DNA from: a virus
Strand: one strand, 5' to 3'
Virus record (IMG/VR): IMGVR_UViG_3300047585_000208
Coordinates: 1 to 64,000 of that record
Length of the DNA stretch: 64,000 nucleotides
The notes under the pieces are model-generated. The model was not told the DNA's origin. It did no database searches and saw only the letters and a program-made list of their open reading frames with translations. A program made the position numbers and the translations under genes. Positions within the stretch are counted from its first letter, which is position 1. The number at the start of each line of letters is the position of its first letter. Of the stretch, positions 1-64,000 are shown piece after piece.

Positions 1-288
1 GGTAACCGTGCAAGCATAGAGAGATGGGGTTCCGAGCAGGCTGCTCGGGATTCTCTGGCTACTTTGATTAAATGCTCCCGATGCTCCGATTGCTCCCGCT
101 GCTACGACTGCTCCCACTGCTACCGCTGCTCCGGCTGCTCCGACTGCTCCCACTGCTACGACTGCTACGACTGCTCCGACTGCTCCGGCTGCTCCGGCTG
201 CTCCCGCTGCTACCGCTGCTACGACTGCTCCGACTGCTCCGGCTGCTCCGACTGTTCCGAAATGGCACCGCAAAAAAATTTAGAATAA
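1..288 (+). CDS. Cysteine-rich CxxC tripeptide-repeat protein, 5' truncated by window edge
   Basis: The frame is open from base 1, with no stop before a possible TTG at 64. The upstream residues (GNRASIERWGSEQAARDSL) read like ordinary protein, so the gene probably begins outside the window. From about base 73 to 260 it encodes roughly 21 tandem Cys-x-x units (CSRCSDCSRCYDC and similar) built from a 9-bp DNA repeat alternating GCTCCGACT, GCTACGACT and GCTCCGGCT. The regular cysteine spacing suggests metal binding or a disulfide-stacked solenoid, but I know of no established function. The repeat is open in another + frame and on the minus strand as Leu-rich and Ser/Arg-rich shadows; the Cys frame is preferred because of the upstream protein-like sequence. 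Confidence 0.6.
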   Translation, partial: GNRASIERWGSEQAARDSLATLIKCSRCSDCSRCYDCSHCYRCSGCSDCSHCYDCYDCSDCSGCSGCSRCYRCYDCSDCSGCSDCSEMAPQKNLE

Positions 289-323
289 AACGCTGGCTGT
301 TCCAGCGTAGCGAAATTTTTTAC

Positions 324-340
324 GTAACGCATTACTCAAA
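324..340. repeat. Dispersed palindrome (left arm degenerate)
   Basis: GTAACGCATTACTCA with TAC in place of TGA; directly before AGGAG of the 351 gene. Confidence 0.8.
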
Positions 341-350
341 AGGAGAACCC

Positions 351-632
351 GTGATCCAAGAGATTGAAAACCCCGTCGGTCACGCTATAGCTGAGGAACT
401 TCGAGCGAGCCTCCTCAAGCTTCTAGAAGAGACAGCAGACAAGCTCGCTAGAATGGATACGCCTATTCTCGTTTGCGCCTTTGGGCCTGTCGAGCTGGGC
501 CTTGACGGACTGAAATTCGGCATTTTGCATGTCAGGGGCGGGGCAACTAAACGCTGCGACTTACGCACTCCGCTTGTTGCGGGTAATAAGTTTATCGGCG
601 GCGCAATGGACGTACTCGACGAACTCTATTAA
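351..632 (+). CDS. Hypothetical protein, 93 aa
   Basis: GTG start five bases after AGGAG (341-345), itself directly downstream of a degenerate palindrome copy. An amphipathic N-terminal helix (AEELRASLLKLLEETADKL) is followed by a strand-rich half containing PILVCAFGPVELGLDGLKFG. I do not recognise a family. The open frame continues upstream into the Cys-repeat shadow, but the GTG with its ribosome binding site is the sensible start. Confidence 0.7.
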   Translation: MIQEIENPVGHAIAEELRASLLKLLEETADKLARMDTPILVCAFGPVELGLDGLKFGILHVRGGATKRCDLRTPLVAGNKFIGGAMDVLDELY

Positions 633-647
633 CAAAGGAGCGCTCAA

Positions 648-848
648 GTGCCAGTCTTCATGCCTTGGAGCGAGTGGCAAACCTATGAAGCTGACGTTAA
701 AAACGTAAAAAGCCCGTTTCTAGCTATTTGGAAGGCTAACCAGTTCTTTGAAACTTGGGTAAAGTACCACGACTGCCTTTACCGCATAACTGGCTGGCAA
801 ATACCTGGTAGTGCTCCGTATGTAATCGCTTTACCTGCGGTTGAGTAA
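648..848 (+). CDS. Hypothetical protein, 66 aa
   Basis: GTG start preceded by AAAGGAG, 15 bases after the previous stop, so probably co-transcribed and coupled. Small, aromatic-rich protein (WSEWQTYEADV, FFETWVKYHDC). It ends in Glu-stop, where GAG TAA is supplied by the palindrome at 842-859. No recognised domain. Confidence 0.65.
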   Translation: MPVFMPWSEWQTYEADVKNVKSPFLAIWKANQFFETWVKYHDCLYRITGWQIPGSAPYVIALPAVE

Positions 849-859
849 CGCATTACTCA
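842..859. repeat. Dispersed palindrome
   Basis: Perfect copy; supplies Glu-stop of the 648 gene. Confidence 0.95.
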
Positions 860-934
860 GAAAAAAGACCGTGCGTTACGGTGGTTTCAGAGTGGCTTAG
901 CGTTTGTCAACTTTAACAAAGGAGGGCTATTTCA

Positions 935-1267
935 ATGAACATTTCCAATCGCCTAACTCGCGACGTTAACATTCAAGTTACACGTCTGCACATTTATCTT
1001 GGGAACCCGCACAGTGCCGTCACTAACCCAGTTGCCCGGGCTACGTGTAAATTGCTCATTCCCGAGTGCAAAGTTCGCGCTGCCGGTGGCCAACTTGTCA
1101 TTCAAGCTGACGAAACACTCACTGCGCGATTATTTGAGCAACCCTGGACTGGTGAACTTCCACTGGCGGTTACAGAGTGGCTTAAAAGCTACAACGCAAA
1201 CCAGTCTTCAGAATTCGAGTTCCAGATGGGTATTCCCGTGAAATTCCTCAAAAACCTTCGAGGCTAA
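935..1267 (+). CDS. Small phage paralogue family protein (copy 1 of 7)
   Basis: 110 aa, ATG preceded by AAAGGAGGG. It shares the layout of the genes at 1494, 53270, 53587, 53909, 54228 and 54547: a strand with a conserved Thr/His position, then a motif like NPVA-A or CPVKLAI, a central variable strand pair, a short LP-x-(7-9)-W segment, and a C-terminal strand ending IP-x-x-FLK. Here these are NPVARAT, WTGELPLAVTEWLKSY and MGIPVKFLKNL. Proteins of this general plan (ITxEHIxxG, CPxALA, F-x-L-x-IP) occur in actinobacterial and other phages without a known role; that family link is from memory. Confidence 0.7.
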   Translation: MNISNRLTRDVNIQVTRLHIYLGNPHSAVTNPVARATCKLLIPECKVRAAGGQLVIQADETLTARLFEQPWTGELPLAVTEWLKSYNANQSSEFEFQMGIPVKFLKNLRG

Positions 1268-1273
1268 CACACC

Positions 1274-1308
1274 TTAAAATTCGCCCAAAATGCGCCAATA
1301 TTAAATGC
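1274..1308 (+). promoter_or_regulatory. 35-bp promoter-like element, copy 1
   Basis: Starts TTAAAATTCGCCC and ends GCGCCAATATTAAATGC. It aligns without gaps over 35 bases with the elements at 2479, 15121 and 46749. The A/T-rich 3' part resembles an extended -10 region. Confidence 0.45.
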
Positions 1309-1437
1309 TATAGCTTTAGCAATTTTTGCTGGACTGTAGTAAGGTGTCGAAACTACAAGGTAACCTTTAATCTAAGAGGCAAGCCTGAAGAGTGACGGCG
1401 TCTTTCAACACTTTGATCAGGTCTAAACAACCTGACA

Positions 1438-1474
1438 GCCCAACCGGAACTGGGACTTCCGGTTGGGCCTTTTT
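1438..1474 (+). terminator. Rho-independent terminator
   Basis: GCCCAACCGGAA (1438-1449) pairs with TTCCGGTTGGGC (1457-1468), followed by CTTTTT. It sits only 20 bases before the ATG at 1494, so it ends an upstream RNA or attenuates. Confidence 0.85.
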
Positions 1475-1493
1475 ACACTTTTAGGAGGGTCAA

Positions 1494-1811
1494 ATGTCCA
1501 CAACAACAGTTTCGCCCGTCCGGTCGTTCAGGTTTAACATCACTCGCACAATGATTGATCTTGGTGTCACGCACAGCCAGCAGCTTAATCCCGTCGCCAA
1601 AGCCATCAGAACGCGGCTAAACAGTGATGACTACTTTGTAGTCATTCAGGGGCGTAAGGTAACCATTTATCCGCACAACCACCGCGAGCCGTTCGTTACT
1701 AAAATTTCGGAAGACGTCGAGCAGTGGCTCGAAAACTATAACGGCACAAAGCCGGTCAGGCCGCGCGAGTTCGTCTTGGCGCTTCCTGTTGAGTTCATTG
1801 CGAGCGAATAG
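1494..1811 (+). CDS. Small phage paralogue family protein (copy 2 of 7)
   Basis: 105 aa; ATG after TTTAGGAGGG, in a favourable position. It is the closest in-window relative of the gene at 935: FRFNITRTMIDLGVTHS, then LNPVAKAIRTRL, a short strand pair with VVIQGRKVTIYP, SEDVEQWLENYN and finally EFVLALPVEFI. It is flanked by its own terminators on both sides (1438-1474 and 1833-1860), so it may be an independently expressed monocistronic unit. Function unknown. Confidence 0.75.
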   Translation: MSTTTVSPVRSFRFNITRTMIDLGVTHSQQLNPVAKAIRTRLNSDDYFVVIQGRKVTIYPHNHREPFVTKISEDVEQWLENYNGTKPVRPREFVLALPVEFIASE

Positions 1812-1832
1812 CCAGGTGAAACTGGCCAAACG

Positions 1833-1860
1833 AGCCTCGCTTTTAGCGAGGCTTTCTTTT
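1833..1860 (+). terminator. Rho-independent terminator
   Basis: AGCCTCGC (1833-1840), loop TTTTA, GCGAGGCT (1846-1853), then TTCTTTT. Ends the unit of the gene at 1494. Confidence 0.85.
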
Positions 1861-1875
1861 ACCTAGGAGAAAGTC

Positions 1876-2220
1876 TTGTCTAGTCCGTTAAGGCACTGGT
1901 TCGTCAGAGATTGGCTTGTGAAGCCGATTAATAAAGCGCTTACGTTCTTTTGGCTTGACCGCATTGCTGGCTTTTTGATTTGGCTTACGCGAGAAATTCC
2001 ACCAGCGGCCATTCCGTATTCTCCAGTTAAGTGCAAGCGCGACTGCTGGTTTGCAAAAGATGCTGGGCATCTTGTTGCAGAAGATTGCTCAGATTGCGCG
2101 AACTATCTTGGCAATTCTACTAACCCTTATCAAGAAAACGCCGTAGGTAAAGGCTATGGCGGAGGTTCAAAGCCTCCAATTAGCCCAGTAGTTAAAAAAG
2201 AGGTGTTCCTTGAATCCTGA
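1876..2220 (+). CDS. Hypothetical protein with four cysteines, 114 aa
   Basis: TTG start after AGGAGA (1865-1870). The N-terminal half is aromatic and hydrophobic (RHWFVRDWLVKPINKALTFF and FLIWLTREI), possibly a membrane-associated segment. A Cys cluster (KCKRDCWFAKDAG, then EDCSDCANYLG) could bind a metal, and the tail is Gly-rich (GKGYGGGSK), like the following gene. Unrecognised family. Confidence 0.65.
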   Translation: MSSPLRHWFVRDWLVKPINKALTFFWLDRIAGFLIWLTREIPPAAIPYSPVKCKRDCWFAKDAGHLVAEDCSDCANYLGNSTNPYQENAVGKGYGGGSKPPISPVVKKEVFLES

Positions 2221-2452
2221 TAGCGGCAGTGGTCAAGGAGATGGAAGAGGCGGAAGGATATCTCTACCATACGCCCGTGACAGAGATTATGAATACAGCT
2301 ATGCAGGCGGTATGGCTAGCGGGGGCGGCAACGCCAGTAGCGAGGGTGATGGAGACCTGTATTATTGGTTAAGCACTGTTGACGGTACCGGGAAAGAAAA
2401 CAATTTAAGAGCTGATAGCGGAAAACTAGACGGTAGTGGCTCGGATTATTAA
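2210..2452 (+). CDS. Small glycine-rich protein (Gly-rich family member 1)
   Basis: 80 aa from a TTG that overlaps the previous gene by 11 bases. Composition is dominated by Gly, Ser, Asp and Tyr (SGSGQGDGRGG, GGMASGGGNASSEGDGD, DGSGSDY). Related small proteins are encoded at 13849, 14106, 16333, 16586, 16806 and 17030. Low complexity prevents family assignment; a structural or virion-associated glue-like role is only a guess. Confidence 0.6.
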   Translation: MNPDSGSGQGDGRGGRISLPYARDRDYEYSYAGGMASGGGNASSEGDGDLYYWLSTVDGTGKENNLRADSGKLDGSGSDY

Positions 2453-2458
2453 TAGTTT

Positions 2459-2476
2459 TGAGTAATGCGTTACTCA
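2459..2476. repeat. Dispersed palindrome
   Basis: TGAGTAATGCGTTACTCA, just after the 2210 gene and abutting the 35-bp promoter-like element. Confidence 0.95.
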
Positions 2477-2478
2477 AC

Positions 2479-2513
2479 TAAAAAAGCCCCCAAAACAAGG
2501 CATTATAAAATGC
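2479..2513 (+). promoter_or_regulatory. 35-bp promoter-like element, copy 2
   Basis: Starts TAAAAAAGCCCCC and ends AAGGCATTATAAAATGC, directly after a palindrome. GGCTTTAGCAATTT follows, as in copy 1. Confidence 0.45.
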
Positions 2514-2553
2514 TTGGCTTTAGCAATTTAAGCTAGGCATTCTGTTGGAGACG

Positions 2554-2588
2554 GGCCGCTAGCCTGTTGCTAGCGGCCTTTGCTTTTT
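2554..2588 (+). terminator. Rho-independent terminator
   Basis: GGCCGCTAGC (2554-2563) pairs with GCTAGCGGCC (2569-2578), followed by TTTGCTTTTT. It lies between the promoter-like element at 2479 and the ATG at 2601, giving either an 80-base RNA or an attenuator. Confidence 0.8.
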
Positions 2589-2600
2589 AAGGAAAAAAAA

Positions 2601-2909
2601 ATGGCAATCCCCACAGTAGCGCCGAAGATGCTAAAAAGCAAAAACTTTATGGACGCAGTGTCAGAATTTAAGGCTAAGTTTGACAACGAGAAAAAGAAAA
2701 TTAATGAGGCAAGGGCAAAAATTAAATCGGTGATTGGGCCAGCTTTAATTAAACAGGCAAAAGAAGCGCATAAACAGCTTGACAAAGCTCTACAGGATCT
2801 AAGAGATCTGGGAACTGCCCTAGATGGCTATATCGAGGAACTTGAAGCACAGGCAGATGACTTTGAGGAATCTTTAGAGGCGCTTAAAGACAACTCACTT
2901 TGTAATTAG
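2601..2909 (+). CDS. Coiled-coil hypothetical protein, 102 aa
   Basis: ATG after AAGGAAAAA; an in-frame upstream TTG at 2580 lies inside the terminator and is unlikely. Almost the whole protein is charged and helical (EFKAKFDNEKKKINEARAKI, then KQAKEAHKQLDKALQDL and GYIEELEAQADDFEESL), with heptad-like spacing indicating a coiled coil. No enzymatic motif. It could be a scaffold or chaperone-like small protein; function unknown. Confidence 0.75.
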   Translation: MAIPTVAPKMLKSKNFMDAVSEFKAKFDNEKKKINEARAKIKSVIGPALIKQAKEAHKQLDKALQDLRDLGTALDGYIEELEAQADDFEESLEALKDNSLCN

Positions 2910-2972
2910 CCGATCATCGGCCAATCGTCTTTTGCTTAAAGACTTCCTTTCTTTTAGCACTGGAGAGTTCGC

Positions 2973-3173
2973 ATGAATACGATACTAGAGCAGTACACTG
3001 CGATTGCATCAGTCAACACGCCAATCGGTCGCGAGCAATTTGTCAAAGATATTGTGTCGTGGATTGAAATAGAGTGGGAAAGCCGAGATGGTCGAGAAGT
3101 CCTCACAGATAGTCGGGCGACCAAGTCACTTAAACAAGCATTACACAGGTGGGTAGAAGAAGCGGCGCTTTAG
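2973..3173 (+). CDS. Hypothetical protein, 66 aa, upstream of ubiquitin-like gene
   Basis: ATG preceded by GGAGAGTTCGC. It ends TKSLKQALHRWVEEAAL. The 3' half is duplicated at 3529-3639 as a start-less remnant. Its repeated association with the ubiquitin-like genes suggests it travels with them, but I recognise no domain. Confidence 0.65.
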   Translation: MNTILEQYTAIASVNTPIGREQFVKDIVSWIEIEWESRDGREVLTDSRATKSLKQALHRWVEEAAL

Positions 3174-3197
3174 CCGCTCCTACTGTAACCTGTCCTC

Positions 3198-3218
3198 GGC
3201 AGAGGCGTTATATCTGCC
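3198..3218 (+). promoter_or_regulatory. Hairpin of the GGCAGA/TCTGCC family
   Basis: GGCAGA (3198-3203), loop GGCGTTATA, TCTGCC (3213-3218), in the leader of the first ubiquitin-like gene. A second hairpin, GGGGT-CTTTGC-ACCCC, follows at 3239-3254. Confidence 0.5.
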
Positions 3219-3287
3219 TTACATACAGTCTGGCTAGTGGGGTCTTTGCACCCCTGAAACTGTTTTGTAGATGCATGGAGCAAAGCG

Positions 3288-3533
3288 ATGAAGATTCTGT
3301 TGGTGCACAATGTGGGCGCTGGTTTGACCGAGAACATCGACGTTGCTGATAACTGCAATATCAAGTCGGTTATCGAATCTCGGCCTGAGCTAAATGGTTT
3401 TAACTTGTCCCGCGTCAGGATAGTCGTTCGTCGGTTGACGAATGGCCAGATTGCTTCCATTTCGGACGTGAATGGCTTCACGCCGCTGCATGAGGGTGAT
3501 CGTCTCACCTTGAATCCTGCGAGACTGGATTGA
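3288..3533 (+). CDS. Ubiquitin-like beta-grasp protein 1 (tail-altered copy)
   Basis: 81 aa; ATG nine bases after GGAG. The order is consistent with a beta-grasp fold: MKILLVHNVGAGLTENIDV (beta hairpin), NIKSVIESRPEL (helix), VRIVVRRLTNGQIAS (strands), then GFTPLHEGDRLTLNPARLD. The strand, helix and terminal L-x-EGD-x-LTL motif resemble ubiquitin-like modifiers of bacterial E1/E2/JAB systems. It is about 75% identical by eye to the copy at 3804 but ends NPARLD, because a segmental duplication replaced the original tail at CTG|GATTGA. It therefore lacks the Gly-containing tail of copy 2 and may not be conjugatable. Confidence 0.6.
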   Translation: MKILLVHNVGAGLTENIDVADNCNIKSVIESRPELNGFNLSRVRIVVRRLTNGQIASISDVNGFTPLHEGDRLTLNPARLD

Positions 3534-3639
3534 GCTTGAGTGGGAAAGCCGAGACGGACAAGCCATTCCTACAGATAGTCTAGCGACCAAGTCACTTAAA
3601 CAAGCATTACACAGGTGGGTAGAAGAAGCGGCACTGTAA
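3529..3639 (+). pseudogene. Remnant of the gene at 2973 (3' half duplicated)
   Basis: Encodes 36 residues (IELEWESRDGQAIPTDS, then ATKSLKQALHRWVEEAAL) matching the C-terminal half of the 2973 gene, with no start codon. The remnant begins inside the stop of ubiquitin-like gene 1, marking the join of a tandem duplication of a unit of about 470 bp. Confidence 0.85.
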
Positions 3640-3803
3640 TCGCTCCTACTTGCCTATATTGAGCCATGCTCTCTCGTTCGAAGCTGTAACTTGTCCTCGG
3701 CAGAGGCGTTATATCTGCCTTACATACAGTCCGATTAGCGGAGCCGCTAATCGTGGGGTCTTTGCACCCCTGAAACTGTTTTGTAGATGCATGGAGCAAA
3801 GCG
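3640..3803 (+). other. Duplicated leader of ubiquitin-like gene 2 with inserted hairpin
   Basis: Matches 3174-3287 except for two insertions: about 35 bases after CGCTCCTACT, and a perfect hairpin GATTAGCGG-AG-CCGCTAATC around 3733-3752. Contains the GGCAGA (3699-3704) / TCTGCC (3714-3719) hairpin and the GGGGT/ACCCC hairpin. No gene seen. Confidence 0.7.
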
Positions 3804-4064
3804 ATGAAGATTCTGTTGGTGCACAATGTGGGCGCGGGCGTGACTGAGAATATCAATGTCACTGATAGCAGCACTATCAAGTCCGTTATTGAATCTCGGC
3901 CGGAATTGAACGGGTTTAACCTGACCCACTTCAAGATGACTGTTCGCCGGCTGGTGAATGGCCAAATCACTCCGATCCCGGATGTGAACGGCTATACAAA
4001 CCTGCGCGAAGGCGACCGTCTCACCTTGAATCCCGCGAAACTCGAAGGCGCCTTCGCCGCCTAA
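3804..4064 (+). CDS. Ubiquitin-like beta-grasp protein 2
   Basis: 86 aa, with the same ribosome binding site context as copy 1. It keeps what looks like the original tail, LTLNPAKLEGAFAA. A lone Gly followed by AFAA is what a modifier precursor would look like if a peptidase trimmed it to expose a C-terminal Gly; the JAB protein at 7610 could do this (inference). Fold features: MKILLVHNVGAGVTENINV, IKSVIESRPELNGFNL, TVRRLVNGQITPI, LREGDRLTLNP. Genes for E2-like, JAB and E1-like proteins follow on the same strand, supporting a role as the protein modifier. Confidence 0.65.
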   Translation: MKILLVHNVGAGVTENINVTDSSTIKSVIESRPELNGFNLTHFKMTVRRLVNGQITPIPDVNGYTNLREGDRLTLNPAKLEGAFAA

Positions 4065-4095
4065 TCGGGTGAACCCTAATTGAAAACGACCGCCT

Positions 4096-4117
4096 CGGCG
4101 TAGGCTTTTATACGCCG
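4096..4117 (+). promoter_or_regulatory. Hairpin of the intergenic family (variant arms)
   Basis: CGGCGTA (4096-4102), loop GGCTTTTA, TACGCCG (4111-4117), just before the first E2-like gene. Arm sequence differs from the CGGCAGA type but complementarity and the GG-containing loop are kept. Confidence 0.5.
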
Positions 4118-4158
4118 TGTCTTTATTGCCCCCTAATTGAGCACAAGGGAGCGCTATT

Positions 4159-5634
4159 TTGTCTGACTTGCGTAGTATATTCCGCGCTGCCAAACGAATT
4201 CAGGAATCGCTACTTAAAACAAAATTTAGGCTGGCCTTTTCTGAGCTTAACATTCGAGTAGCTGACGCGACTCGGGGACTTCATGTAACAAAGTCAATTT
4301 TGGCTGGTAACGTGAAAAAGCAGCGCTTCGAAAAGTACACTGTAAAAAGGCTAACAAATTATCTCGACACTCTTTTAAACGCTATTGCTACGACTCGAAC
4401 AGTGTTATCGCAAGAGGGGCTTAAGAATGCCGAGATTCCGACGCTACGATTTATCGTTGAAGAGCTGCTTCACTCCGCATACGAGTTTAAAGGCCTGAAT
4501 GTCCATCTGGGTAACCGCCCAGGACAAACACCGACTTTGAGGCCGTACGTCAGCATAGTTACAGAACCGATTGTGCTTGAAAAAGTTCCACTTGGTCGAT
4601 TCGAGCTTCAGATTTTCACTGATACGTTAACGCAACATAACTTTACAGAAAACGTTGAAAGGTCCATTCACGCGGTTGCGCTTGACGCAAATCTGTCTTA
4701 TAAGCGCCAGTTTCCTCATCCGCACATTGATACTAGCGGCAACATATGCACGGGGGAGGGTAAAGCGCTTATTGCGCGATCGCTGCGAGAGGGTCGATTT
4801 TCAGACGCCTTTCAGCTATTGCACAGCGTTTTAAACTCTTACAACGCAAGAAGCGCCTATCAGACTATTGAGACCTGGCAGGGGGTCCGAAAAACTTGTG
4901 TGGCCTGCGGTCAAACTGAGTACGAAGAGGAAATGGTGCTGTGCCCAAGGTGCCGAACCATTCGATACTGTGCTAACTGCGTGTCTATTTGTAAAGGTTG
5001 CAGGTGTTCAACTTGTCCACAATGCTTTGTTGCATGTCGAAACTGTACAGAACCGTCATGTCTTAATTGCCGACGAAATTGTAACAGTTGCGCCCTAAGC
5101 GGGTGTGCAACATGTGTCTTTACGTGCGATCGCTGCCTCAGAGGAACTTGTAAAACGTGTCAATCGATTATTACAAACACGTGTGGGCACAATGTTTGCT
5201 CTGCTTGTGCAATAGTTTGTCTTAGTTGTAACACGATGTATTGCGCAAGCTGTAGCAAGTTTAAAATCAGCAACTGTGTAACTTGCCTGAAGCCTTGTTG
5301 TACTAAATGCGGCACAAGAAGGCCTGGGTCAAGTAACCGTACGCATACAGTTTGTCCTACTTTGATAACGCCAGTTTTACCAAGGCCCGCGCCACAACTA
5401 CAAGAGGTAGTTTTTTTTAATGCGGAGAACTTTGGTCTAGTACCGATTACAACTCCAGAACCGATAACAGAGTTACAAGCAGTTTTAGGAACTCCGATAC
5501 CTGCTAGGCTTATTGAGACCGCAGCCGAAGACTTTGATGATGAAGACGACGAAAACGACGATGATGACGAAGTTGAAAATGACGAAGACTTTGACGATGA
5601 AGATGATGAGGAGGATGACGATGAGATCGGCTAA
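4159..5634 (+). CDS. E2-like (UBC-fold) conjugating protein fused to RING/treble-clef-like Cys array, acidic tail
   Basis: 491 aa from a TTG after AAGGGAG. Residues 1-110 are helical. A UBC-like core follows (RPYVSIVTEPIVLEKVPLG, RFELQIF), with the E2 signature HPHI-x4-GNICTGEG: H187-P188-H189 and candidate catalytic C197, matching the canonical HPN-x-GxICL. From about residue 245 to 400 there are some 45 cysteines in CxxC pairs (CVACG, CPRC, CANC, CKGC, CPQC, CRNC, CTKCG), as in binuclear treble-clef or RING-like zinc modules, so E2 and E3-like parts may be in one chain. The C-terminus is a run of about 35 mostly Asp/Glu residues. First of three paralogues. Confidence 0.72.
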   Translation: MSDLRSIFRAAKRIQESLLKTKFRLAFSELNIRVADATRGLHVTKSILAGNVKKQRFEKYTVKRLTNYLDTLLNAIATTRTVLSQEGLKNAEIPTLRFIVEELLHSAYEFKGLNVHLGNRPGQTPTLRPYVSIVTEPIVLEKVPLGRFELQIFTDTLTQHNFTENVERSIHAVALDANLSYKRQFPHPHIDTSGNICTGEGKALIARSLREGRFSDAFQLLHSVLNSYNARSAYQTIETWQGVRKTCVACGQTEYEEEMVLCPRCRTIRYCANCVSICKGCRCSTCPQCFVACRNCTEPSCLNCRRNCNSCALSGCATCVFTCDRCLRGTCKTCQSIITNTCGHNVCSACAIVCLSCNTMYCASCSKFKISNCVTCLKPCCTKCGTRRPGSSNRTHTVCPTLITPVLPRPAPQLQEVVFFNAENFGLVPITTPEPITELQAVLGTPIPARLIETAAEDFDDEDDENDDDDEVENDEDFDDEDDEEDDDEIG

Positions 5635-5645
5635 TAACCTTAAGT

Positions 5646-5663
5646 TGAGTAATACATTACTCA
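5646..5663. repeat. Dispersed palindrome
   Basis: Centre TACA instead of YGCR; between E2-like genes 1 and 2. Confidence 0.9.
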
Positions 5664-5676
5664 AAAGGAAGGAATT

Positions 5677-6651
5677 ATGACAGATCCAAATGTTTTACAA
5701 GCAGCTGTTGAGCTTTTTCTTGGCAAAACGCTTGGGCCAGCAGATTTAGTAGTTAACTCGCTCATCGAATTCGAGAAGGATTATGCGCGAGCAATCAAGG
5801 CATCAAAGGCCTACCGCAGGCTTTTAGCTACCCCGGGAAAAATTGGACCGTTTGAAAAGGTTAAACGCGTTTTATCGCGGTCTGTGTTTTGTCGACAAAA
5901 TTATTCGGTGCCTTATAGGAATATCATCGCCGTTAAGCATTCGGATACGACTGCTTTGACCGCTGAGGCACTTTTAGCCGAGATGGTACAGATTTCAATT
6001 GAGTTTGCCAATTTCGGTGTTAAAAACTCGTCGTCGCGTAAGTACATCTTTGCGGACACTCCTCCAATTACCCTTAAAGGTGTTGAACTCGGCTCGTTTC
6101 AGCTTCGAATTTCTAAGGGTCGGTGTTTAAGCGCACATGCTATTACGCCGAATAAAGCTGTATACGGGAACGAACTAATCCGTAATCTCACACATCCACA
6201 CGTATGTGACAATAAGGTCTGTTTAGGCGAAGCCCAAAGCTTAGTGCACAGAGCTCTAAACGATTTAAGGTTGGCAGACGTCTTTCAGCTCGCACACTCT
6301 GTGCTTACGACTTATTCCGCGGTGTCGGCTTATCGAAAGCTAGATCACTGGACGACGGCTATTAGGCACTGTTTTAATTGCGGAAGTACCCACTATAACT
6401 CGACAGAAAAACAGTGTACTGATTGTCTACGGTTTCCTTGTTTACAGTGCATTACGGATATTAAGGGCTGTATTGAGTGTCGGCGCATAACTTGTTTTAC
6501 CTGCGGTGGTTGGCAAACGTGCTCAGTTTGTCAATGTAGAATTTGTTTAACTTGCAGTAAATCATTCACACCGACAAAAATTTGTCAAAATTGTCTTCAA
6601 AAGCCTCCAACTAAACCCAGAAGGAGAAAAGCTGCTGTGCCGGTAGCATAA
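5677..6651 (+). CDS. E2-like (UBC-fold) protein with C-terminal zinc-binding Cys cluster (paralogue 2)
   Basis: 324 aa, ATG after AAGGAAGGA following a palindrome. It shares with the 4159 protein the N-terminal helical region, the UBC core (ITLKGVELGSFQLRIS) and the E2 motif HPHV-CDNKVCLGEA: H173-P174-H175, candidate catalytic C182, with an additional C177. After the core, QLAHSVLTTYSAVSAYRKLD matches the same segment in both paralogues. The Cys cluster is shorter (CFNCG, CTDC, CLQC, CIEC, CFTC, CSVCQC, CLTC, CQNC) and ends in a basic tail (KPRRRKAAV). Probably conjugates or presents a ubiquitin-like protein; substrate unknown. Confidence 0.7.
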   Translation: MTDPNVLQAAVELFLGKTLGPADLVVNSLIEFEKDYARAIKASKAYRRLLATPGKIGPFEKVKRVLSRSVFCRQNYSVPYRNIIAVKHSDTTALTAEALLAEMVQISIEFANFGVKNSSSRKYIFADTPPITLKGVELGSFQLRISKGRCLSAHAITPNKAVYGNELIRNLTHPHVCDNKVCLGEAQSLVHRALNDLRLADVFQLAHSVLTTYSAVSAYRKLDHWTTAIRHCFNCGSTHYNSTEKQCTDCLRFPCLQCITDIKGCIECRRITCFTCGGWQTCSVCQCRICLTCSKSFTPTKICQNCLQKPPTKPRRRKAAVPVA

Positions 6652-6687
6652 CAAGGCTTATGCCTTTCTTTCGTAAAGGAATAACTC

Positions 6688-7650
6688 ATGATCACAGCTG
6701 ATGGAATTTACCTTCAGGCTGCCGGCTGGTTTAAAGCGCCCGTCGCTGACATTATTTGTGATTTTCAGCAGTTATCCCAATCCTTTGATGACTTTGAAAT
6801 AAACCTTGTCGATAAGACCATCAGTGTGGTAACCAAGTTTATTGAGATGGAAAAGATTAGGCTTGGCCGATTTCGCCTAACAATGAGGACAGCCGATATA
6901 CAGCTAGGTATCCAAGTTGTGACATCGTTGTTTAGCGTTAAGGCCTTAGACCCAAATCCACCCAGCCGCGATAAGCTTATTTTTCATCCAAACATCAATT
7001 TTCAAGGAAATGTTTGTCTTGGCTATAATGCCCAAGCAGTACTTAGTAAAATAATGGCCGATTTTCGCATTGCTGACGCTTTTGAATTGATTAATACGAT
7101 TATGCACAGCTCCAGCGCTGGGCACGGCTACGTTAAATTACAAAACTGGGTAACTCAACCCGTAGTTTGCGCTGATTGTGCTTTTAAAGAAGAACAAGCG
7201 CAGGCGCAGCGCTGCACCGGTTGTCCAACTTACTTTTGCAAACGATGCATTAATAAATGCGCTTGCGGCGGCGTTACGTGCCAGAAGTGCGTTAAGCCTT
7301 GTAAGAACTGTGGCATTAACCATTGTCAAGTTTGTCCGAAAAGTTGTGAAGGCTGCAAGAAGAAATTTTGTCCGTCTTGCACGAAAACTTGCAAAAGCTG
7401 CCCAGCCGACACTTGCGAGAATTGCCAGCTTGTTTGTGCAGTTTGCGAAGTTTTTGGTTGTAAAGCTTGTACCGTTGCGACAGAGTTGTCAAAACGGCAC
7501 TGCCACGACACTTGTACAACACAGTGTGTACGTTGTGGTCAGATTTACGCAGATGATGAATCGCCCAGCAATGTTTGTGTATCGTGTCTTGAAGAAGAGG
7601 CCATACGCGATGAGCCAAGTATTGAAGTTCAGTCCGCTAGCATGGCATAA
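6688..7650 (+). CDS. E2-like (UBC-fold) protein with long Cys array (paralogue 3)
   Basis: 320 aa, ATG after GTAAAGGAATAACTC. It lacks roughly 85 N-terminal residues present in paralogues 1 and 2 and starts almost directly with the UBC core (IEMEKIRLGRFRLTM). The E2 motif is the most canonical of the three, HPNI-NFQGNVCLG, with H100-P101-N102 and C110. The C-terminal half carries dense CxxC modules (CTGC, CKRC, CACGG, CQKC, CKNC, CQVC, CEGC, CPSC, CKSC, CENC, CAVC, CVRCG, CVSC). The 3' end overlaps the JAB gene by 41 bases, so the two are probably translationally coupled. Confidence 0.72.
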   Translation: MITADGIYLQAAGWFKAPVADIICDFQQLSQSFDDFEINLVDKTISVVTKFIEMEKIRLGRFRLTMRTADIQLGIQVVTSLFSVKALDPNPPSRDKLIFHPNINFQGNVCLGYNAQAVLSKIMADFRIADAFELINTIMHSSSAGHGYVKLQNWVTQPVVCADCAFKEEQAQAQRCTGCPTYFCKRCINKCACGGVTCQKCVKPCKNCGINHCQVCPKSCEGCKKKFCPSCTKTCKSCPADTCENCQLVCAVCEVFGCKACTVATELSKRHCHDTCTTQCVRCGQIYADDESPSNVCVSCLEEEAIRDEPSIEVQSASMA

Positions 7651-10600
7651 ATTGCAATACATGTGCCATCTCGGTGATACCGAGGTGGGCGGATTCGGTA
7701 TTTCAAAACCAGTGAAGTTGACCCACGGAACTGTCGTTCCTGAGAATTATTTCTACATCGAGGATTTTAAACTCGTTAAACAGCGCTCGACTTATGCCTT
7801 TGTTAAATTCACGGACGAAGGTATTGACGAGCACATGACTTACTGTGTGGACAATGAGATCGACCTTCAGCGCGGCATGAGAATCTGGATTCACACTCAT
7901 CCAGGCCAATCTGCACAGCCATCCTTCACTGATGAAAACACCTTTAAAGACCAAGACAGCCTAGGTCAGTGCGACTGGGCTGTGATGTTCATTTTGTCTC
8001 GAACTAACGAAACTTATGCTCGTTTACGTTTTTCAGCCGGTCCTGGCGGTCAGATTATGCTTCCTGTTGAAATTGATTGGTCCACAGTAAAAGAGAGCAT
8101 TAGGACATTTGCAAATAATATTGATGCGTACGACGCTGAATATGCTCGCTGCGTTGAGAAATCTTCCTACAGCACGGGATATGCACCGTATGGGGGAGGT
8201 GTGTCTTCGGACAAAAATTTTCCCCGTCACGCGTGGGAAAGAAATCACGCAAGCGAAAGCGGCGTCGGCACAAGCACCGTGCACGGTAAGTTTGATGACC
8301 ATGGACTCGCCTATGAAAACCGCCTCGTTAGGCATCCGAGCTCGCTTAATCGCTTGCCTCAGCAAAGTCAAGAGCCTGTTATTGCTACGCCAGCGCCCAA
8401 TACCATAAGGCTTTATCTCATTTACAACCAGATGACCAAGCAATACGGGTTTTACAAGAAAGAAGAAATTAAGAACGCGGCCATCCTCGTAAGATCACAG
8501 GGGATGAAGTTGCTTAATCGCGGAAGTTGGGACTTTCCCGATAACATCGAAGAGCGATTGGCAAAAGAAGGTAAAAAGCTTCCAAAGTTCAATTTTGAAG
8601 AAGAAGCAGAAGCTATTACTTGGGCGTCGACTAACGGAGAAAAAGTCGATCCGCACCAGCACGCTAAAACTTGCCCGTGCGAGAAGTGCTGGGAGTCGTT
8701 TAAACCAGGTAATTCAGTCAGAAAGCAGCAACTTCACCTTGTCATGCTAAAGTTAGCTAGGCGCTATGAGTTCAGAGACGCTACACAGATGATTGAACTC
8801 GATAATAGCGATCTCAGCTATGACGATTTTGGTACTTGGGAATTTGACGAAATTATCAAGACATTCCCGACTTGGGATATCCAAGATGGCAGTGGAGCTT
8901 ATTTCAGGGCAACTGATTGGGCTAATAAACACGGACGAAAGGTATTAACTACTCAAACGGTTAAGGCAATTGAGTCATCAAAGGGCTGGTTAGAGGCTGA
9001 TCGGTATTATCTGACCTGGATTCCGACTGTCAGTCAGTTTCAATTCTTGTCGTATGACCAGCTTTGTGAGACTTGGCACCATGTGGTCGAAGATGAAACT
9101 TCTTGGCCAATAGTTAAGAGCAATTGGTACATTAAGCCAGACAGCCTTCCAAATATCCAGAGCTGGCAAGCCGCTGAAGAAGAAGTTGCGCACAGTTGGG
9201 GTCGTGCCCATGGTGAACTGATTGGCAATACCGGTAATTACGATCCGTTTAGAGGCGGTTACGAAGCAGCCAAAACGGCTAAAGAAACTCTGACAGTTAA
9301 TACGGACATGCGTCGGCTTTTTCTGACTTACGATCCAATTTTCAAAGACTATTGTTTCATTAACGAAACAATTCTTAATACTCGTTGGCAAACTTGTTGC
9401 ACAAAGTCGCTTCATCCGCCAGCCGTGCACAGTAGCTGGGATATTCCGGTTTCGATAAATGAAACTGCTTTGAAGTGGACTAAAGACGAACTCGATGAGG
9501 CTATTGCCTGGGGTCGGCGATTCGGCACTGAGATTACAGAAGTTGGCAATTACGATCCTTGTAAGTTTAGACATACTAACAGCTCTAGCGCCACTATTAC
9601 TAAGCTCTTTCTGACTTATCGTGGCGCATTTGACGATTATGCTTTTCTGACAGACGGCCAGCTTAAGGATTATTGGGTGCGTTGGCAACATATGCCGAAT
9701 CAGCATCCAAAGGTCAACAGTGTTTGGGAAATCAGGGGTAACAGCAGCGTAACGCACGTTTACGGAAAAAGTCAATTGGTAGACGCCAGAATTTGGGCTA
9801 ACACCCACGGCAAATCTTTCTTTATGGACCCGCTTGATCCGTTTGAAGCCACGTACAAAAAGCCAGTTACCGTTGCGACAATCCCAGATTTACCGACAAT
9901 CCGATTTCTAACTTACAGCCCGATACTGCAGGATCACGAGCTTATCACTAATTCCATGCTTGAAGCTCGTTGGCGCAACAACGAAAAGAAACCACATCAT
10001 TATCCAGTTGTTGACAGCGTGTGGGATATGGCCGCGCCAGAGCATCCTAACGTAAACTGGCGGCGCTGGGCTAAAGATAAAATTGAAGATGCTAGAACCT
10101 TTTGTAAGGAAAACGGTAAACAAGTCATTACGGCTTGCGTTGACCCTTACCGCGAGTTTTACGAATTACCAACTAAGCCAAAAGCGAGTTACCCTACACT
10201 CGTAAACCCAATTAGTTACTATTTGACTTGGTTGCCAGTTCGAGTAGAGTTTAAGTTCTTGCTAGCAAACGACCTTATGGCGGCCAGCGGCACAAAGGGT
10301 GTGTATGCCCCGACTGTTATCTCCGTTTGGTTGTTTAGTGAAAGTCGAAAGCTGTCTTTAAGCGTCACTACGTTCTCTAAAGCCGAAACTGCGGAAGACT
10401 GGGCTAATGAAAATGGTGTTTGCATTAAAGCCATTTCAACCGAAGAAGCTTTAATCGAAGCTAAAACAGCGCTAAGTTCTGGAGCGCAAGTCTCTACTGA
10501 AGTTGTTCTAGTAAAACCGGAAATTACTGCGGCTATTGACGAAGCGTTATCTGCCCCCATAACCCCCGCTACTTCGACGACAGCTGGACCCTCGTCAGTC

Positions 10601-11179
10601 GATCTGGGTGGCGATATTCAGTTGTTTTATTTGGCTTGGGTTCCAGCTCAGCAAACTTTCAAATTTCTATCGCCACAAGAAATTATTGACATTTGCACCG
10701 ATTCAGGCCAAAATGACCCGCACATCCGAAGTAGCTGGATCTTTAGCACAGTTTATTACGGAACCCTTTTAGACTACAGCGTCGACGAATATGAATTAGC
10801 CGAGAATTACGGCAAAGAACACGGGGAATTTTATGAATTTTGCACTTTAAAGGAAGCGCTTCCAGAGAGCATCATGATTGTTGAGTCTATTGACAAAGAA
10901 GCAGCTGAAGCGCTTATACTCGCAGGGTTAGACGACACCTTTGCGGAAGAGTACTTAAAAACGCTTGACAAAGCTGAGGCTGAGGAAAAGCCTAAGGTTG
11001 TCGGGCTTTTACCCTATGTCCCAGAAAAGGAACCAGAAAATGCAAACAATGGAAGCATCAACGATGTCGGAATTAAAGGCGAAGTTGCCGCCGGTCATGG
11101 ACTCGACACCGGCTGCGGCTTTGGAGGAGGGTACGGCAGCCCAAACTCCCAATGGGGTCCCGGCTACGAATACGACTAA
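7610..11179 (+). CDS. JAB/MPN+ (JAMM) isopeptidase with eight C-terminal repeats
   Basis: 1189 aa. The frame is open back to 7178, but the upstream part is the shadow of the E2 Cys array; ATG 7610 has GAAGAAGAGG ahead of it. Residues 1-150 form a JAB domain with all JAMM zinc ligands: E25 (GDTEVGGF) and HTHPGQSAQPSFTD with H95, H97, S105 and D108, predicting an active deconjugase or modifier-processing protease. From about 264 to 1040 there are eight degenerate modules (starts near 264, 372, 463, 566, 663, 762, 867, 1003) of the type YLTW-x-P-x4-FKFL-x5-L followed by S-x-W-x-x. A Gly-rich tail (CGFGGGYG) ends the chain. The repeats may bind substrate. Confidence 0.8.
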   Translation: MSQVLKFSPLAWHKLQYMCHLGDTEVGGFGISKPVKLTHGTVVPENYFYIEDFKLVKQRSTYAFVKFTDEGIDEHMTYCVDNEIDLQRGMRIWIHTHPGQSAQPSFTDENTFKDQDSLGQCDWAVMFILSRTNETYARLRFSAGPGGQIMLPVEIDWSTVKESIRTFANNIDAYDAEYARCVEKSSYSTGYAPYGGGVSSDKNFPRHAWERNHASESGVGTSTVHGKFDDHGLAYENRLVRHPSSLNRLPQQSQEPVIATPAPNTIRLYLIYNQMTKQYGFYKKEEIKNAAILVRSQGMKLLNRGSWDFPDNIEERLAKEGKKLPKFNFEEEAEAITWASTNGEKVDPHQHAKTCPCEKCWESFKPGNSVRKQQLHLVMLKLARRYEFRDATQMIELDNSDLSYDDFGTWEFDEIIKTFPTWDIQDGSGAYFRATDWANKHGRKVLTTQTVKAIESSKGWLEADRYYLTWIPTVSQFQFLSYDQLCETWHHVVEDETSWPIVKSNWYIKPDSLPNIQSWQAAEEEVAHSWGRAHGELIGNTGNYDPFRGGYEAAKTAKETLTVNTDMRRLFLTYDPIFKDYCFINETILNTRWQTCCTKSLHPPAVHSSWDIPVSINETALKWTKDELDEAIAWGRRFGTEITEVGNYDPCKFRHTNSSSATITKLFLTYRGAFDDYAFLTDGQLKDYWVRWQHMPNQHPKVNSVWEIRGNSSVTHVYGKSQLVDARIWANTHGKSFFMDPLDPFEATYKKPVTVATIPDLPTIRFLTYSPILQDHELITNSMLEARWRNNEKKPHHYPVVDSVWDMAAPEHPNVNWRRWAKDKIEDARTFCKENGKQVITACVDPYREFYELPTKPKASYPTLVNPISYYLTWLPVRVEFKFLLANDLMAASGTKGVYAPTVISVWLFSESRKLSLSVTTFSKAETAEDWANENGVCIKAISTEEALIEAKTALSSGAQVSTEVVLVKPEITAAIDEALSAPITPATSTTAGPSSVDLGGDIQLFYLAWVPAQQTFKFLSPQEIIDICTDSGQNDPHIRSSWIFSTVYYGTLLDYSVDEYELAENYGKEHGEFYEFCTLKEALPESIMIVESIDKEAAEALILAGLDDTFAEEYLKTLDKAEAEEKPKVVGLLPYVPEKEPENANNGSINDVGIKGEVAAGHGLDTGCGFGGGYGSPNSQWGPGYEYD

Positions 11180-11921
11180 GCCAGAACTTACCAGAAATTC
11201 CCGTCAGCGAGACATCATCCCACCCGCCAAGCTCGCTGAGGTACATGCCCTGGTCATCGGTGTTGGCGCAGTCGGTCGGCAGGTGGCTTTAATGCTTGCC
11301 GCTGTCGGTACTCCAGAAGTAAGTATTTACGACGACGACATTGTTGCGATCGAGAATCTCGGTCCTCAAGCTTACTTCCAACAAGATATTAATATCCCGA
11401 AGGTTGTTGCGACCAAAGAGTTGATGAGGTTAGTCAATCCAGACATTACTTGCACAGCAAAGCAAGACCGGTTCAAGCGGTCGACGGAGTTTAAGGTCAA
11501 AGATGGGCGGCAGCTTTGCGTTTTCTGTTGCGTTGACGATATCGAGGTTCGAAAACTCCTTTGGGAGCGCCTCAAGGATCAAATTGATTTCTGGGTCGAT
11601 GGCCGAATGTCCGCAGAGATTTACGAAGTTTTGAGCGTCAATACGCCTCGCGAAGAGAAGGCGCTGGCCAAGATCAAAACCGAGAACTTGTTTACGACTT
11701 TTCGGGAGATCAAGTACAAGCCTTACGAAGATACCTTCTTTGCGAAGAATGAGGCATTCCCGGTTTCCTGTACTGCAAAATCGACTGTATTTACTGCCAA
11801 CATCTGCGCCGGCAACATGATTCAGCCGTGGTCAATGTATCTGCGTGGCGTGTCCACGGAAGATGAACTTGATGCGATCGAGTCGCACAAAGTGCTGATG
11901 AAGGCGGCTAAAGCCGAATAG
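11040..11921 (+). CDS. E1/ThiF-like adenylating enzyme
   Basis: 293 aa from ATG 11040, seven bases after AAAAGGAA; later in-frame ATGs at 11064 and 11097 are possible. It overlaps the JAB gene by about 140 bases in another frame. The Rossmann/ThiF signature is GVGAVGRQ (74-81), acidic IYDDD (96-100), ENLGPQAYFQQD, K121, CCVDD (163-167), and a candidate thioester Cys C244 in FPVSCTAKSTVFTANICAG. The arginine of the usual NLxRQ finger is replaced by proline. In this context it would activate the ubiquitin-like proteins at 3288/3804 for transfer to the E2-like proteins. A PRTRC- or Bil-type system is the nearest known analogy, not an identity. Confidence 0.82.
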   Translation: MQTMEASTMSELKAKLPPVMDSTPAAALEEGTAAQTPNGVPATNTTKPELTRNSRQRDIIPPAKLAEVHALVIGVGAVGRQVALMLAAVGTPEVSIYDDDIVAIENLGPQAYFQQDINIPKVVATKELMRLVNPDITCTAKQDRFKRSTEFKVKDGRQLCVFCCVDDIEVRKLLWERLKDQIDFWVDGRMSAEIYEVLSVNTPREEKALAKIKTENLFTTFREIKYKPYEDTFFAKNEAFPVSCTAKSTVFTANICAGNMIQPWSMYLRGVSTEDELDAIESHKVLMKAAKAE

Positions 11922-11938
11922 AATTGAGATAGGAGCTT

Positions 11939-11960
11939 GGTCAGAGGCTATATTCTGATC
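11939..11960 (+). promoter_or_regulatory. Hairpin of the intergenic family (GGTCAGA/TCTGATC)
   Basis: GGTCAGA, loop GGCTATAT, TCTGATC with one G-U pair, two bases before the palindrome at 11962. Confidence 0.4.
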
Positions 11961-11961
11961 C

Positions 11962-11979
11962 TGAGTAACGCATTACTCA
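11962..11979. repeat. Dispersed palindrome
   Basis: Perfect copy after the E1 gene, before the 11996 gene. Confidence 0.95.
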
Positions 11980-11995
11980 ACTTTAGGCCTAGACT

Positions 11996-12904
11996 ATGAC
12001 GTTACCTTCTGGAACATCTCAAACTTATCTTTGGCCTGGCACAACCAGGGTCGAAGATGTCCCACTGCCGGCAAAGATCAAGGCAGTGGCATGTTCACAA
12101 GGTACAAACCCAAATCTTGGCTGGACTTTCTTAGATCAACAAGGTAAGCCTGTTGATATTTCTGATTTGCTCGCTCAGAGCTATACTTGTCAAGTCCGTA
12201 TGCGAGAAGCTGCCTTTTTGCACACCACCGAACCACCGACCATAATCAACTGCACTGTTATAACCCCAACAGAAGACGCAGCGCCAACAACCTCGATAAC
12301 AGCGCTGCTCCCGACTACTGCAACAGCCTGGAATCAGATCCTTCTGGCTGAATGGGCAGTATTGTCCCCTGCGGGCGTTCCGGCCTTTACGAACCTAGAG
12401 TACGTCTGGGTTGAAGCTGGCCAATACGCCCAACAGGTCAATTTTTACGGAACACCGTCGGTTCAAGACCTCCGGATGATCGTTCGCGATGTGTCTAGAG
12501 ATGGAAATCTCTGGCTCAAGAACTTCGAATACGACCTTAGCGACTTTGCCTGGAGTATTATTAGGTGTGTTCAGGAATTCCAAGAATCGCTTCCGCCGAT
12601 TAACAATTTCTATTCCACCAAGACATTCCCCTTCAGAAATAACCTCATGACCGGGGTAGCGGCTTATCTAATGCAAATTCAAGCTACTTGGTATAGGCGT
12701 GTACATTTGCCTTATCAAGCTGCAGGAATTTCTTTGGATGATAAAGCTAAATTTGCTGAATACACTAATGAGTCGCAAAGACTAATGAGCGATTGGAAAA
12801 AGTGGATGCAGCTTAAAAAAGTTCAGCTCAATGCCGACGGAGCGTATCAAAGCTTTGGCAGCGCATACGGAGAAGGCGCGTATGGCGGCTATGGTGGTTG
12901 GTGA
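11996..12904 (+). CDS. Probable virion structural protein, 302 aa
   Basis: ATG lacks an evident Shine-Dalgarno; the leader ACTTTAGGCCTAGACT is shared with the 33797 gene. The N-terminal half is beta-rich (CQVRMREAAFLH, NLEYVWVEAGQ), resembling a baseplate adaptor or immunoglobulin-like tail module. The C-terminal half is helical (FPFRNNLMTGVAAYLM, ATWYRRVHLPYQAAG, SQRLMSDWKKWMQLKKV) with a Tyr/Gly tail (GEGAYGGYGGW). Its place ahead of neck and sheath genes supports a virion role, but no family is firmly identified. Confidence 0.65.
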   Translation: MTLPSGTSQTYLWPGTTRVEDVPLPAKIKAVACSQGTNPNLGWTFLDQQGKPVDISDLLAQSYTCQVRMREAAFLHTTEPPTIINCTVITPTEDAAPTTSITALLPTTATAWNQILLAEWAVLSPAGVPAFTNLEYVWVEAGQYAQQVNFYGTPSVQDLRMIVRDVSRDGNLWLKNFEYDLSDFAWSIIRCVQEFQESLPPINNFYSTKTFPFRNNLMTGVAAYLMQIQATWYRRVHLPYQAAGISLDDKAKFAEYTNESQRLMSDWKKWMQLKKVQLNADGAYQSFGSAYGEGAYGGYGGW

Positions 12905-12928
12905 GTTATTTTTTAGCTGTGTGCCGAT

Positions 12929-13825
12929 ATGCCAGAACAAATCCATTCAATCGATCCTTATGGGCTTAATCCTTTTACGCGAGTAACGGTAGATTACTCC
13001 TTTCGCAATACAACTCGCATCTACTGGGAGTACCAACCCCTCTTTAACGACATTCCTGTTTACAGTATTCAAGTGCAGGTTGCCGAGGTAGATAATCCTA
13101 ATGCGACCTGGACAAATGTTGGAGCTCCTATAGTCGGAACCAACATCCGCTTTATAACCAACGACGAGCTTGGACTAGAGAGTGGGAAAGAGTTGACATT
13201 GTTCTTTAGAGTCGTTCTTACAGCTGCTCCAGGCCCAGGCCCCGAAAACCGTCCAGGTAACATCTATATCTCTCCTACTGCAGGAGTCTTTGGCAATTTA
13301 CCTCCTTTTACTTGGGGGTTATTTCAAGAGATCGTCAGAAAAGAATATCTGCGCTTTGCTTTACTCGGAGTAGCTAATCAGGGCTATCTTTTACAAGAAA
13401 AGCGCTCTGGACCTCTTTGCCCCCTTTGTATTGACCAGTTAACTGGCGAGTGTATAGATTCGGATTGCCCTTCTTGCTGCGGTACTCGCTTCGAGGGTGG
13501 GTTTTGGCCAGGGATTGAAAACTTCTGGTTTGACAGCGAGCCTTTTGGGCATTTCCCGAATATGGACCAGCAAATGCGCGGCACTATTGATGACGATGAA
13601 GTTACAACTGCTCGTGTTATTGCTAATCCTTATTGCACGGCTCGTGATGTTGTTGTCGATCTAACGTCAGATAGGCGCTTTAGGGTAAGGAAAGTAGAAA
13701 CACTGGCGCAATTTCGGATGGTCCCGATTGTGTCGCGAATAACCCTTAAAGAGGCACCATTTTCCGACGCTATCTATAAATTTCCTGTTCCGGCTATTTG
13801 CCCTAGCCAGTGCGATTTTGAGTAA
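12929..13825 (+). CDS. Probable virion structural protein with zinc-binding Cys cluster, 298 aa
   Basis: ATG 24 bases after the previous stop, without a clear ribosome binding site. N-terminal residues 1-115 look like a fibronectin/Ig-like beta domain (RIYWEYQPLF, VYSIQVQVAEV, LTLFFRVVLTAAPG). The middle has a Cys knuckle (CPLCIDQLTGECIDSDCPSCCGT) and the C-terminal part is beta-rich. It ends in Glu-stop provided by the palindrome. Likely part of the head-tail or neck region by position; exact role unknown. Confidence 0.65.
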   Translation: MPEQIHSIDPYGLNPFTRVTVDYSFRNTTRIYWEYQPLFNDIPVYSIQVQVAEVDNPNATWTNVGAPIVGTNIRFITNDELGLESGKELTLFFRVVLTAAPGPGPENRPGNIYISPTAGVFGNLPPFTWGLFQEIVRKEYLRFALLGVANQGYLLQEKRSGPLCPLCIDQLTGECIDSDCPSCCGTRFEGGFWPGIENFWFDSEPFGHFPNMDQQMRGTIDDDEVTTARVIANPYCTARDVVVDLTSDRRFRVRKVETLAQFRMVPIVSRITLKEAPFSDAIYKFPVPAICPSQCDFE

Positions 13826-13836
13826 TGCATTACTCA
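13819..13836. repeat. Dispersed palindrome
   Basis: TGCA centre; gives Glu-stop of the 12929 gene and precedes the 13849 ribosome binding site. Confidence 0.95.
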
Positions 13837-13848
13837 AAAGGAGAAGCA

Positions 13849-14073
13849 ATGATATATGCAGGGTTCAAGTATGCTGGTACTAAAGATGGTACTGGTTATG
13901 GTGATATTAGTGGAACCGTAAACGGATCCGCAAGAGAATACTATGGTACAACCCCAGACGACTCAGTTCAATACGGTGGTAACGCTCAAGGGTGGGGTGA
14001 GCGCTCCGGAACCGGGAGTGGCGCTGAAAATTGGATAGTTCGACTTAATGGTCACAACAGACTTCAGAAATAA
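13849..14073 (+). CDS. Small glycine-rich protein (family member 2)
   Basis: 74 aa; ATG directly after palindrome and AAAAGGAGAAGCA. Motifs TKDGTGYGDISGTVNGS, YGGNAQGWG and SGTGSGAENW repeat short G-x-G units typical of this set of small proteins. Tandem with the next member and separated from it only by another palindrome plus ribosome binding site. Confidence 0.65.
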   Translation: MIYAGFKYAGTKDGTGYGDISGTVNGSAREYYGTTPDDSVQYGGNAQGWGERSGTGSGAENWIVRLNGHNRLQK

Positions 14074-14075
14074 GC

Positions 14076-14093
14076 TGAGTAACGCATTACTCA
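14076..14093. repeat. Dispersed palindrome
   Basis: Perfect copy between Gly-rich members 2 and 3. Confidence 0.95.
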
Positions 14094-14105
14094 AAAGGAG
14101 CAGGT

Positions 14106-14339
14106 ATGGATATAAAAATAGCTACTGGTAGCGGTAACCCAGATGGAAGTGGGTACAGTTGTTCCGATTGGACAGGGGACGGTAGATCGGCTTACTTCGT
14201 GATGCTGCCTACACGCACAGACGGCTTCGGACAAGGCATTGGGACAGGTGCGGGGAAGTTATATGGGTGCGGGTTCGGAAAAGAGCATTGGGATGTAGTA
14301 AACCTAGGCCACGCCGTGGGGCAAGGTACCGGAGAGTAA
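14106..14339 (+). CDS. Small glycine-rich protein (family member 3)
   Basis: 77 aa, ATG after AAAAGGAGCAGGT. Contains ATGSGNPDGSGYSC, DGFGQGIGTGAGKLYGCGFG and GQGTGE. Two cysteines are conserved only loosely with other members. Function unknown. Confidence 0.65.
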   Translation: MDIKIATGSGNPDGSGYSCSDWTGDGRSAYFVMLPTRTDGFGQGIGTGAGKLYGCGFGKEHWDVVNLGHAVGQGTGE

Positions 14340-14343
14340 TTTT

Positions 14344-14487
14344 GTGGAAGAACAACCAATTACCCCGATCCAAGAAACAACACCAATTGAAAATCCGTTT
14401 ATCAAGCGGATTAAATCTCTTAATGACTTCAAACCCGATGAAGAGGCCTTAGAGCGGTTTGCTGGTCAAACGCTTGAAAAGAATTAA
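14344..14487 (+). CDS. Small hypothetical protein, 47 aa
   Basis: GTG start after GGAGAG (14331-14336). Sequence begins MEEQPITPIQETTPIENPF and ends RFAGQTLEKN. The charged, proline-containing N-terminus and helical C-terminus are plausible for a small structural or chaperone protein; the next gene starts four bases after its stop, so coupling is likely. Confidence 0.6.
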   Translation: MEEQPITPIQETTPIENPFIKRIKSLNDFKPDEEALERFAGQTLEKN

Positions 14488-14490
14488 CAA

Positions 14491-15123
14491 ATGCCCAGCG
14501 TAAATCCGTATACCAGATTTGACCCCAAATGGCTTCATGACGAATGCTGTGTAATACCTCGTCCATTTCTCATGACCGGCTGGCTTCGTACTCTATTAGC
14601 CGGCCACTTTCAAGCAGGTAACCTTTCAGACGAGTCTCAAAGTATTCAGCGGCTAATTTGGACTCCACTCAATACAACTGGCATAAAGATCGAGTCAATC
14701 ACTCGCTGGGACCCGTCTACAGCCGAAAAGCGTGCGGCTTTAATCATTAAGCGCAACGGCTGGAAGAGGGTCAAGCTTGGAATAGGTGATCGCGTTGGAG
14801 TAAATGCAAAGCAGCAGGAAATTAAAGGCAATGCCTGGATGGGCAGCCATACGACGTTCTGTATCGCAGCAGACGGGGCTGAAGCTGAAAAGCTTGGGGC
14901 AGAGGTTTTCAATTACTTCAACCAGTTTAGCCAAGCTATTAGAGCTACCCTTAATCTATTACGATTTGAAGTAACTGAGGTTGGGGAGCTGTTAATTGTT
15001 GAAGAAGCTAGGCAAAACTACGTGGTCCCTGTGGTAGTGGCTTATGCGTTTGAGGAGCAGTGGCTACTTAATCCCGAAAAGCCTCTTCTTATCTCTTCAA
15101 GCATTGAGACAGTAGAGCCCTAA
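14491..15123 (+). CDS. Probable neck/tail-completion structural protein, 210 aa
   Basis: ATG placed immediately after the 14344 gene. Order of features: helical N-terminus (FLMTGWLRTLLAGHF), beta strands (LIWTPLNTTGIKIES, AALIIKRNGWKRVKLGIGD), WMGSHTTFCIAADGAEAEKL, then a helix (EVFNYFNQFSQAIRATLNL) and strands around VVPVVVAYAFEEQWLL. This order is reminiscent of phage neck or head-completion proteins. No confident homology; position before the sheath fits. Confidence 0.6.
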   Translation: MPSVNPYTRFDPKWLHDECCVIPRPFLMTGWLRTLLAGHFQAGNLSDESQSIQRLIWTPLNTTGIKIESITRWDPSTAEKRAALIIKRNGWKRVKLGIGDRVGVNAKQQEIKGNAWMGSHTTFCIAADGAEAEKLGAEVFNYFNQFSQAIRATLNLLRFEVTEVGELLIVEEARQNYVVPVVVAYAFEEQWLLNPEKPLLISSSIETVEP

Positions 15124-15155
15124 AATTTAAGCCGAATTGCGCCATTATTACATGC
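15121..15155 (+). promoter_or_regulatory. 35-bp promoter-like element, copy 3
   Basis: Starts TAAAATTTAAGCC and ends GCGCCATTATTACATGC. It begins at the stop codon of the 14491 gene and is followed by a palindrome and the 15214 gene. Confidence 0.45.
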
Positions 15156-15175
15156 GTAAGATTTAAGTAGTATTC

Positions 15176-15193
15176 CGAGTAACGCATTACTCA
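15176..15193. repeat. Dispersed palindrome
   Basis: First base C (CGAG); after promoter-like element 3. Confidence 0.9.
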
Positions 15194-15213
15194 AGTTTTA
15201 AAAGGAGGACCGC

Positions 15214-15519
15214 ATGTCTACAACTACTCAAACTCGCAAACCAATCAGCGAGCGCCTTCCGAGCGATTATCTAGAAATGGGGCGACCATCCGAGTCAGTA
15301 TTTTACAAAGTAGAGTACGAAGATTTCGCTAAGGCGATCTTAGGCCGGCTCGTCGAGCTTGGGGACAAATGGCGCAAATTATCGTTTGAAGAAGTCACAG
15401 TTGGAATGTCATCAAACCTCCAACGTTATTACCAACTGTGTCGTAGCCAGTACGAGGCAGTCGCAGCGTACACGGCCAGTCCAGAAGCCGCGGCTTCTTT
15501 CAGTCCTTACTGGAAATAG
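15214..15519 (+). CDS. Hypothetical protein, 101 aa
   Basis: ATG after AAAAGGAGGACCGC. Mostly helical, e.g. YEDFAKAILGRLVELGDKW and LQRYYQLCRSQYEAVAAYT. It stands alone between promoter-like element 3 and a strong terminator, suggesting an independent transcript. No known family. Confidence 0.7.
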   Translation: MSTTTQTRKPISERLPSDYLEMGRPSESVFYKVEYEDFAKAILGRLVELGDKWRKLSFEEVTVGMSSNLQRYYQLCRSQYEAVAAYTASPEAAASFSPYWK

Positions 15520-15538
15520 CAGCAATTTAAGCTGCGGA

Positions 15539-15565
15539 GCCTATCGCTATAGCGATAGGCTTTTT
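15539..15565 (+). terminator. Rho-independent terminator
   Basis: Fully self-complementary arms GCCTATCGCTA / TAGCGATAGGC (15539-15560) followed by TTTTT. Confidence 0.85.
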
Positions 15566-15582
15566 CATAGCTGTCAACAAGT

Positions 15583-15600
15583 TGAGTAACGCATTACTCA
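15583..15600. repeat. Dispersed palindrome
   Basis: Perfect copy after a terminator, before the 15614 gene. Confidence 0.95.
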
Positions 15601-15613
15601 AAGGAGGAAGGGT

Positions 15614-15805
15614 GTGAAAGGAATAAAATTTGCATTACAGTTTGCAGGCGTTTCACTTTACACGTCTTTGTGGTGGATGGCTTGCTTAGGTTGGGCGCGT
15701 GCTCCAGCCGGGATAAGCTTCTTTTGGTTTCCGTTATGGCTTTCAACTGCCGCGTTAATCATCGTAGCCTTCATATGGCTGCATGTACACTGGGATGACG
15801 ATTAG
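15614..15805 (+). CDS. Small membrane protein, 63 aa, two predicted TM segments
   Basis: GTG after AAAGGAGGAAGG. Two hydrophobic stretches, roughly residues 8-28 (FAGVSLYTSLWWMACLGWA) and 35-56 (ISFFWFPLWLSTAALIIVAF), and an acidic end WDDD. Holin-like size and topology, but with no supporting context. Confidence 0.65.
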   Translation: MKGIKFALQFAGVSLYTSLWWMACLGWARAPAGISFFWFPLWLSTAALIIVAFIWLHVHWDDD

Positions 15806-15942
15806 TCATTTCTTTAGCTTCTTCAGAAGCTACGTCTGAAGCTGGCGTAATTGCCGCCGTATTGTTTAGCGAAGTGGATCTTCGCTATACAGAAACTCGC
15901 TCCAGGTGAGTTTCTTCTACTGGTCGCCCAAAGGAGCGTTTT
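15806..15942 (+). ncRNA. Structured leader or small RNA candidate
   Basis: Four hairpins in 137 bases: AGCTTC/GAAGCT (15816-15831), GGC/GCC near 15844-15855, TAGCGAAG (15867-15874) with CTTCGCTA (15880-15887), and GAAACTC (15892-15898) with GAGTTTC (15908-15914). CTTCAGA can alternatively pair with the downstream TCTGAAG. The dense, alternative pairing ahead of the 15943 ribosome binding site suggests a regulatory leader; no known riboswitch class recognised. Confidence 0.35.
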
Positions 15943-16254
15943 GTGACTGCGGAATCGATGATCAAGGTAGGGTCGTACGTTTTGGTTCGTACTTATTCAG
16001 CTGGGTGTTTTGCCGGTATCCTCGTGAGTAGGGACGGTAAAGAGGTGGTGATGCACCAAGCTCGCCGGATCTGGTATTGGGCTGGCGCTGCTTCTCTGAG
16101 TCAGTTGGCACAAGAGGGTACTTCAAAGCCCGAAGAGTGTAAGTTTCCGGTTGAAGTTGATGAGGTGATCTTGACTGAGGCTATTGAGATTCTCAGAGTT
16201 ACTCAAAAAGCCCAGAACTCCATCATGGATGTTCCGGTCTGGACCGCTCACTAA
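15943..16254 (+). CDS. DUF6948-like protein, 103 aa
   Basis: GTG after AAAGGAGCG. The motifs VRTYSAGCFAGILVSRDG, VVMHQARRIWYWAGAASLSQ and a final W resemble a small phage/bacterial family (YSAG..G, ARRIW.W.GA) that I associate with DUF6948; function unknown. The name is from memory and would need a profile search. Confidence 0.65.
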   Translation: MTAESMIKVGSYVLVRTYSAGCFAGILVSRDGKEVVMHQARRIWYWAGAASLSQLAQEGTSKPEECKFPVEVDEVILTEAIEILRVTQKAQNSIMDVPVWTAH

Positions 16255-16268
16255 TCTTTGTTCTCCTT

Positions 16269-16292
16269 CGGCAGCAGGGTAAAAATCTGCCG
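16269..16292 (+). promoter_or_regulatory. Hairpin of the intergenic family
   Basis: CGGCAG (16269-16274), A-rich loop with GGG, CTGCCG (16287-16292), between the 15943 and 16333 genes. Confidence 0.4.
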
Positions 16293-16332
16293 CGTAGCTA
16301 AAAGCTACCACACCAAATTAAAAAGAACTAAC

Positions 16333-16584
16333 ATGACGCGAAAAGATTTTAGAGTTGGCTACGAAAACGGATGCGGCTACTCGCCAGGGAGCTCAATATA
16401 CCCTAAGCCGATAAGCATTAATAGTACTGCTTATTTCAGCTACGGGCATGGAGCGGCTGCTGGCGAAATGCATGGCTACGGTCGTGCGTCCAGCGGCCGT
16501 AACCATAGTGAAACGGAGGCGGGTACTTGCGGAACTCTTCGTAGAGCGGATGGTCGACTTAACGGAACAGGAAGAGAAGATTAA
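16333..16584 (+). CDS. Small glycine/serine-rich protein (family member 4)
   Basis: 83 aa from ATG 16333; an upstream in-frame TTG at 16258 lies at the previous stop and is less likely. Motifs GYENGCGYSPGSS, FSYGHGAAAGEMHGYGRASSG and LNGTGRED. First of four consecutive members of the set. Confidence 0.6.
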   Translation: MTRKDFRVGYENGCGYSPGSSIYPKPISINSTAYFSYGHGAAAGEMHGYGRASSGRNHSETEAGTCGTLRRADGRLNGTGRED

Positions 16585-16585
16585 C

Positions 16586-16813
16586 ATGATAAAATCAGAA
16601 AGCAAACTACTTACTGATGAAATAAACGGAAAAGGAGCTGGATTTCACTTTCTCAGCGGCCAAGGTATGAGGCGCGGCGATGGCTACGGCAGTGGCTATG
16701 GCAACGGGTTTAGTTCTACTGATTATGGTAGTAGCGGGAACACTGAGCTTACTGTGGATAGTAGTGCGCATGCAAAAGGAACCTTAGAAGGAACAGGCAC
16801 AGACTATGCATAG
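16586..16813 (+). CDS. Small glycine-rich protein (family member 5)
   Basis: 75 aa; ATG after GGAAGAGAAGATTAAC, just beyond the previous stop. Contains GKGAGFHF, SGQGMRRGDGYGSGYGNG and GTLEGTGTDY. Its last eight bases overlap the next gene. Confidence 0.6.
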   Translation: MIKSESKLLTDEINGKGAGFHFLSGQGMRRGDGYGSGYGNGFSSTDYGSSGNTELTVDSSAHAKGTLEGTGTDYA

Positions 16814-17027
16814 CGCAAAAACAAACGACGGTACAGAGAGTGGCACAGGTGGAGATATAGAGTTTGGCAACATCTTTGGAGCAGGTCCTTTTATTTTTCG
16901 TCAAGCTTTCCTAACAAACAGTGACGAAAGTAGCGCCTGCGGGCATGGGTTTTCTGACTTCGCGGGGATTGGCGCTGGTTGGGGAAATGGCGCCGGAAAT
17001 TCTCAAAGCGAAGACGGGAACTTTTAA
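16806..17027 (+). CDS. Small glycine-rich protein (family member 6)
   Basis: 73 aa; ATG inside the end of the previous gene. Motifs DGTESGTGGDIEFGN, ACGHGFSDFAGIGAGWGNG. A central non-repetitive aromatic stretch (GPFIFRQAFL) distinguishes it from its siblings. Confidence 0.6.
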   Translation: MHSAKTNDGTESGTGGDIEFGNIFGAGPFIFRQAFLTNSDESSACGHGFSDFAGIGAGWGNGAGNSQSEDGNF

Positions 17028-17029
17028 AC

Positions 17030-17293
17030 ATGGATATAAACTATTTAGGAGACGGCTCTGGCGAAGCTAGCGGTTACGGCGATTCGGCTGGTAGGGGTGG
17101 TGTTGAGGACACCCCCTACGGCCTGGCTGACGGAACCGGGCCAATCTGTCGACTTGGCCAGAATTTGAGTGACGGCGGCCACGGCACTGGGCTAGCTAGC
17201 GGCGCAGGTTTCTCCACTAGCTCGGGTAGCGGCTACGGCTACACTCAAGGAAACGGTGGTACCAATAGTTTAGATTTCTCTATAAACCTATAA
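17030..17293 (+). CDS. Small glycine-rich protein (family member 7)
   Basis: 87 aa; ATG two bases past the previous stop. DGSGEASGYGDSAGRGG, GGHGTGLASGAG and SGSGYGYTQGNGG. Last member of the array, followed directly by a strong terminator that closes the group before the sheath gene. Confidence 0.6.
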   Translation: MDINYLGDGSGEASGYGDSAGRGGVEDTPYGLADGTGPICRLGQNLSDGGHGTGLASGAGFSTSSGSGYGYTQGNGGTNSLDFSINL

Positions 17294-17330
17294 AGCCCGG
17301 GGCCACCCCGGGCTCCTTTTTCCTTTTTCT
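17294..17330 (+). terminator. Rho-independent terminator
   Basis: AGCCCGGGG (17294-17302), loop CCA, CCCCGGGCT (17306-17314), then CCTTTTTCCTTTTTC. Confidence 0.88.
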
Positions 17331-17365
17331 TAGTTATTATCTGCCCTATACTTGAAGTAGCTATC

Positions 17366-17383
17366 TGAGTAATGCATTACTCA
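17366..17383. repeat. Dispersed palindrome
   Basis: TGCA centre, ahead of the sheath gene. Confidence 0.95.
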
Positions 17384-17399
17384 AATTTTGGAGCCGATC

Positions 17400-20300
17400 A
17401 TGGCCTTGGTTTTAAGTCAGTCAACAGTTTTTAGCGAATTTAACTCCTTGCCGATCCCTCCAGTGATCGCGGCAGCGACTAGCTGTCATGTCAGCGGTGG
17501 GCAAGCTGAGCTTCATAGGTACAGTCAACCTTCCGAAAAAGAAGGAATCTCCCTTGGGTCCTATAATCCACTCGCTAATACTAGCTACCCTTGGCCAAGC
17601 CAGTCTCCTGGATCGATTGTTGACCTGAGCTTTGTTCAGCTCTACATCGATAACGCCTACCTTCAATACTTCTATAACCCGTCTTCTGGCGCAGACACAA
17701 TCGCCCCGGTACCGAGTTATCAAAACCAAATCAAGTCTGCTGCAACAAACTGGGTAGCAAACGGTACCCTTTATCCGCGAGCTGCGGCTCTTTATGACCG
17801 AAATGTTGAAGTTGGCGACTGGGTCTTGGTAACGGGGGGTGGAGCTTCAGTTTGGAGCTCGATCGCGAATATCCTGCCGACCCAGCTCCCCGGCTCTGTT
17901 TCCTCGGCTGTTCCTGCCAGCACTAATCAAGCTTCCCAGTCGCTGACAGTGACTACTACTCAGATCGCCGGATCTGACAATTACATTGATCTCTCTTCTA
18001 GCGCGAGTCTTTATGACGGCTCAGCTACTGGTGATATCAATGAAACTTACACAATTACAGTTACACAGGCTTCTGTCGGTGGCGACGCTACAACTGCGTT
18101 GCTAAACGTAGCTTCTGCTTCTGGTCGCGATAACCAAGCTTCGGTTAAGCCTTTGGCTTTTGGAACTGCCTTCGCTATTGGTACCCGCGGCCTTCGCTGT
18201 ACTTTTACTAACACCAACACCGGTAACACGCTTACTCCTGGCGCCTCTCCGAACAACTTTATCGTTGGGCAAGTCTGGACTGTCGCGATTCAAGAAGCTT
18301 GGACCGCGCCTATTGCAACTGCTGGCGGAACTTACACTGGAACCGTCAACCAACAGTACATTTGCACAGTAACCCGTGGCGGCCTTTATCAAAATCAACA
18401 GCCTATTACTGCCCCCACTGTCGTTCCAACTATTAATGCAACCGGCGGTGGTTCAACCGGCGGGTTACTCCAGGCTGGAACTTATTTTCTGAAGTACACC
18501 TGGGTAAACTCAAACGGTGAATCGACACCTAGCCCAGAATCGACTGTATTCTCTGTATCGGCTGGAAATATCCCTCAAGTTACACTTCCAGCTTTGCCGA
18601 CGGGCGTAACCAGCATTAGCCTTTACGTCACGCCGACTAACGGCCTCGCGGGTACCGAAATTCAGTACGCGACCGGTATTACTACTCTGACTTATAACCT
18701 TGCTTCAGCTGTCTCGACTGAACCGCCGGCTAGCAATACAGCTTACGGAGTTCTAACTGCTCCTGTTTCTGCGGCTGTTGTTAACCCGACCGGTGGCGGT
18801 GCTAGCGGCGGTGCTCTTCAGGCTGGTACTTTTTACCTCAAATATACCTACACGAATTCGGCTGGTGAGACTGCTCCAAGTCCGGAATCTCTTCAGTTTA
18901 CGGTCGCAGCCGGAAATCAGCCTTTAGTTACGCTTCCAGCTCTTCCTTCTGGTGCAACTGGGATCAGTTTGTACATTACACCTCCTGGAGGAGCTAGCGG
19001 CAGTGAGGTTGTCCAGTACGCGACCGGAATCAACTCTACTAGCTACACAATGGCTTCGGCGACTTCCAAGTTGCCGAATAGTTCTAATACGACTAGCCCG
19101 ACTGTAACTAGCCCAGCCACTACCCCGACAGTTACAGCGACTGGCGGTGGCACAACTGGTGGAAGCCTTCCAGCTGGGACCTATTACCTCAAATATTCTT
19201 ACACGGGAACTGCCGGCGAAACCTTACCGAGCCCTGAATCTGCTGCTTTCACAATCGCAGCTGGTAATATTCCCCAGGTTACTAACCTCCCGTCCTCGGC
19301 TCCAACTAACGCAATTGACTTCCGCCTTTACCTGACTCCGGTCGGGGCTGGTACTGGAACTGAAGTTTTCTATTATCAGTCGACTGGCTCTTGGGCTGCG
19401 ACCTATAACATGTCGGCCGCTTTCCCAACAACCGCCGTCACTGTACCTGTTTCGAACACGACTAACCCAGTTATTTCGGCCCCATCTGCGGCTGCTACTG
19501 TGGTTGCTACTGGTGGTGGTGCTTCTGGTGGTCTTCTTCCTCCGGGCACCTACTACCTTAAATATTCCTATTCTGGAAAAGGCGGCGAAACGACTCCTTC
19601 ACCAGAATCTTTAGTTTTCACAGTTGCAGCTGGTAATATCCCCCAAGTTACTCTTCCAGCTCTACCTACGAACTCAACTGCGATCAACCTCTACCTCACG
19701 CAGCCCTCTGGCGGAAGCAATACTGAAATCCTTTACGCTCAGGGTGTTACGACAACGACCTATAACTTGTCGTTGCCGATGCCGATTCATCGCGCGCCCC
19801 CTGGACCCAATACTTCTGCGACCTTTACTATCACTAATCCTAGCGTTGCGCCAACAGCCAACGCCACAGGTGGTGGAGCAATTGGCGGAAATCTCTCGGC
19901 CGGTTCGTATTATCTGAAATACTCCTGGGTTGGAGACGTAAACGGAGAAACTCTACCTTCCAGTGAAATCTCCTTTTCTATCGCGGCTGGTAACATTCCT
20001 GCGATTACTGTGCCGACTTTGCCGAATGGGGTTGCTGGCGCAAACATCTACATTTCGCAGCCAGGCGGAAACTCTGGAAGCGAGACTAAATTCCCGTCTA
20101 CAAACGTTAGCGCTGGCCCGACGATCAACCTCAACGCAACTGCAACGAGCGCTTTGATCAACCCCCCGCCTGCGACGAATACTTGCACTTCACTGCAAGC
20201 TAATCCGAGTCCTCCGCAGATAACTGCAGTAGCTAACTCCTCGACTGGGGGTTCTTCGGCTGGCCCTGTTAGTGTTACAGCCGCTGCTTCAAATGTTGCA

Positions 20301-22019
20301 GTTGGCACTAACGGAGTTTTGATTCAGTTCAGCGGAAGCGGCCTTGATAAGGGTGATGTTTATACGATCCAGGCTTCGGCACCTTCGGCCGGACCTTACC
20401 GAACCCTTGTCCTGAACAACAATCTTCCATCTGCGATCCAGAACTCTTCTTCGCTTGCGGTGACGCTATTCCTCAAGGAAGACCTTCAGATTCCTCAGCA
20501 AAGCCTGGCTTCTCCGCCAAACCTTAATTGGTCAGCCACGGAGAACTTGTTTACTATCAACGCCGGAATCTTGGCTTACAGTCCGACTCTAACCAATAAT
20601 GGAGTTCCTTTTGCTGTTCCGGTTGTGTCGGGTACGGACACGGATTGTTACGCGAACTATAGGGCTTGGCTTACTACTTACGCAAATTCCATTAGCTCGC
20701 TTCAGGTGACCAGTGGTGGTCCTAACGGCTTCACTGCGTCCGACCTTGCCACGATCACCGCTGCCCTTGGAACGATTGATCCAGATAATCCGTTGTGCTT
20801 CGGAGTCTACGAAGCACTCAATAACTCTAATTCTCAGCCGGTTTACTTTAGCGCGACCGGTGATCCGACTGTTACTGCGAATTGGGAAAATATCCTCGCA
20901 ATGCTGATCGGGAATAAGAATATCCGGCAGCTTGTGCCTCTTACGACGAACTCGGCTGTTCTAAGTCTGTATCAGCAACACATCGATACTCAAAGCGCTT
21001 CTACTGTGAGCGGTGAATGGCGATTTGGTTTGTTTGCGCTGTCGGCCATTACTACGATTCCAATTGTGACTATGGCGACTTCTAGCAATATGGAAGTTGT
21101 TAGTGCTGTCATTAATCAGAATCCTGCTGTGGTCGGTACTGCTTATACCTACTTGACGGACACCACGCTGAATGCCCACTTTGTGACGAATGGGGTTTTA
21201 CCTGGTGACACGGTCAGGACTCTTTATACTCAGGATGCTTTTGGAAACGTTACGTTCAGCTCTTTCACTGTGGCTTCGGTTGTCAATGAAGATACGCTGA
21301 TCCTTGTGGCCGGCCCTGCTTCTGCGGTTACGACGACCCAAAGGACTGAAGTCTGGCGGAATTTGTCACCAGACCAAATTGCTGAGAACTTGGCTGCGCA
21401 GATTGTCGCGACTAATGATGCTAGGATTGCTTGGGTTTGGCCAGATCAGATTAATGTGAATGGGGTGACGGTTCCTGGGTATTTCTTGTGTGCTGGTCTT
21501 GGCGGGTTCATGTCTGGAATTGCGCCACACCAGGGGATCAGGTTTGTTGGGATTAGCGGGTTCGATGCTCCAGTTTTGCGGTCGACCGTGTTCTTTAGCC
21601 AAGCTCAGCTGAACATTTTGGCTGCGGCTGGGGCGATCATTGTAACGAGTGATTCGCTAGGTGACGTCTATCCGATGCTAGCGACGACGAGCGCACAAGC
21701 TGCGCCGTTGTCAATGTCGTTGGAGCAAATCGTTAGGACGTTGGACGCAGTGAGTTACTTGACCTATTCCATGATGTCTTCCTATTTTGGGAATGCCAAT
21801 GTGACTTCGGGCACTTTGGCCTCTATGAAAACGGATGTTCAAGCTGCAATTAATCTCGCGATCTCTGGAACGCTTATCACCCGTATAGGTAGCATGATTA
21901 ATAGCGGAACAATTGTTACATTAGCCCAGAGCCCGACGATTCTGAACTCGACGACTTTGTCTCTTTCAGTCACGTATAACTATCCTGACGATAACGCGAT
22001 GGTAACGCTGGTGTTCTAA
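17400..22019 (+). CDS. Contractile tail sheath protein with five inserted repeat domains
   Basis: 1539 aa; ATG 17400 follows TTTTGGAGCCGATC. The C-terminal third carries tail-sheath features: ARIAWVWPDQINVNG, VTVPGYFLCAGLGGFMSG, GIRFVGISGFDAP and a last domain with LEQIVRTLDAVSYLTYSM. Between about residues 345 and 945 five tandem modules of 118-123 aa are inserted (ATGGG-x2-GG, AGTYYLKYSY, GET-x-PSPES, AAGNIPQVTLPALP, TYNL; DNA starts near 18436, 18790, 19138, 19507 and 19862). These look like Ig/fibronectin-type surface modules displayed on the sheath. The protein is two to three times the usual sheath length. Confidence 0.82.
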   Translation: MALVLSQSTVFSEFNSLPIPPVIAAATSCHVSGGQAELHRYSQPSEKEGISLGSYNPLANTSYPWPSQSPGSIVDLSFVQLYIDNAYLQYFYNPSSGADTIAPVPSYQNQIKSAATNWVANGTLYPRAAALYDRNVEVGDWVLVTGGGASVWSSIANILPTQLPGSVSSAVPASTNQASQSLTVTTTQIAGSDNYIDLSSSASLYDGSATGDINETYTITVTQASVGGDATTALLNVASASGRDNQASVKPLAFGTAFAIGTRGLRCTFTNTNTGNTLTPGASPNNFIVGQVWTVAIQEAWTAPIATAGGTYTGTVNQQYICTVTRGGLYQNQQPITAPTVVPTINATGGGSTGGLLQAGTYFLKYTWVNSNGESTPSPESTVFSVSAGNIPQVTLPALPTGVTSISLYVTPTNGLAGTEIQYATGITTLTYNLASAVSTEPPASNTAYGVLTAPVSAAVVNPTGGGASGGALQAGTFYLKYTYTNSAGETAPSPESLQFTVAAGNQPLVTLPALPSGATGISLYITPPGGASGSEVVQYATGINSTSYTMASATSKLPNSSNTTSPTVTSPATTPTVTATGGGTTGGSLPAGTYYLKYSYTGTAGETLPSPESAAFTIAAGNIPQVTNLPSSAPTNAIDFRLYLTPVGAGTGTEVFYYQSTGSWAATYNMSAAFPTTAVTVPVSNTTNPVISAPSAAATVVATGGGASGGLLPPGTYYLKYSYSGKGGETTPSPESLVFTVAAGNIPQVTLPALPTNSTAINLYLTQPSGGSNTEILYAQGVTTTTYNLSLPMPIHRAPPGPNTSATFTITNPSVAPTANATGGGAIGGNLSAGSYYLKYSWVGDVNGETLPSSEISFSIAAGNIPAITVPTLPNGVAGANIYISQPGGNSGSETKFPSTNVSAGPTINLNATATSALINPPPATNTCTSLQANPSPPQITAVANSSTGGSSAGPVSVTAAASNVAVGTNGVLIQFSGSGLDKGDVYTIQASAPSAGPYRTLVLNNNLPSAIQNSSSLAVTLFLKEDLQIPQQSLASPPNLNWSATENLFTINAGILAYSPTLTNNGVPFAVPVVSGTDTDCYANYRAWLTTYANSISSLQVTSGGPNGFTASDLATITAALGTIDPDNPLCFGVYEALNNSNSQPVYFSATGDPTVTANWENILAMLIGNKNIRQLVPLTTNSAVLSLYQQHIDTQSASTVSGEWRFGLFALSAITTIPIVTMATSSNMEVVSAVINQNPAVVGTAYTYLTDTTLNAHFVTNGVLPGDTVRTLYTQDAFGNVTFSSFTVASVVNEDTLILVAGPASAVTTTQRTEVWRNLSPDQIAENLAAQIVATNDARIAWVWPDQINVNGVTVPGYFLCAGLGGFMSGIAPHQGIRFVGISGFDAPVLRSTVFFSQAQLNILAAAGAIIVTSDSLGDVYPMLATTSAQAAPLSMSLEQIVRTLDAVSYLTYSMMSSYFGNANVTSGTLASMKTDVQAAINLAISGTLITRIGSMINSGTIVTLAQSPTILNSTTLSLSVTYNYPDDNAMVTLVF

Positions 22020-22020
22020 T

Positions 22021-22038
22021 CGAGTAATGCATTACTCA
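22021..22038. repeat. Dispersed palindrome
   Basis: CGAG start; between sheath and tube genes. Confidence 0.9.
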
Positions 22039-22048
22039 AGGATTTAAT

Positions 22049-22591
22049 ATGGCTGTGCCTGTGCCATTAGACGTTTTCGGAGCAGTGCCACTTAATTTCG
22101 GCGGAAGCTTTTCTGCTGATAGTGCTATCTTCACGTTCGGTACTGGAGGAGCAGTTGTAGACGGTGGTGGTACTGTTTCTGGCGCTGGGGTAGGTTTGCT
22201 TACTCAGAGCGTGTCGTTCAGTTATCAGCAGCAAATTACAAGACTTTTTGAAGTTGGCACTCGCTCGACTTATTTCATCTCTGGACGTAGTAGCGGGTCT
22301 GCACAATGTCAGCGCGTTCTAGGCCCCAGGCCAATTATTGTAAGTTTCTACACAGTTTTCGGGAATGTTTGTAAAGCAGCTACAAATAACCTAAGTGTTA
22401 CGATTGCTTCAGGTTGTAACGCCCCTGTGAGCGGTAATCTTGTTAACACGCTTAACGTAGGCCAGTCAACGACGTTCTATATGTTGGCGTGCGTCATCAA
22501 CTCGCTATCGTATAGCACGACAGCGGAGTCAATGATCATCTCAGAGTCGCTGTCATTGATGTTCGTTAGTTTGCTATTAAGTCAGCCTTAA
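22049..22591 (+). CDS. Probable tail tube protein
   Basis: 180 aa; ATG after CAAGGATTTAAT, immediately downstream of the sheath gene, the usual place for a tube gene. Beta-rich with a central VSFSYQQQITRLFEVGTRSTYF typical of tube-like folds (interaction with a ligand strand followed by long hairpin). Five cysteines are unusual for such proteins. Assignment is by position, length and strand pattern. Confidence 0.6.
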   Translation: MAVPVPLDVFGAVPLNFGGSFSADSAIFTFGTGGAVVDGGGTVSGAGVGLLTQSVSFSYQQQITRLFEVGTRSTYFISGRSSGSAQCQRVLGPRPIIVSFYTVFGNVCKAATNNLSVTIASGCNAPVSGNLVNTLNVGQSTTFYMLACVINSLSYSTTAESMIISESLSLMFVSLLLSQP

Positions 22592-22764
22592 TAACCGATT
22601 CTATGTCGGGATGCTGTAACTCGTTTAATCTGCCGTTTTTACCACGGCCAGTTGTCAATTTTTTGTCTCGACCATCTCAAGTCGCATCTAGACTAAAATT
22701 ATTAAAGTGATCCGTTCACCTTACTGGGGCACTGCTTAATCGGCAAACCCATTTTGGACAAAAA
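22592..22764 (+). other. Intergenic segment, weak hairpin
   Basis: Contains GCCGT-TTTTACC-ACGGC (about 22632-22648) followed after ten bases by TTTTTTG, possibly a weak terminator of the sheath/tube unit, and an A/T-rich stretch TAAAATTATTAAAG near 22695 that could be a -10 region. No palindrome copy here. Confidence 0.35.
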
Positions 22765-25347
22765 ATGTTTCAAGCCTCAGATCCTCGGCCCTACGCGCTT
22801 GAACTTCAAGGACTTCGCGATTCTCCGTCCCCAACCACTCGTCCCTTCCGTGATCCAACAAACTCTTTCAATCGGCACAAACTCGACCTAGGCGTCGAGC
22901 CGTCATTCATATTTGCTCGCATAGTCGATTACGTAGCTCAAAGCCATTGTTACAAATGTCAATTGAGCAGAGGCGGCCCCATCATCATGGCGACCGACTT
23001 GACCCATACTTCTCTTCAAATAACCGGCGCCTCCTCTATAGCGACCTACTCTCCTGGCACCGGCGTTTTCCTTCTGTATCATCCCCAAAGTACCGTTGCA
23101 TTTATTTTAGGCTGCCTGCCGGATTTCTCCTACGACCCCACAATCGGCCTTTCCGATCTCCTAGTTCAGGGTTCAAACGTTGGCCTACGCTCTGACGTTG
23201 TCCATACCTTCCCATTTAGCTTTCCACAAGGGGGTAACATCGAGGATCGGTCAGCTCGAAGGCCTTTCGACTCCCTCTCAGGTGAATGGGGAGCAATGAG
23301 CGAACTAGGCGTAGGCGTCCTAGTCGACAGCTTCATGGCCTATTTGCGAGCAGATGAGGAAACTGGCTTTTTTGCCTTCTACCATGACCAACTCGCTCGA
23401 ATGGCTGGTCACAACTTAGAACTCCGCTCCTCTGGTCACGTCAGAACCGAATACGACGATCAAAATGAATTTGACGGAGTATCGGGTTGGAGTCCGTACC
23501 TATTTGAAGCCCGTGGTGCGTTCTACCCAAATAAGCAAGTCTTTCGCGAGCTCGGTGCCGCCGATGCTCAGCAGCAAACCCCCTGGTATTCCGCCTATGA
23601 GCCCTTCTATGACGACCAACTAGCTTTCAACCGAAGATCTAACTACACCGGCTACTTAGGCCAAGGTGGCGCTTCTACTGTGGCTGTACCACCTATCGGG
23701 GTCAGCCAAAACGAAATCAACCGGCTGTCCGTTCCGCAGATTTTCCCGGGAGTATTCGAAGAAGGGGTAGGACTAGACGGCTCTGTCGCGATCCGCAGTG
23801 CTAAAGGAATCTTCATTTCCAAGCGACCTTTGATTCCTCTGCCAAAACAGCAAAAGCTTCCAGATGACCCAACCGGCGACACCGACCTAAACTACAAAGC
23901 GGCCGGTATTTACGGAGATGGCCCTGATCAACTAGTCCATGACCTTCCTCAGCCAACTGTAGGTGGTTCTGCTTCGCGAGCTGCTGGAATCATGGACCTT
24001 TACGACTTCACCTACAATTGGCAAGCTTGGCGTAGCGGTTTTCAATATCACACTCTCGACTGGTATCTCCCACAAGAATCAGCCATGCCAATGGCTGGCA
24101 ACATGCAAGCCGGCATTCCTTTTTACGGCAATCTCTCTGCGAGTCAATATCTTCCTGCTCCAGCTCCTTTCACGATGGCTGTTGATGAAAGATACGGCAA
24201 TGTAATGTACTTTCCCAATAACTCGCTGATCGCGCTAATGGAAGATGGCGGGCTGATGTTTGTCGATGGCTGGGGCAGCGAGATTTTGATGTCAGCCGGA
24301 TCGATTAGGCTGTCCTGTGCTGGGGATGTATTTGCGGCACCGGGTAGGAACTTCAACGTGTGGAGCGGCTACGATACTGAAATCAAGGCCAATAACTGCG
24401 TAGATATTTCTGCTAACCAGGGCAGCATTCGCACGAAAGCTCAACAGCAGCATATGGCAGTTGCTGGAAATGGCGGGTGTGGCGGGTTCCTGTTTGAAAG
24501 TAGAGCTGCTACTGGACCAGGTTATACCTATGACCCAAACAATCCGATTTCAAACGGCTTCAATGTAAGGTGTCCTGCGAGTCCTGTCGTAATGATGGGT
24601 CAGGATATGCTTTTAACAACCCGATATCCTGTGCAAGGCAACCACATTGTCATAGACGCTGGAACGGCTAAGACTATTCTTAATGGTGAATACGTTGAGG
24701 CTCAAGCAACTGAGGCTGTAACTTTGATTACTGGTGGAGCTGTTCATGAATTCTGGAACGGCTACGTAACACTAACTGGCGACACGAGCGTAGATGGAAA
24801 GATCGTTGTTTCGAATTGCGGGTTATTTGGGACTTCGGTAGCTGCGCCTCAAGTAGCAGCTAACTTGAACATATACGACGGAACCACATCGGCTATTGTT
24901 TCAACTGCGGTAGCAGATATAGCTACGAGAGAGTCTGCTCTTGCTAGTTATGCGATTGTTGCGTCTTTAGACGTTACTGAGCTCGTAACTACTGCACCAG
25001 CTCTTCCAACCGTTCAATTCGAATGGCGAGATGCGCCGGACTACCTCACAGAAGGTTTCGTGTATTATGAATCCCGCTGGCAGCAGGTAGCTAGACTAAC
25101 TGGTCAAGGGCTTCCGGGCTGGGTTGAGAGCGCTTCAGTTGACGCTTTCGGTAACAGAACGATGCCGTACCCTGGAATCAGCACTTGGACGGCTGAAGAC
25201 AGCTATGCCACTCAAAATCTGAATATCCATGACCAAGTTACTGATATTGCTCAAGACCGGGGTAGCTTGTATGAGACAGCTACTTATGCTGTTCCCGAGT
25301 TTATTACATTAAACGGTAATTACTCAGTAATCTCAAATGCTGAGTAA
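22765..25347 (+). CDS. Baseplate central spike protein (VgrG/gp5-like)
   Basis: 860 aa. An OB-fold-like segment lies near residues 50-120 (FARIVDYVAQSHCYKCQLS and STVAFILGCLPDF), as in gp5/VgrG. A long middle domain follows, then a beta-helical part (LMFVDGWGSEILMSAGSIRLSCAGD, FNVWSGYDTEIKANN, SIRTKAQQQ) of the VgrG-spike type with short strands repeated, and a helical/beta tail. No lysozyme motif seen. Start has only a weak GGAC upstream. Palindrome provides its Glu-stop end. Confidence 0.65.
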   Translation: MFQASDPRPYALELQGLRDSPSPTTRPFRDPTNSFNRHKLDLGVEPSFIFARIVDYVAQSHCYKCQLSRGGPIIMATDLTHTSLQITGASSIATYSPGTGVFLLYHPQSTVAFILGCLPDFSYDPTIGLSDLLVQGSNVGLRSDVVHTFPFSFPQGGNIEDRSARRPFDSLSGEWGAMSELGVGVLVDSFMAYLRADEETGFFAFYHDQLARMAGHNLELRSSGHVRTEYDDQNEFDGVSGWSPYLFEARGAFYPNKQVFRELGAADAQQQTPWYSAYEPFYDDQLAFNRRSNYTGYLGQGGASTVAVPPIGVSQNEINRLSVPQIFPGVFEEGVGLDGSVAIRSAKGIFISKRPLIPLPKQQKLPDDPTGDTDLNYKAAGIYGDGPDQLVHDLPQPTVGGSASRAAGIMDLYDFTYNWQAWRSGFQYHTLDWYLPQESAMPMAGNMQAGIPFYGNLSASQYLPAPAPFTMAVDERYGNVMYFPNNSLIALMEDGGLMFVDGWGSEILMSAGSIRLSCAGDVFAAPGRNFNVWSGYDTEIKANNCVDISANQGSIRTKAQQQHMAVAGNGGCGGFLFESRAATGPGYTYDPNNPISNGFNVRCPASPVVMMGQDMLLTTRYPVQGNHIVIDAGTAKTILNGEYVEAQATEAVTLITGGAVHEFWNGYVTLTGDTSVDGKIVVSNCGLFGTSVAAPQVAANLNIYDGTTSAIVSTAVADIATRESALASYAIVASLDVTELVTTAPALPTVQFEWRDAPDYLTEGFVYYESRWQQVARLTGQGLPGWVESASVDAFGNRTMPYPGISTWTAEDSYATQNLNIHDQVTDIAQDRGSLYETATYAVPEFITLNGNYSVISNAE

Positions 25348-25358
25348 TGCATTACTCA
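25341..25358. repeat. Dispersed palindrome
   Basis: Glu-stop of the spike gene; a CAGTAATCTCA half-site lies just upstream. Confidence 0.95.
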
Positions 25359-25369
25359 AGGAGTCCAAA

Positions 25370-26398
25370 ATGGCAGAATTTAAAGTGCACGACCGTCGTC
25401 CTAGCCCTAAACTGGCGCCTGGCCAAGACAAACTCGCTGAAATGATCAAAGCTGGGCCGCTTCCGTTTAAGCCTGGTACGGTTCTGCATGCTAGCGAAAG
25501 TCAAGACCTAAAGGTCTTGGGTTGGGAAGAAGGTGATCCTATTCCGGCTAACTTCGCTAAAGAAGTAGCTAAAGAGAAGGAGCTAGCTGCGGCGGACTTC
25601 AAAGCTGAAGTAAATAAGCTAACAAAGCTTCCCAACCTCAAGCTTCCCCCTGAAACTCGTATTGGCGACCTGCCCAGGGAACACCAGCAGCGGCTCTCTA
25701 AAGCTCTCCAAGACTATAAAGAGATGCTTCCACAGCTAAAGAAAAGCCAGGAGAGTCAGGCAGCTTTGCCTCCGCATATTGCTCAGGCAGTAGCTCAGAT
25801 TCAAAGTGCTGTAGAAGAACCAGTTGTGAAAGAAGAAAACAAGGAAGAAACTAACCCCGAGAAGCACGAGCACTGTCCGCGCTGCTTTTGGGATGTTAAG
25901 CAGAAAAATGTAGCTGAACCGGACATGATCGACAAAATGGTCTTTACAGCCGCCATTTTGGGAGGGTTACCGTTCAAGAAAGATTACTCTTTCCTTAATG
26001 GAAAGCTTGTTGCGGCTTTTAGGAGCGCCAGCACCTCAGCTATGTCTCTATTGTCTGACCAAATCAGCCATGACATGAAAAACGGCAAGATTGGCAGCAT
26101 TGACGACGCTTTGCGCCTCGGACATAATTACAGGCTCGCGATCAGTCTTGATTACATTGCTTGCGATGGCCAAGTTACTAAAATTGCTCCTGGAGTAGAC
26201 GAAGCGCTTAGCCAGCCAACGGACGGAAATGAAACTCAGCTGCCTAGGATTGTCGAGCAGCTCAAAGAAACTTCTCCGCTAAACAACGAATTTACTTGGG
26301 ATCTTCTTCTTGGAGCTGTAACCAGGTTCATCGCTATTGGTAGGACACTCCAGGACAGGGCGCATAAGCCGGATTTTTCGATAGCGACCGAAGCCTAA
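25370..26398 (+). CDS. Probable tail assembly chaperone-like protein
   Basis: 342 aa, ATG after CAAGGAGTCCAAA; an upstream in-frame TTG would lie in the palindrome. N-terminal half is charged and helical; a zinc-knuckle-like HEHCPRCFWDV sits near 180; the C-terminal half (FTAAILGGLPFKKDYSFL, LVAAFRSASTSAMSLLSDQ, DYIACDG) matches the general plan of phage tail assembly chaperones, which lie just before the tape measure as here. Confidence 0.55.
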   Translation: MAEFKVHDRRPSPKLAPGQDKLAEMIKAGPLPFKPGTVLHASESQDLKVLGWEEGDPIPANFAKEVAKEKELAAADFKAEVNKLTKLPNLKLPPETRIGDLPREHQQRLSKALQDYKEMLPQLKKSQESQAALPPHIAQAVAQIQSAVEEPVVKEENKEETNPEKHEHCPRCFWDVKQKNVAEPDMIDKMVFTAAILGGLPFKKDYSFLNGKLVAAFRSASTSAMSLLSDQISHDMKNGKIGSIDDALRLGHNYRLAISLDYIACDGQVTKIAPGVDEALSQPTDGNETQLPRIVEQLKETSPLNNEFTWDLLLGAVTRFIAIGRTLQDRAHKPDFSIATEA

Positions 26399-26418
26399 GC
26401 CTGCTTCGCGAGTCGCAC

Positions 26419-26817
26419 ATGCGGAAGCTTTTAGACTTCCGAGAGGCTCAGTTCCAAGACCCCGATTGGTGGTTACTAGTCAGCTGGACGACTGACTGGG
26501 TAGAACAAACTCTGCTCAACGAGCTTTTGGAGCTGAGCCACGACCTAAATCTAGCAGTAATGGATTACTCGCTAGAGCAAAAAGCCTTCGATACGCACTG
26601 GGATCGCGCTAATACCATACGCGAAGCCGTTCAAAAGCATAAGCTTCCATGGATCGAGACTAAAATTAAGGGAGTCTCTCGCGGAGAGACAAAGAGCCTT
26701 ATTGCGCAGTGGAAAGCTATCTTTGGTGATCCTGAGGACCCAGAGGTCGCAAAGAGAATTGAACTAACTGTATTGCGCATGCGGCAAGCGTCTCAGCAAG
26801 TTTGCGAGGTAAACTAA
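26419..26817 (+). CDS. Second small tail assembly gene, 132 aa
   Basis: Helical protein (DWVEQTLLNELLELSHDL, VAKRIELTVLRMRQASQQV) between the chaperone-like and tape-measure genes. Such positions often hold the second chaperone product; here it is a separate frame 20 bases downstream rather than a frameshift extension. Start has no strong ribosome binding site (GCGAGTCGCAC). Confidence 0.55.
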   Translation: MRKLLDFREAQFQDPDWWLLVSWTTDWVEQTLLNELLELSHDLNLAVMDYSLEQKAFDTHWDRANTIREAVQKHKLPWIETKIKGVSRGETKSLIAQWKAIFGDPEDPEVAKRIELTVLRMRQASQQVCEVN

Positions 26818-26818
26818 C

Positions 26819-28924
26819 GTGCCTGGTCAACCAGTCAATAGTTGGCAACCTCGTGTTGACCCGTCTTTTCAAACCGGCAGTAGTACTGCCGACATGCTTC
26901 TTCAGCTTCTCTCTCAGCCCATTCATCAGCGAGCTGCCAGCGCCGGTGTGGCGATGGGGCAGTTTAGCCCGACTCAGAGTTATTACGACCGACTTCAGGG
27001 ACTACAGTTTAACCAGCAGCTAATGCAGTCCATGACTGCTGGTAATGTTGGTGATCGTCAATTCTATAGTCAGTTTCTTAACGGCCTCAACCATATAGTT
27101 GGTGGTGCCCCCCTCACAGGCGCACGAGGCACTGCGGCACAACAAGCTATTAACGACGTTGCAGCGATTAGCCCAGCTCTAGCTGTAACAATGCCGAGAT
27201 TGTTCGATCAGTTGCACGGTCAGCGAGGTTCTTCTCAAGTTCTAGCCGCTGAGCTCTTTATGTCTGGCCGTGGGATGTTTAATCCTGCGACCGGCCATCT
27301 TGGATTTGACGGAGCAAGAGCCGGAGCACTAGCTAACTCAGTTTACGCAGATCTTTTTGCAGTTCGCGGTACGCCAGGTAGCGATGCGGACGCAGCTAAC
27401 CTTCGGCGAACTCACGGTTTTAGCGCTGGGCAAGCTGGTGAAATCTTTAATCAGCTTCAGCAGATGGGGCAAGGAGGCCAACTTACTGGGAATGTTAGAC
27501 AAGACTCTAGGAACATATCTCGCAGAATCGAAGAAATGACAGGGGCTGTCCGTGCTATGCAGGACATTTTTGGTGATATGGGGCATCCCAACGCACCAAT
27601 GCACCAGCTTATGGCCTCGTTAGACGCGCTGACTGCTGGCGGTGTAATGACGATGAGCCCAGAGCGCATGCAGCAAAATGTTCGGCGCATGCAAGCTCTA
27701 GCGCACCAGGGCGGGGTTGGATTTGAATATATGGCTGCAGCTGCTCAAGCTGGCGGCATGATGGCTGAAGGTGTTGGGATAAGCAGGCAGTTTGGAGTGG
27801 CAACTGCTCAATCGTCTATGGCTTTTCGAACCGCGTTTAGAAGCTTAGCCGGAAATCAAGGGTTCGGCGGATTCGAAAGTCCTGACGATGCTAGGGTTGA
27901 AGATCAGCGATTAAGGACTGCGGCGGCTAATAGTTCAGTTGGTCGGGTTGTTGGCGCTGTTCAAGCTATGGCAGAAGCCGGGTTGATTCACGGAGCCGAT
28001 CCTTCAACACCAGAAGGGCGTAGACGATTAAGCGAAATTTCAAACCAAGTAGCTGATCTCGGGCCAGGTCAAACCTCTCAATTTTTACAAGGACTTGGTG
28101 TAGCTCCGGCTACATTTAATAACTTTCTTAGTAACCACCAAGCTAATAACGGAGCTTTATTCCGTAACGGCGGAGCAGACATTGTTCAAGCTCGTCAAAT
28201 TAATGAAGTGGCTCAAGGTGCTATACCGCTAGCTGGTAGCGCTTTTGCTGGGTCGCAACCCGCAGCTAATTTGCAAGGCATTGGCGCGGCTGTTTTTGGC
28301 GCGCTTAGACAAATAGGTGATTCAAACCCAGATCTTTTAGAGAATCGCGAAGGTAGGAGACCTGCCCTTATTCAAGCTGTTCAGCAGCGATTACGCGCTA
28401 ACAACATTCACGGTAGCGATGCCGAGGTTGCTAATTCTATTCAAAGCGTTGAAGGCTTTGCGTGGGGCCAGCACAACCGACCTTTAGCTTCAGTGCTCTC
28501 GGTTCATGGCGATCGGATACGCCAAGAGGCTAATCGCAACCTTTTGAATGCTGATGCCCAAGGTGCTGCAGCAGAAGGATTAGCCGGGTTAGGCCAACAA
28601 AACGTTACTCGTCGATTAGCTGATGTAATAGCCGCAGCTCCTGGAATATCAATAGGCGCAGCTGTACAAAGGCTTTTAGGCGCTATTCCGCAAGAACAAC
28701 GCCAAGCTGCCGCCCGAGATTTATTAAACGACCAGAGAGTTGCTAATGACCCAATGATTAGTGGGTTTTTACGCGGTGTTGCTGGACCTCAAGAAGCTGT
28801 TAGCCCAGCGGCAGCCGGTGCCGGAGGCGCAATGCGAATCACTGGAACGCTTGATCTTCGTAATGGAAACATTAATGCTAATGGAGACATTGGAGCTGTT
28901 CCGCCGCCCGGAGGTAGGCAATAA
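26819..28924 (+). CDS. Tape measure protein
   Basis: 701 aa, GTG one base past the previous stop. Long Ala/Gln/Gly-rich helical protein (MQNVRRMQALAHQGGVGFEY, AAAAQAGGMMAEGVG, QAAARDLLNDQRV) lacking enzymatic motifs, located between tail chaperone and baseplate genes. It would set tail length; at 701 aa the tail would be roughly 100 nm by the usual 0.15 nm per residue rule. Confidence 0.7.
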   Translation: MPGQPVNSWQPRVDPSFQTGSSTADMLLQLLSQPIHQRAASAGVAMGQFSPTQSYYDRLQGLQFNQQLMQSMTAGNVGDRQFYSQFLNGLNHIVGGAPLTGARGTAAQQAINDVAAISPALAVTMPRLFDQLHGQRGSSQVLAAELFMSGRGMFNPATGHLGFDGARAGALANSVYADLFAVRGTPGSDADAANLRRTHGFSAGQAGEIFNQLQQMGQGGQLTGNVRQDSRNISRRIEEMTGAVRAMQDIFGDMGHPNAPMHQLMASLDALTAGGVMTMSPERMQQNVRRMQALAHQGGVGFEYMAAAAQAGGMMAEGVGISRQFGVATAQSSMAFRTAFRSLAGNQGFGGFESPDDARVEDQRLRTAAANSSVGRVVGAVQAMAEAGLIHGADPSTPEGRRRLSEISNQVADLGPGQTSQFLQGLGVAPATFNNFLSNHQANNGALFRNGGADIVQARQINEVAQGAIPLAGSAFAGSQPAANLQGIGAAVFGALRQIGDSNPDLLENREGRRPALIQAVQQRLRANNIHGSDAEVANSIQSVEGFAWGQHNRPLASVLSVHGDRIRQEANRNLLNADAQGAAAEGLAGLGQQNVTRRLADVIAAAPGISIGAAVQRLLGAIPQEQRQAAARDLLNDQRVANDPMISGFLRGVAGPQEAVSPAAAGAGGAMRITGTLDLRNGNINANGDIGAVPPPGGRQ

Positions 28925-29460
28925 TGGCTGACATATTCGTTTCAAGCCCCGGTTCAGTTGTAGTGGTTGCAAGCCCCGGTATACCGATGAAACTATCGAT
29001 GCAGCGCTGGGGCGGATTCTCTAGTATGAACTCAATTTTGACTGGCATTCAAACTCAGACAAAATCTGGTGTTCAGTACATGTACTCGCTCAGAGACATG
29101 ATTTATATCTACACTTTTGGAGAGCGGCTTGCCCCTATGTCAATCTCCGGGCTAGCCTTCGCTCAGGCCTGCGTAGACGCAAACTTTGTTGGACCACCTA
29201 CTCTTCAGCAGTCTTCTCATGGTATTGAACTTGCTCTTAGGTATTACGGAGAAAACCGGGTTGCTAAATTGGGAGCGCCAGTCACAATAACCCTTGGAGT
29301 TCAAACAACCTTTTATGGGTTTATGGACGGTGGGTCTTTTAATGTTACGGATCCAGACAGCATGATTGGTAATTTTTCCTTCAACTTTACTGCGATCTTG
29401 TCTCCTCAGGCTCTAGCAGACACGCCACCTTCTTCTAACATCCCATCAGGAAATACTTAG
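28924..29460 (+). CDS. Tail tube/baseplate tube-like protein, 178 aa
   Basis: ATG overlaps the tape-measure stop (TAATG). Strand pattern and length are similar to the 22049 protein (VVVVASPGIPMKLSMQRWGG, YMYSLRDMIYIYTFGERLAP, VTITLGVQTTFYGFMDGG). MYSLRDMIYIYTFGERLAPMS is the long hairpin expected of tube-fold proteins, so it may be the tube initiator on the baseplate hub. Confidence 0.55.
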   Translation: MADIFVSSPGSVVVVASPGIPMKLSMQRWGGFSSMNSILTGIQTQTKSGVQYMYSLRDMIYIYTFGERLAPMSISGLAFAQACVDANFVGPPTLQQSSHGIELALRYYGENRVAKLGAPVTITLGVQTTFYGFMDGGSFNVTDPDSMIGNFSFNFTAILSPQALADTPPSSNIPSGNT

Positions 29461-30248
29461 TGATAAACCAAGTACGAACTCTTCTGCTTAACCAAAACAG
29501 TAGCAACGCTCCAGGGCCAAACTACCCAGGAGAAGAGTACGTACCAGTCGGTTACGCTGCGCAGCAACTGCCTAATGCTCTTCAAACTGTCTGGAGTGTT
29601 CTATTCGGAGTAAGCCCAGACAGGGCTTTACTTAACTGGCGTCTTCGCGCTTACATGGGCATTCTTCACGCGAGCCAGCTCGCTGAGTACGTTTATGCTT
29701 TAGACCCTAGAGTTACCTATCTGCCGTTTAAGGACGATTTGCTTTATCTGGCTGCAGAAGGTGCAAGCTTTGCGCAGCTAGTTAATAGCGGCCAAACTCT
29801 TACCTGGGCTAGTTCTATTTACCCAGCGCAGTATGGTAATCGGATTCTTCTTCAATACGGGCTGACTGTTACAAGTAACTCGCAGGTAGAGATTACGTAT
29901 TACAGCAATTCGTCTGGCACAGTTACTACTGTTCCACAGAGTTACTCAGTTAACAGTGGACTGTCTTCTCCTGTAGCTTTGCCTGGTTCATCTTTAGCAG
30001 TGCAGTTTACAGCCGGAACTGGAAGTGTTTGGAACATTCAAGCGCTTGCGCGACCGACGGTTGGGATTCCAGAAGTATTAGCTGAATGTTTAGCCTCTTT
30101 GACTAGCCAACAGCTAAACGCTGTTTTCAATAACTCAGCAACTTCTCAAATTCCAACCTTCCAGAATCTTTGGGAGCAAGAGGATCAGCTTCCGTATAGG
30201 CTTGGCGGGTTAATCATCGCACTCGCGTACTCTATCAATAACTTATGA
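29460..30248 (+). CDS. Baseplate-associated structural protein, 262 aa
   Basis: GTG overlapping the previous stop (TAGTG). N-terminal helical region (LLNWRLRAYMGILHASQLAEYVY), central beta part (LTWASSIYPAQYGNRILLQYG), C-terminal helix (LGGLIIALAYSINNL). Lies between tube-initiator-like and hub genes; role inferred from position. Confidence 0.6.
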   Translation: MINQVRTLLLNQNSSNAPGPNYPGEEYVPVGYAAQQLPNALQTVWSVLFGVSPDRALLNWRLRAYMGILHASQLAEYVYALDPRVTYLPFKDDLLYLAAEGASFAQLVNSGQTLTWASSIYPAQYGNRILLQYGLTVTSNSQVEITYYSNSSGTVTTVPQSYSVNSGLSSPVALPGSSLAVQFTAGTGSVWNIQALARPTVGIPEVLAECLASLTSQQLNAVFNNSATSQIPTFQNLWEQEDQLPYRLGGLIIALAYSINNL

Positions 30249-30255
30249 GATACGC

Positions 30256-32010
30256 ATGTCAACAATAAATTGGGCAACAAATCGAATTCAGATGTGGGGG
30301 TCAATCTGGATTCCTATTAATGGAGTGCCGACTCCATTCATTCTCGACATTTCTCATGCAGAAATGAACTGGGGAATTAACTCTATTCCTACAGCAACGG
30401 TTCTTTTAAGCACTGGTTTTAATTCTAAAGATGGTTTACCTGCGACTATTCACTATCTCGTAAATTACTTAAAGATGCAGTTGCCATTTGCGCTAATTCT
30501 TCAAGTAACCCCTTTAACTAATTCACTAGGTATTCCTCCTTATGTGTGGCCAGACACTTGGCCCAACACGCCGTTTTCAGTGTTTGAAGGCTACACTGCT
30601 GCGATAGGCTTTTCAACTAGCATGAGTGGACAAGCTACTTATACACTCACGATTGATCATTGGCTTTCAGATCTAAATTATTCGTCAGCGCTTACAGCTT
30701 CGACGAATACACTTAGCGCTAGCCGGCTCGCAAGATCTGCGAACATCTTCTTTAATACCCCCGTTGGCGTAGCAGCCGGGGGTGCCGGTGCTAATTTTGT
30801 TTCTGCAACTGGAGGGCTTGCTTATTTTAGTACTGGGCGCATTGCTACTGATTTTTGGGGGCTAAGTCTTAAGCCTTGGCTACAAGGGCTTTGTCGACAA
30901 GATGTTTTAACTGACCCGTCTACAATCGCAGCCGGAGGCGCTATTGCTGGTGGCGAAAATAGCCAAGCACTTAAGGCTTTGGCTAGATTCGAGCCTTTCG
31001 CAAATACTGGTTATACCTGGGGTGTTCCTTTACCTTTCGGTATTGATATTACCCAGCAAGCAACTGCGCTTAATATTCTATTTCAATCGATCAATGAAGA
31101 CGCGGTTCAAGGAAGTATAACAAGCTGGTATTCGCAGACACTGTGGGAAAAACTCGGAACTTACGCCGCTAACTACTTGTTCTCAGTTGTCCCAATGGTA
31201 AAGCGTTGTTTAGTTGTACCAATGCAACCAGGTATTCAGGGCGTTTGGCAAACAATTTACACAGAAGAGTACGATCAAATCAGCTTTGGTGGGTTACTTC
31301 CCAGACTTATTCGTGGAGTACGAATTCTTGGAGGACTGGGTAATGATTTTGGGGCAAACGGTGGAGTACAGCCACAGAACGGCGCAAATGCAGCTCAGAC
31401 TTCTGTAGGTGGAACTTTCAATAATCCAAATCTGACCGCTGGGATGCTCCTTTATCTCGACGCGCCAAAGTGGCTTAGCTGCATAACTAGCCCAAATGCA
31501 CTAGGCCGGGCCGCTTTAGCGCCTAACGGAGTTTGTGGTAATGCTTTGTTTCCAGGGTCTGGAGTTACTTTTAATGGGTTTACAGCAGTCGCAAGAAGGC
31601 AAGCTGGTCAAGGTGTTCTAACCAATTATGCGCAGTCAATGTACGTTAATGAAATTCTGCAAGGTCGTACCGGTAGACTTACAGGCAAACTGCGCTTTGA
31701 TATCTCCCCCGGTTCAAGCGTGCGTGTAGCGATTAACGAAGAAGCATTTATTGCTGCGAAGCTTCCAGCCGTGGTCGGCGATAATTACATGTATGGAACC
31801 GTTAGGCGACTTACGCACGTTATTGACGCAGAGCAAACTTCAGCTTCAACTACATTCGATATCGGTTGGTTGCGCTCAGAAGCTGAAAATGCTCTTCCAG
31901 GAACCTCAATTGCTGCGCACCCAATATGGGCTAATCAGTGGTATGGGGCGCCAAATGTAGACTTGCCGCAGTTTATACCTAACACCCTTGGCCCAAACCC
32001 GCTTAGTTGA
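30256..32010 (+). CDS. Baseplate hub protein (gp27-like)
   Basis: 584 aa, ATG after GAGATACGC. Beginning IWIPINGVPTPFILDIS and a D/beta-barrel-rich layout with GYTAAIGFSTSMSGQATYTLTIDHW resemble T4 gp27/phage protein D-type hubs. The C-terminal part (GRTGRLTGKLRFDISPGSSV, RLTHVIDAEQTSASTTFDIG) is the typical second barrel ending in a ridge. Would form the trimeric socket for the spike at 22765. Confidence 0.6.
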   Translation: MSTINWATNRIQMWGSIWIPINGVPTPFILDISHAEMNWGINSIPTATVLLSTGFNSKDGLPATIHYLVNYLKMQLPFALILQVTPLTNSLGIPPYVWPDTWPNTPFSVFEGYTAAIGFSTSMSGQATYTLTIDHWLSDLNYSSALTASTNTLSASRLARSANIFFNTPVGVAAGGAGANFVSATGGLAYFSTGRIATDFWGLSLKPWLQGLCRQDVLTDPSTIAAGGAIAGGENSQALKALARFEPFANTGYTWGVPLPFGIDITQQATALNILFQSINEDAVQGSITSWYSQTLWEKLGTYAANYLFSVVPMVKRCLVVPMQPGIQGVWQTIYTEEYDQISFGGLLPRLIRGVRILGGLGNDFGANGGVQPQNGANAAQTSVGGTFNNPNLTAGMLLYLDAPKWLSCITSPNALGRAALAPNGVCGNALFPGSGVTFNGFTAVARRQAGQGVLTNYAQSMYVNEILQGRTGRLTGKLRFDISPGSSVRVAINEEAFIAAKLPAVVGDNYMYGTVRRLTHVIDAEQTSASTTFDIGWLRSEAENALPGTSIAAHPIWANQWYGAPNVDLPQFIPNTLGPNPLS

Positions 32011-32025
32011 GTAATGCATTACTCA
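32008..32025. repeat. Dispersed palindrome
   Basis: Its TGA is the stop of the hub gene; sigma gene follows. Confidence 0.95.
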
Positions 32026-32035
32026 GATAAAAACT

Positions 32036-32773
32036 ATGGACGATTATCTAGAGCCCCATTTTGCAGAGCCATTTAAGGCCTGGCAAGCTAAGCCGACGTC
32101 AGACGCTACTAGCTCGCTCCTAAAAGCTATTAATCCAGTCCTAGACGCGGCTGTAAGAACCTATGGCGGTAGTAAAGCTAGTCCTACGCTAAAGAGCCAC
32201 GCTAAAGTTATGGCGCTTGACGCCCTAAAGCGCTACGACCCTTCCAGAGCTAAACTCCGTACCCATCTAATGGTTCAGTTGCAAGGTCTTAGGCGTGTGT
32301 CTGCTAAAGAAGGCCAAATGGTCTCAATCCCTGAGCGCGTAGCGCTGCACCTTGGAATGCTGCACTCTGCTGAGAATGAACTCAAAGATCAGCTTGGTCG
32401 TGATCCGTCTGATATTGAGCTAGCTGACCACACAAAGCTGTCTACAAAAAGAATTGCTTATATTCGGCAAGCTAAGCCTACTTACGCCGAAGGGCAATTT
32501 ATGAGTCAGTCCGAAGAGGGCGGAGAAGAGCTAATCCATCCAGCTACAGCTGGGCTAAATGACGAACACTGGGTCAAATACGTTCACAGCGACCTCAGCC
32601 CAACAGATCAAGTTATCCTTGAGCACTCTCTTGGGCTCTTTGGTAAGCGAAAATTGAATAAGGGCGCTATTGCTCGCAAACTCAATATGAGCGGCGGCGC
32701 TGTTACTCAAAGAGCAGCTAAGATTCAATCGATGCTGGATAAAGGTAGTCAACTCGGGGCGGGATTAATTTAA
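32036..32773 (+). CDS. Sigma-70-family RNA polymerase sigma factor
   Basis: 245 aa. Region 2-like: LDAAVRTYGGSKASPTLKS, then ALDALKRYDPSRAKLRTHL (DP-x-RAKLRTHL corresponds to FDP-x-G-x-F-x-TYA). Region 3-like: ENELKDQLGRDPSDIELADH. Region 4 helix-turn-helix: LSPTDQVILEHSLGLFG, KGAIARKLNMSGGAVTQRAAKI. It would redirect host RNA polymerase to phage promoters, plausibly for late genes; embedded in the baseplate cluster and followed at once by a structural gene. Confidence 0.8.
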   Translation: MDDYLEPHFAEPFKAWQAKPTSDATSSLLKAINPVLDAAVRTYGGSKASPTLKSHAKVMALDALKRYDPSRAKLRTHLMVQLQGLRRVSAKEGQMVSIPERVALHLGMLHSAENELKDQLGRDPSDIELADHTKLSTKRIAYIRQAKPTYAEGQFMSQSEEGGEELIHPATAGLNDEHWVKYVHSDLSPTDQVILEHSLGLFGKRKLNKGAIARKLNMSGGAVTQRAAKIQSMLDKGSQLGAGLI

Positions 32774-33205
32774 ATGCCTATCGGACATCTGGATTCAAAT
32801 TATGTCGCCCAGAGTAATACACTCGCGGACTACGGCACAACTGACGGTGATGCCAACCTTGAACAAGATCAGCGAATGTGGATGGTCCCAGAGCTAAATG
32901 GGGCTTCTTGGGATATTCCTGGCTGGGCAGCTGCTTATTCACGAAAAGGCATTGGAGATGTTTATACCCAGGTCTTGTCTTACCCGAGTGGCTCAGCTGG
33001 CGACGCGATGGCTATGAAGATGCAATCGGATTATGTGGCTACTCAAGAGCGAGCTTATAGGCTTAGGCAGCTTAGCCCAGTTAGGGCTTGTATGCATGCG
33101 GCAGCTCGCAGGCTAGGCCATGGGCAAGACAACGGTATATTTGGTCGAATTGATTCTACTATCCAAGACGTAATTGCTGCTGGCGCAGCAGGATTTTCGA
33201 GTTAG
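32774..33205 (+). CDS. Probable structural protein, 143 aa
   Basis: ATG abuts the sigma factor stop codon (TAAATG), so coupled. Contains SWDIPGWAAAYSRKGIGDVY and a helical C-terminal half (MKMQSDYVATQERAYRLRQL). No family recognised; baseplate context suggests a virion component. Confidence 0.6.
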   Translation: MPIGHLDSNYVAQSNTLADYGTTDGDANLEQDQRMWMVPELNGASWDIPGWAAAYSRKGIGDVYTQVLSYPSGSAGDAMAMKMQSDYVATQERAYRLRQLSPVRACMHAAARRLGHGQDNGIFGRIDSTIQDVIAAGAAGFSS

Positions 33206-33207
33206 CA

Positions 33208-33765
33208 ATGCCAGATATTCTGGTTTACACCACTAGCTCAGACGGTCAAATTCTTGTCACCTCAGTTGGGTCGACTCAAGGTATCCCTGCAATTACGCCT
33301 TCGGGGCAGATTACAGCCCCGGCTACTCCGACCTACGTTCAATCCTTAACGCTTAGCTTTGTCCAGCCTGGAACGAACGATCAGTTGATTTTTGGTCCCG
33401 GCTACAGCGGTTTTACTATCCAGGGTGGTCAAAAGCTTGTTCAGCGCTTTCTTCTTCAGTTGTTGACAGTTCAAGGGTCGATTCTCTATAGGCCGCAAAT
33501 TGGAACGAACTTTGTTCCTGAGCTTCAAACGCCTCTTGGCTCAAACGAGTCAGACGTCTTTGCTGCTTTCGCCGCTGCGATGCTTACTCTAGGCCCAAAT
33601 ATGTGGGCAGAGGAGCTTGTTACTGATCCGCCAGACGAACGCTTCTCTAGCGCGACCATGACTCAGCTAACAGTTGGCTCTGGGTCACTCTCTGCTACGA
33701 TTGTGATAGTTAGCTTGGCAGGCGGTACTCAAACGATGTCGCTTCCGCTGAACTTTGCAATTTGA
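33208..33765 (+). CDS. Baseplate wedge gp25-like protein
   Basis: 185 aa, ATG two bases after the preceding stop. C-terminal part LLQLLTVQGSILYRPQIGTNF, DVFAAFAAAMLTLG, and a beta hairpin LTVGSGSLSATIVIVSLAGG resemble the gp25/W-type wedge fold, and it directly precedes a gp6/J-like gene as in contractile injection systems. N-terminal 60 residues are extra. Confidence 0.6.
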   Translation: MPDILVYTTSSDGQILVTSVGSTQGIPAITPSGQITAPATPTYVQSLTLSFVQPGTNDQLIFGPGYSGFTIQGGQKLVQRFLLQLLTVQGSILYRPQIGTNFVPELQTPLGSNESDVFAAFAAAMLTLGPNMWAEELVTDPPDERFSSATMTQLTVGSGSLSATIVIVSLAGGTQTMSLPLNFAI

Positions 33766-33780
33766 GTAATGCGTTACTCA
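33763..33780. repeat. Dispersed palindrome
   Basis: TGA stop of the gp25-like gene; J-like gene follows. Confidence 0.95.
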
Positions 33781-33796
33781 ACTTTAGGCCTGGATT

Positions 33797-35437
33797 ATGA
33801 CGTTAACTATTACAGACCTGAATACGCTAAACCAACAGCAGGTCGAGCAGATGCGCCAACTGCTCACTCAGCTGCTCTCTGAGTACAACCCTAATGCCGG
33901 GCTTGAGATGGGTCCAACCCAGGACCTTATCGTTACGCCGAAGGCCGTTCTTGACACTGCAACTCAAAACAATATCAATTTAGTCGTTCAATCTAGCAGC
34001 CTTGCGGCAATCGTTGCAAACCCGGCTCTTGGTGATCCAACTACAGTCGCTAACCTTCTTTCGAACTACGGCATTACCCCTACGGCAGCTGCCCCTGCAA
34101 GCGGGAATGTCACTATTCTTTTAAGCACTCTTATTCCTACTGTTATTCCGTCTACTACAGTTTTTACAATTAGTGGTCAGACATTCCAACCAGCGCAAAC
34201 TTATTCTGCAAGAGTGTCTTCTACCCTTGTGCAACTTTCAACTGATGTGCTGATTTCCCAGCTTGGCAACTATTACGCTTTTACTATTCCTGTAACTGCT
34301 GTAACTGCCGGTTCTGCTGGAAACGTTACCCTTGGCTCTCCTGCAACTCTTTCTCAAAATCCTGGTTCTTTTGTAAGCGCTTATGCTTCAACTAGCTTTT
34401 CTGGCGGCACAGACGCCGAATCTAATTCTCAATTAGTTACTCAGCTTCAGTCTGGGCTCGCGGCTAAAGCCTGGGGAAACCGGGTTACAGCCGCAGCCCA
34501 GATAACTCAGCAGTTTCCTTCTGTAACTGAGACGTCGATCATTGGCTTTGGCGATCCAGAGATGCTCAGAGATGAGCATTCAATCTGGCCAGGACATACA
34601 GGTGGTCGAACGGATACTTATATCCAAACAGCGCCAATACAGCAGTACGTAACTGTCACTGAAACCGCTACCCTTATTGCTACAGCTGGTAACGTTGGAA
34701 CTTGGCAGTTTCAAATAGCTCGCGATGATGCTCCTGGCTTCTATGAAGTTACTCAAATATTGACACCGTCAATGCCCTTGACCGCTCAAGGCTTCCTTCC
34801 GGCTAGCGATGTTAGAGGATTTGATCTTTCAATAGACTCAACCCATACTTACATTCCAGACATTATTTCTCCGCTGGAAGCAGCTTATACCGAATTCCAA
34901 ACTTCAACGATTACCTTCATCGATACAGTCACGAGCGTTTCAGGGTTAACTGTCGGAGTGGCAACTGCTCCTTACCAAGTTGTAATGAGTCTAATGCCCC
35001 AGATTGACACGATTCAGGCTTTTCTTGGGCTGAGGACAAACCGACCTCCGATGGGTGATGTTCTAGTCAGAGGTGCTGTTCCGTGCTTTACTGGAGTTTC
35101 TCTGACGCTGAATGTAATATCAGCTTCAACGCTCACAGTCGCAGCAGTTCAGGCAGCGCTTGCGTCAGCTGTGAATAGCCAGGGGTTTGTAGGAAGCCTA
35201 GCTGCCTCCTTTATCAATCAAGTCTTGCATAACCTGGCCGGAACTAGCCTGGTATCGGTAAGCGGTCTTTCGATGACTGGTAGGATTAGGCGACCCGATG
35301 GGGTTAATGTCTTTGTCAATAGCTCAACAGTCCTGAGCGTTCCGAGTTCACCGCAGGTTATGTCAACGGCCAATACTGTGTTATTCTTACTAAGTCCAAG
35401 TAACGTGGCAGTGAACCTAGTCACGGTATCAAGTTAG
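33797..35437 (+). CDS. Baseplate wedge protein (gp6/protein J-like)
   Basis: 546 aa. Leader ACTTTAGGCCTGGATT is almost identical to that of the 11996 gene and lacks a Shine-Dalgarno. Characteristic baseplate-J features: PASGNVTILLSTLIPTVIP, a barrel with VTAGSAGNVTLGSPATLSQN, GGTDAESNSQLVTQL, and a C-terminal GVSLTLNVISASTLTVAAVQ repeat-fold domain. Forms the wedge dimer that clamps the hub. Confidence 0.75.
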   Translation: MTLTITDLNTLNQQQVEQMRQLLTQLLSEYNPNAGLEMGPTQDLIVTPKAVLDTATQNNINLVVQSSSLAAIVANPALGDPTTVANLLSNYGITPTAAAPASGNVTILLSTLIPTVIPSTTVFTISGQTFQPAQTYSARVSSTLVQLSTDVLISQLGNYYAFTIPVTAVTAGSAGNVTLGSPATLSQNPGSFVSAYASTSFSGGTDAESNSQLVTQLQSGLAAKAWGNRVTAAAQITQQFPSVTETSIIGFGDPEMLRDEHSIWPGHTGGRTDTYIQTAPIQQYVTVTETATLIATAGNVGTWQFQIARDDAPGFYEVTQILTPSMPLTAQGFLPASDVRGFDLSIDSTHTYIPDIISPLEAAYTEFQTSTITFIDTVTSVSGLTVGVATAPYQVVMSLMPQIDTIQAFLGLRTNRPPMGDVLVRGAVPCFTGVSLTLNVISASTLTVAAVQAALASAVNSQGFVGSLAASFINQVLHNLAGTSLVSVSGLSMTGRIRRPDGVNVFVNSSTVLSVPSSPQVMSTANTVLFLLSPSNVAVNLVTVSS

Positions 35438-35449
35438 CGGGGTTGAATC

Positions 35450-36286
35450 ATGCGTTTGTTTAGAATTGCTGCGATTATCCTTCTGCTGTTGCCAGTCGGC
35501 GCTTTGACTTGTGCTGAAAGTAAGAAAGTGCTCGTCTCGGCTCCAGAATTTAAACTGCCAGACCAGCCTCCGGTTACTCCGCCCGTGCCAGTTCAGCCGC
35601 CGACCCCGGTTCAACCTCCGGCGCCTGTCCAGCCACCAGCTCCACCAGCGCCTACTCCTGATGAATTTCAAGAAATTACTCCTCCTACTAGTTCTAAAGT
35701 GGCTGGTCTAGAGATCACCAGTGACCGCACACTTTCTGCGAGTACGAAATTTATTCTCTTAACAGCTAAAACAGACACCGCTAATCAAAAAATCAAGTGG
35801 CTTGTTTTTGGTTCGAATCCTTCTTTGCCTCCTTCCGCGCTTGTTTCGCCAAGTGGAAAAAGTGTTCTGGTGTTCCCTGGCTCTCTGAATGACGATCTTA
35901 TTGCTGTACTAGCTTATACAAGCGTTAATGGGGTCCCGTCCGATACTGTGGTTTGTAAACTGACCTTGCAGGCTACCCCAGTTATTCCGCCAACCCCAAC
36001 TAAACAGGGTCTTAAAGGCACTATTCACTGCACTGTTGTAATTGATCCAAGTGTCAAGTTTGAGATGCCTGCAGTTTTTCAAGCGGCTATGCAATCTGCA
36101 AACGTTCGGATTTATACAAAGAGCACACTGGATCTTCCTGAAGCTATGCGTCCAGCTCTCGCTCGCGCCGGTGGTACTCCAGCTTTGATTACTCAAGATA
36201 GCGATGGGACAATCGTCGCTAGTGAAAAAATTGGAAATATTGAAGATATTTCAAATCGGGTCGCTGCTTTGCGACAGGGCTTATAA
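35450..36286 (+). CDS. Secreted proline-rich protein, 278 aa
   Basis: ATG after GCGGGGTTGAATC. A lipoprotein-free signal peptide (MRLFRIAAIILLLLPVGAL) is followed by a PV/QPP-repeat linker (VPVQPPTPVQPPAPVQPPAP), an Ig-like domain (KIKWLVFGSNPSLP, KSVLVFPGSLNDDLIAVL) and a C-terminal alpha/beta domain (TIHCTVVIDPSVKFEMPAVF). Domain style is typical of planctomycete exported proteins; first gene of a set of secreted proteins inserted in the baseplate block. Confidence 0.7.
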   Translation: MRLFRIAAIILLLLPVGALTCAESKKVLVSAPEFKLPDQPPVTPPVPVQPPTPVQPPAPVQPPAPPAPTPDEFQEITPPTSSKVAGLEITSDRTLSASTKFILLTAKTDTANQKIKWLVFGSNPSLPPSALVSPSGKSVLVFPGSLNDDLIAVLAYTSVNGVPSDTVVCKLTLQATPVIPPTPTKQGLKGTIHCTVVIDPSVKFEMPAVFQAAMQSANVRIYTKSTLDLPEAMRPALARAGGTPALITQDSDGTIVASEKIGNIEDISNRVAALRQGL

Positions 36287-36327
36287 TTAGAAAGTGATCT
36301 CTAAACTTTTACTTGCGGGGAATCAAA

Positions 36328-36621
36328 ATGAATGGGTCTAAAGCGTCTTTGGAAACTCGTGGTGCCTCGGTTGGGTTGTCGGCTGTCCAAATTTTGCAGC
36401 TCATTGAGCAATACGGCGTGCCAGCGGCTGAAGCTATTATTCAAGCCCTTGCAAGCGGTGGCACTGGCGCGCTAAGAGCTAACGACGCCTCTTCTCCAGT
36501 TATCTGGGCCAAGTCCGCTATCGTTACACTGCTTAAGCAGTATCACGATCAGATCTTGGCTACCATGAACGAGGCTGAAGGTCAAGCGCTTGATTTGTTG
36601 ATTGCCGCGCTTTCGAAGTGA
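36328..36621 (+). CDS. Hypothetical protein, 97 aa
   Basis: ATG after GGGGAATCAAA; the in-frame TTG at 36313 is upstream of that site. Helical with alanine-rich segments (VQILQLIEQYGVPAAEAII, LLKQYHDQILATMNEAEGQ). Could be holin/chaperone-like, but lacks clear membrane segments. Confidence 0.6.
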   Translation: MNGSKASLETRGASVGLSAVQILQLIEQYGVPAAEAIIQALASGGTGALRANDASSPVIWAKSAIVTLLKQYHDQILATMNEAEGQALDLLIAALSK

Positions 36622-36670
36622 CGATTTCTTCGCCTGGCGCTACCAGCTTCTAGTTAGTGGCGCCTACCTT

Positions 36671-36741
36671 GCGGGTATAGTTCAAGGGTAGAACCCTAGT
36701 TTTCCAAACTAGTCACGTCGGCTCGACTCCGACTACCCGCT
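36671..36741 (+). tRNA. tRNA-Gly (anticodon TCC)
   Basis: Acceptor arms GCGGGTA and TACCCGC (36671-36677, 36734-36740) pair fully. D-arm with GTTCAA-GGGTAGAAC, anticodon stem CTAGT/ACTAG around loop TTTCCAA, and T-arm CGGCTCGACTCCG are all present. CCA is not encoded. Would read GGA/GGG Gly codons, which the glycine-rich proteins use. Confidence 0.93.
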
Positions 36742-36747
36742 ATAAGC

Positions 36748-36765
36748 TGAGTAACGCATTACTCA
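36748..36765. repeat. Dispersed palindrome
   Basis: Seven bases after the tRNA, before the 36780 gene. Confidence 0.95.
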
Positions 36766-36779
36766 AATGAGTGCGCACA

Positions 36780-38726
36780 ATGGCGGCAAGGCTGCCGATA
36801 CTTTTGGCCTTTCTTTTAGCTTTGGCAGCTTTGCCAGCCCTCGCTCAGCCTCCACAAACTCCTCCATTAGTTCGCGGTGACACCACCAGAGCTCGAAGAG
36901 CTGTTCGCGAGTGGAAACTCGATGATAAGCTCTTTTCTCCTAACGACGATTCGACTGCGGCCCTTTTTGATCTTGAGCAGCTTTATCAAATGAAGTTGGC
37001 CTCTAGAGGCCTTGTAACAGACGCCAAAGCTGCTGCAGCCGCTGAGCGCTACGTCTTAGACGAATTATCAACAATTCGTTATCTGTCTTTAGCTAACATC
37101 CCTTCTGCGATGCGTTCAGAGATGTGGGAGCTGGTTAGCTTCTGGGTTAACTCCCTCTCGCGAACTCCGGACATAATTCGCCCCGCGCTGGGAGGTCCAT
37201 CAAACACACTCATTCGCATTGATCTGTCTGACTACGACATCCGCGGAACTGATTGGGATACACTCGCTGTTCAGGAGCCTTATCACAACCAAGACATTAC
37301 TGTTATCAGCTCTAAAACTCCAGCTATCACGACTAAAGCTGCTCCAGGGACGATTGTCATCTTGACGCAGCCAGGCGCAGACATTTCAGTAGATGGTACT
37401 TTTATTGGTAAAGGTCCTGAGCTTAAACGGACAACCGCAGTCCTTGAAGTTGATTCTCAGTACTTCTACAATGTCACATCGACCTGGACAGAGGACGGCA
37501 AGCAGCGCAAAGCTACTCAAAGAGCTACGATGCAAGCCGGTAAGACAACTACAGTTGATCTGCGAAAAGAAGGCGAACAGAACGAGCTTGTAGTTGTTTC
37601 TAGTGGTAAGACTGTTCGGGCAATGGCTGCTTGGATTAACCCGGAAGTTAATAAACGGCTAGCTTTCCTTACCGGATCAGCGGCTCCAGTCACCAGAGCT
37701 GACTGGTGGCTTGCTAATGCTTCAGTTGCTCCTGCCTACTATGACTTGCTCAGGATTAAGACTCTCGACGACTTCAAAGCTTTAGTTGCTTTTGATAAGA
37801 AAGCTGAAGACTTAAAAGAAATTCGTGCCACTGTTGTTAAAAGCGGCTCTGGTGGAGTCTCAACACCGGTGGCCCGCAATAACCGCATCTTATCGCGATC
37901 CCCTACATTTCAGGGGAACTATTGGCAGACCTTTGATTTTCTGACCTCTATCAAAGCTGCAAACGTAATCAATAATTTCCTGAACATTAAAGCTGGAAAA
38001 GAAAACTCGTTTGAAGTTGGCGAGCTGTCTGGGCTTAAGAACGCTAAAGAGTGGTTGAAGCAAGCTCGCGCACATCTAGTTGGCTTTAAAGATGCCTCTG
38101 AGATTATTGGAAATTTGCCTAACGGACTTCAGGCTTATCTATTGACAGACGGCCAAGACAAGGTAATCAATGAAGCGGACATTAAGATTGCCTACGACCT
38201 TGGAGCTGCCGATTTGCGGGTAAGGTCAGCCAGAAGCTGTGTTACTTGCCACACCAACGGACACCAGAAGTTTTTGAGCCATTTTCAGTTAGAAGTATCG
38301 CCTAAGTCGGCAATCGATCTTGGGATTTACCTTAACGATGAAAAGAGAGTTAGAGCACTAGTCCAGTACATCCGGTCTTCATATGGAACCCCTGAATTTG
38401 AAGACTACATTCAAAACGATCAAACTCTGTACCGTAAAGCGGTAGCAGCTTCTAATGGGGCAGAAGCTCCAAAGAACGCAGCCAGCTTTAATTATTTTTA
38501 TAACTCTTACGCAGAGGTCGATTTAGACCTCACTCGGGTTTGCCTTGAAATCGGCCTTCAGCCAAACGAAGTAAAAGCGCTGCTTACGCTGCGGCCAAAC
38601 GGCGCTAATAACGGGGTTTTAATTCAGCAACTTCTTCAGCCGCCTATCGCTATTAGGCGCGATCAATTTGAAGAAGCATTTTCGGATTTGGCTATGTTGT
38701 CATTGCTATTAAAAAAACATCCGTAA
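36780..38726 (+). CDS. Secreted planctomycete-type protein with c-type haem motif and PEGA-like domain
   Basis: 648 aa from ATG 36780 (GTG 36771 possible). Signal peptide MAARLPILLAFLLALAALP to about 23. A PEGA/TIGR03000-like module at about 185-265 (GTIVILTQPGADISVDG, YNVTSTWTEDGKQ). A single haem-attachment motif CVTCH at C487-C490-H491 (SCVTCHTNGHQKFL). The remainder is helical. Such architecture is common in planctomycete exported proteins and unusual in a phage, suggesting capture from a host. Confidence 0.75.
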   Translation: MAARLPILLAFLLALAALPALAQPPQTPPLVRGDTTRARRAVREWKLDDKLFSPNDDSTAALFDLEQLYQMKLASRGLVTDAKAAAAAERYVLDELSTIRYLSLANIPSAMRSEMWELVSFWVNSLSRTPDIIRPALGGPSNTLIRIDLSDYDIRGTDWDTLAVQEPYHNQDITVISSKTPAITTKAAPGTIVILTQPGADISVDGTFIGKGPELKRTTAVLEVDSQYFYNVTSTWTEDGKQRKATQRATMQAGKTTTVDLRKEGEQNELVVVSSGKTVRAMAAWINPEVNKRLAFLTGSAAPVTRADWWLANASVAPAYYDLLRIKTLDDFKALVAFDKKAEDLKEIRATVVKSGSGGVSTPVARNNRILSRSPTFQGNYWQTFDFLTSIKAANVINNFLNIKAGKENSFEVGELSGLKNAKEWLKQARAHLVGFKDASEIIGNLPNGLQAYLLTDGQDKVINEADIKIAYDLGAADLRVRSARSCVTCHTNGHQKFLSHFQLEVSPKSAIDLGIYLNDEKRVRALVQYIRSSYGTPEFEDYIQNDQTLYRKAVAASNGAEAPKNAASFNYFYNSYAEVDLDLTRVCLEIGLQPNEVKALLTLRPNGANNGVLIQQLLQPPIAIRRDQFEEAFSDLAMLSLLLKKHP

Positions 38727-38764
38727 CGCTATAATCAAGTTAGTACCAAATTAAAGGAACTCAA

Positions 38765-39454
38765 ATGCGCTCGCTCATTGCTTCTATTGTTCTTGTTTGC
38801 TCGACCTCGGTTGCTTCGGCACAATGCGGTATTCACAACTCGTATGTGCCTAGCTATACTCCGACTTATACTCCAACAGTCGTTCACGATACGACTACGA
38901 TCATTGTTGCTTCGCCTGCGGTCTTCACAGTTGCGGTTCCAGTAGTTTCATATTTGTACGGAAACGGCTATAGCCCGGCCTTCGCGGCTGTTCCTGCAGC
39001 TCCCGGTTTCCCGGGTATGATTGCCCCGCAAGCCCCCGCAGCTCAAGCCCCGCAATCGCTAGAGTTGTCTGATGCCGCGATTGACAAACTGATTGACCGG
39101 ATTGAAAAGCGCCTTCAACAGCGACAACCCGTTCAGCCTGTTCAGCCGATTCAACAGCCTATTGTTCAGCCAAGTCCTCCGCCAGTTAAAACATCGATGT
39201 CGGTCGATGAAATTAACACTCGTGCAGTTGTAGCTCTTCGAACCAGCTGTGCAGCTTGCCACGGCGGTCAAACTGTGAAAGGGGGTGTTAGAATCTTTAC
39301 TCCCGAAGGCCAATTGGCAGCGAACCTTAATCGCTCGCGAATCGTCAATGCGATTGAGTCCGGTGAAATGCCTAAATTGACTGACCCGCGGTTTTCCGTG
39401 CCGGATATTACTGACTACGATCTGGCAATACTCCGCGCTTGGGTTAAAACTTGA
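38765..39454 (+). CDS. Secreted c-type cytochrome-like protein
   Basis: 229 aa, ATG after AAAGGAACTCAA. Signal peptide MRSLIASIVLVCSTSVASA, a TP/VP-rich linker, a coiled helix (DAAIDKLIDRIEKRLQQ), then QP-rich linker and a C-terminal cytochrome-type domain with CAACH (C162, C165, H166) and a possible distal Met in ESGEMPKL. The PSxxD/PDITDYDLAILRAWV end fits planctomycete cytochrome C-like domains. Confidence 0.75.
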   Translation: MRSLIASIVLVCSTSVASAQCGIHNSYVPSYTPTYTPTVVHDTTTIIVASPAVFTVAVPVVSYLYGNGYSPAFAAVPAAPGFPGMIAPQAPAAQAPQSLELSDAAIDKLIDRIEKRLQQRQPVQPVQPIQQPIVQPSPPPVKTSMSVDEINTRAVVALRTSCAACHGGQTVKGGVRIFTPEGQLAANLNRSRIVNAIESGEMPKLTDPRFSVPDITDYDLAILRAWVKT

Positions 39455-39493
39455 TAGTATAACGGTAGACAAAATTCTCGCTAAAGGTGACTT

Positions 39494-40120
39494 ATGATTC
39501 GAACGATTGCTGCTTTTCTGGTTGGAAGTATCCTCGCTGTTATCCCGGCTGAGGCTCAAGCCATTGGTATTCATCGCACAATCGCCATTCGGCGCGCAGA
39601 GCGCCAATTGGCGATTGCTCAAGCGATTGCTGCGTCTCGTTCAGTTATTGTGGCGCCTACGGTTGTTAATCACGTCGTTCGCAATTCTGCAATCGTGGTT
39701 ACCCCGGCTGTGTCGGTTGTTCACTCGATTGCACCGAGTTACGTCGCGCCGGTGGCTTTCAGCGCGCCAGTTTCTTACGGGGTCGTGCCAAGCGCAGTTG
39801 CTTCCACGGCTTTCCAGGCTTCGCCACCGGTCGCGAGCTGTGCTGCGACGTCGTTCGCGGCCCCGGTTGTACCGAGCTGTCCACTGACGACCAGACTTGT
39901 TAGTTCTTACTCCCTGCCTGTTAGCGGCTCGGTCGGTTATAGTGGGCTGAGCGCTATTGGCTTCAATCATGCGGGTTCTGTAGTTAACTCACTGGTTAGT
40001 GGGTCTAGATTTGGTATTACAGGCGGCGGGTTCGGGTTTGGTTTTAGCCCGTTTGGCTTTAACACCTTTAACCCGTTCTTTGGATTTGGTTTCGGCCGAG
40101 GCTTTGGTTTCCGGCTGTAA
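39494..40120 (+). CDS. Secreted low-complexity protein with Gly/Phe-rich tail, 208 aa
   Basis: ATG after AAAGGTGACTT. Signal peptide MIRTIAAFLVGSILAVIPA, Ala/Val/Ser-rich middle (SVVHSIAPSYVAPVAFSAP), and tail GGGFGFGFSPFGFN, FFGFGFGRGFGF, resembling disordered surface proteins. Two terminators follow. Confidence 0.65.
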   Translation: MIRTIAAFLVGSILAVIPAEAQAIGIHRTIAIRRAERQLAIAQAIAASRSVIVAPTVVNHVVRNSAIVVTPAVSVVHSIAPSYVAPVAFSAPVSYGVVPSAVASTAFQASPPVASCAATSFAAPVVPSCPLTTRLVSSYSLPVSGSVGYSGLSAIGFNHAGSVVNSLVSGSRFGITGGGFGFGFSPFGFNTFNPFFGFGFGRGFGFRL

Positions 40121-40138
40121 CCTGGATGGATGCTCCTC

Positions 40139-40176
40139 GGCTGGTCACTTCGCTCCTCGGTGACTAGCCTTCTTTC
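40139..40176 (+). terminator. Rho-independent terminator (first of two)
   Basis: GGCTGGTCAC (40139-40148) pairs with GTGACTAGCC (40160-40169), followed by TTCTTTC. Confidence 0.7.
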
Positions 40177-40180
40177 GCGG

Positions 40181-40223
40181 CTGATGCGGTTCCCTCCTTG
40201 CCGCATCAGTCGCTTTTATTTTT
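40181..40223 (+). terminator. Rho-independent terminator (second of two)
   Basis: CTGATGCGG (40181-40189) pairs with CCGCATCAG (40201-40209), followed by TCGCTTTTATTTTT. Ends the secreted-protein cluster. Confidence 0.85.
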
Positions 40224-40238
40224 AGCTGAGGTTGTGCT

Positions 40239-41945
40239 GTGGCTCTCTGGGAATTCCCCACAACGTCGCTTGACTCCTTAGCCACTTTTCAGGCGTTCTC
40301 TTCGTCTTATTGGATTGCTGGTCTATTTGGTTCTATCGAGAACATTCTCGATATCAACAATCTTTTCAAAGTTGTTGAAACGCAATTACTAGAACAAAGC
40401 CAGGAGATGCAGGCTTCAGTTGGGCTACAAACCTGCCCAGTCTGGCATACCAGCTGCTGGTATCCAGTAACAATCTTTCAGTCACAAGGAACCCCGGGAA
40501 ATCCGCTCCTATACGGCGCAGGGGAGCTTTATGGGCCACAACCATCAAATCAACCCTCCAGCCCCGTCTCAAGCTTAACTGGGCAATCTATAGGCCTACT
40601 CAGCGCGATCACCTACAGCTCTAACCAGCCACAACCCATTCCTACGAACGGATTGACCTATCTTTACGGCCAAAACCTTGACTCAACAATCAAATATCCT
40701 CTTCCAGGCGAAGTCAGCGAAGCTCTCTATCTTGCGAGTGGTATAACCAATCCGAGCGTAACCTGGGCTTTAGGGGTGGATTTCGAAATAGCGTCTGGTG
40801 AGTCCTTAATCCTTACCCAGAACCCTTTCAGTAATGCATTACTCAACCCAACTGCTGTTACCAACACTTTGGGCGATATTATCGATTACTCATTAACTCT
40901 GTGGTTATTCCGTGCCAAACTTGACTGGGGCTATCTTTACCAGAACTTCGGTTCTGTCTTAGGGATTGGTCAAAGTTTGCCCAGTACTCCGAATTACAAA
41001 AGGTTATTGGAAGCTTACTGGTCTTCGGCTCAAGGAACCACATATGAAAACGTAGTGGAAGCTTTGAGCGCAATGTGCGACGTTCCTTTTGTGAAGTCAA
41101 CTGGTGAAACAGTTGAAATAATTTCTGAAGATAGCGAAAACCTTCTAATCATCACAGATCAACAAGTTTACAAGTTGGCCTTAACAGCTAATCCTTTAGT
41201 GCAAATTGGGCAAACACTAGTTGAAGGACAAGCTTTAGCAGACTCTGTTCAAATCTTTGAGCCTCGTAGAGGCATCCTTCCAAGCGTAATTGGACAAATC
41301 ACACTAGATGACGAGTTTCTGTTAACTGACCTTTCAAACATTCTCGTGTTCGCGAATGTAAACGAGTCGCTGAATGTTCAAACTAACGTCCAAGGTTATA
41401 CGAAGCTCAGCTGGAACCTTGGGGGCTTTCCATCCGACATTGCGACCTTCTTCTCAGATCTTCATGAAAACGGCGTAGAGGCTGGTAATACACTCGCTAA
41501 CTACCTCAGAACTAGCAATGAGCCTTATCCCTGGAGCCTAGAAGAAACTATTTGGTCTAATTGGCAAGTGCCTTGGGGCCAGACTCAGCCACTACCAACG
41601 CTTAACTGGAGTGACGAATCAACTGTTTGGTGGTTATGGAAGCAGCCGTGGGGGCAAGGTGGACCAACCAATCAGCCAACTGCATCTCAACTGCCTACCA
41701 ATATCAACCCAGCTCAGTTTTTAGTTGCTAACGTACTTCGGGATGATTGCTTACTTATTTCGGTTAAACCAGACGAGTTTGGACCAGCTGCACTAGGTCT
41801 TCAGTATTCCTGGGTATTTCGCGAGATGCTTCCACCCCAGACTACTGCGATAATTATTGGAGAAGTGGCTGGTTATGTCGATACGTGTAACGCCGTAGCT
41901 GGGGCCACCTCAAGCTACACAGTAATGGCTGTTCCGGGGCAATGA
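40239..41945 (+). CDS. Baseplate/tail structural protein, 568 aa
   Basis: GTG after GAGGTTGTGCT. Repeated WSLEETIWSNWQVPWGQ and STVWWLWKQPWGQGG motifs near the C-terminus, and a long N-terminal helical region. Contains an internal copy of the intergenic palindrome (40828-40845) read as SNALLN. Follows the wedge genes in order, where gp7/gpI-like or distal wedge components are expected; no confident homology. Confidence 0.55.
   Translation: MALWEFPTTSLDSLATFQAFSSSYWIAGLFGSIENILDINNLFKVVETQLLEQSQEMQASVGLQTCPVWHTSCWYPVTIFQSQGTPGNPLLYGAGELYGPQPSNQPSSPVSSLTGQSIGLLSAITYSSNQPQPIPTNGLTYLYGQNLDSTIKYPLPGEVSEALYLASGITNPSVTWALGVDFEIASGESLILTQNPFSNALLNPTAVTNTLGDIIDYSLTLWLFRAKLDWGYLYQNFGSVLGIGQSLPSTPNYKRLLEAYWSSAQGTTYENVVEALSAMCDVPFVKSTGETVEIISEDSENLLIITDQQVYKLALTANPLVQIGQTLVEGQALADSVQIFEPRRGILPSVIGQITLDDEFLLTDLSNILVFANVNESLNVQTNVQGYTKLSWNLGGFPSDIATFFSDLHENGVEAGNTLANYLRTSNEPYPWSLEETIWSNWQVPWGQTQPLPTLNWSDESTVWWLWKQPWGQGGPTNQPTASQLPTNINPAQFLVANVLRDDCLLISVKPDEFGPAALGLQYSWVFREMLPPQTTAIIIGEVAGYVDTCNAVAGATSSYTVMAVPGQ
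40828..40845. repeat. Dispersed palindrome inside a gene
   Basis: TCAGTAATGCATTACTCA inside the 40239 gene, read as SNALLN. Confidence 0.9.
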
Positions 41946-41946
41946 C

Positions 41947-42525
41947 ATGGTTAAAGGTTATTACGAAATCAGCTCTGTGGAGGAAGCCACTGGAATCCGT
42001 AAGCCGCTTTTCTCGCGAGCTAACCAGCTTATGGTTAGCTGGGGGTGGATCGCAGCTCAAGCTATTGGACTAGGAAATCCGGCTTATAAGGTAGCTGGTG
42101 GGTATCTTGAGTTCCAAAATGTCGCAGATACCGGCAATACTGTTCCTGTTCCGAATTTCTTGCCGACAGACGGGCTTTCCTATTTCAACAACCTGCCCGC
42201 TGGAAATGACTACCTTCGGTTACCATTAGCGACTACGCCGACAATCAGTATCGCGCCAGGTTATAACTCATCCTTTATTTCTGGTTTTTCTGGTAACCAG
42301 GTGACCTTTACTCTGCAATCAGGTGGAACAGTCGGGGTCAACGGGCTACCATTTAATTACCAGTCGCTGTCAACTATTTTTGGTATTACGCTGGTTGCAA
42401 TGCCTGTCGCTAATTCACCATCGCAAGATGTGATTTTAAGTCGTGGTTATTTTCTGCCAAGCGACCAGCAGCTAAAAGCTTACGGCTATCAAACAGCTGT
42501 TTCCTGGGCGATCACGTTTGAGTAA
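41947..42525 (+). CDS. Tail/baseplate-distal structural protein, 192 aa
   Basis: ATG two bases after the 40239 stop. Beta-rich (QVTFTLQSGGTVGVNG, TVPVPNFLPTDGLSYFN), ends TFE with Glu-stop in the palindrome at 42519. Position between distal baseplate and fibre genes suggests a fibre-attachment role; not recognised. Confidence 0.55.
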   Translation: MVKGYYEISSVEEATGIRKPLFSRANQLMVSWGWIAAQAIGLGNPAYKVAGGYLEFQNVADTGNTVPVPNFLPTDGLSYFNNLPAGNDYLRLPLATTPTISIAPGYNSSFISGFSGNQVTFTLQSGGTVGVNGLPFNYQSLSTIFGITLVAMPVANSPSQDVILSRGYFLPSDQQLKAYGYQTAVSWAITFE

Positions 42526-42536
42526 TGCGTTACTCA
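42519..42536. repeat. Dispersed palindrome
   Basis: TGCG centre; Glu-stop of the 41947 gene. Confidence 0.95.
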
Positions 42537-42546
42537 AGAGGAACCA

Positions 42547-43392
42547 ATGAGCTCTTTTACGCAGACTATCCCGACAATTCAAGATGGCACAGCGGTTAGC
42601 GCGGCTAACACCAATCCGCCACTGCTAGCACTCCAGAACAATTGTCTGTACCTATATCAGGTTTTGCAGGCTCTTGGCGCGAGTCAAGCCCTTTATATTC
42701 AAAACGCTTCAGTTAATCCAACCGCGATGGTTGGTCAGGTTCTTTACTACAACACAAGCGCTGGATATTTTGATCTTGCGTTAGCCGCTGGTGGGTTACC
42801 TCAAAATGTTGTTGGGCTTTTGCTTAATAAGAGCTCTGCCGGTGTTGGAACGATTATCACTAGCGGGTTTGCAGCTCTCTCACTCGCGAATGCGCTACCT
42901 AGCGGGACAAGCCTTCCAGCTATAGCCGGACAATACTTTTTATCTCCCTATACGGCTGGTTCTCTTAGCACAGCCCCCAGCGCTGTTTTAGTTTGTATTT
43001 CTGACGGAACTGGCAATCTCTTTGTTCTGCCTCAGAACTATAACCTTGAACCAGCTCAGCCTTACGCGCTAACAGGTGGCGGAACGACTACAAACGCAGC
43101 CGCGACCGCTGTGACAGTTAATGGGCCAAACGGTATTCTTGGAACAGTCTGTATTCAAAACACTGGCTCCACTAACGGGCTTACTTGGACAGTCACCGTA
43201 AATGATCAATTTGGCCACACCGGCTCGACCGGTACTGGAAACGTTGCTGCGAGCTCTAGCCAAATCCTTACAATGGGCTCCACTGCTTACGGCGCCGCCT
43301 TGCCGCCATACACAAGCTTTAGCCTCGCGGTCCAAGCTGAGAACGCGGGCAACCAGACTACTTATAGCCTCAAGGGAGCGGTGATGTACTAA
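42547..43392 (+). CDS. Tail fibre-like protein, 281 aa
   Basis: ATG after CAAGAGGAACCA. Low-complexity beta-rich protein (GVGTIITSGFAALSLAN, ALTGGGTTTNAAATAVTV, NGPNGILGTVCIQNTG), typical of fibre or appendage shafts. Overlaps the next gene by one base (TAATG). Confidence 0.55.
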   Translation: MSSFTQTIPTIQDGTAVSAANTNPPLLALQNNCLYLYQVLQALGASQALYIQNASVNPTAMVGQVLYYNTSAGYFDLALAAGGLPQNVVGLLLNKSSAGVGTIITSGFAALSLANALPSGTSLPAIAGQYFLSPYTAGSLSTAPSAVLVCISDGTGNLFVLPQNYNLEPAQPYALTGGGTTTNAAATAVTVNGPNGILGTVCIQNTGSTNGLTWTVTVNDQFGHTGSTGTGNVAASSSQILTMGSTAYGAALPPYTSFSLAVQAENAGNQTTYSLKGAVMY

Positions 43393-45179
43393 TGCCGCAG
43401 TACGATACCGGAAATTGCCCAGGTAAGCCTTCACCAGGAGATCATTTTTTAATTGGTCCTTCCGGACTACCGGTCTGTCCAAATAGCTTTACGCCGATAA
43501 CAACCGCTTCCTCGGTGTTGATCGTCTCAATCGCGTATTTTCATGTTACTTCGCCTATTTCAGCCGGTATGCAGATTTTGACGCCTAGCAGTATGCAAGG
43601 CATTATCAACGGTGCTAGTTATTATTGCGATACAGGAGAAAATCAAGAGCTGGTCACGCTTATCGCAGTAGGTTCAACAACCCTTACGGCGGTCTTTGCG
43701 TATGACCACGAAGCTAATACACAGTTTGCTGGTGGACCAACTACAGTTAGCTCAGTAAGCTATTACTGGCCAGGGCAAGTAAGCTCTTTTAGTGGTTCAG
43801 ACGATATCTCGTACATCGGTAACATTTGGATTCTTGACCCGAACGCTGTCCCGCCAGCTCCAGTCATTTATTACACTGGAGCGCTATGTGTCGGCACAAC
43901 CGGCGGTTTGCCGGTCTACTGGCTCACTAGCATAATCGAATATTTTCCAGTTCAGATCACAGACGCGTATCGCAGCGATCTGCCCGGTATTACATGGGGA
44001 ACTTACGACGAGACCTATGAGTCAATTGATACTCCTTGGGGCGGGCTAATCTTCTATAGCTGGCTAGAGCAGATCAGAAACTTTTCAACAGTTAATTATT
44101 TCCCGCTGCCTGCAGGCAGAACTGGAAGTGCCGCTTTAAATCCTGCGCTTGAGATAAACAATCTTGACCTGATTGACGCTATCCCTTTCATAGCTGAAGC
44201 CAAATATTCAGCCTTAATCCCCGGGCTTGGGTTTGTATACGAGTTTACTGACCCAGTTGAAGACGGTGTTGGGGTTGCATACGATGGAGAGTTCATCGGC
44301 ATTGAGCCAATCATCAACTTCATTGCTGGTCAAAATATCGAGCTCGCGATCGAAGATGTGCCAGAAGATGAGCAGATTGATGTTGAAATTACTGCCCTTA
44401 CAACAGTTGAATCCGCCGGCACCCCTGTAGGAACTGAAAAGAATATCAACTTTATTGCTGGGCCGAATATTGGATTAACCATCGCAGATGACCCTAGTTA
44501 TTACCGTGTTGATATCGGTATTACTGGTTTTGTTAGTGTCGAGAATAGCGGTTCTTATGTTGGCACTGAAGAGTACATTAACTTCATCGCTGATCAAAAT
44601 ATTTCTTTAAACATTACCAATAATCCGACCAATAACCGGGTCGATGTAGCGATTACTGGGCTTGTTTCAGTTGAGGACGACGGAGATGACGTAGGTACTG
44701 AGAAAAACATCAACTTCATTGCTGATCAGAATATTGAATTAGACATTACGGATGACCCGGACAATGCTCGCGTCGATGTGGCGATTACTGGGCTTGTAAC
44801 GGTTGAAGACAGCGGTGAAGAGGTTGGAACAGAAAAAAACCTTAACTTCATTGCCGAGCAAAACATTGATTTGACAATTACAGACAACCCCGACGATAAT
44901 CGCGTTGATATTAAAATTGAAGCGCTTACAAGTGTTGAGAACAACGGTTCACTTGTAGGAACCGAACCAAACATCAATATAATCAATACCTGTTTGTCAG
45001 CTATAGTTGTCAGTGTCGTTAATAATACGGAAGACAATCGAATCGATATTACGATTAAAGATGCGGCTATGGAACAAGTAACTATTGTTGAATCGTTTAA
45101 TCCATCAACTTGTGAAGTTACAGATTTTACGTTGTGCGTTCCATCTGCCTGGATAAACGCTTCTTGTACAGATTGTTAA
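43392..45179 (+). CDS. Tail fibre protein with six tandem repeats of about 42 aa
   Basis: 595 aa. N-terminal ~280 residues include GNCPGKPSPGDHFLIG and a globular beta domain. Six repeats follow, of the form NINFIA-x-QNI-x-LDITD-x-PD-x-R-VDV-x-IT-x-L-x-VE-x-x-G-x-VGTE (about 44300-45030). The last is degenerate. C-terminal Cys-containing end NASCTDC. Repeats probably form a trimeric beta shaft; receptor unknown. Confidence 0.65.
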   Translation: MPQYDTGNCPGKPSPGDHFLIGPSGLPVCPNSFTPITTASSVLIVSIAYFHVTSPISAGMQILTPSSMQGIINGASYYCDTGENQELVTLIAVGSTTLTAVFAYDHEANTQFAGGPTTVSSVSYYWPGQVSSFSGSDDISYIGNIWILDPNAVPPAPVIYYTGALCVGTTGGLPVYWLTSIIEYFPVQITDAYRSDLPGITWGTYDETYESIDTPWGGLIFYSWLEQIRNFSTVNYFPLPAGRTGSAALNPALEINNLDLIDAIPFIAEAKYSALIPGLGFVYEFTDPVEDGVGVAYDGEFIGIEPIINFIAGQNIELAIEDVPEDEQIDVEITALTTVESAGTPVGTEKNINFIAGPNIGLTIADDPSYYRVDIGITGFVSVENSGSYVGTEEYINFIADQNISLNITNNPTNNRVDVAITGLVSVEDDGDDVGTEKNINFIADQNIELDITDDPDNARVDVAITGLVTVEDSGEEVGTEKNLNFIAEQNIDLTITDNPDDNRVDIKIEALTSVENNGSLVGTEPNINIINTCLSAIVVSVVNNTEDNRIDITIKDAAMEQVTIVESFNPSTCEVTDFTLCVPSAWINASCTDC

Positions 45180-45641
45180 ATGAGCACATACCATGTCAAT
45201 TGTTCCTGCTGCGGCGGCATACCTGGAGCACCATGCTGTCCAGACGTATTGATTCCGAGTACGCTTTACATGACATGGACCAGCCAGATTGGCACCAGTT
45301 ACGATTTCCCAACAAGCATTCCGCTTACCTATGGAAACAATACGGCTCCTTGGATGGCGTACAACGGCTACGGGTGGATTTCTACTTGCTACTACGATTC
45401 GACGAGCGGGTGCTACACTTTCATATTCCTTTTTTGCGATCCGTCCTCGAATACGTGGATTCTGGAGGTAGGTGTTGATTCCACAACCATGACCCAGTCC
45501 AGTTGCTCGCCCTTGGTTCTTACGCTCTCTTCAATTGGTGGTGCTGTTGGAGTTACTGATTCATCGTGCCAGGGATCTGTTGGGCCGGCAAACTGCAATT
45601 TGGACTCAAGCGGCATGACCGGGATAGCGATAGGCCCATGA
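45180..45641 (+). CDS. Cysteine-rich fibre-associated protein, 153 aa
   Basis: ATG starts one base after the fibre gene stop. N-terminal CSCCGGIPGAPCCPDVL is Cys-dense, the rest is a beta-rich domain (SLYMTWTSQIG-like, WISTCYYDSTSGCYTFIFLF). Likely a small fibre tip or attachment protein, inferred from tight coupling. Confidence 0.6.
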   Translation: MSTYHVNCSCCGGIPGAPCCPDVLIPSTLYMTWTSQIGTSYDFPTSIPLTYGNNTAPWMAYNGYGWISTCYYDSTSGCYTFIFLFCDPSSNTWILEVGVDSTTMTQSSCSPLVLTLSSIGGAVGVTDSSCQGSVGPANCNLDSSGMTGIAIGP

Positions 45642-46048
45642 CGCTAATTTGTGGTCACCAAACGAATGCTCTACGATGTGTTCCAGGTTCCGAGTTTACA
45701 TTAGACCAATGCCGCCATTGCTGGATGTACGCGGAGAAAAACTCGACTTCTAACATAAAGCAAGCCACCGATTTCGTCCAAGTGCAAATCCCAGGATTTG
45801 TCCAGAAAATGATAAATGCCACCGGCGCTGTCGTTCAGCACATTTCGGGTGGAATGCGGCATACATCCGAAGAGCAAAGGCAAGCAAGGTTGCTTGTTTG
45901 CCACGATTGCCCAATGTTCAGCAGCAAAACTTGCGCCTTGTGCGGGTGCAAGTTATGGATAAAGGCTGGCTGGGCAGATCAGCATTGCCCGCACCCAGAT
46001 AACGATAAATGGGTGGAAATAGATAAAAAGTTCAACGAGGGTAAATAA
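45638..46048 (+). CDS. Zinc-binding hypothetical protein, 136 aa
   Basis: ATG overlaps the previous stop (ATGA). Cys pairs at the start (CRHCW) and near the end (CHDCPMFSSKTCALCGCKLWIKAGW-type cluster, then QHCPHP) indicate a treble-clef or zinc-ribbon. Central amphipathic helices. Similar small Cys proteins ending CP..KW follow tail fibres in other phages (from memory, DUF6171-like). Confidence 0.6.
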   Translation: MTLICGHQTNALRCVPGSEFTLDQCRHCWMYAEKNSTSNIKQATDFVQVQIPGFVQKMINATGAVVQHISGGMRHTSEEQRQARLLVCHDCPMFSSKTCALCGCKLWIKAGWADQHCPHPDNDKWVEIDKKFNEGK

Positions 46049-46050
46049 GC

Positions 46051-46482
46051 ATGGCTATCCACACAATTCAAGTAACGCGTTACGTGGCGCAGCCAAACCC
46101 ACCGCTTAGCGGTTCGCAAAATGGAGAGAGTTTTGGGTACAGTGTTCAGATAATTGCATCGGGTGCTGTTGGAATGCCTAACGAGGTCTTTGTAGAACAT
46201 CAAAGGCCACTTAATCCGCTTTGCCCAACTGCCCCACTTGTGTCTGACTTCTGGGGAGTAGCCACTACTAGCGAGTTAGTGGATCTTCCAATTAATGCCC
46301 CACTTCCTGGGCAGTTCCTTTACAGGGTCGCGAATGTGTCCATTGTTTACCCAAGCCAGGTTCAGGCAGACGCTTCTTGGCAAGGAATAGAAACCCAGGT
46401 TCAGTCGCTAATCAACGCGCTTTACGCTAGCGACGACCTTAACGTAATCGACACTTTTGTACCAATTGCGCCAATAAACTAA
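46051..46482 (+). CDS. Probable structural protein, 143 aa
   Basis: ATG two bases after the previous stop. Beta-rich first half (SGSQNGESFGYSVQIIASG), helix near the end (WQGIETQVQSLINALYAS). Overlaps the next gene at ATGA. Unassigned virion candidate. Confidence 0.55.
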   Translation: MAIHTIQVTRYVAQPNPPLSGSQNGESFGYSVQIIASGAVGMPNEVFVEHQRPLNPLCPTAPLVSDFWGVATTSELVDLPINAPLPGQFLYRVANVSIVYPSQVQADASWQGIETQVQSLINALYASDDLNVIDTFVPIAPIN

Positions 46483-46745
46483 TGACAGCCATCTCTGACC
46501 AACTGATTCAGTCTCTCAGGCAGCGCCCGGACATTCTTCTAGCGTTTCCTATTCTTGCCTCCACAACTCAAACTAAACGTGCTTGCTGTGGTAAACCCGC
46601 AGTTGCGCCAAACTTTAACGCGATCAAGCTCTCAATCGCGAGCATGCCTGCAAGTCAACAGCAGAAGTTCAAATCTCTAATCGGCGCCACTTCTTGCCGA
46701 GTAATTTGCCGCCAAGGCGACGACGTCCTCGATAGGACATTCTAG
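46482..46745 (+). CDS. Hypothetical protein, 87 aa
   Basis: ATGA-coupled to the preceding gene. Helical N-terminus (LIQSLRQRPDILLAF) then CCGKPAVAP and SCRVICRQGDD; three cysteines. Last gene before the promoter-like element at 46749. Confidence 0.55.
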   Translation: MTAISDQLIQSLRQRPDILLAFPILASTTQTKRACCGKPAVAPNFNAIKLSIASMPASQQQKFKSLIGATSCRVICRQGDDVLDRTF

Positions 46746-46748
46746 CTC

Positions 46749-46783
46749 TAAAATTTTGGCTTATTTGAGGCATTATAAAAAGC
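46749..46783 (+). promoter_or_regulatory. 35-bp promoter-like element, copy 4
   Basis: Starts TAAAATTTTGGC and ends GAGGCATTATAAAAAGC. Its -10-like CATTATAAAA is the same as copy 2. It precedes the DUF1559 gene, with a GCCAG/CTGGC hairpin in the leader at about 46806-46826. Confidence 0.45.
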
Positions 46784-46847
46784 AGAGCTGTAGCTCAGCA
46801 GGCTTGCCAGCGCCATTTTGTCTGGCACTACTTAAAGGAGCAAAGTT

Positions 46848-47741
46848 ATGCGAAAAGCGTTTACGCTCATCGAGATGCTGGTCGTCATTGCGATCATCGC
46901 CATCCTGATGGGGCTATTACTCCCGGCTATCCAGTACGCCAGAACAGCTGCGGCGTATACTCAAACGTCGAACAATCTCAAGAACATCGGATTATCTGGG
47001 ATCAACTTCCACGGAATGTACAAATTCCTTCCGTACAACGGTACGTCAACAAGCGCGACTTGGACGCTCTGGACACCCCAAGCGCCGAACAACTGGGCTA
47101 ATAGCCTAGATGTTGAATCTGGTTCTTGGTGTTTCGCGCTATTACCGTTTATGGATCAAAGGCAACTTTGGCAGCAGGTTGTACCGCCACCTAATGTGCC
47201 CACGCCAACGAGCGCTACACTGACTTACTGGCAGCCGCCTAACACAATCGCGTCAACTGTTTTGGCGGTGTTTAATGACCCAGAACGCAACCGAACAGGA
47301 ACGTATGTTTACGGCTCTAACATCCTCGCTTCGACGGATTATGCCATAAACACCTGGGTCAATTCTCCTACTGGCACGCTCAACGATCCTGACGCGCGAT
47401 TGACGCTGCTTGGCATCCGGGATGGTACCAGCAATACAATCTTCGCTGGAATAGCGGGGATGGCGTCGGCTGATTACCGTAACGCGTTTCCAAGCCAGTG
47501 GAATCAGACTTGGTGGCTTGGCGGACTCGGCGGCTCTGGTCGAAATTCAACCGTTCTCCAACCGGACGGCGCTACAACGGCATCGGCAGCTGGTCAGTGG
47601 GGCGGCCCATATCCTGGAGCTTGCCCATTCGTCTTCTGCGACGGCTCAGTCAGATCGATTGGATATGGGCTAATTACAGGCACACAGCTTCAGGCGCTCA
47701 TGACACCCAATGGAAACGATCAGGCGCCTTCAATACCGTAA
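46848..47741 (+). CDS. DUF1559 prepilin-type (type II secretion pseudopilin-like) protein
   Basis: 297 aa, ATG after AAAGGAGCAAAGTT. N-terminal class III prepilin signal ([16 protein letters not shown]) with Gly-type cleavage site neighbourhood KAFTLIE, and the DUF1559 pattern of planctomycetes ([49 protein letters not shown]). These are hugely expanded in planctomycete genomes; presence here implies transfer from the host. Export and pilin-like assembly are expected, its role in a phage is unknown. Confidence 0.85.
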
Positions 47742-47754
47742 TGCGTAGCTTTGC

Positions 47755-47772
47755 TGAGTAACGCATTACTCA
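47755..47772. repeat. Dispersed palindrome
   Basis: Perfect copy before the 39-aa membrane gene. Confidence 0.95.
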
Positions 47773-47786
47773 GAAAGGAAAAAGAC

Positions 47787-47906
47787 ATGAAAATTACCGA
47801 CGCAGTCGCGTTCGCTGTATGGGGCGCCGCTTCTGTGCTGGGGTTCGTTTTTGGAATTCTTCCATACGCGCCTCGATTATGCGAGGTACTGTTTCGCCAT
47901 AACTAG
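47787..47906 (+). CDS. Tiny membrane protein, 39 aa
   Basis: ATG after AAAGGAAAAAGAC. MKITDAVAFAVWGAASVLGF then VFGILPYAPRLCEVLFRHN: one hydrophobic helix. Preceded by a palindrome. Too short for homology. Confidence 0.5.
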   Translation: MKITDAVAFAVWGAASVLGFVFGILPYAPRLCEVLFRHN

Positions 47907-47923
47907 CTAGACACGGAGGATCA

Positions 47924-48070
47924 GTGCGTATTTCTACCCCCATCGCCCTTGGTAGCTACTCGGCTGGTTTTTTGACCATCATGACCTGGCTCGTCATACC
48001 CCAGTATGGCGAGCAGTTCATGGTGATACGGTTCTGGCTCAAGGCGTTGTTTGGAAGTAGTTTCATCTAA
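47924..48070 (+). CDS. Tiny membrane protein, 48 aa
   Basis: GTG after ACGGAGGATCA. Begins MRISTPIALGSYSAGF and contains a hydrophobic segment (FLTIMTWLVIP). Follows the 39-aa gene by 17 bases, so a two-gene unit closed by the terminator at 48090. Confidence 0.5.
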   Translation: MRISTPIALGSYSAGFLTIMTWLVIPQYGEQFMVIRFWLKALFGSSFI

Positions 48071-48089
48071 CAATCTTAGGGTTATCCTA

Positions 48090-48119
48090 AGCGCCCGCTT
48101 ATTTTGCGGAGCGCTTTTA
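48090..48119 (+). terminator. Rho-independent terminator
   Basis: AGCGC-CCGC pairs with GCGG-AGCGCT (48090-48115, one mismatch) then TTTTAATTT; preceded by a small CTTAGG/CCTAAG hairpin near 48074-48090. Confidence 0.65.
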
Positions 48120-48142
48120 ATTTAGTTATTAAAAGGAGAAGC

Positions 48143-48511
48143 ATGGGACTTGATGTTTATTTAGAAACCGGAGAAGAGCTCAAAGAGACGTGTCCACACT
48201 GTGGCGGGCATGGTGTCATCAACCTAGGTAAAGAACAACTTTACAGAGACTCGATTACACACAACCACTGGAAAATGGTAGATAATGCCAGTCTCTATCG
48301 CGCGATTTGGCGACCAGAAGAATTGCAAATTACAAAAGCTGCACAGTTAATACCAATTCTGGAACAAGGCCTTAAGCACATTGAAGAGCATCAGGATGAA
48401 CTCTGTAAGCTAGGAACTGCAAATGACCATACAGAGGTTTGGTCGTTTGTTCGAGCTTACTTGAAAGCTTGTCGCGAACACCCGGACGCTGACATCCGCG
48501 TATCCAGGTAG
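48143..48511 (+). CDS. Hypothetical protein with CxxC zinc motif, 122 aa
   Basis: ATG after AAAAGGAGAAGC; the longer frame to 48104 would cover the terminator. Starts MGLDVYLETGEELKETCPHCGG, where MGLDVYL and CPHC occur in a phage family of unknown function (memory). C-terminal helices (AAQLIPILEQGLKHIEEHQD). Function unknown. Confidence 0.7.
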   Translation: MGLDVYLETGEELKETCPHCGGHGVINLGKEQLYRDSITHNHWKMVDNASLYRAIWRPEELQITKAAQLIPILEQGLKHIEEHQDELCKLGTANDHTEVWSFVRAYLKACREHPDADIRVSR

Positions 48512-48517
48512 AATGTA

Positions 48518-48551
48518 CCGCTGTGGCTAAACCATTTTGTTTTCACAGCGG
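48518..48551 (+). promoter_or_regulatory. Hairpin sequestering a ribosome binding site
   Basis: CCGCTGTG (48518-48525) pairs with CACAGCGG (48544-48551). The right arm overlaps GGAG (about 48550-48553), the ribosome binding site of the 48560 gene, so the stem would limit translation. Confidence 0.45.
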
Positions 48552-48559
48552 AGTTTGAA

Positions 48560-48865
48560 ATGTCTGTCAAAGTTGTTAAGGACAAGTGCGAGCAAAGCCC
48601 CACCGAGATGCGTATCGTCGTTGAATCGACCAACCGTGAGGAGGCGATTAGCCTTCAAACTCGTAACGACGTAATCAAGTACGCGCAGCAGTGTGGTTTC
48701 CCGGCCAGGGGACTTGCTGGAGTGCCTACGCCGTATCCGGTTGATGCTGCCGGTAAAACGGACGAGGATGGCGATGTTGAGCAGGCGGAACTAGCTTTGG
48801 GTAAGCGAGCGATCGCTGGCTACCGCGCGGACTTTAAACTTCACGCCGGAATAGGAGCGCGATAA
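48560..48865 (+). CDS. Hypothetical protein, 101 aa
   Basis: ATG following GCGGAGTTTGAA. Mixed alpha/beta, acidic C-terminal half (DEDGDVEQAELAL). Ribosome binding site lies in the hairpin at 48518. No known domain. Confidence 0.65.
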   Translation: MSVKVVKDKCEQSPTEMRIVVESTNREEAISLQTRNDVIKYAQQCGFPARGLAGVPTPYPVDAAGKTDEDGDVEQAELALGKRAIAGYRADFKLHAGIGAR

Positions 48866-48927
48866 TTATCGAATACCGAATAGACCAGTTAGGGGCCGCA
48901 GTTAATCACCGCATTGACTCAAGCAAA

Positions 48928-49368
48928 GTGCGGCGTATTTTACGGTACCATTTCAAGGGACTGGCTAAGCTTGCAACTTGCTCACCCGGGCAAGCGCTAA
49001 TTGTGTGGTTGTACAGCTGGCCCGATATTAACGAAGTGTGGTTAGACACAATAGTAGAAGCTTTCGAAGAAGAGCTTCTACTGTTTGCCCAACAGTTAGA
49101 TAGGGAGCTTACGTCCAGTGAACAATCTTCTGATTGGCACGGACAAGCTTGTTTGTCTAATTTACCGGACTATTGGCTAACAATCTGGGATAACCGAACG
49201 GCGGCAATAAGCCGCAGAGAAAACGCTATAGACCTTACAACCGGTGAAGACCTGCCAAAGGACTATAATCCTAAACCGCTTTATAGCGTTGCGATTTGCC
49301 TGACCAAGTTGTTCTTGATCGGACGAGCAGGACTTTTCCGCGAACAAACCAAACAAAAACTTGAGTAA
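48928..49368 (+). CDS. Hypothetical protein, 146 aa (possibly longer from ATT 48865)
   Basis: First standard start is GTG 48928, but it has no ribosome binding site; the frame is open back to the TAATT junction at 48863-48867, where ATT would follow AGGAG (48854-48858) by a good distance. Coding looks continuous upstream (IIEYRIDQLGAAVNHRIDSS). Acidic helical centre (TIVEAFEEELLLFAQQLDRE). Ends Glu-stop in the palindrome. Unrecognised. Confidence 0.6.
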   Translation: MRRILRYHFKGLAKLATCSPGQALIVWLYSWPDINEVWLDTIVEAFEEELLLFAQQLDRELTSSEQSSDWHGQACLSNLPDYWLTIWDNRTAAISRRENAIDLTTGEDLPKDYNPKPLYSVAICLTKLFLIGRAGLFREQTKQKLE

Positions 49369-49379
49369 CGCATTACTCA
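49362..49379. repeat. Dispersed palindrome
   Basis: Glu-stop of the 48928 gene. Confidence 0.95.
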
Positions 49380-49384
49380 AATTT

Positions 49385-49407
49385 CGGCGTAGATTACAAA
49401 TACGCCG
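49385..49407 (+). promoter_or_regulatory. Hairpin of the intergenic family (CGGCGTA type)
   Basis: CGGCGTA (49385-49391), A-rich loop, TACGCCG (49401-49407), between the palindrome and the RNA ligase gene. Confidence 0.45.
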
Positions 49408-49443
49408 CCATCGCTAATTGCCCGATCCAGCCGTGGAACGATA

Positions 49444-50571
49444 ATGCTAGAGGTTCAAAAGTATCTAAAGTCAGGGAAAACGCTTCAAGATCTTTCAGCT
49501 GAACTTGGGATAATCGCATCAGCCCACGACACTCTTCCGCTCGTCATTCTCAATTACGGCCAAATTGATAGCCCCAAAACTAATCCAATCGCGAGAGAGT
49601 GCCGTGGGCTTGTTCTGAATAGCCAGACCTTTGATCTTGTTGCCCGGTCTTTTCCGCGATTCTTCAATTGGGGCGAAGTAGCTGACGAAATGCCCCTTTT
49701 CAATTTCAACACCTTTAATGCCTTTGAAAAAGTCGACGGAAGCTTGGTCATCTTATATAACTTCGAAGGTAAGTGGATGGCTAACACCCGCGGCAGCTTT
49801 GGCACAGGTGCAATTGATCGATTTAGCAACCGAACTTGGCATGATGGGTTTTGTGCAGCGATGGGTGTTGACAATTTAGAAGTTTTAGCTAAAGTTGGAC
49901 TTGATCCAAAGCTTACTTATGTCTGTGAATTCTGCTCTCCATGGAATAAGATTGTTCGGCGTTACCCCGAACCTTTGATGTACTTGTTATCTAGATTTGA
50001 GGGTGAAACTGAAATCCAGTGGAACGAGAACGCTTACCGAGATATCTGTACTACAGGTTTATTTGAAAAGGTTAAGCACTGGCATTTTAGTAACGTTGAT
50101 CAAATTCTTGTCTTTCTAGAAAAGAACAGCACAGACGACCCAACTTTCGAAGGTGTCGTAATTCGCGATGACAACAACCGGCGTTGGAAGATCAAAAGCA
50201 AAACGTACCTAGGTCTCCACGCAATTAAAGGTGCTGAAGGCAATCTGTTTAACCCTAAACATCTATTGCCTTTCGTCTTGTCTGGTAACGGCGCTGAGCT
50301 CTTGACCTACTTTGAAGAAGCCACTGACGCGTTTAATGAGTTAAAGAAAAGCGTTGACCGAGAGTTTGAACAATTAACCCAGGTCTGGCACGATTACAAA
50401 GATGTCGCGGACCAAAAAACCTTCGCACTTGCGATCAATGGGAAAACGCGCTTTACATCGATCTTATTTACGATTAAGAAAAAATTCGGTAACGCCCAAA
50501 CACTTGAACACCTTCAACATGCCTGGCGAAACTCAGAAGCGCAGATTTTAAACAACCTCAAACTTGAGTAA
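49444..50571 (+). CDS. RNA ligase, T4 Rnl1-like
   Basis: 375 aa, ATG with weak GGAACGATA upstream. Nucleotidyl transferase motif I KVDGS with lysine K96 (AFEKVDGSLVILY), RECRG at 51-55, motif IIIa-like YVCEFCSPWNKIV, motif IV EGVVIRD, and motif V RWKIKSKTYL. Ligates 5'-phosphate and 3'-OH RNA ends by an adenylated lysine; in T4 this repairs tRNAs cut by host anticodon nucleases. A tRNA gene in the same phage supports that role by analogy. Ends Glu-stop in a palindrome. Confidence 0.88.
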   Translation: MLEVQKYLKSGKTLQDLSAELGIIASAHDTLPLVILNYGQIDSPKTNPIARECRGLVLNSQTFDLVARSFPRFFNWGEVADEMPLFNFNTFNAFEKVDGSLVILYNFEGKWMANTRGSFGTGAIDRFSNRTWHDGFCAAMGVDNLEVLAKVGLDPKLTYVCEFCSPWNKIVRRYPEPLMYLLSRFEGETEIQWNENAYRDICTTGLFEKVKHWHFSNVDQILVFLEKNSTDDPTFEGVVIRDDNNRRWKIKSKTYLGLHAIKGAEGNLFNPKHLLPFVLSGNGAELLTYFEEATDAFNELKKSVDREFEQLTQVWHDYKDVADQKTFALAINGKTRFTSILFTIKKKFGNAQTLEHLQHAWRNSEAQILNNLKLE

Positions 50572-50582
50572 CGCATTACTCA
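50565..50582. repeat. Dispersed palindrome
   Basis: Glu-stop of the RNA ligase gene. Confidence 0.95.
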
Positions 50583-50585
50583 ACT

Positions 50586-50614
50586 CCGAGTCAGGAGGCA
50601 TACTGGCTACTCGG
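50586..50614 (+). promoter_or_regulatory. Bulged hairpin of the intergenic family
   Basis: CCGAGTCAG (50586-50594), GAGGCATA loop, CTGGCTACTCGG with a bulge (50603-50614). The GAGGC loop matches the other members. Confidence 0.35.
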
Positions 50615-50649
50615 CAAAGGCCGCATCGTTTCTATAACACGGTGAGCCA

Positions 50650-51060
50650 ATGATGTACATGTCGAGCATCAAGATGCAAACAACTGTCAAGAAGTCGGTA
50701 CTTCTTGAAACACTCAAGAAGAACTTAGCCGTTCATGAGACGATCGTTAAAGAAGCGTTTGCTGGCTACGCTAAAGCAGCCAAGCATCTTCTGGCGGACA
50801 AACTGGCTAAGTTTGAAAAGGGTGAATACCCGTCTTTAGCTTGTCGGCTGGAAAGACCAGATGATTGCAGCGAGGTCTACAAGACCTCCATCCACATGCT
50901 GGAATTAAACAACGACGACCTTATCGTTCTGTCTCCGGATGAATTCCGACAACTTGTAGAAGACAAATGGGACTGGACTAACTCTTTCTTTGCCAAAAAC
51001 AGCACTTACTCTTTGACTGCCTCACGAATGAGCAATAATAGCGATGAAGACTCTTGGTGA
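50650..51060 (+). CDS. Hypothetical protein, 136 aa
   Basis: ATG 50650 (GTGAGCCA weak upstream; alternatives at 50653 and 50659). Helix-rich N-terminal half (VLLETLKKNLAVHETIVKEA, KHLLADKLAKFEKGEYPSL), then a beta element. Resembles small phage proteins of unknown function near ligase genes. Unassigned. Confidence 0.65.
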   Translation: MMYMSSIKMQTTVKKSVLLETLKKNLAVHETIVKEAFAGYAKAAKHLLADKLAKFEKGEYPSLACRLERPDDCSEVYKTSIHMLELNNDDLIVLSPDEFRQLVEDKWDWTNSFFAKNSTYSLTASRMSNNSDEDSW

Positions 51061-51094
51061 CTATTCGTGAAAAGATCGCGGGAAAGGTTCTTCA

Positions 51095-51799
51095 ATGCCA
51101 GTCCAAGCCCATCAGCTTCAGCGCCATTTTCTCGACCCTGAATCATACACTTTCACTTTGATAGCGTGTTTCCTCGAAATCTACGGTACTGAAGCGGTAT
51201 CGTGGAGCCCTTTGACTATTGATATGGAGCTAACTCAAGACGTTGGAGATGTTCCCAGAGAGAACTTTGACAAGCTTCAGACAGCGATCTTTCTTCTTAC
51301 TTCGAACTCCTTTTTTGTCAGTGTGGCGGATTTTGCTAGAACCTGCTGTGTTCTGGCAGGACATTCTTTTAACCCCAACTCAATTATTCTTCCTGACTGC
51401 GTTGACTTAGCTTGGGGTATTACTGAGGGGATGCTTATCTGCCCACCTGAGGAAGAAGATAAAGAGCCATTCTCGGCCGAGATCCTCGGCTTTATTGGAG
51501 CGTGCCTTTCGCAAGAGGGCATTCTAAACGCTCCAGACGTGCTACGAATTGGAACCCGCGATAAAGACTTGGCTAATCAAGCACGCCTCAACTTTTCTGA
51601 TGACCCCGAGATGTTTGGCGCTGTAATGGGCGTTGACAAACTCAAGGGGGAAGATATTACCAAGACAGTTGAGGCCAAACTCCAGCAGCTACTGCGCCAG
51701 CTCGTTGACCTTCCCGTTGCAGAAGGCCGAGCCAGTCAATTAGCAAAAGCGCTGCTAGAGCGATTAAGCCAGTCTGGAAAGCTTCCAATTCCCATGTAG
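51095..51799 (+). CDS. Hypothetical protein, 234 aa
   Basis: ATG after GGTTCTTCA. Helix-rich (FLDPESYTFTLIACFLEIYG, ADFARTCCVLAGHSF, VEAKLQQLLRQLVDLPVAEG) with an internal acidic stretch. No catalytic motif recognised. Tandem with small accessory genes; could be a virion protein. Confidence 0.65.
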   Translation: MPVQAHQLQRHFLDPESYTFTLIACFLEIYGTEAVSWSPLTIDMELTQDVGDVPRENFDKLQTAIFLLTSNSFFVSVADFARTCCVLAGHSFNPNSIILPDCVDLAWGITEGMLICPPEEEDKEPFSAEILGFIGACLSQEGILNAPDVLRIGTRDKDLANQARLNFSDDPEMFGAVMGVDKLKGEDITKTVEAKLQQLLRQLVDLPVAEGRASQLAKALLERLSQSGKLPIPM

Positions 51800-51802
51800 C
51801 TT

Positions 51803-51822
51803 CGGCAGAGGCGTATCTGCCG
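51803..51822 (+). promoter_or_regulatory. Hairpin of the CGGCAGA/TCTGCCG family
   Basis: CGGCAGA (51803-51809), loop GGCGTA, TCTGCCG (51816-51822), in the leader of the secreted 51867 gene. Confidence 0.5.
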
Positions 51823-51866
51823 CATACCTAGGTGTTCGTCCTATTCAGTTCTCAAGGAGAAATGTG

Positions 51867-52454
51867 ATGAGGGTACGGATTGTACTTTGCATGATTGCCT
51901 TGTTTGTTTGCGCGGCTTGCGTGTTCGGAAACCAGAATACGTCTACGACCAGGGTCAGCAATCAAGCGCAGCCTGGCAATTTGAAGTATTTGATCAGCGT
52001 TAACGGCAAGATCACGAATGAAGGCGATACTGGCACGCACGAATTCAAGATGACCGCCGGTAAGACCTACGTACTGTACGCGGCTAGCAAGACGATCGAT
52101 ACGATGCTCAGCTTGCAGACACTCGGCGGCGAAGAGCTGGCTGAAAACGATGACGAAGTTACTCCGCCAAACCAAGATGTATCTTTGAATTCCAAAATCG
52201 TTTACAAGTGCACAACAACGGGCACGTACAAAGCAGTTATTAAAGCTTACGACTGGAAAAATGCCGCAGAAGCGCCTCGCGAAGCGACTGGTCCGTACAC
52301 GTTTACGGTTCGTGAAGCAACTGATGATGAGGCCGCCTTGAAAAGGATGCCAGTAGCGCCTGGGGTTGGTCGGGTCGGCCAACGCGGAGGTGAGCTTATC
52401 CCCCTCCCCAGGGTTGGGCAATTTCCAGATTCTAGTGTGATTGGTGGGACGTAA
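51867..52454 (+). CDS. Secreted PPC-like protein, 195 aa
   Basis: ATG (or GTG 51864) after AAGGAGAAAT. Signal peptide MRVRIVLCMIALFVCAACVF, possible lipobox-like CAACVFG. The main domain (KYLISVNGKITNEGDTGTHE, KMTAGKTYVLYAASK, YKAVIKAYDW) is a PPC/prepeptidase C-terminal-type beta sandwich as found on planctomycete exported enzymes. Proline-rich tail. Host-derived style; role in the phage unknown. Confidence 0.65.
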   Translation: MRVRIVLCMIALFVCAACVFGNQNTSTTRVSNQAQPGNLKYLISVNGKITNEGDTGTHEFKMTAGKTYVLYAASKTIDTMLSLQTLGGEELAENDDEVTPPNQDVSLNSKIVYKCTTTGTYKAVIKAYDWKNAAEAPREATGPYTFTVREATDDEAALKRMPVAPGVGRVGQRGGELIPLPRVGQFPDSSVIGGT

Positions 52455-52478
52455 CTTCCGAAAGGCTTCCCAGGTGGC

Positions 52479-52595
52479 ATGTTCGAAATCAAGGTCAGTG
52501 ACATTCAACCTCTTCTGCAATACTTGACCGACGACCAGATCAACATGCTCACAACCATCCTCCAAGCCGAAAAGACCGCTCGCAGCAAGAAGTAA
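52479..52595 (+). CDS. Small hypothetical protein, 38 aa
   Basis: ATG after CCCAGGTGGC. MFEIKVSDIQPLLQYLTDDQ then helix INMLTTILQAEKTARSKK. Coding-like composition; standalone between 51867 and 52707. Confidence 0.5.
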   Translation: MFEIKVSDIQPLLQYLTDDQINMLTTILQAEKTARSKK

Positions 52596-52612
52596 GCTTT
52601 GACTAGCGGCTT

Positions 52613-52632
52613 CGGCAGAGGTTTATCTGCCG
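52613..52632 (+). promoter_or_regulatory. Hairpin of the CGGCAGA/TCTGCCG family
   Basis: CGGCAGA (52613-52619), loop GGTTTA, TCTGCCG (52626-52632), in the gap before the 52707 gene. Confidence 0.5.
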
Positions 52633-52706
52633 CTAAGCAAGAAGGGCATGGTTCTCGGCCTGCTTAAACAGGCTACCCCGTAAAACAGAAAATCTGAAAG
52701 ATACAG

Positions 52707-53123
52707 ATGAGCAAACCAACGCGATATGATCCGCGTTCTTTTTGGTTCGTAATTGCCCGAAAGCCCAACAAGGATGTTGGGCTTTACTCTTTTCAATCTC
52801 GTGAAGATGCACGAGAGTTTGTTGATGAAAGTCCAAATCGCCCCTTTGGTCCTGTAGCGGTGGCTAAATCACCGCTTGAGCAGATCGCTCCGATGATGTA
52901 TCAGGCACTGCAACATCTTGTTCTAACAACTGGAACTCCGGCTGAAGGACTTGCTAAAGCGTTTGCCGAAGCGGTTTTAGCGGTTGCGTGCAAAGAACCT
53001 CGGCTGCCAGCTGCTTGCAGAATTACCAAGAACTGGCTGATGTACGACCGGGTCCAACCTGAGTGGGACCCTGACACGACGCTAGTAGGCCAGCTAAGAA
53101 CTGGGCTAGCTGCTGTTGGTTAA
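52707..53123 (+). CDS. Hypothetical protein, 138 aa
   Basis: ATG with GAAAGATACAG upstream. A YSFQSREDAREFVDESPN segment and C-terminal helices (IAPMMYQALQHLVLT, LAKAFAEAVLAVA). No established family. A strong terminator follows. Confidence 0.65.
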   Translation: MSKPTRYDPRSFWFVIARKPNKDVGLYSFQSREDAREFVDESPNRPFGPVAVAKSPLEQIAPMMYQALQHLVLTTGTPAEGLAKAFAEAVLAVACKEPRLPAACRITKNWLMYDRVQPEWDPDTTLVGQLRTGLAAVG

Positions 53124-53130
53124 AGGGAAC

Positions 53131-53174
53131 GCCCAGCAAGCTTTTCTAGTTGAAGAGCTTGCTGGGCTTATTTT
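53131..53174 (+). terminator. Rho-independent terminator
   Basis: GCCCAGCAAGCT (53131-53142) pairs with AGCTTGCTGGGC (53156-53167), then TTATTTT. Confidence 0.85.
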
Positions 53175-53269
53175 AAGGAGACCGTTTTGATCATTGACAT
53201 TGTCTAAAAGAAACCATTCGTGTTTGTCAGTTCAACGGTAAGTAATGCATTACTCAAAGGAGGAGTTTC
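53175..53269 (+). other. Intergenic leader of paralogue array
   Basis: Contains AAGGAGACCG followed by a possible six-codon TTG mini-ORF (53187-53207), then a left-arm variant palindrome (53239-53256) and AAAGGAGG before the 53270 ATG. No gene seen. Confidence 0.4.
53239..53256. repeat. Dispersed palindrome (TAAG left arm)
   Basis: Left arm altered, right arm intact; ahead of paralogue copy 3. Confidence 0.85.
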
Positions 53270-53557
53270 ATGCTTGTGTTAATTAAGGTCACTCACAAAC
53301 TGCTCAATAGTGGTATCCGAAGTAGTTGTACCGAGTGCGCAATTTCTTTGGCGATTAAGCGTCTGGTGAAAAGGCCAGAGCTTGTTTCTGTTGGGATTTC
53401 AAAAATTAATCTTGGGCTCAGCGAAGCAATTGAATTACCGCTTAACGCTTATGTGTGGCGGCAACTCTACGATAAGGGGCTTCGTGTTGGCCCCACGTCG
53501 TTTGAGCTATTTATCCCGGATAACTTACTCAAACCAGAAGTGCTTAAAGCAAATTGA
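53270..53557 (+). CDS. Small phage paralogue family protein (copy 3 of 7)
   Basis: 95 aa, ATG after AAAGGAGGAGTTTC. IKVTHKLLNSGIRSS, CTECAISLAIKRL, ELPLNAYVWRQLYDKGL, RVGPTSFELFIPDNLLK. Starts a run of five paralogues, each preceded by a palindrome and an AAAAGGA-type ribosome binding site. Confidence 0.72.
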   Translation: MLVLIKVTHKLLNSGIRSSCTECAISLAIKRLVKRPELVSVGISKINLGLSEAIELPLNAYVWRQLYDKGLRVGPTSFELFIPDNLLKPEVLKAN

Positions 53558-53572
53558 GTAATGCGTTACTCA
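53555..53572. repeat. Dispersed palindrome
   Basis: TGA stop of paralogue copy 3. Confidence 0.95.
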
Positions 53573-53586
53573 GAAAGGACGATTAA

Positions 53587-53874
53587 ATGAGAATTGTTAT
53601 CACGCATAAACACATCCGCAACGGGGTCAAAGCTGACCCAGCTAATCATCCGCTCAAAAAGGCCGTTGATGACATACTTCGACTCGGTGTCTACGTCAGA
53701 GTCAAACAAGCTTCATTGTTCCTTTACAAAGAAGAACCAACTGAAAAAACACAACCATGGCGGGTTATACCGCTGGCAAGGTCTATTGTCAACTGGGTCA
53801 AAAACTTCGATCTTGGATTCAATCACAGCCCCAGAACGGTCTGGATAAGTTTACCAAAAGAAGTTTTAAAATAA
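53587..53874 (+). CDS. Small phage paralogue family protein (copy 4 of 7)
   Basis: 95 aa. ITHKHIRNGVKADPANHPLKKAV replaces the CPxxLA motif with HPLKKAV; ARSIVNWVKNFDLGFNHSP and TVWISLPKEVLK end it. Palindrome upstream at 53555. Confidence 0.72.
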   Translation: MRIVITHKHIRNGVKADPANHPLKKAVDDILRLGVYVRVKQASLFLYKEEPTEKTQPWRVIPLARSIVNWVKNFDLGFNHSPRTVWISLPKEVLK

Positions 53875-53876
53875 AC

Positions 53877-53894
53877 TGGGCAGCGCATTACTCA
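53877..53894. repeat. Dispersed palindrome (left arm decayed)
   Basis: TGGGCAGCGCATTACTCA; right arm intact. Confidence 0.8.
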
Positions 53895-53908
53895 AAAGGA
53901 AGGCCTTA

Positions 53909-54202
53909 ATGCAATTTACCATCACACAAGAACACATCGATCACGGGGTCAAAAATAACAGCTTAGCCAACCCAATTGCGTTGGCTATTAATGAAAGCCT
54001 GCGCGATGAGTTTTTCATAAGGATGGGCTGCAGTGTGTTAGGCGTTTTTTCTAAAAATGCGACCGTCAACTTGGCATTGGTATGGGTAGAGCTACCAACT
54101 GACATTAAAGACTGGTACGCAAAATATGGCTTAGGGCTAAAGTGCGGTCCAACGACCTTCGATTTGCGCATTTCAGCTGAGTTTCTAAAGCCAATTAAGT
54201 AA
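53909..54202 (+). CDS. Small phage paralogue family protein (copy 5 of 7)
   Basis: 97 aa, ATG after AAAAGGAAGGCCTTA. ITQEHIDHGVKNNS, LANPIALAINESL, LPTDIKDWYAKYGLGL, TTFDLRISAEFLKPIK. The C-terminal FLKPIK-stop is identical to the next copy, and its TAA is the left arm of a palindrome. Confidence 0.75.
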   Translation: MQFTITQEHIDHGVKNNSLANPIALAINESLRDEFFIRMGCSVLGVFSKNATVNLALVWVELPTDIKDWYAKYGLGLKCGPTTFDLRISAEFLKPIK

Positions 54203-54213
54203 GGCATTACTCA
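54196..54213. repeat. Dispersed palindrome (left arm altered)
   Basis: TAAGTAAGGCATTACTCA; supplies Lys-stop of copy 5. Confidence 0.85.
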
Positions 54214-54227
54214 AAAGGAGGGCCTTA

Positions 54228-54521
54228 ATGAAGATTACTATCGCTATCACTGAAGAACACATTAAACACGGAATAAGAAAAAGTGCAGCTGACTGTCCAG
54301 TTAAACTTGCGATCGATGAGGTAGTGCGGTCGAACGTGCTTGTGCGTGCTGGGTATTACCTAACAATGCGAGAGCTGGGCAGTGTTGACAGTACCAGAGT
54401 TTTTGTGGCTCGGCTAGTTGAACTACGTTGCTGGATGGGCCGTTTTGATTGCGGCCTCCCCGTTAAACCAATCACATTTGAAATAGATATACCAAACTGG
54501 TTTTTAAAGCCAATTAAGTAA
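54228..54521 (+). CDS. Small phage paralogue family protein (copy 6 of 7)
   Basis: 97 aa, ATG after AAAAGGAGGGCCTTA. ITEEHIKHGIRKSAADCPVKLAIDE; nearly duplicates copy 7 at the DNA level over much of its length (VVRSNVLVRAGYYL against VVRSNVLVRVGNCL), so a recent tandem duplication. Confidence 0.75.
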   Translation: MKITIAITEEHIKHGIRKSAADCPVKLAIDEVVRSNVLVRAGYYLTMRELGSVDSTRVFVARLVELRCWMGRFDCGLPVKPITFEIDIPNWFLKPIK

Positions 54522-54532
54522 GGCATTACTCA
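54515..54532. repeat. Dispersed palindrome (left arm altered)
   Basis: Same variant as 54196; Lys-stop of copy 6. Confidence 0.85.
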
Positions 54533-54546
54533 AAAGGAGAGTCTTA

Positions 54547-54897
54547 ATGAAGATTACTATCACTGTCACTGAAGAACACATTAGACACGGAATAAAAAGA
54601 AGTACAGCTAACTGTCCAGTTAAACTTGCGATCGATGAGGTAGTGCGATCGAACGTGCTTGTACGTGTTGGGAATTGCCTAATAATACAAGAGCTGGGCA
54701 GTGTCGTCAAGGCCGGATTTTATTTGAGTCCGCTAGTTGAACCACGTCTCTGGATAGCCCGTTTTGATAACGACCTCCCCGTTAAACCAATCACATTTGA
54801 AATAAATATACCAAGCCGGTTTTTAAAGTTTAGCGCCGACGATGCGCTAACTGCTGCCGGTACTCTCCCGCAAGTTCTCCGAGATACTGTTCGCTGA
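54547..54897 (+). CDS. Small phage paralogue family protein (copy 7 of 7), altered C-terminus
   Basis: 116 aa. It matches copy 6 until IPSRFLKF, then continues for about 20 residues (SADDALTAAGTLPQVL) read antisense to the end of the minus-strand gene at 54830, so its original FLKPIK-stop has been lost by sequence joining and its last part overlaps the convergent gene by 68 bases. No downstream palindrome. Confidence 0.7.
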   Translation: MKITITVTEEHIRHGIKRSTANCPVKLAIDEVVRSNVLVRVGNCLIIQELGSVVKAGFYLSPLVEPRLWIARFDNDLPVKPITFEINIPSRFLKFSADDALTAAGTLPQVLRDTVR

Positions 54898-56035
54898 GCC
54901 TAGTTTGTTCCTGAGAGGCTTCTTTGGCGATGGGCTGAACTCCGAGGCTGCTTAAGAGTCGATCAAGCTGTATAGCGTCTGGAACGGGCAGCGTTGGCAA
55001 AAGCGCCGCTGCCTTTTCGCTATCAACATGAAGTCCGTCGCTAGTAACACGATCCGCAAAGCCATCCCCAAAATAATCGCGAATCTCCGCCAGCTTGACT
55101 CTTTCGAGATCCGCAAGCTTATAAATGCTACCAGTGAGAAGGCCACAATGTTCTTTGGCAACTTCAGCCATCTTCTCACCGGTTAACCCGAAAACAACGT
55201 CTTCGACCGGGCGAATCGCACTATCGTACTGTTTGATTTTCATCGTACGGTCAAACTGATCAATCACACCAGCAACCTTCACTCGCATTCCGGGCTCTCG
55301 CAACTTTGCCCGGTTGCTTTCAAGCATAGTTGCGAATTTGAGCATTTCGCTCTGCAGCTCGCTAAGTTGGTTGCCTTGGCGAGTTGCTTTTACTCTGTTT
55401 TTGATAGCCGTTACGACTTCGCTGCAAGGAGAAGCCCCATGTCCAGCTTGCTTTGTGATGTACTCATTAAGCGCACCAAGCGTAACCCCGTATTCAGCTT
55501 GCTTCTGGAGGATCTTATCTGCAATTTGCTGCCTAATCTCAAACGGCAATTCAACGCGGTGTTTGACAAGATAGTCAGCAGCGGCCTTTACCTCGTTTAC
55601 GTTCACCATCCGGTAGTGCCTGCGCTTACTGCCGTTTTCTTCCCATACAAGTGCAAAGTCGTCGTCACTAAGAGTTGAATCGTCCGGAATAACCGTTTTC
55701 GCCAATTTTATAGATTCGACTTTCTTTTTTAATTCGTCAACGGCATTGCCGATTCCGTGGATATGCGCACAACGAGTAATGCGTTTCTCAATAAACTCAG
55801 CGTCTGTCGGTTTAAAGAGCGCCTTCTTCTCTAGAAAGAAAGCCGCGCTTGTCCAGGTCGCAGCAGCGGTGTCACAAGGGAAGAGCCTGTGCTTTGGATC
55901 ACCGTAGGCCTCTGTAGGAAGCGTAGAATTACCACACAGTTCCTCGTGGCTGGCCTGTTTCACATAATCAGGCGTATTATAAGTAGCCGCGATCTTGTGG
56001 AATTCCCGTTGACCTTTGTCGGAGCGCTGATCCAT
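54830..56035 (-). CDS. Hypothetical protein, 401 aa, minus strand
   Basis: Start ATG (56035-56033) shares CATATG with the + gene at 56036 and has AAAGG upstream on its own strand. N-terminal half: KIAATYNTPDYVKQASHEEL, YGDPKHRLFPCDTAAATW, FFLEKKALFK, where GDPKHRLFP and TAAATWTSAAFF resemble a head-related phage protein type seen near terminases. Then charged helical stretches and a C-terminal KEASQEQTRLSEQYLGEL. A capsid or scaffold role is only suggested by location near terminase. Confidence 0.6.
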   Translation of the reverse strand: MDQRSDKGQREFHKIAATYNTPDYVKQASHEELCGNSTLPTEAYGDPKHRLFPCDTAAATWTSAAFFLEKKALFKPTDAEFIEKRITRCAHIHGIGNAVDELKKKVESIKLAKTVIPDDSTLSDDDFALVWEENGSKRRHYRMVNVNEVKAAADYLVKHRVELPFEIRQQIADKILQKQAEYGVTLGALNEYITKQAGHGASPCSEVVTAIKNRVKATRQGNQLSELQSEMLKFATMLESNRAKLREPGMRVKVAGVIDQFDRTMKIKQYDSAIRPVEDVVFGLTGEKMAEVAKEHCGLLTGSIYKLADLERVKLAEIRDYFGDGFADRVTSDGLHVDSEKAAALLPTLPVPDAIQLDRLLSSLGVQPIAKEASQEQTRLSEQYLGELAGEYRQQLAHRRR

Positions 56036-58705
56036 ATGACGAACCTTTCAAGCCGAATGATTTGGTACGACGTTTTGCAGTGTCTTAATATTGAGACTAC
56101 AACCAAGTCGCTTCCTTGCACAGCCCAGTGTCCTGCGTGCAAAGCGCTTACCCTCCTTATTATGAACGATCAAACGTTTGGCGGAGAGTGGTACTACTGT
56201 ACGAGTTGTAAGATATCAGGAGATAATTTTGACATATGGCAACTTGGTTCTGGATTACCTCCGGTAGAAGCGGCTTTTCGAGCTGCTGAACTGCGGCTGA
56301 TGGCAGACCGCCCAAGCTACGCCGATATTGACGAACATACAGCTCAAGTCAACGAACGAAATGCTAACCTCGAAGTTCTTCGGGAATCTCAAGACTATAT
56401 GCGATCGACCTCCTCGCTCGCGAGGATATTCCCGTTCATCGACGCTAAGAACTCGGACTGGCCCGAAAGATGCGGGAAATTTGTAGGCGCTCTAAGCCGT
56501 ATGCGACTGGCAGAAGTAGTAGTGCCACGCAGGCTCGATAACATTTCCACGAGCCTTCGCCGAAGTATGTTCGGAAAACAGCACCTAAAACCTGAATGGA
56601 ACGAAGTCCTCATAATTCCTTTTTGGGACATGCCGGGAAGGCTATCAGCGGTTACTGGAACTACTTATGACGGACAGCAGTTCTATACTCGCTACATAGC
56701 TGCGCCTTTTAATAAAAAGCCTGGGTCTGGCTTACGGACTGGCGCAGCAATGCTTCAAGTAGGCCTTGATCCGGCAATAAGGCCATTTGCTAAACCATTT
56801 GGCGCTATCCTTGTAGCAATTGATCCTCTAATGGCGCTTGAGCAGCACGCTAGGCAATTCCAAACCTCTGACGAGATATTACCCCTCGTAACGGTTTACC
56901 CGACGGCTAGAGCTTTTCAGTTCAAGCAAGTTTTCGACAACAGACCTATCGTCTTTGTTGGTCGGGAAAACCATGAACTTCCGCTGCTCTTCAAGTGTGC
57001 TCGCGAGCTGGATACTCGTATAGCAGTTATTGAAACAGACCATGTGGCTGGTCCTACTCGTCATTACATGACAACCGACAAAACTTGTCGTGCGTGGATG
57101 GAGTATGAACTTCAGTTTGCTAAGCCTTGGGCAGACGTGCTTGAGCAGCAGCTCGCAAAAATGCAAGCAACTGAAGCAGGACCGTTTCTAGAGAAAGTTG
57201 GATTTACCCAGGACGCCGCTTCGGCCTTTATTAGAGGCTGCCCAGCTACACTGCGTAACCGCCTTACTTTCTTAACAACTGAATCAAAAACTAAGTCAAC
57301 TAAGATCGGGACGATCGAAATAGTCGAAACAGAAGCTGGCTGGCGCATTGCTAAGACGAAGGAGCTTATTTGCAATGCTTCTTTCCGAATCGACGAGCTC
57401 GTGTACATGCAAAGCACCGGTAAGACACTAGCGTCAGGGGTAATCCGGTTCAACGGAGAAGATATTCCATTCTCAGCTCCTTACAGTTCTTTTGACCTAG
57501 CGCCGTTTAGGTGGTTTAAGCACTATCTACTGAAGCTTGGCAAAGGTGTGCTTTCTTTCCATTCCTCTTGGCAAAAACACGCTATCCACATATCGGAGAA
57601 CTTTCATAAGCCGGTTAGTCGCTCTGTAGCTGGAACCTACGGCTGGGACGAACCAAACAAAAATTGGCTCTTTCCTCACTGGACAATCGAAGACGGTGGT
57701 AAGGTCGTGGAGCACAGTGTTACTGATTTTGAAACTCCGTTTAGGCCGTGCCATGTCATTGCCAAACCCAGGAAGTTCACAATTCAGGAGCTCCTCGATC
57801 TTGGAGATATGAACTCAGTTGGTTTTTGGAAGCTTACTGGGGCAGTGCTAGCTAACCTGCTCGCAAAGAGATATTCAGCCAAACCAACTGGAATAGGCCT
57901 CATTGGTTGGAAGCTGCAGTCAACTCTGCCTCTCCTGGAACAACTCGGCTGCGCCTTAATAAAGCGTGGTAATCCAAGAAAGTGGCACAGAAGCCCGGAT
58001 CGCTGGCATGAATACGAGCTAGCTGAACAATGGCCTCTTGCTATGGAGCAGCTTGTGCGCGGCCAGAGGTGGTGGGACTGGATAGCGCAGCCAGAGCATA
58101 ACTGCATTGCTTGCTTTATTCCACTCCAAGGTAGGCTTGCCGCCCTGACTTACGGCTGGACTTTGATCCAAGAGCCACTTTGGGATCGAGTAATGCATTA
58201 CTCAGAATTCGCAAGATTCGTTGTACCGTCTGTGCTCCAGTGGATCGAGGGATCGAATAAGAAAATCAAACTGCACAGCCGCGGGATGTTCGATTGGGCA
58301 TTTGAGATTCTGAGGGAGTGGTTTACTGCGGAAGGTGGGAATCCGGTCGCAATCAACTATGCTGCGCTTGATATCGATGAAACGAACAGCCCGGGGATGA
58401 AGTTTGGTTATGCCCTTCAGGCGGCGCTGAAGAGGAATTTGCTAATAACAACAACAGAAGGGGTTGATGAAGCAGCTGGAACTCTTGTGCTAACTCGCAA
58501 TCAGAAGATTTGGCTAGCTGAAGCAGATCTCAGGACAGCGATTATCAAGAGCCGATCACCAAGGATTCCTGAAGAGCTCGTAACGAAGGAACTTGAAGCT
58601 GCGAAGGTTTTAAGCGAGAGAATTCGTATGGGTGAGAGAGGCTGGCTCTTTGACGAAAAGTGGTTTAGCTCTTGTAAAAGGAGAATTGCAAACGACGAAG
58701 AGTGA
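56036..58705 (+). CDS. Primase-like zinc protein (replication-related), P-loop not evident
   Basis: 889 aa from ATG 56036, with GGAG 15 bases before it. An N-terminal zinc site (C28, C32, C35, C55, C58: PCTAQCPAC and YYCTSC) resembles CHC2-type primases. A central alpha/beta part has FGAILVAIDPLMALEQHARQF and RPIVFVGRENHELPLLF, a possible TOPRIM/Rossmann segment. YGWDEPNKNWLFPHWTIEDGG is like DUF927-type helicase N-termini, but where a Walker A would be expected there is only TGIGLIGWKLQSTLPL without GKS/T. Possibly an inactive or divergent primase-helicase. Confidence 0.55.
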   Translation: MTNLSSRMIWYDVLQCLNIETTTKSLPCTAQCPACKALTLLIMNDQTFGGEWYYCTSCKISGDNFDIWQLGSGLPPVEAAFRAAELRLMADRPSYADIDEHTAQVNERNANLEVLRESQDYMRSTSSLARIFPFIDAKNSDWPERCGKFVGALSRMRLAEVVVPRRLDNISTSLRRSMFGKQHLKPEWNEVLIIPFWDMPGRLSAVTGTTYDGQQFYTRYIAAPFNKKPGSGLRTGAAMLQVGLDPAIRPFAKPFGAILVAIDPLMALEQHARQFQTSDEILPLVTVYPTARAFQFKQVFDNRPIVFVGRENHELPLLFKCARELDTRIAVIETDHVAGPTRHYMTTDKTCRAWMEYELQFAKPWADVLEQQLAKMQATEAGPFLEKVGFTQDAASAFIRGCPATLRNRLTFLTTESKTKSTKIGTIEIVETEAGWRIAKTKELICNASFRIDELVYMQSTGKTLASGVIRFNGEDIPFSAPYSSFDLAPFRWFKHYLLKLGKGVLSFHSSWQKHAIHISENFHKPVSRSVAGTYGWDEPNKNWLFPHWTIEDGGKVVEHSVTDFETPFRPCHVIAKPRKFTIQELLDLGDMNSVGFWKLTGAVLANLLAKRYSAKPTGIGLIGWKLQSTLPLLEQLGCALIKRGNPRKWHRSPDRWHEYELAEQWPLAMEQLVRGQRWWDWIAQPEHNCIACFIPLQGRLAALTYGWTLIQEPLWDRVMHYSEFARFVVPSVLQWIEGSNKKIKLHSRGMFDWAFEILREWFTAEGGNPVAINYAALDIDETNSPGMKFGYALQAALKRNLLITTTEGVDEAAGTLVLTRNQKIWLAEADLRTAIIKSRSPRIPEELVTKELEAAKVLSERIRMGERGWLFDEKWFSSCKRRIANDEE
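58187..58204. repeat. Dispersed palindrome inside a gene
   Basis: CGAGTAATGCATTACTCA inside the 56036 gene, in a frame giving RVMHYSE. Confidence 0.9.
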
Positions 58706-58753
58706 TTTGCTGGTGAACTGCTGGATAATGGCGTCATAGCTAGGAGAAAAGTT

Positions 58754-59215
58754 ATGACGCCATATATTCGCTGGATGATTCGGATGGACATCCAAAGGTT
58801 ACTCACGATAGAAGAGAACAGCTTTGACCAACCCTGGGACGAAAAGACGTTTTTAGATCAGATGCGGAAAAGGGATGTGATTGGGCTGGTTTCTGAAGTT
58901 GACGGGATCGTCGCTGGGTACATAATGTACTCGCTGGAAGACGGCTGGATGAGACTTTTAAATTTGGCCGTGACGCCGGAGCTTAGGCGGCAATCAATAG
59001 GCTCACAGTTGGTGATGAAATTGAAGTCGAAGCTGGAGCTCCACAAAAGAGAGTTCATTGAGATTACGGTTCGTGAAGGAAATACAGTCGCACAGGTATT
59101 TTTCCGTGAACTTGGTTTCGTGTGCGAGTTGCCAGTGTTGCGCAGTCATTTTGAGGACCCAGTTGAAGATGGGTATCAACTTTTTTACAGACTTCGAAAA
59201 AAGATTAAAGAATAA
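58754..59215 (+). CDS. GNAT acetyltransferase (RimI-like)
   Basis: 153 aa, ATG after TAGGAGAAAAGTT. GNAT elements: MDIQRLLTIEENSFDQPW, VAGYIMYSLEDGWMRLLNLA, then motif A LAVTPELRRQSIGSQLVM (R-R-x-x-G-x-G/S variant), followed by VREGNTVAQVFFRELGF. Closest to RimI-type N-terminal acetyltransferases. Target unknown; could acetylate a phage or host ribosomal protein. Confidence 0.8.
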   Translation: MTPYIRWMIRMDIQRLLTIEENSFDQPWDEKTFLDQMRKRDVIGLVSEVDGIVAGYIMYSLEDGWMRLLNLAVTPELRRQSIGSQLVMKLKSKLELHKREFIEITVREGNTVAQVFFRELGFVCELPVLRSHFEDPVEDGYQLFYRLRKKIKE

Positions 59216-59241
59216 ACCAGATTACTTCAACTGACCAGAAG

Positions 59242-61125
59242 CTATTGAATTCCAAAGAAACCGGCCATACCGTCATCGGAAGGCCCGTAGTGCTGCGGAG
59301 ATAGCATTTGCATTTGGCTTTCGGATATTTTCGTATTTGCTACTTCTGCCAAATCTGGCCAAGAGCCTTTTATATGGCACGCGGCGCACACAGCGAAATT
59401 CACACTGTGCGCATAGTCGTCTGAACGCCCAACCGCCCTAACAATTGTGTAAACGTCTCTACCTCTAGCTGATTCCATTTTGTTTTCAGTCAGCGCAAGG
59501 AAGTCGTCCAGCAGCCCAACTTCATCCGAGTCGACGTAGTCATAGGCAAACGTACGAATGTATTGGAACTTTAGGAGCGTGCACGTGTTGACAAGACTGC
59601 GCGCTTTATCGAGTAACCAATAATTCCTGGAATTCTTAACTTCACTCTTGTGAAATGAAATTAGAGATTTAGACGAACAATATACAAATGGGACCAATTG
59701 TTCTATTGGTAAACCCATGTGGACCATCAAAGCTTCACGTACAGCGCCGCTGCCGCAATTATCATGAGCACAAAAATGGCAACGGAACTTTTGATAGTCC
59801 TGGAGGATTGAAATTCCTTCAGAAATCTGGTCGGCTGGGTTAAGTAATTGACGACCATAAATGACATCAAACTTACCGTCAGGTCTAACACCCAAAACAC
59901 AATACTTTGTAAGGCTGACGGCCTGCCGCTCACCGCTACTAACAGTTTCGGCTTTCAAACCGGAACCCCAGTCGACACCCATAATTCTCAAAATGTAATC
60001 ATCGAGATGGCGTAAAGCTTCTGTAGGTTCGTTCCGGCATAGTGGATCATTTTTCCACGGAAGTATAGCAGCATTCATCAAGTCCGTCTTCGTGACAAGT
60101 TTAATCCCCTGGTCACAGCTCTCGCCCAAAACCTCGTTGTCAAAGTTAGCTGGAGAAGTGTTGTCTTTTCCCTCTCGCTTTCCTAAAAGGGTCTTCCAGC
60201 GATCTCGTTTCGCATAATGCATTGGCATGATAATTTGAGGAATGTGCATACCAAAAAAATCCCATCTACGCTCTGGTCTCGAATGCAACCATCGTCCCGT
60301 TCTGGGGTTAATCGGTCTTTGGCACTTAGCACAAACCACCCCCGGGGCATGTTCAGAGATATCTTCGCGATCTGGGCCAATCATCTTGTCAATATCAAAA
60401 GCTTTAGCGGGGATATTGCTATAGTTACAAGCCGGACAGACGATCAACCATTCCGCCTGAGAGCTACTCTGCCAAAGGGATTCCAGGGTATTGTCGAGCG
60501 TCAGAGCTGTCCCACTATACTGCGTCAACCGCCACTGGCTAGCGCTCAGAACTTCCTTGATAACAGGCAACAAGTCAATACTGATGTTTTGAACTTCGTC
60601 GATTAGGAGATTATCAATAGCGAGACCGCGGATTCGGTCCGCGTCAGTTAAAGCAAAGCTAAAAAAAATCTTAGACAAATTACTAAAGCTACGCTGTAAA
60701 ACCGACGCATCGACTGTGGTACCCATAAGCAGTTGCTTAATCGGCGACTGGTCAATGAGTGGTCGGACGTACTGTGTGGACTCTCTTTTCGACTGCTCAA
60801 ACCTTGGCGCAACGTACAGCACAGAATAATAGGCTATAGCTGCGCACCTCAAAACGGCGTTGACAGCGATAGTCTGCGACTTCCCGACTTGCCGAGCCGC
60901 TTTAACAACGCTCTGCAACGGCGATCTAACCTGAAACATTGTCTCAAATGGAAAATGGTCTTTAAGCGTAAACGGCTTTCCGCGCAAATTGAACAATAGC
61001 GGCAAAACTGGCGCGAGGTTTGTAACCCGCCCACTTGCCATCAACTGACAAAACGCATTCACCTTCTCTACATCTGACAACCCTTTTCCCGATAACGATT
61101 TAACAGCGTTCTCTATGTCATGCAT
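59242..61125 (-). CDS. Terminase large subunit (TerL)
   Basis: 627 aa on the minus strand, ATG after AAGGGTTTCGGAC. ATPase: Walker A AARQVGKS (76-83), Walker B LLIDE (173-177) with a following coupling segment. A zinc-type insertion (CPACNYSN, CAKCQRPI) sits between the ATPase and nuclease, as in some terminases. RNase H-like nuclease begins at MGVDWGSG, with later Asp residues. Packages DNA into the prohead. Only this and 54830 face left. Confidence 0.92.
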   Translation of the reverse strand: MHDIENAVKSLSGKGLSDVEKVNAFCQLMASGRVTNLAPVLPLLFNLRGKPFTLKDHFPFETMFQVRSPLQSVVKAARQVGKSQTIAVNAVLRCAAIAYYSVLYVAPRFEQSKRESTQYVRPLIDQSPIKQLLMGTTVDASVLQRSFSNLSKIFFSFALTDADRIRGLAIDNLLIDEVQNISIDLLPVIKEVLSASQWRLTQYSGTALTLDNTLESLWQSSSQAEWLIVCPACNYSNIPAKAFDIDKMIGPDREDISEHAPGVVCAKCQRPINPRTGRWLHSRPERRWDFFGMHIPQIIMPMHYAKRDRWKTLLGKREGKDNTSPANFDNEVLGESCDQGIKLVTKTDLMNAAILPWKNDPLCRNEPTEALRHLDDYILRIMGVDWGSGLKAETVSSGERQAVSLTKYCVLGVRPDGKFDVIYGRQLLNPADQISEGISILQDYQKFRCHFCAHDNCGSGAVREALMVHMGLPIEQLVPFVYCSSKSLISFHKSEVKNSRNYWLLDKARSLVNTCTLLKFQYIRTFAYDYVDSDEVGLLDDFLALTENKMESARGRDVYTIVRAVGRSDDYAHSVNFAVCAACHIKGSWPDLAEVANTKISESQMQMLSPQHYGPSDDGMAGFFGIQ

Positions 61126-61212
61126 GTCCGAAACCCTTCAATTTCCCATTGACACCCCAAGAGGGTGCTTCTCCTGTATTAGCTAGACGGTTTTACATCA
61201 CAGGAGAATTTA
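61126..61212 (+). other. Divergent intergenic segment
   Basis: Carries TTGACACCCC near 61150 with no well-spaced -10, and CAGGAGAATT before GTG 61213. No other signal seen. Confidence 0.3.
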
Positions 61213-61365
61213 GTGCAGCATCAAGAGTTCTTTCCGCGTTATGCAACAACTACGATAGCAGGCGGTTGCATCATCTGGTTTTGTGGCCTAGGCCCTTGGG
61301 CTTTAATTGGAGCGTCCATAGCTCTCGTCCTTAGTAAGTCTTTCCTTAACGAGCTAGACGATTAG
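61213..61365 (+). CDS. Small membrane protein, 50 aa
   Basis: GTG after CAGGAGAATTTA. MQHQEFFPRYATTTIAGG then hydrophobic CIIWFCGLGPWALIGASIAL; ends NELDD. A longer overlapping frame from 61149 is less likely because it has no ribosome binding site. Confidence 0.6.
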   Translation: MQHQEFFPRYATTTIAGGCIIWFCGLGPWALIGASIALVLSKSFLNELDD

Positions 61366-61379
61366 TATACGCTCGCAGC

Positions 61380-61397
61380 TGAGTAACGCATTACTCA
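61380..61397. repeat. Dispersed palindrome
   Basis: Perfect copy after the 61213 gene. Confidence 0.95.
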
Positions 61398-61404
61398 GGC
61401 CCTA

Positions 61405-61424
61405 CAGCAGAAGGTAATCTGCTG
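61405..61424 (+). promoter_or_regulatory. Hairpin of the intergenic family (CAGCAGA type)
   Basis: CAGCAGA (61405-61411), loop AGGTAA, TCTGCTG (61418-61424), after the palindrome at 61380. Confidence 0.45.
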
Positions 61425-61454
61425 CTTTCATAAATTCAATTAAGGAGTTTCGCA

Positions 61455-61874
61455 ATGGAAGAAGTAATGACAGCGGCAATGGAAAATTGGCAGCTATGGC
61501 TACTGGGAGTGCTCGGGGTTATAGCTGTATGGCCAATTGGCGGTAAATTTACCATGGGGCTATTCTCAACGGGGGATTTTAGTGACGACATCGCATTTTG
61601 GCTTTGGCCAGCGCTCCTGCCAATGCTTGCAGTGGTCGCGGGGCTTACCGTTACAGTAGCTGTAGCTCACCGAGCTGGTTTAGCGGTTTATGCACTGTAC
61701 CCAAAAGGGAGTTCACTGCATAAAACGCGGGTATTTAAAGCTGGACAAGCTGTTGATTACATGATTACTTGGTTAATTTGCCCGGATGACTGTAAAACGT
61801 TTAAGATTCACCCAAGCAAAGCGTCACAATCCGATTCCAAGTACCCCGTCTTCGGCTACCCAAAGGGTCACTAA
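61455..61874 (+). CDS. Membrane protein, 139 aa
   Basis: ATG after AAGGAGTTTCGCA. Hydrophobic segments at about 14-35 (WLLGVLGVIAVWPIG) and 50-80 (FWLWPALLPMLAVVAGLTVTV). Shares a WPIG-x6-G then FWP-like order with 61884 and 63506, so possibly paralogous. Role unknown. Confidence 0.65.
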   Translation: MEEVMTAAMENWQLWLLGVLGVIAVWPIGGKFTMGLFSTGDFSDDIAFWLWPALLPMLAVVAGLTVTVAVAHRAGLAVYALYPKGSSLHKTRVFKAGQAVDYMITWLICPDDCKTFKIHPSKASQSDSKYPVFGYPKGH

Positions 61875-61883
61875 GGAGCGCCA

Positions 61884-62216
61884 ATGCTAACAATCCTCTT
61901 TAGTGGCTGGCCTTACTTCTTGCTCGGACTCCTCTTGACCATCCTCGTTTGGCGAATTGGTTATCACACAACTCTCGGGATCTGCAACGCAAACGAGCAA
62001 GACAGGGGCTGTGGGTTAGTTTTTCTGTTCTGGCCAGTAATTGCAGCTTTCATTGTTATCGTGTCTGCGCTTATTCCCGTCTGTGTGGCCTTACCTCGCT
62101 TAGCGAGATGGCTTCAAGGTGGAGCTAAATTTTCAAAGGCTAACCCACCTGTTACTTACAAGTTCGGTAAATGGTGGATTGATCAAGTTCAAACCTTCTA
62201 CAAACTCAGTAGCTAA
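61884..62216 (+). CDS. Membrane protein, 110 aa
   Basis: ATG after AAGGAGCGCC. Two hydrophobic stretches (WPYFLLGLLLTILVWRIGY, GLVFLFWPVIAAFIVIVSAL) with a positively charged C-terminal tail. Tandem with 61455. Confidence 0.65.
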   Translation: MLTILFSGWPYFLLGLLLTILVWRIGYHTTLGICNANEQDRGCGLVFLFWPVIAAFIVIVSALIPVCVALPRLARWLQGGAKFSKANPPVTYKFGKWWIDQVQTFYKLSS

Positions 62217-62227
62217 AGGAGACCTAA

Positions 62228-62659
62228 ATGGTTGAAATCTTCCTTTTACTGGTTCTTGCTTCGATCGCTCTTTCAAGAGCCTGGCACGAAAGTCCGCTGT
62301 TTATCGCTGCTCGCGAGTACACCAAAGCTTGGCAAACACTTCCGGGATTTAAAGGTTTTGTCGGTAAGCTCGCGAATTGTCATGTTTGTAACGCGTTTCA
62401 CTTTACGTTTTTGCTCCTCGTCCTATTCATTTTGCTGCCAATGCTACTTGGCGGCGGAGCTCCTTTTCTTGGAGAACTAATTTTGACTTGCCTCTCAGCC
62501 ACAACTTTAGTACACTGGCACGGGGACATTAAGAACTATTCAGGAGCACCCCGTGAGTCGAAAGAAAGGCAAGAAGGTCCGTATTCAGAAGCCACCGGAG
62601 CCCCTTTTGGAAGCGCCGGTCAGCCAGATCATACAAGAGCTTGGTCCAGATGCCGCTAA
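62228..62659 (+). CDS. Membrane protein with CHVC motif, 143 aa
   Basis: ATG after AAAGGAGACCTAA. Hydrophobic N-terminus (FLLLVLASIALS), then NCHVCNAFHFTFLLLVLFILL, reminiscent of DUF1360-type CxxC-plus-helix proteins (weak). The last third overlaps the RNase H gene in another frame by about 107 bases. Confidence 0.55.
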   Translation: MVEIFLLLVLASIALSRAWHESPLFIAAREYTKAWQTLPGFKGFVGKLANCHVCNAFHFTFLLLVLFILLPMLLGGGAPFLGELILTCLSATTLVHWHGDIKNYSGAPRESKERQEGPYSEATGAPFGSAGQPDHTRAWSRCR

Positions 62660-63182
62660 CTGGGACGCTACAATAATTGGCGACGGCAGCGGCAGTACTT
62701 GGGACGGCTCGTGCGGCTGGGCTTCAGTAATCGTTGATAAACACAGCGGAGTTCGAAAAGCTTTTAAAGGGGCTATGACACCCGGTACAAGTTTTCTTGG
62801 CGAGATCTTCGCGTACATCCAGCCTTTACTTTGGTATTCGCGTAACCCTGGAAGGCATTACTTAAGAAAGGCGATGCAAGACCACGCCTTTGCACAGCTA
62901 AAAGTAAACATCATTACAGACTCTGAAACACTGGCTAGGCAGGGGCGTGGTCTGTATTCCCGTGGCGGCTCGCAGCCGCTGTGGCAGATGATTGACAGTA
63001 TTGCAAGCGAAGGGTACAGCTTTAGGTGGTTTTGGATCCGAAGAGATCGAACCGGGCTCAATATGCTCGTTGACCATTTGTCGAGAATGTGCCGAAAAGC
63101 TGTTGAAGATGTTAGCCTGCCCGAAGGAACTAAACTCGAAGATTTTAATCCGGATGTTGCAGAAGAAGGAAGTCAGATATGA
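62553..63182 (+). CDS. RNase H-like protein
   Basis: 209 aa, GTG 62553 after AGGAGCACCCC. RNase H acidic residues are in order: D44 (IIGDGSGSTW), E84 (FLGEIFAYIQ), D123 (ITDSETLARQ) and D174 (LNMLVDHLSR). Degrades RNA in RNA/DNA hybrids, e.g. replication primers. Stop overlaps the next start (ATGA). Confidence 0.75.
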   Translation: MSRKKGKKVRIQKPPEPLLEAPVSQIIQELGPDAANWDATIIGDGSGSTWDGSCGWASVIVDKHSGVRKAFKGAMTPGTSFLGEIFAYIQPLLWYSRNPGRHYLRKAMQDHAFAQLKVNIITDSETLARQGRGLYSRGGSQPLWQMIDSIASEGYSFRWFWIRRDRTGLNMLVDHLSRMCRKAVEDVSLPEGTKLEDFNPDVAEEGSQI

Positions 63183-63481
63183 GCGATTTTGCCGGAGCGC
63201 CAACTATAACGACACCGGAAGGCGGTCATCAGAGTAAGTGCTGTATGCGAGCAGACTTACTGCCATTTAAAGCTTTGCGAGATATTTCTCAGGTTCTAGG
63301 TGAAGGTGCTAGGAAGTACGGAGTAGGCAACTGGAAGCTTATCCCAGTCGTGGATCATTTAAATCACGCCGTTGCTCACATCATGGCGAGCCTAGATGGT
63401 AACAGCGAAGAGCCTCATCTGCTGCACGCGGGGTGCCGCATACTCTTCGCAATCGAGTGTAATCGTGATAAAGCTGAGTAA
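63179..63481 (+). CDS. dATP/dGTP diphosphohydrolase-like protein (DUF5664-like), 100 aa
   Basis: ATGA overlap with RNase H. Motifs GEGARKYGVGNWKLIPVVDH, NHAVAHIMASLDG and HAGCRILFAIECN fit the small phage family annotated DUF5664 / dATP-dGTP diphosphohydrolase N-terminal domain (recall). Likely nucleotide-pool or related role; ends Glu-stop in a palindrome. Confidence 0.7.
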   Translation: MSDFAGAPTITTPEGGHQSKCCMRADLLPFKALRDISQVLGEGARKYGVGNWKLIPVVDHLNHAVAHIMASLDGNSEEPHLLHAGCRILFAIECNRDKAE

Positions 63482-63492
63482 CGCATTACTCA
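63475..63492. repeat. Dispersed palindrome
   Basis: Glu-stop of the DUF5664-like gene, before the 63506 gene. Confidence 0.95.
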
Positions 63493-63505
63493 AAAGGAGA
63501 AAGCT

Positions 63506-63805
63506 ATGACGTCTGAATGGATTCTTTACGGGTTACTTGGGTTGGTCGTCTACTGGCGGATAGCTGTTTTTACTTGCGCTGTTGCTTACGCAGCGCTTGG
63601 TGCGCCGAGGTATTTTGATTTTTCCGCAGGAATGGAGTACGTCGGAGCAATTTTTTGGCCTATAACCTGGGTTGTAATCGGGTGCGCTGTTGTTATTGGT
63701 ACTTGCTGTAAAGTCCTGCAGAACGCCGGTAATTCTAGCCCAAAAGGCTTAATCAACAAAGCCGGTGCCAAAATCGGCAATATCGTTTACAAAAGTGTTA
63801 ACTAG
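63506..63805 (+). CDS. Membrane protein, 99 aa
   Basis: ATG after AAAAGGAGAAAGCT. YGLLGLVVYWRIAVFTCAVAY, then AIFWPITWVVIGCAVVIGTC: two hydrophobic helices with FWP as in 61455/61884. Confidence 0.65.
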   Translation: MTSEWILYGLLGLVVYWRIAVFTCAVAYAALGAPRYFDFSAGMEYVGAIFWPITWVVIGCAVVIGTCCKVLQNAGNSSPKGLINKAGAKIGNIVYKSVN

Positions 63806-63858
63806 GAGCAAAAGATGGAGCTTTCGTATATCCCGCTTGTGGTCTAAGGTAATTTCTC

Positions 63859-63887
63859 TTGACACCTAGCCTTTCATAGGCTATGAT
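63859..63887 (+). promoter_or_regulatory. Sigma-70 consensus promoter
   Basis: TTGACA (63859-63864), 17-base spacer, TATGAT (63882-63887). The best host-type promoter seen in the window; drives the gene at 63910. Confidence 0.75.
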
Positions 63888-63909
63888 GCTTAAATATCAA
63901 GGAGTTGCC

Positions 63910-64000
63910 GTGCAACGAGCCGCTAAAGTCACATTGAAGTTTACGACTCAAGCAAAGCGCGACAAGCTGGCTGCGTTGCTCCGTCGGTATAGGTCAGCTG
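63910..64000 (+). CDS. Partial gene, possibly TnpB/OrfB-like (3' truncated by window edge)
   Basis: GTG after CAAGGAGTTGCC. Visible residues VQRAAKVTLKFTTQAKRDK and LAALLRRYRSA look like the N-terminus of a TnpB/OrfB transposase or a compact Cas12-like nuclease (basic strand, then a helix with Y/R). Only 30 residues are visible, so this is tentative. Confidence 0.3.
   Translation, partial: MQRAAKVTLKFTTQAKRDKLAALLRRYRSA

Follow-up and report, generated by a model that had tools for sequence, protein, structure and literature searches.

A predicted Planctomycetota-type ubiquitin-like conjugation cassette carried, and probably expanded, by a tailed phage

Gene content and genomic setting of the cassette

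The stretch of DNA analysed here (hereafter the window) comprises the first 64,000 nucleotides of IMGVR_UViG_3300047585_000208 (G000), a linear viral record of 137,890 bases. Positions 3288-11921 of its + strand hold a cassette encoding two beta-grasp ubiquitin-like proteins (Ubls), three E2-like proteins, a JAMM/JAB protease and a single-domain E1-like enzyme (Table 1), all seven with intact reading frames in the ORF list. The seven consecutive + strand genes reported in a first-pass annotation are therefore all present, with the JAB start corrected and the E1 starting at either 11040 or 11049. The same annotation placed them next to tail structural genes, which was not borne out: the nearest recognisable one is Baseplate_J, at 33.8 kb, and a search for informative profile matches among the cassette-flanking genes of the window returned none. 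Since G000 encodes a terminase large subunit, a DNA polymerase, a helicase, a primase and Baseplate_J, it is assigned to a tailed phage. Its host is probably a bacterium of the Planctomycetota; a DUF1559 and N-methylation pilin-like gene at 46848-47741 is of a kind that we take to be typical of these bacteria, in agreement with the placement of the E1 in the tree described below.

Table 1. Features of the predicted conjugation cassette, with positions in the window
Feature	Position	Strand	Length	Description	Evidence or remark
Ubl tandem duplication	3237..4045	+		Gives both Ubls	Copies 3237-3529 and 3753-4045, spacing 516
Ubl1	3288..3533	+	81 aa	Beta-grasp, ubiquitin-like	Ends ...NPARLD, without C-terminal Gly; duplicate of Ubl2
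Ubl2	3804..4064	+	86 aa	Predicted conjugatable-modifier precursor	Ends ...NPAKLEG/AFAA
E2a	4159..5634	+	491 aa	UBC-like (HPHIDTSGNIC, predicted catalytic Cys 197)	TTG start; tblastn 2e-33 to Planctomycetota E2
E2b	5677..6651	+	324 aa	UBC-like (HPHVCDNKVC, predicted catalytic Cys 182), short Cys-rich tail	AF2, Foldseek, tblastn 5e-22
E2c	6688..7650	+	320 aa	UBC-like (HPNINFQGNVC, predicted catalytic Cys 110), Cys-rich tail	tblastn 2e-28
JAB	7610..11179	+	1189 aa	JAB/JAMM metalloprotease (E25, HTHPGQSAQPSFTD)	Prok-JAB E 0.003
E1	11040..11921	+		E1-like, ThiF/MoeB fold, single adenylation domain	ThiF E 4e-20; overlaps JAB gene

The ubiquitin-like proteins

The duplicated copies are 293 nt long and 81% identical, and the two proteins, each a single domain, are 74% identical in alignment. 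The AF2 model of Ubl2 adopts a beta-beta-alpha-beta-beta-beta topology (pLDDT 75, pTM 0.63), and its best fold matches in the PDB (Foldseek, probability 0.99-1.00, E 0.002-0.01) are to Caldiarchaeum ubiquitin, which ranks first, MoaD, ubiquitin and SUMO; the structure modelling proposed in the first-pass annotation thus points to a beta-grasp fold. Ubl1 is homologous to a Planctomycetota Ubl (tblastn E 2e-7). Pfam, PHROGs and NCBIfam recognise neither the Ubls nor the E2s of the window.

The tail of Ubl2 (PAKLEGA) fits the pattern [PS]x[KR][VIL][DEQ]G-x, and the JAB is predicted to cleave it after the glycine, whereas the tail of Ubl1 (PARLD) does not fit. The earlier claim of two Ubls therefore stands as regards fold and duplication and fails for one copy as regards conjugation, as Ubl1 lacks the required glycine and would be barred from the usual chemistry. 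Even so, Ubl1 appears to be kept for some role, because its dN/dS against Ubl2 is 0.15 (dS about 1).

The E2-like proteins

E2a, E2b and E2c share an HP[HN]...C-x-G motif followed by a Cys-rich tail, and E2c is devoid of the N-terminal helices found in the other two. E2a bears a long Cys-rich tail and an acidic C terminus. In an alignment of 22 sequences, the P, C and G of the motif and most of the tail cysteines are invariant, with a fixed CxxC-rich tail. A profile of 22 phage E2s retrieves E2 enzymes almost exclusively from the PDB (E 0.004-0.3), aligning with them over HPN...C and the next helix. In the AF2 model of E2b, most of residues 100-215 form a core with pLDDT 80-96, the best Foldseek match being UBE2W (probability 0.90, E 0.08), and the top matches are enriched in E2s. 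Each of these scores is weak when taken alone, but the three lines of evidence agree in favouring an E2 fold, so that the claim of three E2-like proteins with candidate catalytic cysteines is upheld by the profile and structure comparisons that had been suggested for it. When the profile was rebuilt with Planctomycetota members, the PDB E2 matches were lost and mostly Zn domains were retrieved instead.

The proteins had also been described as E2-RING-like fusions. The Cys-rich tails are indeed there, but their likeness to RING is confined to spacing: the CxxC ligands are all cysteines, with no His ligand as in C3HC4 or C4HC3 cross-braces, and the matches to RING, ZZ and FYVE are weak (E 0.01-1). 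These tails could possibly act as a built-in E3. The three E2s form one clade (support 95/89, 98% of bootstrap trees), for which reason they most likely multiplied within the phage's own lineage, although the long branches of all three call for caution. Among the loci examined, no second case of three E2s in one locus was found.

The JAB protease and the E1-like enzyme

The JAB gene is best started at about 7610, inside the 3' end of E2c (41 nt of overlap). The ORF start at 7178 was rejected, since relatives align from ...LRFSPxAWAKL onwards and the longer ORF translates the tail of E2c out of frame. The intact JAMM motif noted earlier is confirmed, E25, H95, H97, S105 and D108 all being invariant in 15/15 relatives; HxH..S..D was kept in 73 of the 74 JAB matches of the first set. 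The protein is 42% identical to a Planctomycetota JAB (tblastn E 5e-40). Its C-terminal part consists of about eight divergent repeats of ~100 aa each, recognised by eye and partly by motif, and most relatives have far shorter JABs, a few reaching 460-660 aa.

The E1 is 43% identical to its Planctomycetota counterpart (tblastn E 1.5e-56), and ThiF, UBA6, MoeB and UBA5 are its closest relatives in the PDB. ThiF is also its best curated model, with a score far below every ThiF/MoeB cut-off. Its ~290 aa contain one ThiF stretch and no separate Cys domain. The cysteine singled out in the first-pass annotation is C244 when counted from 11040 and C241 from the alternative ATG at 11049, and it belongs to 16 columns that are invariant across the E1s of the window, crAss and Flavobacterium phages.

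A chromosomal operon type in Planctomycetota

Every component of the window cassette has direct tblastn matches to Planctomycetota proteins, with E values from 2e-7 to 1.5e-56. A search of bacterial genomes for the closest E1s gave 80 loci (L098-L177), nearly all from Planctomycetota, and most of those on a long enough contig display the order Ubl-E2-JAB-E1; in six Planctomycetota genomes searched, one to four strong E1 copies are present. These chromosomal operons resemble the phage cassette in having Ubl, Cys-rich E2, JAB and E1 in the same order on one strand, and in the Zn-ligand pattern of the E2, the Ubl tail, the JAMM motif and the E1 cysteine. The tail [PS]x[KR][VIL][DEQ]G, followed by Ala or another residue, is found in 50/51 chromosomal Ubls. 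In the loci L190 and L191, Ubls are fused head to tail in a polyubiquitin-like manner, with the boundary PLKV[EQ]G/A repeated. The phage differs in its additional copies, with three E2s and two Ubls (one without Gly), and in the roughly eight JAB repeats.

A further difference lies in the neighbourhood. An AAA+ protein with its AAA domain in the second half (14 loci) and DUF1257 (9 loci) accompany the chromosomal cassettes, and 9 phage cassettes have an AAA+ homolog nearby, according to domain profiling of representatives. Neither gene was found when sought in G000. In keeping with a proposal made for FtsH ternary systems (PMC7159879), such cassettes may plausibly work together with an unfoldase that acts on the tagged proteins.

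In the E1 tree, the window sequence and those of L024 and L027 fall inside a 100/100 clade that also holds the chromosomal genes, and are separated from the main clade of phage E1s; as the window E1 sits on a long branch, its exact place is unsure. The Planctomycetota subtype is present in 25 viral contigs, all with the four genes in the same order and several well away from the ends of contigs of 165-181 kb, an outcome that bears out the gene-order search proposed at the outset. Recurring as it does in these 25 related viral contigs and in dozens of Planctomycetota loci, the gene arrangement is more than chance. To judge from these comparisons, the window cassette belongs to the Planctomycetota operon type as a phage offshoot. 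The three E2s and the Ubl pair, a combination that the first-pass annotation did not recognise, are special to this phage, but the cassette does not stand alone, the operon type being widespread.

Related cassettes in other phages

Single window proteins used as queries against viral contigs and named phages gave nothing useful, and neither did the first E2 alignment. Relatives surfaced only through a degenerate DNA pattern for HP[HN][IV]xxxGN[IV]CxG, which led to four phage contigs, all with E2-JAB-E1, and then through E1 alignments, which yielded 80 viral loci. The combined set amounts to 52 groups at 90% E1 identity, 45 of them with a JAB. Besides the Planctomycetota subtype, dozens of other phages carry a more remote family that keeps the Ubl-E2-JAB-E1 order. 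In its E2-bearing loci, a Ubl of 65-115 aa usually lies immediately upstream of the E2, and most of these Ubls end in K-x-G-G plus one or more residues.

One named member is crAss001, in which gp79 (Ubl with an extension), gp78 (E2-like), gp77 (JAB) and gp76 (E1) are annotated as hypothetical, hypothetical, metalloprotease and thiamine biosynthesis, respectively; Flavobacterium phage Fpv1 has the same order. Across INPHARED, the E1 was found in 80 records and the crAss-type E2 in 45. The cassettes of Crassvirales and Flavobacterium phages share with the window the gene order, the invariant E1 residues, the JAMM motif and an E2-like C-x-G, but their E1 is only ~25% identical, their E2 has HSH in place of HPH and no Cys-rich tail, and their Ubl is prolonged at the C terminus by a long extension. 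Only a moderate profile match joins the degenerate crAss-type E2 to the other E2s. Window-type and crAss-type Ubls could not be connected by profile comparison, and the case for their homology is therefore built on gene position and overall pattern. Xanthomonas phage PhiXhv-12 encodes a Ubl, an E2 with a Cys-rich tail and an E1, its Ubl ends exactly at ...KASGG, and no JAB is detectable in its record; Erwinia phage Ep032 is a near-identical member of the same lineage.

Comparison with known Ubl systems

By its defining features, the cassette is not Bil, PRTRC or CBASS. Like the window, BilABCD is a four-gene Ubl/E2/JAB/E1 set whose Ubl is matured by the JAB; however, BilA consists of two fused Ubl domains, BilB has a CEHH motif, and BilD combines two adenylation domains, one inactive and one active, with a Cys domain (PMC11354881), whereas the window Ubls are single-domain proteins and its E1 has one ThiF stretch. 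PRTRC and Iyer type 6d operons likewise have separate Ubl, JAB, E1 and E2 genes, often on mobile elements, but the 6d E2 is devoid of the classical His, and a helical fifth gene and a JAB-N domain are present (PMC1779556). Members of PRTRC pass the cut-offs of PRTRC_ThiF and PRTRC_A; the window E1 scores 34.8 bits where PRTRC_ThiF requires 144.75, and PRTRC models do not match the window JAB. In CBASS, Cap2 is an E1-E2 fusion accompanied by the Cap3 JAB and a CD-NTase; the E1 and E2 of the window are separate genes and the Cap3 model scores 12.9 bits against 200.

The vWA-MoxR "FtsH ternary" system (PMC7159879) pairs planctomycete Ubl conjugation with a double-AAA+ ATPase, and many relatives of the window cassette lie near an AAA+ protein of similar layout. 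It differs in that its Ubl is fused to the E2 and that it has a RING of its own, a caspase-like effector and vWA-MoxR, features not seen here; the window Ubl and E2 are separate. The Caldiarchaeum/Asgard ubiquitin operon has a JAMM-trimmed pro-Ubl that is handed on to an E1, an E2 and a small RING protein, and differs in that the RING is a separate gene, the terminus is GG and the operon is cellular and archaeal; in Caldiarchaeum, processing of pro-ubiquitin by the JAMM protease precedes its use by the E1 (PMC5654768). In its presumed working, the cassette may be likened to Bil and to the archaeal operon.

Proposed mechanism and alternative explanations

A complete phage-encoded Ubl/E1/E2/JAMM set, as first proposed, is favoured by profiles and fold models, by catalytic residues that do not vary and by a gene order conserved in phages and Planctomycetota. 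Our main reading, to which we give a probability of about 0.8, is that a tailed phage carries and has expanded a Planctomycetota-type Ubl conjugation operon, with chemical steps that we infer as follows. The JAB would clip Ubl2 after ...AKLEG; the E1 would adenylate the exposed glycine with ATP and then take Ubl2 on Cys241; Ubl2 would pass to the HP[HN]...C cysteine of one of the three E2s, whose fused Zn-binding tail, different in each, would bring the E2~Ubl to its target as a built-in E3 or adaptor. The JAB might also strip the tag, and Ubl1 would probably serve as a non-conjugatable partner occupying the E1, E2 or JAB. Sequence features support this order, with JAB maturation before E1 and E2 transfer. 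On account of the Ubl tails, the poly-Ubl boundaries, the JAB-less Ubl ending in ...SGG and the Caldiarchaeum precedent, maturation of the Ubl is most likely the work of the JAB, which may also take the tag off again; the argument from a JAB-less Ubl with exposed GG comes from one lineage (PhiXhv-12/Ep032). Against the main reading stand the modest E2 fold match, a predicted mature tail with a single Gly (LEG) instead of GG, the E1 without a separate Cys domain, and the AAA+ and DUF1257 genes not found in G000.

The purpose can be stated less firmly. At slightly under even odds, the cassette would tag or strip host proteins during infection, among them components of the homologous Ubl system that the host itself possesses. 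A doubtful though possible rival is that the cassette serves chiefly as a counter-weapon against that host system, in which case the JAB strips host adducts, Ubl1 blocks host E1 or E2 and the phage E2s divert the cascade. The multiple E1 copies of Planctomycetota genomes would supply its target, the constrained fold and lost Gly of Ubl1 would suit it, and Bil offers a precedent for a bacterial Ubl system that can act against phage, according to PMC12135933 (citing Hor et al.) and PMC11354881. Yet the phages keep all E1, E2 and Ubl catalytic parts, which an inhibitor would not require in full, the Ubls of other phages are normal and come without a decoy, and there is no sign of a defensive role for the Planctomycetota operon. 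That the phage instead modifies its own replication, recombination or virion proteins, in order to time or regulate infection, seems unlikely. Many other phages do have the cassette among primase, helicase, ERF, Sak4-like and PD-(D/E)XK genes, and lambda tail assembly pairs a Ubl-like with a JAB domain (PMC1779556), but in G000 the replication genes are ~60 kb away, position alone is a poor guide and similar cassettes sit on chromosomes.

A sulfur-carrier or cofactor pathway of the ThiS/MoaD-ThiF kind, the E2-like proteins having another job, would account for the ThiF model being the best for the E1 and for the MoaD likeness of Ubl2. It is nonetheless very improbable, considering that no thiamine, molybdopterin or sulfurtransferase genes were seen beside the cassette, that the E1 falls so far under the ThiF/MoeB cut-offs, that invariant HP[HN]..C E2s and a JAMM protease are regularly adjacent, and that the Ubl precursors need trimming; a thiamine or molybdopterin role was set aside. 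Hardly any credence is given to a chimeric contig containing host DNA or to a decaying, functionless insertion. The cassette does lie within 12 kb of the end of a linear record and its E1 groups with bacterial genes, but relatives recur in viral contigs, also far from contig ends, GC content is continuous, frames and catalytic residues are kept and the Ubl pair is constrained; an assembly artefact was likewise set aside.

Significance for phage biology

Eukaryotic viruses hijack ubiquitin; phages are not generally known to supply an entire conjugation cascade. Phage Ubl cassettes were nowhere found described in the open literature searched, a body that did not include Burroughs 2011 on prokaryotic RING/E2 systems; nothing there joins crAss-like phages with ThiF, and papers on crAss-like phages and ubiquitin are, by title, apparently unrelated, one of them dealing with Bil. 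An overview comparing 224 jumbo phages contains no UBL or JAB match, and its two "ubiquitin" passages concern other matters. Phage carriage of Ubl cassettes hence looks widespread and undescribed in the literature searched, and special to the window phage are its three monophyletic E2s, a duplicated Ubl with a Gly-less first copy and the 1189-aa, repeat-bearing JAB. A speculative extension, which we hold to be rather improbable, is that complete Ubl tagging is a general, unrecognised takeover tool exchanged with hosts, from Crassvirales to Planctomycetota phages, with three target-specific E2/E3 fusions and a Gly-less Ubl that inhibits the host's homologous system in this case.

If active, the cassette would provide a reversible protein-tagging system for phage biology and would link phages to a large uncharacterised Planctomycetota operon family, and natural variants (JAB-less Ubls with exposed GG, poly-Ubls, E2 triplication) would be useful for studying the evolution of the ubiquitin pathway. 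Because similar sets are present in many phages, among them crAss001, a gut phage available in culture, the targets of such cassettes can now be tested there.

Ubl leaders and the C-terminal region of the JAB protein

Each of the two tandem Ubl genes of the window is preceded by a duplicated, strongly conserved non-coding leader (see the table). The 51 nt located immediately 5′ of the start codon are identical between Ubl1 and Ubl2, and this identity in the sequence hints at the existence of either a regulatory element or a gene conversion event. Further along the cassette, the JAB domain is followed by divergent repeats, for which no family match was found.

Variant cassettes in related loci and named phages

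Among the related loci, L187, L188 and L194 carry an additional E1 upstream of the main cassette, accompanied in L194 by an additional JAB. L190 and L191 contain tandem Ubl domains in polyubiquitin-like precursors. In the Xanthomonas phage PhiXhv-12, whose cassette genes are annotated as hypothetical and thiamine biosynthesis, no JAB is detectable within its record.

Coordinates of the features described
Feature	Source	Position	Description
Ubl1 leader	window	3183-3287	non-coding
Ubl2 leader	window	3684-3803	non-coding
JAB repeats	window	8405-11000	about eight, of ~100 aa each
PhiXhv-12 locus	L213	745-4621	GG-ending Ubl, Cys-rich-tailed E2, E1
Fpv1 (Flavobacterium phage) locus	L011	3671-5963	JAB gene in two parts through insertion of an opposite-strand endonuclease gene
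Low-complexity repeat	window	64-288	Cys/Ser-rich (CSDCSRCYDC...), by left contig end
Small ORF pair	window	935-1267, 1494-1811	5′ of cassette
Pilin-like protein	window	46848-47741	phage-borne, DUF1559/N-methylation
Four adjacent ORFs	window	53270-54521	95-97 aa each

Other genes of the window and the record

The small ORFs preceding the cassette appear paralog-like by eye, and the run of four short ORFs possibly represents tandem paralogs. The pilin-like protein belongs to a type that is typical of Planctomycetota. Transposase/TnpB-like genes occur several times in the full record (G000), which also encodes a Ro60/TROVE protein and a tRNA-His guanylyltransferase.
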